Virus record (IMG/VR): IMGVR_UViG_3300042474_000198
Span: 1-21,633 of that record
Length of the DNA: 21,633 bases
DNA from: a virus
Strand: one strand, 5' to 3'
Both the position numbers and the translations under genes were made by a program. The notes below the pieces were generated by a model, which made no database searches, was not told the origin of the DNA, and saw nothing but the letters and a program-made list of their open reading frames with translations. Position 1 is the first letter of the stretch, and each line of letters opens with the position of its first letter. This document shows, in pieces, positions 1 through 21,633 of the stretch.

Positions 1-1797
1 TTGTCAGAATACTATTTTAATACTTTTGATGTTACAATAGATCAAAGTTGTAAAAATCAAAACAGATTAAGATATATTTCTTTTGATCCTGATTTATTTC
101 AAAATTTAAAATCAAATAAATTTATTGCTAAAAACACAAAGAAATTTATAGAGCCAAAAAATATAAATTTTGTTTATGTTGAAGATGACTTTCAAAATAT
201 TTTACAACAGATAAAAGATAGATCAATTGATTTATGCAATGAAGACTATGTAAAATATGTTCGTATTGGAATGTCTTTAGCATCTAAGTTTGGTTTACAA
301 GGTGCTGAGTACTTTCATTTTATTTGTTCGTACGGTGGAAAGTATAATGAAAAAAGAGCCGAAAAAGATTATCAAGGTTTTTGTAGAAATCAATCCAAAA
401 TTTCAATAGGTACTTTTTACTTCTATTGTAAAGAACATGGTATATCTATTTATTCAGAACGTACAAAAAAAATAATTGATAGAGTAGCAATAGCAAAAGT
501 ACAAGGTACTCCAATATTAGATTCAATCGTTTCTAATTTAAAAACTGCGAATGAAATAGAAGCTAATGAAAATGATAAAAAACTTATTCAGGAATTAATT
601 AATTCAAAAATAGATTTTTCAAAAGAAGCTAATTCTAATTTAACAGAAATTGAACAAATAGAAAAATTCATTATAGATAACTTCAATCCTAAAATTGATG
701 TAATTACAAATATTACTTATATTTTAGATAACGTACATTTAACAGATACTGAAATAAACGATATTTATTTAAGTGCTAAAAAGAATTTAGAATTTAATAT
801 ATCAAAAGACGATATTCGTTCTGTAATCAATTCAAATCGTATTACTAAGATAAATATACTTAAAGAGTTTTTAAATGAAAATAAAGGTACTGAAACTGGC
901 TTTATAGAAGAGTATGCTAATTGTGTTTATCCTCAAAATGAATTTAATTTATGGGCTTTTAAAAAATGGATAGTTGGAGCTTTACACAATTGGACCGCTC
1001 AAAAAGAAGAAAAATTAGTTTGTCCTTTAACTTTAGTTTTAACTGGTCAACAACATGGAACTGGAAAAACTTCTTTCCTTCGTAATATAATGCCTAACGA
1101 GTTAGATAAATATTTAGTTGAGGGTAAAATTAACGGAGCTGACAAAGATAGTACATACACTTTATGTAATTCTTTAATGGTTTTAGATGATGAATTCGGA
1201 GGTAAGGCTTTTAAAGATGTTAAAGAGTATAAATCTATTTCAGATATTAATATCGTTACGCAAAGAAGACCATACGAAAGAGAATCAAAAACATTTAAAA
1301 GACGTGCTATTCTTTGTGGTACAACAAACGAAATAGACATTTTAAAGGATGTTACAGGTAATCGTAGAATATTGCCTATAAACGTCGAAAAAATAGACTA
1401 TGATAGAATGTTACTAATAGATAAGAAAAAGTTAATCATAGAAGCCTACAATCTATTAAACGATGGTTTTGATTGGATAATAAGAAAGGAAGAAGATATC
1501 GAATATCTAAAAATAAATTCGGCTTCAAACGAAAATGTTTATCCAATTGAAGAAATATTTTTTAATCATTTTAAATTTGAAGCCGAAGGAAATTATACTT
1601 TTGAAAGAATTTTAAATCAGGGTGAAATTTTAGAACACTTAAATCAAGTGTCAATTATGAAGCCAACTAAGTATGATCTAAAAGAAATTTTTACTAAAAA
1701 TAAAATAGTATATCAAACTTATAGAGTACTAGGAAAAATTAAAAGTGGAGTTAAGTTGTTCTGTCATAATGGTTTAGACAATTCTATGCCGTTTTAA
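1..1797 (+). CDS. Primase-helicase: PriCT-2 domain plus VirE-type ATPase (5' partial)
   Basis: This is a replication protein that would prime and unwind phage DNA. Residues about 16-40 look like the tail end of a BT4734-like primase domain, cut by the window edge, so the TTG at base 1 is probably not the real start. Residues about 62-148 match the PriCT-2 helical domain (Y83, GxxLxxxxG-type core). Residues about 300-470 are a VirE-family P-loop ATPase: Walker A-like GQQHGTGKTS around G349-T357 with K356, Walker B-like LMVLDDEF with D396-D397-E398, a sensor-like CGTTNE near 440, and the TGNRR arginine motif (R455, R456) typical of VirE proteins. The C-terminal ~100 residues are probably a DNA-binding tail. 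The stop at 1795-1797 is followed by a non-coding repeat region. Domain assignment is confident; the exact enzymatic split between primase and helicase is inference. Confidence 0.85.
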   Translation: MSEYYFNTFDVTIDQSCKNQNRLRYISFDPDLFQNLKSNKFIAKNTKKFIEPKNINFVYVEDDFQNILQQIKDRSIDLCNEDYVKYVRIGMSLASKFGLQGAEYFHFICSYGGKYNEKRAEKDYQGFCRNQSKISIGTFYFYCKEHGISIYSERTKKIIDRVAIAKVQGTPILDSIVSNLKTANEIEANENDKKLIQELINSKIDFSKEANSNLTEIEQIEKFIIDNFNPKIDVITNITYILDNVHLTDTEINDIYLSAKKNLEFNISKDDIRSVINSNRITKINILKEFLNENKGTETGFIEEYANCVYPQNEFNLWAFKKWIVGALHNWTAQKEEKLVCPLTLVLTGQQHGTGKTSFLRNIMPNELDKYLVEGKINGADKDSTYTLCNSLMVLDDEFGGKAFKDVKEYKSISDINIVTQRRPYERESKTFKRRAILCGTTNEIDILKDVTGNRRILPINVEKIDYDRMLLIDKKKLIIEAYNLLNDGFDWIIRKEEDIEYLKINSASNENVYPIEEIFFNHFKFEAEGNYTFERILNQGEILEHLNQVSIMKPTKYDLKEIFTKNKIVYQTYRVLGKIKSGVKLFCHNGLDNSMPF

Positions 1798-1799
1798 AG

Positions 1800-1996
1800 T
1801 GTAATTTTGTAATTTAAGTGTAATCTGTTAAAAATTACACTTAAATTATTTTAAATCAATAAGTTAGACTACTTGTAATTTTGTAATTTAATATTTTATA
1901 ATTATAATAGGTAAGAGTAAAATAAATTATTGATTAAAATAAAAAAGTATAAATATTCTAAAAGAATTAATTAAAAAAAATAGATTACAAATTACA
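1800..1996. repeat. Cluster of TGTAATTT repeats, candidate origin or operator
   Basis: The 203-bp gap between the primase-helicase and the nuclease gene holds exact TGTAATTT at 1800, 1808, 1874 and 1882, and its reverse complement at 1832 and 1989. One-mismatch copies (TGTAATCT) lie at 1819 forward and 1982 reverse. The forward copies come in two back-to-back pairs inside an exact 18-bp direct repeat (1800-1817 and 1874-1891). Each direct repeat contains TAATTTTG (1802-1809, 1876-1883), which fits the Bacteroidota -7 box TAnnTTTG. I find no open frame here. Iteron-like origin, operator, or tandem promoters are all possible; which one is inference. Confidence 0.6.
1810..1848. terminator. 15-bp perfect inverted repeat, hairpin or bidirectional terminator candidate
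   Basis: Bases 1810-1824 and 1834-1848 are exact reverse complements (arm attacacttaaatta), with a 9-base loop. The hairpin begins 12 bases after the stop of the primase-helicase gene. It is AT-rich and lacks a run of T, so it is a poor intrinsic terminator. It could instead be an operator or a cruciform in an origin. It overlaps the TGTAATTT repeat cluster. Confidence 0.45.
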
Positions 1997-2000
1997 AACT

Positions 2001-2357
2001 ATGAAAATAACAACAGAAAATAAAATACAACAAGAAATTTATTTGTACTTCAAATTAAATTATTGTTTACCAAAACACAAAAATAGATGTATGATATTTT
2101 CAGTCCCGAACGATTCAAGTAATGCAGTAGAACAACAAAGAAAAGTTAATACTGGTTTATTGGCTGGTGTAAGCGATTTAATTATGTTTATTGGTACTGA
2201 TGTTTACTTTATCGAGATTAAAACATCTACTGGAAGACAAAGCGATAAACAAAAAGATTTTGAAAGTAGAGTAAATTTACTAGGACACAAATATTTTTTA
2301 GTTAGATCACTTGATGAATTCAAAAAAATACTTATATTTGCCGTAAATAAAATTTAA
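2001..2357 (+). CDS. VRR-NUC domain nuclease
   Basis: This 118-aa protein fits a stand-alone VRR-NUC nuclease of the PD-(D/E)xK superfamily, a type often carried by phages for processing branched DNA. The sequence shows GVSDLI (catalytic-type D59), then a strand with FIEIKT (E72, K74), then GRQSDKQ with Q84 on the following helix, in the right order and spacing. The size fits minimal phage VRR-NUC proteins. It starts at ATG 2001 after the leader 'acaaact', a start context used elsewhere in this window. It lies between the replication ATPase and an OB-fold protein, which supports a role in replication or recombination. Family assignment is strong from motifs; the substrate (Holliday junctions or flaps) is inferred from the family. 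Confidence 0.85.
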   Translation: MKITTENKIQQEIYLYFKLNYCLPKHKNRCMIFSVPNDSSNAVEQQRKVNTGLLAGVSDLIMFIGTDVYFIEIKTSTGRQSDKQKDFESRVNLLGHKYFLVRSLDEFKKILIFAVNKI

Positions 2358-2362
2358 AAGTT

Positions 2363-2638
2363 ATGAAAATTACAGGATCACTAAAAGTAAAAAAAGATAC
2401 TCAGGTAGTATCGGAAGCATTCTCAAAGCGAGAATTTGTCTTAACAGTTGTAGATGGTGCATTCTCGAATGACATCTTAATACAATTGACGAAGGATAAA
2501 GTAACATTGATTAACGATATTAATATCGGGGACTTGTTGGAAGTTGAGGTGAATTTATCGGGTAAATGTTGGGTGAATGCTGAAGGAGTTGAGAAGTATT
2601 TTAATAGTTTATCGGCATGGAAGATCACGAAGCTTTAA
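2363..2638 (+). CDS. DUF3127-like OB-fold protein, putative ssDNA-binding
   Basis: The 91-aa protein begins MKITGSLK, runs through alternating beta strands, and ends with SLSAWKITKL. This matches the pattern of DUF3127, a Bacteroidota family predicted to have an OB fold and often found beside phage replication genes. KREFVLTVV and DINIGDLLEVEVNLSG fit the second and fourth strands of that fold. A single-stranded DNA-binding role is inferred from fold and neighbours (primase-helicase, nuclease) and is not shown by the sequence alone. It starts 5 bases after the nuclease stop, and its 3' end overlaps the next small gene by 22 bases, so the genes are probably co-transcribed and translationally coupled. 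Confidence 0.75.
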   Translation: MKITGSLKVKKDTQVVSEAFSKREFVLTVVDGAFSNDILIQLTKDKVTLINDINIGDLLEVEVNLSGKCWVNAEGVEKYFNSLSAWKITKL

Positions 2639-2760
2639 AATTATTCGAGTTTTTTCTTTGGTTTAGAGAAAACGGGGATAAATATGTATGTCATCCAATT
2701 GAACATATGATTAAAATTTACTTAGATGAAAAATATAATAGCGAAATCAAAAACGACTGA
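2617..2760 (+). CDS. Small acidic protein, 47 aa, unknown
   Basis: A 47-codon open frame starts at ATG 2617, inside the end of the DUF3127-like gene, and stops at TGA 2758-2760, inside the start of the following gene (ATG 2726). It is the only frame that fills the space between those two genes. It reads MEDHEALKLFEFFLWFRENG and then a second amphipathic stretch ending in acidic and lysine residues. It is probably one compact helical domain. I recognise no family with known function. The nested overlaps at both ends are the same arrangement as the other small genes in this region, which supports it as real. Codon use is ordinary for the window. Confidence 0.65.
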   Translation: MEDHEALKLFEFFLWFRENGDKYVCHPIEHMIKIYLDEKYNSEIKND

Positions 2761-3403
2761 GTTGATTATACAAGTTACATATATGGATAAGCATATAACT
2801 AGAGGTCAAGTCTTAGTTGGCGATACATTTAACAAAGTAGGAAATATTGATTATTGGTCGACATCTACACTAGATATAAAAGGAAATATGAAAGTATTAT
2901 GTAAAAAGAATTATTTAGATTTTAAGAAGGGTGTAGAATATACATTTACAAAATCAAATGATAATTTTATAATTCAATTTGAGAATGGAGAATGGGTTTG
3001 TGATGATGAAAATAAAGTATTAGAGTACTTTGAAATATTAAAAATGGAAGAACCTAAAATAGTAAATAGCACTTCTTCAATATTAAAAGTTGAAGTTTTA
3101 AAAGAAAATACAAATTCATTTACAGGCAAGGTATTATATTCGCCAGGCTATTATAAAATTGGTGAAGTTTTAGAATGGGATTATAAAACTTTTAATTTTG
3201 ATAAAGATAATTCAAATATTCCTAAACACTACAATAACGACAACGGAAGTTTGTATAGTTTTGCAGAACAACATAGTCTTAATTCGTGGGAGTTTGATGC
3301 TATAAAGAGAATTGTAAGAAGTAGAAAGAAAGGTTCTTTTGAAGAAGATATTAAAAAAACAATAGTTGTTTTAGAACTTTATTTAAATGAATATAAAAAA
3401 TAA
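2726..3403 (+). CDS. DUF3310-like protein with duplicated N-terminal beta module
   Basis: The 225-aa product has two parts. Residues about 11-50 and 117-158 look like two copies of one beta-rich module: a V-x-V strand, then RGQVL or TGKVL, then NKVGNI or YKIGEV, then W and a T-x-(D/N)-(I/F) end. Residues 166-225 resemble DUF3310, a small phage domain: PKHYN (H168, Y169), a helix with DAIKRIVRSRKKG, and FEEDIKKTIVVLELYL, matching that family's 'IKYxxRxGxKG...EDLxKAxxYL' pattern. DUF3310 has no firmly known function; it is common among phage DNA metabolism genes. The gene starts inside the preceding small ORF and ends before the longest true intergenic space in the early region. The duplicated module is unassigned. 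Confidence 0.6.
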   Translation: MKNIIAKSKTTELIIQVTYMDKHITRGQVLVGDTFNKVGNIDYWSTSTLDIKGNMKVLCKKNYLDFKKGVEYTFTKSNDNFIIQFENGEWVCDDENKVLEYFEILKMEEPKIVNSTSSILKVEVLKENTNSFTGKVLYSPGYYKIGEVLEWDYKTFNFDKDNSNIPKHYNNDNGSLYSFAEQHSLNSWEFDAIKRIVRSRKKGSFEEDIKKTIVVLELYLNEYKK

Positions 3404-3407
3404 TTCG

Positions 3408-3415
3408 TATATTTG
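3408..3415 (+). promoter_or_regulatory. Candidate Bacteroidota -7 promoter box, TATATTTG
   Basis: TATATTTG fits the Bacteroidota sigma-A -7 consensus TAnnTTTG. A start point about 7 bases downstream would place the 5' end of the RNA right at the left arm of the inverted repeat at 3423. No good -33 TTG lies 17-23 bases upstream, so this is either a weak promoter or one recognised by a different sigma factor. Use of the site is inference. Confidence 0.45.
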
Positions 3416-3422
3416 TATGTGT

Positions 3423-3503
3423 AGAGTCGCACCTACTATTTAAAAAATTATTAGAAATCCAACTATGATAAGACGTGCGACTCTTTGATTAGTTGGTTTT
3501 TTT
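3423..3503 (+). ncRNA. Structured leader or small RNA: interleaved stems plus T-tract
   Basis: Arms agagtcgcac (3423-3432) and gtgcgactct (3475-3484) pair perfectly over 10 bp. A second pair, ccaacta (3459-3465) with tagttgg (3490-3496), pairs over 7 bp and is followed directly by seven T (3497-3503). The two stems interleave in the order A, B, A', B', so they form either an H-type pseudoknot or two alternative folds, one of them terminator-like. A candidate promoter box sits just upstream, and the homing endonuclease ATG is 4 bases after the T-run. I do not recognise a known RNA family. The pairing is directly visible; function as a small RNA, attenuator or translation control element is inference. 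Confidence 0.55.
3465..3488 (+). CDS. Possible seven-residue leader peptide (MIRRATL)
   Basis: ATG 3465 opens a frame of seven sense codons ending at TGA 3486-3488. Its start context 'ccaactATG' resembles start contexts elsewhere in the window ('caaactATG', 'aaactATG'). The frame covers the whole right arm of the first stem and its ATG overlaps the left arm of the second, so translating ribosomes would disrupt both. A frame this short can occur by chance; no protein evidence is possible from sequence. Confidence 0.3.
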   Translation: MIRRATL

Positions 3504-3507
3504 GTTT

Positions 3508-4146
3508 ATGGTAGGAATTTATAAGATTACAAGTCCAAGTGGTAAAATTTACATAGGTCAAAGTGTAGATATAGAAAGAAGATTTTCTATGTATAAAAGA
3601 TTACATCAATGTAAATTTCAACCAAAATTATATTATTCATTAAGAAAATACGGTACTGAAAATCATATTTTTGAAGTTATTGAAGATTGTGATATTGAAC
3701 TATTAAATGAAAGAGAAAGATATTATCAAGATTTTTATGATGTTTTAAACGGTGGTTTAAATTGTGTACTAACAAAAACAAAAGATAGGAGCGGAAAAGC
3801 AAGTATTGAAAGTAGAAAAAAAATGAGTAATGCACAAATTGAAAACTATAAGAATGGTTACGTACATCCATTATTAGGCAAGAAAGGATTAGAAAATAAA
3901 AATTTTGGTAGAAAAAGAACAAAAGAACAATGTGATAAAATAAAAAATGCACAAATTGAAAACTATAAGAATGGTAGATTAAAATATCCTTCAAGATTAG
4001 TTTTAGATTTAAATAATGGTATTTTTTACGATAGTGCAAGAGATTGTTACGATATTAATAGTTATTTAATTAAAACAAATGAAAGTTCATTTAGAAGAAA
4101 ATTAAGTGGATTTAGAAGAAATGATACAAATTTTATATATGCTTAA
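3508..4146 (+). CDS. GIY-YIG homing endonuclease with NUMOD3 repeats
   Basis: A 212-aa free-standing homing endonuclease. It begins MVGIYKITSPSGKIYIGQS, giving GIY (3-5) and YIG (15-17), followed by catalytic-type R24-R25 and E70 in LNERERYY, the usual order in the GIY-YIG nuclease domain (about 1-90). Residues about 98-155 contain NUMOD3-type DNA-binding repeats (KKMSNAQ, HPLLGKKG, NKNFGRK, KIKNAQ), and the C-terminus (VLDLNNGIFYDSARDCY...) resembles NUMOD1-type modules. I choose ATG 3508; the TTG at 3493 in the same frame lies in the terminator-like stem. The gene and its 104-bp leader interrupt an operon whose other genes abut or overlap, which suggests a mobile insertion. It is probably not essential for the phage. 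Its DNA target is unknown. Confidence 0.9.
   Translation: MVGIYKITSPSGKIYIGQSVDIERRFSMYKRLHQCKFQPKLYYSLRKYGTENHIFEVIEDCDIELLNERERYYQDFYDVLNGGLNCVLTKTKDRSGKASIESRKKMSNAQIENYKNGYVHPLLGKKGLENKNFGRKRTKEQCDKIKNAQIENYKNGRLKYPSRLVLDLNNGIFYDSARDCYDINSYLIKTNESSFRRKLSGFRRNDTNFIYA
3829..3975 (+). repeat. Two identical 30-bp direct repeats within the endonuclease gene
   Basis: Bases 3829-3858 and 3946-3975 are identical over 30 bp, from aatgcacaaattgaaa onward, and encode the same ten residues NAQIENYKNG twice in the NUMOD3 region. Their offset is 117 bp, a multiple of three, so recombination between them would remove or add 39 codons in frame. The exact identity suggests recent duplication or gene conversion of a DNA-binding module. 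Confidence 0.9.
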
Positions 4147-4149
4147 ACT

Positions 4150-4332
4150 ATGTTAATACAACCGATACTAGACCTACCGAATAGAAAGAACATAGTAACT
4201 AAGCATGGAACATTGTCAGACCTTCATAAAGTTGCGAAAGAATGGTATAGAAGCGAAAAAGACAGTGTGTTTATGCGAGAGTTTGTTATCTACATAGTGA
4301 ACAATTATAGTACATTTAAAACTAAGAAATGA
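4150..4332 (+). CDS. Small protein, 60 aa, unknown
   Basis: The 60-aa product starts 3 bases after the endonuclease stop, in the context 'cttaaactATG' that resembles other starts here. It is basic, has no signal peptide or membrane segment, and its second half (VAKEWYRSEKDSVFMREFV) looks like an amphipathic helix. I recognise no family. It ends in an ATGA overlap with the next tiny frame, so it belongs to the same co-translated string of small genes leading to the sigma-like factor. It is likely a small phage accessory or regulatory protein; no function can be supported. Confidence 0.6.
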   Translation: MLIQPILDLPNRKNIVTKHGTLSDLHKVAKEWYRSEKDSVFMREFVIYIVNNYSTFKTKK

Positions 4333-4427
4333 TAGTTGAAGTCTTCCAATGGATTGAATTAATTGTCTACCATGATATTAGATGTAAAAAATATGATTAT
4401 ATTTATGAATTGATATGCAACAATTAG
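4329..4427 (+). CDS. Very small ORF, 32 aa, translationally coupled
   Basis: ATG 4329 overlaps the TGA of the previous gene (ATGA), and the 32-codon frame ends at TAG 4425-4427, 12 bases inside the following gene, which starts at 4415. Without it, 82 bases between the two flanking genes would be unexplained. It reads MIVEVFQWIELIVYHDIRCK and then a tyrosine-rich end. It is too short to recognise and could be a chance frame. The coupled start and end, matching its neighbours, are the main support. Confidence 0.45.
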   Translation: MIVEVFQWIELIVYHDIRCKKYDYIYELICNN

Positions 4428-4618
4428 AAAGTAAAGTTAAGAAGCATATACCAGAAGCAATATTTGTAGATGGTAGATTGATTAGTCCATTACCTACAAT
4501 TAAAGTAGGGCATAGGATTGTAACTTTTCCTAACTATGTTGAACTGGCTTTTATTCGTTACGACTTTAAGACCGTTATTGAAGCAATGAAAAATAAGAAA
4601 ATAATTTTGAATTTATGA
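4415..4618 (+). CDS. Small basic protein, 67 aa, unknown
   Basis: The 67-aa product starts at ATG 4415, inside the end of the preceding micro-ORF, and ends in an ATGA overlap with the next small gene. It has a lysine-rich N-terminus (ESKVKKHIPEA), a beta-rich centre (IVTFPNYVELAFIRYDF) and a helical end rich in lysine. No family is recognised. It has no membrane segment or signal peptide. It belongs to the run of overlapping small genes before the sigma-like factor and is probably co-expressed with them. Confidence 0.6.
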   Translation: MQQLESKVKKHIPEAIFVDGRLISPLPTIKVGHRIVTFPNYVELAFIRYDFKTVIEAMKNKKIILNL

Positions 4619-4752
4619 CAAAGTACAGCAGGATAATTAAGAAAGAAAAGAAACAGTTACTTTACGGTAATTTCATCAATCACAAAATTAAAGAGATTGT
4701 TGGTATATCGTTTGAAATCTATTGTAAAGAATACATTAAAGCACTTGTATAA
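4615..4752 (+). CDS. Small basic protein, 45 aa, unknown
   Basis: This 45-codon frame runs from ATG 4615 (ATGA overlap with the previous stop) to TAA 4750-4752, whose last base is the first base of the next gene's ATG. It exactly fills the space between its neighbours. The first 15 residues are strongly basic (KYSRIIKKEKK), suggesting nucleic acid contact, and the rest is a mixed hydrophobic helix. I recognise no family. The precise one-base and four-base overlaps at both ends are good support for a real gene. Confidence 0.65.
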   Translation: MTKYSRIIKKEKKQLLYGNFINHKIKEIVGISFEIYCKEYIKALV

Positions 4753-5213
4753 TGACGATTCAGGACCTAACTAAACACCATAAGAAATGGATAAACATCG
4801 CTAAACAGTTTGGAGGGTGTGAAGATGAAGTCCAAGATATGTATATCAAACTAATTGAACTAAACAAAGATATTAATACGGCTTACGTTTGGTGTACTTT
4901 ACGTTCGATTTGCGTGGATAAAATAAGATTAGAAAGTAGATTTAAGAAAGTAGATTTAAACGACGTTAAAGAACTTGTAAGCGATGAAATTGATATTGAT
5001 AAATTCATTAAGTTTGAAGAAATACAAACACAAATTGAAAAGGTACGATACAAAACACACTATTCAGACGTTATAATACTAGATGCTTATTATAAGAAAG
5101 GTTTAACGATTCGAGGGATAGCGGCTAAGTTTAATATAGCACCTTCTACGGTAATGAGAAGTTTAAAAACAACTAAAGAAAAAATAAGAAATGAAATATT
5201 TGATATTAATTAA
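4752..5213 (+). CDS. Sigma-70-like (ECF-type) RNA polymerase sigma factor
   Basis: The 153-aa protein has the two-domain layout of a small sigma factor. Residues about 9-62 resemble region 2 (HHKKWINIAKQFGGCEDEVQ, then WCTLRSICVDKIR). Residues about 100-147 resemble region 4, with a helix-turn-helix in LTIRGIAAKFNIAPSTVMRSL. A long acidic linker (68-92) joins them. It is the last gene before the terminase genes. From that position I infer that it could redirect host polymerase to late phage promoters, though a helix-turn-helix protein that only resembles sigma, or a packaging-related DNA-binding protein, is possible. It overlaps the previous gene by one base. Downstream is an 18-base gap containing an AT-only hairpin. 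Confidence 0.7.
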   Translation: MTIQDLTKHHKKWINIAKQFGGCEDEVQDMYIKLIELNKDINTAYVWCTLRSICVDKIRLESRFKKVDLNDVKELVSDEIDIDKFIKFEEIQTQIEKVRYKTHYSDVIILDAYYKKGLTIRGIAAKFNIAPSTVMRSLKTTKEKIRNEIFDIN

Positions 5214-5232
5214 TTAATATTTTTATTAATTA
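5211..5232. other. AT-only hairpin between sigma-like gene and small terminase
   Basis: taattaata (5211-5219) and tattaatta (5224-5232) are exact reverse complements with a four-T loop. The hairpin spans the stop of one gene and the first base of the next start codon. It contains no G or C, so it is weak and may only reflect base composition. If formed in RNA it would cover the start of the small terminase gene. Confidence 0.3.
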
Positions 5233-5516
5233 TGGAAGATAAAAGAAAGAATAACGGAGGGCATAAGACAAATGGAGGACGTAAACCAATAGCAGATGAG
5301 CAAAAAACAAATGCTATTTTTATTGCTGCAATTAAACAAGTTAAGAATGTTGAAACAGATGATGAGGCAAGAATTGAAATGGCTAAAGATTTGTTAACTT
5401 TTGAACGTGGAAAAATATTTATTTCAGAGCATTTATTTGGTAAGGCAAAAGAAACAATTGAAAGTAATATTTCATTAAACGACTTTAGCATAAAAGACCT
5501 TGTTAACATTAAGTAA
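5232..5516 (+). CDS. Putative terminase small subunit
   Basis: The 94-aa protein directly precedes and overlaps the terminase large subunit gene, the usual place for the small subunit that recognises the packaging site. The N-terminus is glycine-, asparagine- and lysine-rich (KRKNNGGHKTNGGRKP), which suits a flexible DNA-binding arm, followed by a helical body and a C-terminal segment that could contact the large subunit. Similar short 'NGGRKP' N-termini occur in Bacteroidota phage proteins at this position. It is shorter than many small terminases and lacks a clear helix-turn-helix, so the call rests on context as much as sequence. Confidence 0.6.
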   Translation: MEDKRKNNGGHKTNGGRKPIADEQKTNAIFIAAIKQVKNVETDDEARIEMAKDLLTFERGKIFISEHLFGKAKETIESNISLNDFSIKDLVNIK

Positions 5517-6699
5517 AAAATATAATGGGTTATTTTCTGACTCACGTTACTTTGTAATTACTGGAGGTCGTGGTAGTGGAAAATCTTTTTCTGTTACTAC
5601 CTTTTTGCTTACACTAACTTACGAAGTAGGTCATGTAATTTTATTCACTAGATATACATTAACATCTGCTCACGTTTCAATCATTCCTGAATTTATAGAG
5701 AAGATTGATTTGATAGATAGACATTCAGACTTTCACATAACAAAAGATGAAATTATAAATGTTCGGACTGGCTCAAAGATTTTATTTAAAGGTATCAAAA
5801 CAAGTTCAGGACAACAGACAGCGAATTTAAAATCATTAGCTGGGGTCACAACGTGGGTACTTGATGAAGCGGAAGAATTAACAGACGAAGATACATTTGA
5901 TAAGATAGACTATTCTATTCGACATAAAGAAAAACAGAACAGAGTTATTTTAGTTTTAAACCCAGCAACTAAAGAACATTTTATTTACCAAAAGTTTTTT
6001 GAGAATAAAGGTGTTGATGGCGGTGTAACGATTGTAAACGACGATATTACATACATTCACACAACTTACTTAGATAATGAAGAAAACCTCTCTAAATCAT
6101 TCCTAGAGCAAATTAACGACATTAAAGAACGTAGACCCGAAAAGTATAAACATACTATTTTAGGCGGTTGGTTAGATAAGGCGGAAGGAGTTATTTATAA
6201 CAACTGGAGAATAGGAGAGTTTAATAATGATAACGGTTCTGTGTTCGGTCAAGATTACGGATTTAGTAACGACCCTACAACATTGGTTGAAACGTCTATT
6301 GATAAGGGTAGAAAGTTAATTTATCTAAAGTTACATATTTATCAAACTCAATTAGTAACGACAGAACTTGCAAGGCTAAATAATCATTTTACTAAAGGCG
6401 GTTTAATAGTTGGAGATAATGCAGAACCTAGATTAATAAGTGAATTAAAACATCAGGGAAACAATGTAGTACCCTGCGTTAAACATAAGATTACAGAGGG
6501 TATTGAGATGTTGAGAGATTACGAAATGATAATAGATTGTGATTCGATTGATTTAATTAAGGAGTTGAATAATTACAGTTGGTTAGAACGTAAGTCAGAA
6601 ACTCCGATTGATAAATTTAACCATGCACTTGATGCTGTTAGGTATGCAGTATCTTATCAATTATCAAATCCTAACAAAGGTAACTATTCAATCTACTAA
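5500..6699 (+). CDS. terL: Terminase large subunit (packaging ATPase and nuclease)
   Basis: The 399-aa protein powers DNA packaging into the prohead and cuts the concatemer. The ATPase half has Walker A GGRGSGKS (residues 22-29) and Walker B VLDEAEE (D122, E123). The nuclease half has an RNase H-like acidic triad: D252 in FGQDYGF, D306 in VGDNAEPR, and D378 in NHALDAVRYA. Length and layout fit the PBSX-type terminase family. No ATG or GTG precedes Walker A: after the in-frame TAA at 5491 the only usable start is TTG 5500, which overlaps the small subunit gene by 17 bases, so translation is probably coupled to it. The next gene starts 31 bases downstream. Confidence 0.93.
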   Translation: MLTLSKKYNGLFSDSRYFVITGGRGSGKSFSVTTFLLTLTYEVGHVILFTRYTLTSAHVSIIPEFIEKIDLIDRHSDFHITKDEIINVRTGSKILFKGIKTSSGQQTANLKSLAGVTTWVLDEAEELTDEDTFDKIDYSIRHKEKQNRVILVLNPATKEHFIYQKFFENKGVDGGVTIVNDDITYIHTTYLDNEENLSKSFLEQINDIKERRPEKYKHTILGGWLDKAEGVIYNNWRIGEFNNDNGSVFGQDYGFSNDPTTLVETSIDKGRKLIYLKLHIYQTQLVTTELARLNNHFTKGGLIVGDNAEPRLISELKHQGNNVVPCVKHKITEGIEMLRDYEMIIDCDSIDLIKELNNYSWLERKSETPIDKFNHALDAVRYAVSYQLSNPNKGNYSIY

Positions 6700-6717
6700 A
6701 TACATTTACAAAATTAA

Positions 6718-6730
6718 ACGTTTAAAAACT
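6718..6730 (+). promoter_or_regulatory. Translation leader motif ACGTTTAAAAACT before ATG
   Basis: ACGTTTAAAAACT lies directly before ATG 6731. Near-identical motifs lie directly before ATG 17484 (CGTTTAATAACT, 17472-17483) and ATG 20146 (ACGTTTAAAAAAT, 20133-20145). All three genes have free space upstream instead of an overlap. No Shine-Dalgarno is present. The motif fits the A-rich initiation regions of Bacteroidota and decides the start here: the longer frame from 6608 runs through the terminase coding sequence. Confidence 0.55.
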
Positions 6731-7438
6731 ATGAAATTAAATTTAACAATTCCAACTTCATTAAGTGAGATACCATTACTTCACTATCAAAAGTATATGG
6801 ATATTTGTAAGAATAATACCGACCCCGAATTTTTAGGGCAAAAGATGATTCAGATATTTTGTGGGATTGAATTGAAAGAAGTAGTTAAGATTAAGTTCAA
6901 TGACATGGTTGAATTGGTAAATCATTTTAATAAACTATTTAGCGAGATTCCAAAGTTACAAACGACATTTAATATTAACGAGTTAGAGTTAGGTTTAATT
7001 CCAAACTTCGACAAAATAAGCTGGGAGGAATATATCGAAGCAGAAACACACATTGTAAATTTTGATTCGTTTCATAAAGCATTGGCTGTTTTGTATAGAC
7101 CTGTAATCGAAAAGAATAAGAAAGGTCAGTATTTAATAGCACCATTTAACAACGTCGATGAGTTTGGAGAAATGATGAAGTACACACCTTTATCAATTGC
7201 ACTTTCAGCACACGTTTTTTTTTTGAATTTAGAAAGGGAGTTACTGAAGGCTACCATAAACTTTTTAGAGAAGAACCTAAAGACATTGACGATGAGCAAC
7301 CAACAGATTTTAGCGAAGAAGCTCAATTTTCAAAACAGTGGGGGTGGTATCAGTCAATATATCAAGTCGCTCAAGGAGATCTTAGAAAGTTCGATGAAGT
7401 TCTCAAACTTGAATTATTTACCGTCCTTAACTTTCTGA
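6731..7438 (+). CDS. Tail assembly chaperone-like protein, zero-frame product
   Basis: The unshifted product is 235 aa, starting at ATG 6731 after the ACGTTTAAAAACT leader. It begins MKLNLTIPTSLSEIPLLHYQ and continues with mixed helices and strands containing FDKISWEEYIEAETH and KALAVLYRPVI. This N-terminal part resembles proteins I associate with Bacteroidota phage tail modules. Codon 162 begins a run of ten T (7215-7224). After it the zero frame stays open to TGA 7436-7438 but has high G+C at third codon positions, unlike its neighbours, while the -1 frame looks like the main coding frame. By analogy with lambda G and G-T the gene may yield two products for tail assembly. A homopolymer sequencing error is the main alternative. 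Confidence 0.65.
   Translation: MKLNLTIPTSLSEIPLLHYQKYMDICKNNTDPEFLGQKMIQIFCGIELKEVVKIKFNDMVELVNHFNKLFSEIPKLQTTFNINELELGLIPNFDKISWEEYIEAETHIVNFDSFHKALAVLYRPVIEKNKKGQYLIAPFNNVDEFGEMMKYTPLSIALSAHVFFLNLERELLKATINFLEKNLKTLTMSNQQILAKKLNFQNSGGGISQYIKSLKEILESSMKFSNLNYLPSLTF
7215..7224 (+). other. Ten-T slippery run, candidate programmed frameshift or transcript slippage site
   Basis: Zero-frame codons are GTT TTT TTT TTG from 7214. A -1 slip on the T-run moves decoding to TTT 7222-7224 and then GAA 7225, entering the frame that ends at 7500. UUUUUUU heptamers are classic -1 slippery sequences, and runs of nine or more T also allow RNA polymerase slippage. I see no obvious downstream stimulatory hairpin. 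If the true genome has 11 T, the gene would simply be continuous. Confidence 0.65.
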
Positions 7439-7500
7439 CATTCGAGAAGCAAAAGACACAAATAGAAATTAATCAAATTAAAAAAAATCAATTAAAATGA
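7225..7500 (+). CDS. -1 frame extension of the tail chaperone-like gene (shifted product 256 aa)
   Basis: Read from GAA 7225 in the -1 frame, 91 codons lead to TGA 7498-7500 and give an acidic, then aromatic segment: EFRKGVTEGYHKLFREEPKD, later FSKQWGWYQSIYQVAQGD and FTVLNFLTFEKQK. No ATG or other good start opens this frame on its own, so it must be reached by slippage at 7215-7224 or by a corrected homopolymer. The following gene starts at ATG 7497, overlapping this frame's stop as ATGA, the same coupling used across the module, which argues that this frame is translated to its end. The WGWYQS-type segment resembles tail-module proteins of Bacteroidota phages as I remember them. Full product: 6731 to 7500 with one base read twice. 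Confidence 0.7.
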   Translation, partial: EFRKGVTEGYHKLFREEPKDIDDEQPTDFSEEAQFSKQWGWYQSIYQVAQGDLRKFDEVLKLELFTVLNFLTFEKQKTQIEINQIKKNQLK

Positions 7501-7946
7501 GTTACTTCGACATATCTACAAAATTATATGACACACTAAACACCGACCCACTTGTTAACCAAGTTACTAAAGGGGATTTGTCAGCAGTATTATTGCAGAA
7601 ACAAAATATGTTTCCTTTATGCCATATAATGTTTAATAATACAACATTTTCAAACCAAGTTGTTAACTACAATATTTCTATAATTTGTATGGATGCAGTT
7701 GATTTTAGCAAAGATGAAACGGTTACTTTGTACGTTGGTAATAATAATGAAGACGATGTAATGAACTCTACATTAGCGATACTTAACAGATTGTATGAAC
7801 AAATGTATAGAGGAAGTTTAAAGATAAATTACGATATACTTTCAGATGCAACGTGTGAACCATTCTTTGATAAGTTTACAGATTCAGTAGCGGGTTGGAC
7901 TATGACATTTGATATATCCACAGAAAACACAATGGTAATTTATTGA
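7497..7946 (+). CDS. Putative tail completion or tail terminator protein
   Basis: The 149-aa protein begins MSYFDISTKLYDTLNTDPLV, has a beta-rich middle (VVNYNISIICMD) and ends with DKFTDSVAGWTMTFDISTEN. The pattern of an N-terminal helix, a strand pair giving a hydrophobic sheet, and a 'aGW...f.i' end strand resembles tail terminator or completion proteins of siphoviruses and small neck proteins of Bacteroidota phages. It is coupled by ATGA to the frameshifted gene upstream and lies one base before an HK97 gp10-like gene, the usual partner of tail completion proteins. The fold assignment is inference; virion location is supported by context. Confidence 0.5.
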   Translation: MSYFDISTKLYDTLNTDPLVNQVTKGDLSAVLLQKQNMFPLCHIMFNNTTFSNQVVNYNISIICMDAVDFSKDETVTLYVGNNNEDDVMNSTLAILNRLYEQMYRGSLKINYDILSDATCEPFFDKFTDSVAGWTMTFDISTENTMVIY

Positions 7947-7947
7947 G

Positions 7948-8493
7948 ATGTTAGAAACTGAAAAGGAGTTAGAAAAGTTTGTTAAGTATATAATACAACA
8001 AAGTAGAAGCAATTTAACAAACTTAAAAAAGAATAGTAGTAAAAAACTATATAACTCTATAAAGGGAGAATCTAAACTATTTAAAAATTCTTTTGGGGTT
8101 TATTTCTCAATGGAAGACTACGGACATTATCAAGACAAAGGGGTTAACGGAGTTGGTCCAGCCACTAAAGATAAAAACGGGAATTTAAAAACAGTAGTCA
8201 GAAATGGTGCTTATAAATACACAAATAAAAGACCGCCAATTTCAGCACTCGATAAATGGATAGTTCGTAAAGGAATAGCACCAAGAGGAAAAGATGGTAA
8301 ATTTATTAGCAGAACATCTTTAAAATACGCAATAGCAAATTCAATATATCGTAACGGTATTAAACCAAGTTTATTTTTTACCAAACCATTTGAGGCTGCA
8401 TTTTCTAAACTACCAAGTGAATTAATTGAGAAATACGGATTGGATGCTATTTCGTTATTTAATCAGACAATTGAACAACCAAAAATAAAATGA
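7948..8493 (+). CDS. HK97 gp10-like head-tail or neck protein
   Basis: The 181-aa protein has an N-terminal helix, then YFSMEDYGHYQDKGVNGVGP, the 'YG.y.e.G.....' core seen in HK97 gp10-like neck proteins, a basic loop with KYTNKRPPISALDKWIV, and a C-terminal RNGIKPSLFFTKPFEAAF, matching the conserved 'G..p..Ff..a' region of that family. Such proteins sit at the head-tail interface. It is embedded in the tail gene run: one base after the previous stop, and overlapping the next start by ATGA. No membrane segment is present. Confidence is good for the family and moderate for the exact role. Confidence 0.65.
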   Translation: MLETEKELEKFVKYIIQQSRSNLTNLKKNSSKKLYNSIKGESKLFKNSFGVYFSMEDYGHYQDKGVNGVGPATKDKNGNLKTVVRNGAYKYTNKRPPISALDKWIVRKGIAPRGKDGKFISRTSLKYAIANSIYRNGIKPSLFFTKPFEAAFSKLPSELIEKYGLDAISLFNQTIEQPKIK

Positions 8494-9530
8494 GTAGAAT
8501 ATTTGCAAAAAGTCCGTATATTATTGAAATCAACGAAGCCAGTCAGATTGGTGCTAAAGTTGAAATTTATTTAAAAAAACCACAAAATGGAGTTGTTGTA
8601 TATCCAACGCTGCCAAGTTATACGCTTAGCAAATTAATTGCTTCGTCAAATGCACCTACTTGTTATTTTGATATTTCGGAATATATACAAAACTTTTTAA
8701 ATACATTAAGTTATACGGTAAACACAACAACTGAACCTAACTTTATGAGTGAGCAAAGTTTTTGTTTTGCTAGAATTAAACGATATAAATTAATAGGTTC
8801 TACATACACGTTAATTGATACAGTTAATTACACTTGCTTTAATGGTTACGTTTATAATACGGAAGGAATTAATATTGACTTAGGGGCTTATCTACTACCT
8901 GAGGGGACTTACTACTATAATAAAGACTTAAATCCTGGTGATTTATCGGTTGATAATGTAAGCGGTTATAAATATAAATATACTGACTTGGTAACGGGAA
9001 CAAACAGAACTTATACAAGTGTAGATTCAAGAGTTTTGCAACCGTTTAGAGTGTTTTCAAGTTACCTTGCTAATGGTAATAAGTTAGAGATATTAAATGC
9101 TTCTAACACGGTTTTAAAAACGTATTATTTTAAACCTATCGAAGCGAATAAATATGGAAGTGTAACTATTGATTTTGTAAATAAATACGGTGCTTTTCAA
9201 AGGGAGTTTTTTCTTGGTGCTTCAGTTGATTCTATGAATGTTTCTAATTCTGAATACAAGAGTTATAGAGCAAATGAAACGACATTTAATAGTCAAGAGA
9301 ATTTAGTACAAACATTTAATATTAACGGGACCGAGTCGATTAAAGTGAATAGCGGTTGGGTAGATGAATCATTTAAGGAAACTATTAAACAACTTTTACT
9401 GAGTGATAGGATATTAGTAAACAATAGACCCGCAAAACTAAACACTAAGCAAATAGACTTGCAAAAGAACATCAATAATAAAATGATTAACTATCCTTTA
9501 GAATTTAACTTTACAAATGACATTATATGA
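8490..9530 (+). CDS. Tail structural protein, likely tail tip or baseplate
   Basis: The 346-aa protein begins SPYIIEINEASQIGAKVEIY, a beta-sandwich-like opening I associate with Bacteroidota phage tail proteins. It continues with long beta-rich stretches (YTLSKLIASSNAP, FDISEYIQNFLN) and ends with SIKVNSGWVDESFKETIKQL, LLSDRILVNNRP and NYPLEFNFTNDII. The C-terminal part has the layout of a distal tail or receptor-contact protein domain in which a loading helix precedes strands. It lies between the gp10-like protein and a larger tail protein, and both junctions overlap by four bases. Function is from position and general fold only. Confidence 0.5.
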   Translation: MSRIFAKSPYIIEINEASQIGAKVEIYLKKPQNGVVVYPTLPSYTLSKLIASSNAPTCYFDISEYIQNFLNTLSYTVNTTTEPNFMSEQSFCFARIKRYKLIGSTYTLIDTVNYTCFNGYVYNTEGINIDLGAYLLPEGTYYYNKDLNPGDLSVDNVSGYKYKYTDLVTGTNRTYTSVDSRVLQPFRVFSSYLANGNKLEILNASNTVLKTYYFKPIEANKYGSVTIDFVNKYGAFQREFFLGASVDSMNVSNSEYKSYRANETTFNSQENLVQTFNINGTESIKVNSGWVDESFKETIKQLLLSDRILVNNRPAKLNTKQIDLQKNINNKMINYPLEFNFTNDII

Positions 9531-11896
9531 ATAGGGAAGTTGAAATTTATATTGAGGGGACTGAACCGAATACTACTTTGGGTTATGGATATAACTACGA
9601 CAAACTTGATTTATTTAAAGATGAATTTATTAATATTTCAAGTTCAATACAGAATATACAAGATTTATCTAAAGTTTATACAGATTTCTCTCAATCGTTT
9701 ACCGTTCCAAGCACTCCCAACAATGATAAGATTTTTGAATATTTTTATCAGAATGATGTAGACAATTCAATCGACCATAACTTAAGAAGATATGCTTATA
9801 TTGAGGTGGGTAAAACACCGTTTAGAAGTGGTAAAATTCAATTAGAGGGTTCTATTGTTAAGAATAGTAAAGCAGAACACTATACAATAACTTTCTATGG
9901 TGATTTGGTTAGTTTAAAAGATACGTTTAGCAATAAAAAACTTTCAGATTTAGACTATTCAGCAATATCTAACCCATATACGGGTGCTGGAGTTAAAGCA
10001 AGATTGACAGATACTACAACGGATTACGATGTACGTTACCCAATGATTTCTTCAAGTGATTTATGGACGTATGCAGACGCAAGTAGTACAGATTTAAGTA
10101 CGGGTACGGGTCGATTAGTTTGGAATGAGTTATTTCCTGCTATAAAAGTATCAAAGATATTTGAAGCAATCCAAACAGATTTCGGATTGACTTTCAATTC
10201 TAACTTTTTAAATAGTGATGTGTTTAAGAAGTTGTTTTTGTGGTGTAAGAATACCGATAACCAAGATAATAAAATGAATGGTGCTAGTATGCTTATTGAT
10301 AGTTATACCGACTATGCTAACTCAGTAACTGGATTGAATGAAGATATTTATCAAACAGATACAAATACTTTTAAATTTCTTTCAACTCCTCAAAATAAAG
10401 CTAGAATTGATGCTACAGTTATAATAAATAAACCTACTGCAATAGGAAGTTTTATTGTTTATGTAGATACTTATTACAACGGTGTTAGAATTTCAACAAC
10501 TAAAATAGATTCAAGTATTTCAAATTCTGAAATTGTTTATTCTACTCCTTTTCAAAATATGAACTTTCAATTATACTTTAAAGTTCGTAGCGAAGCACCT
10601 GTTAATTTACAATATACTATTCAGGTAAATAGAAATAATGAAGATTATAGTGTCAATTTAGGTTATGTTCAAGCAGTTAAAAATACTGACTTAGTTTTAT
10701 CTAATTCTTCTAACTCAATCTATTTAAATGTTCCAAACATAACAGTAGCGGATTTCTTTAGCGGTATATTAAAACAATTCAATTTGACTTGTTATGCAAC
10801 CGCTTTCAATACTTTTCAAATTGAGCCATTAGACGATTGGTATAGTAAAGGTGCTATAATTGACATTACAAAGTATGTAGATGTTAATGATATTAATATA
10901 GATAGGCTACCTCTTTATAAAAATATTTCATTCAACTACGAAAAAAGCGAAAGTTTTATCAACAGAGCCTTTGGAGATGCTTCAAATAGAGAGTGGGGAG
11001 ATACTTCGCTTAATTATGATTACGACGGAGGCGATTATACCGTTAAATTACCATTTGAGAATTTACAGTTTAGTAAGTTTAGCACAACACCTATGCAAGT
11101 GGCTTATAGTTTGACAAAATATCCCGATTATAAATCTTATATTCCTAAGCCCGTACTATTATATTATAACGGTGCAATGACAACAGCGATTAGATTCTAC
11201 GACGGTACGACAGAAACAACAGAAACTAATTTAGCATTATTTGGTAATGATTTGTCTTATAACAATCAAATATATTCTTTGAACTTTGCACCCGAAACAA
11301 GTACTTGGTATGACAAACCAATTGATAATAGTTTATTTGCAAACTACTATTTTGGTTACTTATCGAATTTATTTAACTCAAAAAATAGATTAACAAAATT
11401 AACTGCATACTTTCCAATATCGTTAATTACGTCTTTAAAATTAAATGATAGGTTGATCATAAAAGATAAACGATATTTAATCAATACAATTAATTCTGAG
11501 ATAACTAACGGTAAGGTACAATTAGAATTGATAAACGATTTCAGACCTATTAGAAATTCAACGGGTTTATTTACAGTTGGTGATTTAGGTGGAACGGTTG
11601 AGGTTGGAGTTGGTTTAAGCACAACCGCACAAAGTAGCAACATATCGACAGTAACATCTGGAGTTACATTTTCAACTTCAACAATTACAACAGATACAAA
11701 TGTTTTGGTTACTATTCCTTCCAATCCAGACCCTAAATATATATTGACTTCTCAAAGTGGTGAAATACTAATTAGTCAAGATTCGTTTAATATAAGAAGC
11801 CAACAAGGAGAAGATGCAACAATAGTAATTGATGTAGATGAAACGATGAGAGACGGTTCAACAGATGCTTATACAATTAATATACTACAAGAATGA
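9527..11896 (+). CDS. Large tail protein, tail-hub or tail-associated (Tal-like)
   Basis: At 789 aa this is the largest product in the window. It opens with DLFKDEFINISSSIQNIQDL, DFSQSFTVPSTPNNDKIFEY and later TPFRSGKIQLEGSIVKNSKA. This N-terminal domain, with a strand-rich 'FSQSFTVP' core, is one I associate with tail-hub proteins of Bacteroidota siphoviruses. The centre is beta-rich and the last ~90 residues are Ser/Thr-rich with repeated short strands, compatible with an Ig-like or binding domain. No peptidase or lysozyme motif is evident. It sits two genes upstream of the tape measure, fitting a baseplate hub. Assignment is based on layout and position. Confidence 0.5.
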   Translation: MNREVEIYIEGTEPNTTLGYGYNYDKLDLFKDEFINISSSIQNIQDLSKVYTDFSQSFTVPSTPNNDKIFEYFYQNDVDNSIDHNLRRYAYIEVGKTPFRSGKIQLEGSIVKNSKAEHYTITFYGDLVSLKDTFSNKKLSDLDYSAISNPYTGAGVKARLTDTTTDYDVRYPMISSSDLWTYADASSTDLSTGTGRLVWNELFPAIKVSKIFEAIQTDFGLTFNSNFLNSDVFKKLFLWCKNTDNQDNKMNGASMLIDSYTDYANSVTGLNEDIYQTDTNTFKFLSTPQNKARIDATVIINKPTAIGSFIVYVDTYYNGVRISTTKIDSSISNSEIVYSTPFQNMNFQLYFKVRSEAPVNLQYTIQVNRNNEDYSVNLGYVQAVKNTDLVLSNSSNSIYLNVPNITVADFFSGILKQFNLTCYATAFNTFQIEPLDDWYSKGAIIDITKYVDVNDINIDRLPLYKNISFNYEKSESFINRAFGDASNREWGDTSLNYDYDGGDYTVKLPFENLQFSKFSTTPMQVAYSLTKYPDYKSYIPKPVLLYYNGAMTTAIRFYDGTTETTETNLALFGNDLSYNNQIYSLNFAPETSTWYDKPIDNSLFANYYFGYLSNLFNSKNRLTKLTAYFPISLITSLKLNDRLIIKDKRYLINTINSEITNGKVQLELINDFRPIRNSTGLFTVGDLGGTVEVGVGLSTTAQSSNISTVTSGVTFSTSTITTDTNVLVTIPSNPDPKYILTSQSGEILISQDSFNIRSQQGEDATIVIDVDETMRDGSTDAYTINILQE

Positions 11897-12042
11897 TAAA
11901 GAATATTTTAGAAATGTTAGCCTTATCTAACTTCTACGGAGAAAGTGAAGCAATTGATATTGTAAAAGGGAAAAATGAAATACCTAAAACGATAAAAGAA
12001 GCATACAAGCAAGGAGTTAGACAATTAAAAGCGGTGAAATAA
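11893..12042 (+). CDS. Small protein, 49 aa, upstream of the tape measure
   Basis: A 49-codon frame begins at ATG 11893 (ATGA overlap) and ends at TAA 12040-12042, whose last base is the first base of the tape measure ATG. It fills that gap exactly. It reads MIKNILEMLALSNFYGESEA and ends in a basic helix (EAYKQGVRQLKAVK). I recognise no family. It is too small for a standard gpG-type chaperone but its position, directly before the tape measure, is where such proteins usually lie. A role in tail assembly is therefore possible but unsupported beyond location. Confidence 0.65.
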   Translation: MIKNILEMLALSNFYGESEAIDIVKGKNEIPKTIKEAYKQGVRQLKAVK

Positions 12043-13877
12043 TGGCAGAAACTAAAGTAGTAAATTTAGAAGTAAAGACGAACGTAGAGCCGTTAAAGAA
12101 ACAACTTAAAGAAGCACAAAAGGAAGTTGAAGCATTAGCGGCAAAGTTTGGAGCAACTTCGGACGAAGCGGTTAAAGCAGCTAAAAAAGCCGCAGAATTA
12201 AAAGATGCGATAGGAGATGCAAAGTCTTTAACAGACTCGTTTAATCCCGATGCTAAGTTCAATGCTTTGTCTAGTTCTTTGGGTGGTGTAGCGAGTGGAT
12301 TCGCTGCTTATCAGGGTGCAATGGGTCTTGTTGGTGTTGAATCTAAAGAAATTGAAAAGCAACTTTTAAAGGTTCAGTCTGCTATGGCATTGGCTCAAGG
12401 ACTTCAAGGATTAGGAGAGGCTAGAGATTCATTTAAACAATTAAAAGCGGTTGCAATAGATACTTTTAAGGGTATTAAAACAGCAATAGGAGCAACGGGA
12501 ATAGGTTTGTTAGTAATTGCTTTAGGGACTTTATACGCTTATTGGGACGACATTAAAGAATTGGTAGGCGGTGTAAGTGATGAGCAACGCAAACTTAATG
12601 AGGAAGTAAATAGAAATGTTGTTTTAGAAAATGAAAAGTTAGATAAAATAGGTGAACAAGATAACGTTTTAAAACTTCAAGGTAAAAGCGAAAAGCAAAT
12701 ACTACAATATAAAATTGCTCAAATTGAAGCGGTGCAATTAGCATCTAAAATTCAATTACAAAATGATTTTGTAACTAAACAAAATCAAATAGCAGCAGCC
12801 AAAAGAAATAAAGAATATTTAAAAGGCTTTTTAGATTTTATTACATATCCTCAAAAGAAACTAACTGAGTTCTTTTTTGTGTTTGTCAATGAAGCGATAG
12901 GAATATTAAATAAGATACCAGGAGTAGACATTGCTAAATTTAATGTAAATACAATACTTAAAGATTTTGACGGAATTAACAACAAAATAGCAAACTTAAT
13001 TTTCGACCCGTCCGAAACTTCTAAAAAAGCGGACGAAGTTATTAAAGAGCATAAAAAGGGTTTAGTAAAATTAGAAAATGATAAGGCTGGTTTATTACTT
13101 CAAATAAAAGATATAGATAAAAAAGAAGTAGCCGATAATAAAACAAAACTTGACAAAATAAACGCAGACAATGAAGAGGCTTTTAAAAAGAAGCAAGCGG
13201 ACAGAATATCACAACAAGCAGAAGATGCAAAGGAGTTAGCAGATGCTAAAAAATTCGATGAAGATAAGCACAAATCAGAAGTTGAAGCACTACAAAAAAC
13301 AGCAGCAGCAAATAAGGCAGCGGGAGAAAAAATAATTGAGAATGATAAAAAAGTAGCAGCCGAAAAGAAAATAATACAAAATCAACAACTACAAGCGGTT
13401 CAAGATACATTTACAATTATTGCTAATTTATCCGAATTATTTGCGGGTAAATCTAGAAAACAACAAGAAACTGCGTTTAAAATTCAAAAGGCTGCGAACA
13501 TAGCAAACGCAACAATAGATACTTATAAAGCGGTCATGTCAACATACGCATCTACTCCTGGTGGACCAATTATAAAAGGTATAGCGGGCGGGGTTGTTTT
13601 GACTGCTGGTTTATTAAATGTTAAAAAAATTGCATCTACACAATTTTCAAGCGGTGGCGGTTCTAGTGGTGGTGGAGGCGGTGGTTCAACTACTTCGGGC
13701 GGTGGCGGTGGAAATAACGCACAAATTCAAGCTCCTTCGTTTAATATAGTAGGTAATAACGGATTGAACCAATTGAGCCAATTAAAACAGGCACCTATAC
13801 AAGCATATGTAGTAAGTGGTGCGATGTCAACAGCACAAAGTTTAGATAGAAATAGAGTTAGAAACGCAACATTATAA
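12042..13877 (+). CDS. Tail tape measure protein
   Basis: The 611-aa protein sets tail length and occupies the tail tube lumen. Residues 1-70 form a charged coiled coil (PLKKQLKEAQKEVEALAAKF). A membrane-like hydrophobic segment lies at about 148-167 (AIGATGIGLLVIALGTLYAY), and a long alanine/lysine-rich helix follows at about 340-460. A conserved-looking end reads ANIANATIDTYKAVMSTYAS, then a second hydrophobic stretch (510-524), and a glycine-rich low-complexity tract at about 537-560 (encoded at 13650-13716). This layout matches tape measures of Bacteroidota phages. By the 0.15 nm per residue rule the tail would be about 92 nm. No peptidoglycan hydrolase motif is visible. The preceding gene overlaps by one base. 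Confidence 0.85.
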   Translation: MAETKVVNLEVKTNVEPLKKQLKEAQKEVEALAAKFGATSDEAVKAAKKAAELKDAIGDAKSLTDSFNPDAKFNALSSSLGGVASGFAAYQGAMGLVGVESKEIEKQLLKVQSAMALAQGLQGLGEARDSFKQLKAVAIDTFKGIKTAIGATGIGLLVIALGTLYAYWDDIKELVGGVSDEQRKLNEEVNRNVVLENEKLDKIGEQDNVLKLQGKSEKQILQYKIAQIEAVQLASKIQLQNDFVTKQNQIAAAKRNKEYLKGFLDFITYPQKKLTEFFFVFVNEAIGILNKIPGVDIAKFNVNTILKDFDGINNKIANLIFDPSETSKKADEVIKEHKKGLVKLENDKAGLLLQIKDIDKKEVADNKTKLDKINADNEEAFKKKQADRISQQAEDAKELADAKKFDEDKHKSEVEALQKTAAANKAAGEKIIENDKKVAAEKKIIQNQQLQAVQDTFTIIANLSELFAGKSRKQQETAFKIQKAANIANATIDTYKAVMSTYASTPGGPIIKGIAGGVVLTAGLLNVKKIASTQFSSGGGSSGGGGGGSTTSGGGGGNNAQIQAPSFNIVGNNGLNQLSQLKQAPIQAYVVSGAMSTAQSLDRNRVRNATL

Positions 13878-13881
13878 TAGT

Positions 13882-14475
13882 ATGAAAAAAGAATTACAAA
13901 CAATAGAATTAACAATTAAAGACGAATTAAAAGAGGGTGTTTTTGCTATTAGTTTAGTAGACAAACCCGCTATTGAGGAGGATTTTATAATGTTAAATGC
14001 TTTAGAAGTAGAGTTAAAAGTAATTAACGAAGAAAAAAGAGAGGTTGTAGGTCTTGCTTTAGTACCTAATAAGAAAATTTTAAGACGTAAAGACGATACT
14101 GAATTTTATATTGAGTTTTCAGAGGCTACAATTGAGAAAGTTCAGGAATTATATTTGAAGAATTTAAGAGCAAACAACGTTACAATAGACCATGAAAAGC
14201 CAGTTAACGGAGTTTCTTTAATTGAATCATGGATTGTTGAGGACCCAAAAAACGATAAGTCTAATATTTACAATCTAAACGCTGTTAAAGGTAGTTGGGT
14301 TGTTAAGATGAAAATCTATAACGATGAAGTTTATGAAGGTGTTAAGTTAGGTAAGTTTAACGGGTTTTCAATAGAGGGGATGTTTGATGGATTGGACCAA
14401 CTAAAAATGAGTGAAACAAAAGATGAAGAATTAATTGATTTAATTAAAGACTTAATCAATGAGTTTAAATTATAA
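13882..14475 (+). CDS. XkdF-type prohead serine protease
   Basis: The 197-aa protein resembles the XkdF family of putative phage serine proteases that mature the prohead. Supporting features are the opening ELKEGVFAISLVDKPAIEED, VGLALVPNKKILRR, the TIDHEKP motif with candidate catalytic H104, and GKFNGFSIEG with candidate nucleophile S163. A third catalytic residue cannot be fixed by eye. The last 20 residues are acidic and helical and may act as scaffold-like contact. It begins 4 bases after the tape measure and overlaps the next gene by 17 bases. Its position before scaffold and capsid genes fits maturation, though it follows the tail genes, which is unusual. Confidence 0.8.
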   Translation: MKKELQTIELTIKDELKEGVFAISLVDKPAIEEDFIMLNALEVELKVINEEKREVVGLALVPNKKILRRKDDTEFYIEFSEATIEKVQELYLKNLRANNVTIDHEKPVNGVSLIESWIVEDPKNDKSNIYNLNAVKGSWVVKMKIYNDEVYEGVKLGKFNGFSIEGMFDGLDQLKMSETKDEELIDLIKDLINEFKL

Positions 14476-14986
14476 CGTTAGATATAAGGAAGCAAATCAT
14501 ATAAGTGCTACAGATTCAATTTACTTTGATAATGGTACTGGCATTCTTCAACAACTTGTTAGAAGCAAATTTAATAGTTTTATAAATTATTACGATGTAG
14601 TTTCTAATTCAGTAACAACGATTACAACTACAAACTTTTACAAATTAAATAGCAGTACTACATTAGGTTTATACAACGATAATTTCACACATTCAAACAA
14701 TAGAGTTACTAACACAGTAAACTCGAGAAACGTAAAAGCAGAATGTAATATATCATTAACAAGCGGGAATAATAACGTACTAAATATTGCTTTTTTCAAG
14801 AATGGTGTTAAAGTAGATTCAAGTGAAATTGATGTAACTTGTTCGGGCAATGGTAAAGCACAATCTAACCCAATACAATGCGTCGTAAATATGGCGGTTA
14901 ACGACTACTTAGAAGTATGGATAAAAAATCAAAGTTCAAATGATGTTACATTAGTACACTTCAATGTAATAGTTACTGAATTATAA
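14459..14986 (+). CDS. Jelly-roll-like structural protein, decoration or fibre candidate
   Basis: The 175-aa product is beta-rich with a C1q/TNF-like rhythm: SVTTITTTNFYKLNSSTTLG, NDNFTHSNNRVTNT, VLNIAFFKNGVKVDSSEIDV, NDYLEVWIKN and VTLVHFNVIVTEL. The 'iaffKNGvkvdss' and 'vNDYleVwikN' strands are typical of trimeric jelly-roll heads of phage fibres and decoration proteins. It lies between the protease and scaffold-like genes, overlapping the protease by 17 bases, so it is co-translated with the head genes. A capsid-bound spike or decoration protein that binds host glycans is my inference; a tail fibre head is the alternative. No catalytic motif is seen. Confidence 0.55.
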   Translation: MSLNYNVRYKEANHISATDSIYFDNGTGILQQLVRSKFNSFINYYDVVSNSVTTITTTNFYKLNSSTTLGLYNDNFTHSNNRVTNTVNSRNVKAECNISLTSGNNNVLNIAFFKNGVKVDSSEIDVTCSGNGKAQSNPIQCVVNMAVNDYLEVWIKNQSSNDVTLVHFNVIVTEL

Positions 14987-15042
14987 ATCAATAAGTTAAG
15001 TAAATAAATAAATACAAATCAATAATTAAATGTTAAAAAGTT
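14987..15042 (+). promoter_or_regulatory. Leader before scaffold-like gene with AAATCAATAA repeats
   Basis: This 56-base gap ends in 'gttaaaaagttATG', the A-rich start context used elsewhere. taaatcaataagtta at 14984-14998, which begins in the stop codon of the previous gene, repeats exactly a 15-mer at 1852-1866, and aaatcaataa recurs at 15016-15025. No TAnnTTTG box is present. A regulatory role is possible but unproven. Confidence 0.35.
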
Positions 15043-15606
15043 ATGAAAGAAAATGTTAAAGAAGCATTAAAAACAATTAAAGCATTTTTAGGAATGGAAA
15101 CAAAATTGGAAGATTTACCATTAGCGGACGGTATGACTACAATACAAGCGGAAAGTTTTGAAGAAGGACAAGCGGTGTTTATCGTTATGCCCGAAGCAGA
15201 GCCAGTACCTTTGCCTATTGGAGAGTACGAATTAGCAGATGGTAGAATTTTAAAAGTTGAAGTTGAAGGTATCATTGCTTCAGTTGAAATGGTAGAGGAA
15301 GAAGCTGAAACAGTTGAACCTACGGAAGTGCCAGTTGAAGCGGAGAAAGTACAACAACAAACAACAGCGAAAAAAATCGTTCGTTCAACAGTTGAGGAGC
15401 AACACTTCTCAAAATTAGAATTGAAGATTGAGGAGTTGGAAGCAAAGATTTTAGAATTATCTAAAGTTGAAGAAGTAGTTGAGGTTGTAGAATTGGAAGA
15501 AGTAAAACCAATTAAACACAATCCTGAGAAAAAGGAAGTAATTAACTTGGATTCAATGACACCTTTAGAAAAGTATAGACTTGCTAAAAGTAGAATGAAT
15601 GGATAA
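15043..15606 (+). CDS. Capsid scaffolding-like protein
   Basis: The 187-aa protein directly precedes the capsid gene cluster and has the composition of a scaffold. Residues about 20-80 form a beta module with EYELADGRILKVEVEGIIAS, then comes a long acidic, proline-containing linker (EEEAETVEPTEVPVEAE), a coiled-coil helix (FSKLELKIEELEAKILELS), and a final SMTPLEKYRLAKSRMNG basic tail. Scaffolds often end in a basic helix that binds capsid subunits. The beta part recurs, as far as I remember, in similar proteins of Bacteroidota phages. The gene overlaps the following small gene by 8 bases. Function is inferred from position and composition. Confidence 0.65.
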   Translation: MKENVKEALKTIKAFLGMETKLEDLPLADGMTTIQAESFEEGQAVFIVMPEAEPVPLPIGEYELADGRILKVEVEGIIASVEMVEEEAETVEPTEVPVEAEKVQQQTTAKKIVRSTVEEQHFSKLELKIEELEAKILELSKVEEVVEVVELEEVKPIKHNPEKKEVINLDSMTPLEKYRLAKSRMNG

Positions 15607-15766
15607 GTTTGTAAATCCTTTCGAGAAAGGTGTAAACTATGAACACTTTTTAAAAGCAGTTGGAGCAAAGACAATTAAAACATATTGCAAGGGAAAATTA
15701 ACCGAAGAACAAATTGAATGGTTAATAGAAGATTTAAAACATTATAAACAAAATAAAAACAAATAA
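15599..15766 (+). CDS. Small head-module protein, 55 aa, unknown
   Basis: A 55-codon frame starts at ATG 15599, inside the end of the scaffold-like gene, and stops at TAA 15764-15766, three bases before the major capsid ATG. It reads MDKFVNPFEKGVNYEHFLKA, then VGAKTIKTYCKGKLTEEQIE and a helical lysine-rich end. Short proteins with a 'NPFEkGv.Y.eFL.a' opening seem to be regular companions of capsid genes in Bacteroidota phages. The function is unknown; a scaffold partner or small capsid component is possible. Placement and overlap make this a confident gene even though the function is not. Confidence 0.75.
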   Translation: MDKFVNPFEKGVNYEHFLKAVGAKTIKTYCKGKLTEEQIEWLIEDLKHYKQNKNK

Positions 15767-15769
15767 ACA

Positions 15770-16786
15770 ATGGCTATTAGTTACACGTCGGTTGACATTA
15801 GAGGTAAGGCAGTTGAGCCTATCTTAGAAGAAGTATTATTTGCAAACAAGACGATTGCAGATAACTATGTAACGTTCGCTACGGACGTTAAAGCGGGTAC
15901 AATTATTACAGAGGCTGGAGTTGATGTTACAGCACAATTATATACGGGTGCTGCATTATCTAACTCAGGTTCGATGACTGTTACAGACAGAATCATTACA
16001 CCAACTAAATTAGAGTATAAACAAACATTCTTACAAGAATCATTAAGAGCTGGTCGTTTTGGTCGTTCAATGAATCCTGGAGCATTCAACATTGAGAGTT
16101 CTGAATTTGCTTCTACTGTATTAGCACAATATGCTCCTAACGTTTCACAAGATGGTGAATCAATCTTTTGGGGTGGTATTACTTCAACTACAAAAACTGC
16201 AATTGCAGCTTTAACTCCTGGTGCTTCACAAGGTTCTATGACTGCTGCAACACAAACTGCTGTTGCTGCTTTGACTGCTGGTTTAGTTGATGGTGTATTC
16301 TCTAAAGTTCTTTACGACAACTCTGCATTAGGTGGATATATTAAAGTAACGGGAACTACGGTTACTGCTGCAAATATTGCTGCTGAAATGGCTAAAATTT
16401 ATGCTGCAATACCAGCTGAAAACTTAGCGGATACAGTTTCTCCAACTGTAATTTATGCACCAAGAGCATGGAAACAATTAGCACGTATTGCTAACAATGC
16501 AGTAGGAGCAGCACAACAAATTAACTTCGAATTTGAGTCAGGTTCAAATGATGCTAAATGTTTCTACAATGGTGTTGAAGTTCTTTTCGTACCAACTCCA
16601 AACAACTTAATGGCTTACGCACAAAGAAAAGCAGCGGTTATTTGGTGTACAGATTTAGCAGACGATTACAACAGATTTGAAGTAGGTAAATTGGTTAATG
16701 ACGGAGATACTCAATTTGTAAGAGCAATCTACACAATGGGAGTTTTTGTAGGTCAAGCAACTAAAGGTGTACTTTACGGAGGATAG
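15770..16786 (+). CDS. Major capsid protein
   Basis: The 338-aa protein is the likely HK97-fold capsid subunit. It begins AISYTSVDIRGKAVEPILEE and contains the typical elements TLSNSG-like loop before TDRIITPTKLEYKQTFLQES (an E-loop/N-arm region), an alanine-rich helical middle (PAENLADTVSPTVIYAPRAW), and a C-terminal strand block FVRAIYTMGVFVGQATKGVL. Its position after scaffold-like and protease genes, and a strong intrinsic terminator just after it, fit a very abundantly made protein. Length is normal for small HK97-type capsid proteins. Whether the N-terminus is cleaved by the XkdF-type protease cannot be read from sequence. Confidence 0.85.
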   Translation: MAISYTSVDIRGKAVEPILEEVLFANKTIADNYVTFATDVKAGTIITEAGVDVTAQLYTGAALSNSGSMTVTDRIITPTKLEYKQTFLQESLRAGRFGRSMNPGAFNIESSEFASTVLAQYAPNVSQDGESIFWGGITSTTKTAIAALTPGASQGSMTAATQTAVAALTAGLVDGVFSKVLYDNSALGGYIKVTGTTVTAANIAAEMAKIYAAIPAENLADTVSPTVIYAPRAWKQLARIANNAVGAAQQINFEFESGSNDAKCFYNGVEVLFVPTPNNLMAYAQRKAAVIWCTDLADDYNRFEVGKLVNDGDTQFVRAIYTMGVFVGQATKGVLYGG

Positions 16787-16810
16787 GAATTCATTAAATT
16801 AATAATCTAA

Positions 16811-16839
16811 GGGTGGTGAGAAATACATCACCCTTTTTT
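16811..16839 (+). terminator. Intrinsic terminator after the major capsid gene
   Basis: gggtggtg (16811-16818) pairs with catcaccc (16826-16833) over 8 bp with one G-U pair and a 7-base loop, followed by six T. It starts 24 bases after the capsid stop and ends 13 bases before the next ATG. That leaves no room for a promoter between, so the following gene must rely on read-through. Confidence 0.85.
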
Positions 16840-16852
16840 AATACAAAATATT

Positions 16853-17398
16853 ATGCCGATAACAATTGCAAACGGAAGAAAAGAACAAGATAAAGACAGT
16901 GTAGGTGGATTCAAAGCACTTTACTTTATCAATAATCAAATTGTAAAAAGTGATATTACATATGATGCTACAAACACAGATGTAATTGACACAATTCTAA
17001 ATGTAGATACTTTATACAAATTTGAATTAAAGGGAGAAAATAGTTTTAATCAAACTATAATGGCGGACCCAATCGCTGGAACAACTTATTTTGAACAAAA
17101 TTTAAGTATCAAATTAAAAAAACAAGATGCTGCAACGTCAAAAAATGTAAAATTACTTGCTTATTCTATGCCACATTGCGTATTACAAGACTACAACGGT
17201 AAGTTTTATATTGCTGGTCTATTGAATGGCTTAGACCTAGTGGGGGGTGAAATTTCAGGAGGTTCAAAAATGGGTGACTTCAATGGGTACTCATTAACTT
17301 TCAAAGGTGAAGAAGTTTGTTACGCTAATTTATTAGATGCTACAACAGAAGCAGCGATGCTTACTTTGTTTACTTCAGCTACTTTAGTAACTTCTTAA
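16853..17398 (+). CDS. Putative major tail tube protein
   Basis: The 181-aa protein begins with NGRKEQDKDSVGGFKALYFI and has NVDTLYKFELKGENSFNQTI, TTYFEQNLSIKLKKQD, VKLLAYSMPHCVLQDYNGKF and MGDFNGYSLTFKGEEV. This order of beta strands with 'GGfKa.yf', 'yFeQ.l...lKk' and 'MGDl.GY.ltf' matches tail tube proteins I associate with Bacteroidota siphoviruses. The gene is flanked on both sides by intrinsic terminators, an arrangement suited to setting a separate expression level for an abundant tail subunit. It lies apart from the other tail genes, between capsid and portal. The call is from pattern memory and context, not a search. Confidence 0.6.
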   Translation: MPITIANGRKEQDKDSVGGFKALYFINNQIVKSDITYDATNTDVIDTILNVDTLYKFELKGENSFNQTIMADPIAGTTYFEQNLSIKLKKQDAATSKNVKLLAYSMPHCVLQDYNGKFYIAGLLNGLDLVGGEISGGSKMGDFNGYSLTFKGEEVCYANLLDATTEAAMLTLFTSATLVTS

Positions 17399-17417
17399 TA
17401 AATACTACTACTACTTT

Positions 17418-17450
17418 AAAGGCTATCTTAATCGGTAGCCTTTTTTTTTT
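17418..17450 (+). terminator. Intrinsic terminator after the tail tube gene
   Basis: aaaggctatc (17418-17427) pairs with ggtagccttt (17434-17443) over 10 bp with a 6-base loop and one T-G wobble, followed by a run of T to 17450. It starts 20 bases after the preceding stop. This is the strongest terminator in the window by stem and T-run. Confidence 0.9.
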
Positions 17451-17471
17451 GAATACAATTTATAAAATTAT

Positions 17472-17483
17472 CGTTTAATAACT
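17472..17483 (+). promoter_or_regulatory. Translation leader motif CGTTTAATAACT before ATG
   Basis: CGTTTAATAACT lies directly before ATG 17484 and matches the leader at 6719-6730 with one difference. Upstream, acaattta (17455-17462) resembles 'acaaaatta' before ATG 6731. It supports ATG 17484 as the start and follows directly after the terminator region. Confidence 0.5.
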
Positions 17484-17903
17484 ATGATAGTATTAACAAC
17501 AGATGCGACGGCACAAAGTTTTAATTTCGTTCCTAGAACTGAGGATGTAGATTTTGATGTATTTCCGATTCAAGACGAGCAAACAAATGTTATATTTAAT
17601 TTTAGAGTAAATACTTCTTACACTGACTACAATAAACTAGACTTAACAGATGAACAAACAAACACAAGCGTTACTTATAATGTATCTAGTTTTACTACTT
17701 CTGAATACTATCATACAATTACACTTGCTTTTAGTGGATTAATAGAAGGGCATACATACATAATGAGAATTTACAGAGATTCAAAAACAAACACACGTTT
17801 TTTAGGTAAAGTTTTAGCAACTAATCAATCATTACCATATACGGTTAATGAAGGTATTTATAACAAGAGAGAAACAACAAACGATTTTATAATATATGAA
17901 TAA
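17484..17903 (+). CDS. Small beta-rich structural protein
   Basis: The 139-aa protein is mostly beta strands: QSFNFVPRTEDVDFDVF, DEQTNTSVTYNVSSF, YYHTITLAFSGLIEGHTYIM and RIYRDSKTNTRFLGKV, ending ETTNDFIIYE. The pattern of DEqtN, EGhtY and NdFIiYE resembles short Ig-like virion proteins common in Bacteroidota phages next to the portal gene. It overlaps the portal gene by eight bases, so co-translation is likely. Neck, decoration or connector roles are all possible; none is shown by a motif. It follows the terminator after the tail tube gene. Confidence 0.5.
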   Translation: MIVLTTDATAQSFNFVPRTEDVDFDVFPIQDEQTNVIFNFRVNTSYTDYNKLDLTDEQTNTSVTYNVSSFTTSEYYHTITLAFSGLIEGHTYIMRIYRDSKTNTRFLGKVLATNQSLPYTVNEGIYNKRETTNDFIIYE

Positions 17904-19602
17904 AGTAATTGAGTTAAGTCAGTACACTACTCCCGTAATTACTGAGCAAAGAAATGAGGGGTGGGTAGATTTTGGGCAAGGTAATAACCACTATAATTTT
18001 TTAATTGATAGGTTCCAAAATTCAGCAACTAATAATGCGGTTATAAATAACATTTGCAAACTTATTTACGGTCGTGGAATTACAGCCTTAGATGCTTCAC
18101 AAAAACCAACTGACTATGCTAACTTTTTAAGTTTAGTATCAAAAGACGATATTAAACGTATTATTAGTGATACTAAAATGTTAGGTCAAAGTGCGATACA
18201 AGTGCATTATAACAAAGATAGAACTGTTAAACAGTTTCTACATTTACCCGTTAACTTAGTTCGTTCTGCTAAATGCAATGAAGACGGGGACGTGGTGGCT
18301 TATTACTATTCAGACAATTGGCAAAAAACTAGAGAGTACAAGCCAATCAGATTTGATGCTTTTGGAACTTCAAAAAGCGAGATTGAAATATTAATGATTC
18401 AACCTTATAGTGCTGGTATGAAGTACTATTCTTATGTTGATTATCAAGGGGCTTTGGATTACTGCTTATTAGAGGAAAAAGTTAGTGAATACCTTATAAA
18501 TGAGGTTAGTAACTCATTTGCGCCCACGAGTATTTTAAATTTTAATAATGGACAAGCGACCCCTGACCAGAAGCGACAAATTAGCGACGACGTTACAAAC
18601 AAGTTAACTGGTTCTACGGGTAAAAAAGTTATTATTTCATTTAACGATAACCCCGAATCGAAAACAACTATTGATACTATACAATTGCAAAAGGCTGCGG
18701 ACCAATATCAATATTTATCAGACGAAGCGAGAAACAAAATTTTAGTAGGTCATAACGTAACTTCACCGCTTTTATTTGGTATTTCAACAAGTACGGGTTT
18801 TAGTTCAAATGCAGACGAATTAAAGAATAGTGCAATACTATTTGATAACATGGTTATTAGACCTTATCAAGAGTTAATTATTGATGCTTTTGATAAGATT
18901 TTAGCAGTTAATGGAATTAGTTTAAAACTATATTTTAAAAAGTTAAATGTTTTAGATGAAGATGGTGAATTAAAACAAGCACCACAACAAACTACTTTAA
19001 GTGCAGAAGTATTTGATTTTGAAAGTATAGGTGAAGAAATAGACGATGAATGGCTTTTAGTCGATTCTAGAAAAGTTGATTACGACGAAGAAATTACTTT
19101 GGATGAAGAATTAGAAAACTTAAAACCTAAAAAATCATTCTTAGCGAAATTAGTTAGTACAGGTATAGCGAGAGGAAATGCAAAAAGTGAACAAGATGGA
19201 AACATTTTTAAAACTCGTTATAGATATGCTGGAGATAAACCTGGTGAACGTTCTTTTTGTGTTAAAATGAGTCAACAAAACAAAGTATATCGTAAAGAGG
19301 ATATTGTTAATATGAGTAACTCAGATTTAGGCGACCATTACACAAATAAAGATGGTAGAGTAATTGGATGGGGACCGAATGGAGCTATAAAATTCGATCG
19401 ATTTATTTGGAAAGGCGGAGGTAACTGCCATCATTATTGGATTCGTGAAACTTATTTAAAAAAATCAGATGTAAATTCACCACTTGCACAAACTTATACA
19501 GCTTCACAAAGTAGAAAGTTGGGAGAGATTGCACCCGTTAATGATTCGAGAGTTTACCAACGTCCTATTGATATGCCTAACAGAGGCTTTTTACCTAAAT
19601 AA
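17896..19602 (+). CDS. Portal protein with an extra C-terminal Cys/His-rich domain
   Basis: The 568-aa protein forms the dodecameric head vertex through which DNA enters. The first ~330 residues show portal features: LIYGRGITALD, a wing strand MLGQSAIQVHYNKDRTVKQF, FLHLPVNLVRSAKCNEDGDV, a clip region, and NVTSPLLFGISTSTGFSSNA. Residues about 436-530 are an added domain with RSFC (C455), VYRKEDIVNM, and WKGGGNCHHYWIRETYL (C511, H512, H513). This domain is not part of a basic portal and may be a head morphogenesis-type module. Known single-chain portals are about 400-500 aa, so the extra length is explained by it. The gene overlaps its upstream neighbour by eight bases. Confidence 0.8.
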   Translation: MNKVIELSQYTTPVITEQRNEGWVDFGQGNNHYNFLIDRFQNSATNNAVINNICKLIYGRGITALDASQKPTDYANFLSLVSKDDIKRIISDTKMLGQSAIQVHYNKDRTVKQFLHLPVNLVRSAKCNEDGDVVAYYYSDNWQKTREYKPIRFDAFGTSKSEIEILMIQPYSAGMKYYSYVDYQGALDYCLLEEKVSEYLINEVSNSFAPTSILNFNNGQATPDQKRQISDDVTNKLTGSTGKKVIISFNDNPESKTTIDTIQLQKAADQYQYLSDEARNKILVGHNVTSPLLFGISTSTGFSSNADELKNSAILFDNMVIRPYQELIIDAFDKILAVNGISLKLYFKKLNVLDEDGELKQAPQQTTLSAEVFDFESIGEEIDDEWLLVDSRKVDYDEEITLDEELENLKPKKSFLAKLVSTGIARGNAKSEQDGNIFKTRYRYAGDKPGERSFCVKMSQQNKVYRKEDIVNMSNSDLGDHYTNKDGRVIGWGPNGAIKFDRFIWKGGGNCHHYWIRETYLKKSDVNSPLAQTYTASQSRKLGEIAPVNDSRVYQRPIDMPNRGFLPK

Positions 19603-19610
19603 TTTATAAA

Positions 19611-20114
19611 ATGGCTGAAGTATTATTAATTTCAAATAAAGATTTAGTAAAGTTTACTGCATTGAACGGTGGAATCGACCCCGACAAGACAGTACATTTT
19701 ATAAAAATAGCACAAGATATTTACATTCAACAATATCTAGGCAGTAATTTGTTAAACAAGTTAAAAACAGACTACCAAAACAACACGTTAACAAACGATT
19801 ACAGCAACTTAATTACAAACTTTGTTAAGCCTATGTTAATTCACTTCACAGCGGTTGAGATGTACCCGTTTATCGCTTATTCAATTACAAATAAAGGAGT
19901 GTATAAACATAGTGCTGAAAATAGTGAGGTAGTTAGCAAAAACGAAGTTGATTATTTGGTAGAGAAAGAACGCAAAATTGCGGAGAATTATGCCGAACGT
20001 TTTATAAAATATATGGCTTTTAACTATCCATTGTTTCCCGAATATTTGACAAATATCGACGAAGATATAGCACCTAAAATAAAAACAGATTTAACTAATT
20101 GGTATTTAGGCTAA
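19611..20114 (+). CDS. DUF6712-like head-tail connector (head completion protein)
   Basis: The 167-aa protein is helical and resembles the DUF6712 family and other head completion adaptors. It has FIKIAQDIYIQQYLGSNLLN, then DYQNNTLTNDYSNLITNFVK, a hydrophobic helix pair (PMLIHFTAVEMYPFIAYSI), and a C-terminal KEVDYLVEKERKIAENYAER-like helix. 'Q.ylG..Ll.kl' followed by 'Y..L......p.L' is the characteristic order of that family. It begins 8 bases after the portal gene, the expected neighbour. It most likely sits under the portal ring as an adaptor. Function is from family resemblance and position. Confidence 0.65.
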   Translation: MAEVLLISNKDLVKFTALNGGIDPDKTVHFIKIAQDIYIQQYLGSNLLNKLKTDYQNNTLTNDYSNLITNFVKPMLIHFTAVEMYPFIAYSITNKGVYKHSAENSEVVSKNEVDYLVEKERKIAENYAERFIKYMAFNYPLFPEYLTNIDEDIAPKIKTDLTNWYLG

Positions 20115-20132
20115 ACACAATTAAAACAATTT

Positions 20133-20145
20133 ACGTTTAAAAAAT
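20133..20145 (+). promoter_or_regulatory. Translation leader motif ACGTTTAAAAAAT before ATG
   Basis: ACGTTTAAAAAAT lies directly before ATG 20146 and matches the leader before ATG 6731 at all but two positions. It marks the start of the fibre gene block after a 31-base gap. No promoter box or Shine-Dalgarno is present. Confidence 0.45.
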
Positions 20146-20598
20146 ATGTCAATAGAAAGAAAATTTACAGATTTCACAGCAAAAACGGGAGCCTTAAAAT
20201 CTACCGATGTTATGATGGTTGATGATTGGAATGGCTCGATATTTACAACAAAGAAAATACTAGGAAATCAAATTGTCCCTTATAAGGTTTATATTACAAA
20301 TATAAGTCAATCAGGAACAGCAGCACCAACTACTTCGGGCGGTTACTCTCAATTAACTGGAACGATTACACTTGCAAGAACATCAGCAGGAACATACACA
20401 ATAACAAACTCAGTAGCAGAATTTACAGCAAATAATACGTTTGTTTTCTTTCAAAAAAGTAGTGGAGCTTACAATCGATTATTTCAGTACGAAATTACAA
20501 GTACAACGGTTATAACAATTAAAACTTGGACTGGTGCGGGTGCTTTAGCAGATGATTTATTGAGTAGTGATTCAATTGAGATTAAAATAATTAATTAA
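20146..20598 (+). CDS. Short tail fibre-like protein
   Basis: The 150-aa protein begins with a 40-residue module, FTDFTAKTGALKSTDVMMVD and TTKKILGNQIV, that closely parallels the start of the next gene. This 'is.lta.....D.v.v......kki..nq' module is the usual virion attachment region of Bacteroidota phage fibres. The rest is beta-rich with repeated Thr/Ser (YTITNSVAEFTANNTFVFFQ, TWTGAGALADD) and may form a small head. It is one base before the next fibre gene, so it may be a fibre tip or accessory. No enzymatic motif is seen. Confidence 0.55.
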   Translation: MSIERKFTDFTAKTGALKSTDVMMVDDWNGSIFTTKKILGNQIVPYKVYITNISQSGTAAPTTSGGYSQLTGTITLARTSAGTYTITNSVAEFTANNTFVFFQKSSGAYNRLFQYEITSTTVITIKTWTGAGALADDLLSSDSIEIKIIN

Positions 20599-20599
20599 T

Positions 20600-21633
20600 A
20601 TGGCAGTAATAAAAAAAATATCAGAGTTAACCGCTAAGGGTTCTAATATTGGAGCAAATGACTTAGTTGTAGTTGGTGTTTCAAATGGTACAGACTACGA
20701 TTTAAAAAGTGTAACGGGCAATCAATTAGTTGGTGCAGCGGTTGCTCAAACTATTACAAGTGGAGTTACTACAACGGCACCTAGTCAAGATGCAGTTAAA
20801 ACCGCTTTAGATTTAAAAGCTGACACAACAGCATTAAGCGGTTACCAACCTTTGCTGAGCGGTGGAACAACGAACCGTTTAACTAAGTGGAGCAGTTCAT
20901 CTGCAATAGGTGTTTCATTAATTCAAGACAACGGCACTACTTTAAGTATTGGAACTACTCCAGTAGCAAATAACTTAATAAAAGTATCATCAAATTCAAC
21001 AGATACAACTTTAGTTTCTGAAAACTCTCAGGCTTCGGGTGTTGGTATCTCAGGAAGTTCAAGCGGTGCAAATGGTGTAGGCGGTTCATTCACTTCTACA
21101 AGTGTAACGGGTGTTAAGATTGGAGTTAACGCAAGTGCAACGGGTGCTGGAGGAACAAACAAGGGTGCAGTATTCGGAGCAACTGGAGGGGCAACAAATT
21201 ACTCTATTCAATTAACGGATGGAACAGAGGGAAGCGGCAAATTTTTAAAATCTGTTACTGCTAACGGTGAGGCGAACTGGTCAAGTATTGCAAACACAGA
21301 TGTTTCAGGATTGGGAAGTTTAGCAACTCAATCGGGTACTTTCTCAGGAACTTCAAGCGGGACAAATACGGGCGACCAAACATTCCTTAACGCAAGAGTT
21401 CAAACAGTAACAAGTTCTGCAACAGTAACACCAACTTCTACAAACGACTTAGTAATTATTACCGCTCAGGCAACGGGTTTAACCTTAGCAAATCCAACGG
21501 GAACATTTACAGAGGGTCAAGCCTTAATGATACGTATTAAAGACAACGCAACTGCTAGAACAATTGCATTTGATACTAACTATAGAGCAATAGGAGTAAC
21601 ACTACCAACTACAACGGTTATTAGTAAAACTAT
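20600..21633 (+). CDS. Tail fibre protein (3' partial, runs off window)
   Basis: An open frame starts at ATG 20600, one base after the previous stop, and stays open to the window end (344 complete codons). It opens AVIKKISELTAKGSNIGAND, then TDYDLKSVTGNQLVG, the same attachment module as its neighbour. Then come fibre-type repeats rich in Gly, Thr and Ser (ALSGYQPLLSGGTTNRLTKW), the GTSSGTNTGDQ motif common in tail fibres, and a block with TVTPTSTNDLVIITAQATG and IRIKDNATARTIAFD. This suggests a long trimeric fibre used in host recognition. By eye it is richer in G and C than the genes before it, which fits a host-range gene exchanged between phages. The C-terminus, which would bind the receptor, is outside the window. 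Confidence 0.8.
   Translation, partial: MAVIKKISELTAKGSNIGANDLVVVGVSNGTDYDLKSVTGNQLVGAAVAQTITSGVTTTAPSQDAVKTALDLKADTTALSGYQPLLSGGTTNRLTKWSSSSAIGVSLIQDNGTTLSIGTTPVANNLIKVSSNSTDTTLVSENSQASGVGISGSSSGANGVGGSFTSTSVTGVKIGVNASATGAGGTNKGAVFGATGGATNYSIQLTDGTEGSGKFLKSVTANGEANWSSIANTDVSGLGSLATQSGTFSGTSSGTNTGDQTFLNARVQTVTSSATVTPTSTNDLVIITAQATGLTLANPTGTFTEGQALMIRIKDNATARTIAFDTNYRAIGVTLPTTTVISKT

Follow-up and report, generated by a model that had tools for sequence, protein, structure and literature searches.

Positions 6731 to 7500 of the 21,633-nucleotide viral sequence analysed here (IMG/VR record IMGVR_UViG_3300042474_000198, whole stretch referred to as the window) probably form one gene with a programmed slip site and two predicted products, a putative chaperone pair for which slippage of RNA polymerase would be the likeliest route of expression. 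The features of the locus and the neighbouring genes used for orientation are given below.

5500–6699, plus strand: terminase large subunit, upstream neighbour
6731–7438, plus strand: zero-frame gene (235 aa), made up of the N-domain and a zero-frame tail past the T-run
6731–7222, plus strand: N-domain common to both predicted products (164 aa), conserved in all relatives
7215–7224, plus strand: T10 slip site with the in-frame heptamer T_TTT_TTT inside; 241 of 242 relatives have T9 or T10 here, with five codon phases represented
7222–7500, plus strand: -1 frame domain bearing the WGWY motif, which would be accessible only through slippage, start codons being absent close to the run; conserved from Flavobacteriia to Bacteroidales
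7225–7438, plus strand: zero-frame tail over the -1 domain, a probable dual-coding stretch (stop-free P = 0.00025; reduced synonymous change)
7497–7946, plus strand: next gene, phrog_30964, function not assigned, in ATGA overlap with the end of the -1 frame
12042–13877, plus strand: tape measure protein gene, same block

The gene that begins with ATG at 6731 reads the T10 run as GTT TTT TTT TTG and continues to a TGA at 7436–7438, and the -1 frame, through which a fusion product of 256 aa is predicted, ends in a TGA at 7498–7500 that overlaps the ATG of the next gene (7497–7499) as ATGA. The +1 frame meets a TGA immediately 3' of the run. Within the first 30 codons past the run, the nearest cluster (18 members) had no ATG, GTG or TTG in the -1 frame. 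The preliminary description of this DNA had placed the run and both open frames at these positions, with the ATGA overlap and a second frame lacking its own start, and had remarked that the gene adjoins terminase and lies away from the tape measure gene; all of this was borne out, four genes separating the end of the -1 frame from position 12042. Within the genes of the window, only 6 of 4178 possible starts gave 71 open codons in the corresponding relative frame, and T8 stretches were depleted in the window (11 observed, 22.7 expected from shuffles). A second T10, at 17441–17450, is intergenic (17398 to 17484) and non-coding. The gene order between 5500 and 19602 is unusual, with terminase followed by a tail block containing the tape measure gene, a protease, a probable capsid and tail tube, and a portal near the end, and an ORF at 3493–4146, starting GIYKITSPSGKIYIGQS, resembles a GIY-YIG homing endonuclease.

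Relatives were collected by an N-domain search (80 viral loci), a -1 domain search (80 further viral loci), a genome scan with a -1 domain profile (seven cellular loci, in Flavobacteriia and Bacteroidales), and a Bacteroidales-type profile (another 80 viral loci, more distantly related), with additional loci from whole-genome searches; a genome scan with an N-domain profile gave no match. Counts were based on the 242 loci with both ends present, which fall into 34 clusters when their -1 domains are grouped at 70% identity, and refer to loci and not to independent genomes, some being overlapping copies of one contig. The loci came from viral contigs, from Flavobacteriia and Bacteroidales genomes, and from the cultured Nonlabens phage P12024L, and the split arrangement was also found in a 4.3-Mb single-contig chromosome (L182 in G139). 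T9 or T10 was present at the frame junction in 241 of the 242 loci, in phages and prophages of Bacteroidota (142 of 143 distinct sequences in one set, 55 of 55 in another), the sole exception being L070, which has T8 and both frames broken. An alignment of homologues, the check proposed in the preliminary description, thus revealed no uninterrupted relatives and no other T count in 241 of 242 loci, and lends support to its central proposal that two frames are reached in a programmed way at the T-run, the predicted products being 235 and 256 aa long and the WGWY segment lying in the longer one.

Phage P12024L carries a direct homologue, with T9 at the same site after terminase and the WGWY domain in the -1 frame. 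Its halves are annotated as hypothetical genes 40 and 41 (L082:12001–12695, JQ823123.1) and resemble one slipped gene, and the same gene layout is seen in phage P12024S, annotated as hypothetical genes 38 and 39 (L083:3001–3695, JQ823122.1). Among cultured phages, N-domain queries reached only P12024L/S, and tblastn with the window's -1 domain and with the fused Dysgonomonas protein as queries returned no match. That fused protein is encoded in the prophage of Dysgonomonas sp. 520, where one locus (L170:7431–8183) has T10 and the fusion in a single frame, and its sibling L168 has T9 and is split; in the Dysgonomonas prophage region L168:5512–9352, an integrase gene, and not terminase, immediately precedes the slipped gene and its block. 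Two further variants were noted. In L046, from about 4489, the overlap is reduced, the -1 part is 64 and not 90 codons long and the WGWY segment is absent, with both frames still open. In Flavobacterium phage 6H (L192:10352–10927, minus strand), a structural relative ends early with protein-like open frames behind it, without a T9 run and without a clean -1 continuation, which reflects either a different shift or a sequence error.

Across the family, the length of the run is conserved and its codon phase is not, a T lost on one side being matched on the other. With phase expressed as the T's supplied by the 5' codon / 3' codon, the 241 loci comprised T9 2/1 (164 loci), T10 2/2 (51 loci), T9 1/2 (23 loci), T10 0/1 (2 loci), and T10 1/0 with three full TTT codons (1 locus). 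Where the 5' codon supplies a single T (AGT, TCT, AAT, GCT and others), later T's restore a run of at least nine, as seen in seven clusters (L032, L071, L168, L169, L182, L194, L197). A scan for A/T runs in ORFs of 150 aa or more (187 kb in total, from the window and 34 cluster representatives) gave the slip site as the only run of at least nine, once per locus, with the exception of the T8 in L070; FF dipeptides elsewhere in these sequences are encoded with runs of 6–8 T, or with TTC. Nested RNA structure 3' of the run did not exceed that of shuffles (mean z -0.05, 0 of 29 below -2). The heptamer T_TTT_TTT sits in the correct zero-frame phase in every locus.

Bacterial RNA polymerase slips efficiently in vivo at nine A's or T's (PMC5009743). 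Slippage of the polymerase is considered the more likely mechanism here, at roughly two-thirds confidence, because at least nine T's are kept in any phase, no 3' stem-loop is predicted, and no such coding runs occur elsewhere; the ribosome may slip too, or instead. Unslipped reading of T10 would give the 235-aa protein, and slippage on the run would give the 256-aa protein, with the same 164-aa N-domain joined to the WGWY domain, which is conserved and encoded in the -1 frame. Addition of one U by the polymerase (U11 in the window, U10 in T9 relatives) would bring ordinary ribosomes into the -1 frame, and transcripts lacking one U would lead to a stop nearly immediately. The pair of Dysgonomonas loci, T10 encoding the fusion in one frame and T9 the split form, was counted in favour of slippage.

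The in-frame T_TTT_TTT would also permit -1 slippage by the ribosome, additionally or alternatively, and phage tail chaperones known so far mostly use ribosomal frameshifting (PMC5009743). Classical programmed frameshifting on U_UUU_UUU, with the long U-run only boosting efficiency, would agree with the zero-frame heptamer at every locus and with the fact that a longer run could serve the ribosome as well, and is a serious though rather unlikely alternative. Seven T's would be enough for such a shift, yet no run is shorter than nine except the T8 of L070, where neither frame is intact; a T missing in one codon is made up in another, no lineage uses another slippery heptamer instead, and nested 3' structures in 29 sequences are no stronger than in shuffles. 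Of the -1 frameshift on the T-run put forward in the preliminary description, the access to two frames is supported, and the ribosome as default agent is less well supported, given a run of at least nine in any codon phase, no predicted nested stem-loop and no such runs elsewhere in coding sequence.

The products were compared with known proteins by model and profile. An AlphaFold model of the zero-frame product was mostly helical (pLDDT 81, pTM 0.71; tail 55–73), and a model of the fused product, with an alignment rebuilt from trimmed pieces, had a pTM of 0.41 and low confidence in the C-terminal domain. The zero-frame product had no match in Pfam and no significant match in the PDB (Foldseek), no PHROG match backed a tail-chaperone identity (PHROG 32199, containing P12024L gene 40, is without known function), and the structural relatives of the model were uncharacterised phage proteins; those annotated as tail assembly chaperone were matched only weakly (E 0.07 and 0.3). 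Functionally, the pair is most likely a tail assembly chaperone pair like lambda G/GT, with a common form and a rarer form that would carry a partner-binding domain, as in lambda gpG and gpGT. The description of the gene as tail chaperone-like in the earlier account is a reasonable but putative label, which found no backing in Pfam, PHROG or PDB matches. Slippage could also be real in a gene of another kind, for example a terminase-associated or head-tail joining factor, since the gene directly follows terminase in both the window and P12024L and a chaperone family or fold match is absent from Pfam and the PDB. This is regarded as unlikely, if still of some weight: both the two-product architecture and the largely helical model are what tail chaperones typically show, the gene stands at the head of a block running to the tape measure gene, and in Dysgonomonas a similar block follows the gene with no terminase directly upstream.

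The sequence downstream of the run was analysed in both frames. In the -1 domain, W-G-W-Y is invariant from Flavobacteriia to Bacteroidales, and judged by this conservation the domain is clearly a protein. Except in L070, the zero frame of every locus continues open for 24–93 codons beyond the run. Stop avoidance was evaluated in 27 lineages as the opening length given the -1 protein and local codon usage, with a result of P = 0.00025 in the window itself and of less than 0.01 for 21 of the 27 lineages. L103 and L165 were borderline, and in L110, L156, L164 and P12024L an opening of the observed length was unremarkable; the overhang is just 24 codons in P12024L and the L252 cluster. Synonymous change, uncorrected for amino-acid composition or for signals that start the next gene, was compared at sites with an unchanged -1 residue. 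It was 0.35–0.70 times as high in the overlap as in the N-domain in 11 of 11 clusters with enough data, and lower in the overlap than in the -1 domain past the zero-frame stop in several of the larger clusters (0.160 vs 0.254, 25 sequences; 0.162 vs 0.264, 13 sequences; 0.127 vs 0.226, 10 sequences; 0.167 vs 0.298, 8 sequences); in L013, L103 and the cluster with the short overhang, L252, the two values were roughly the same. Stop avoidance together with the roughly halved synonymous change suggests dual coding of the overlap in most lineages, a point absent from the claims of the preliminary description, and the zero-frame tail, held open in most lineages, probably matters as protein too. Dual coding would not be universal, because the tail has 24 codons in P12024L and L252 and the opening is ordinary in L110, L156 and L164.

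The same region bears on two explanations that dispense with slippage during expression, each of which is considered very improbable. One is that the -1 domain is a separate gene, reached by an internal start or by reinitiation, and that the zero-frame overlap is due to chance. In its favour, P12024L gene 41 was annotated with an internal ATG, and in the L167 cluster start codons lie near the run in 35 of 38 loci. However, 31 of 34 clusters have no ATG, GTG or TTG among the 30 codons with which the -1 frame begins, conservation of that frame begins at the run, and the invariant T-run would be left without explanation. Phase variation at the DNA level, with run length varying in the population and toggling between the short and the fused protein, would account for L170 and its sibling L168, which differ by one T and provide fused and split forms in one genome, but it predicts mixed in-frame and out-of-frame assemblies, and only L170 and L070 deviate from the split form. 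An error of sequencing or assembly in the homopolymer, with a true gene in a single frame, which the preliminary description had named as the main rival (11 T), has a negligible probability and is rejected for the family. Homopolymers are indeed error-prone, and L070 has T8 and L170 T10 amid a T9 context, yet the identical break recurs in 241 of 242 loci, which derive from numerous samples and include a cultured phage and the 4.3-Mb single-contig chromosome.

The open-access literature searched gave no prior account in which this gene is frameshifted or a tail chaperone relies on transcriptional slippage. Tentatively, and with somewhat less than even confidence, the loci may represent a large unrecognised family of chaperone-like genes in Bacteroidota phages, in which polymerase slippage on T9–T10 would set the product ratio and overlapping frames would provide two functional C-termini. 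If this is true, PHROGs 32199 and 38404, now unrelated unknowns, would become one two-product gene in many uncultured Bacteroidota phages, with a candidate dual-coding stretch of about 50–90 codons in most lineages, and the locus would show clearly how selection acts on the length of a homopolymer whatever its codon phase.

Three known systems were used for comparison. In P12024L and P12024S, the genes assigned to PHROGs 32199 and 38404 (40/41 and 38/39) are annotated as unrelated hypothetical genes, and the P12024L locus differs from the window in a zero-frame overhang of only 24 codons. Frameshifted tail assembly chaperones of phages, among them lambda gpG/gpGT (Xu, Hendrix and Duda 2004, cited in PMC3711429; PMC5009743), are similar in that one gene in the late structural region gives a product pair, predicted here, with a common N-domain and a longer form extended by a -1 frame domain, and a gene architecture for two products by -1 entry was found, at the level of sequence, in 241 of 242 loci. 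In contrast to the mixed heptamer and the zero frame ending near the site in those genes, the slip site here is a T9–T10 run and the zero frame continues for 24–93 codons; no stimulator is predicted among nested structures (n=29), there is no detectable homology, and the gene follows terminase, with four genes between 7500 and 12042 preceding the tape measure gene, rather than lying immediately upstream of it. The gene was not filed as a member of the lambda G/GT class, because it is not adjacent to the tape measure gene and the fold matches are weak (E 0.07, 0.3). Of the pattern X_XXY_YYZ expected for -1 ribosomal shifts, T_TTT_TTT is present in the zero frame at every locus. The dnaX gene of Thermus thermophilus, in which slippage occurs at nine T's (PMC5009743), is unrelated as a gene, and slippage is here proposed from the sequence, but both have nine T's within a coding region where two frames meet, and two products in the proposed mechanism; an A/T homopolymer of about nine at the junction was found in 241 of 242 loci, with its length conserved independently of codon phase over five phases. 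The locus would offer a parallel to dnaX, for which related systems arrive at one outcome through slippage of either the polymerase or the ribosome.
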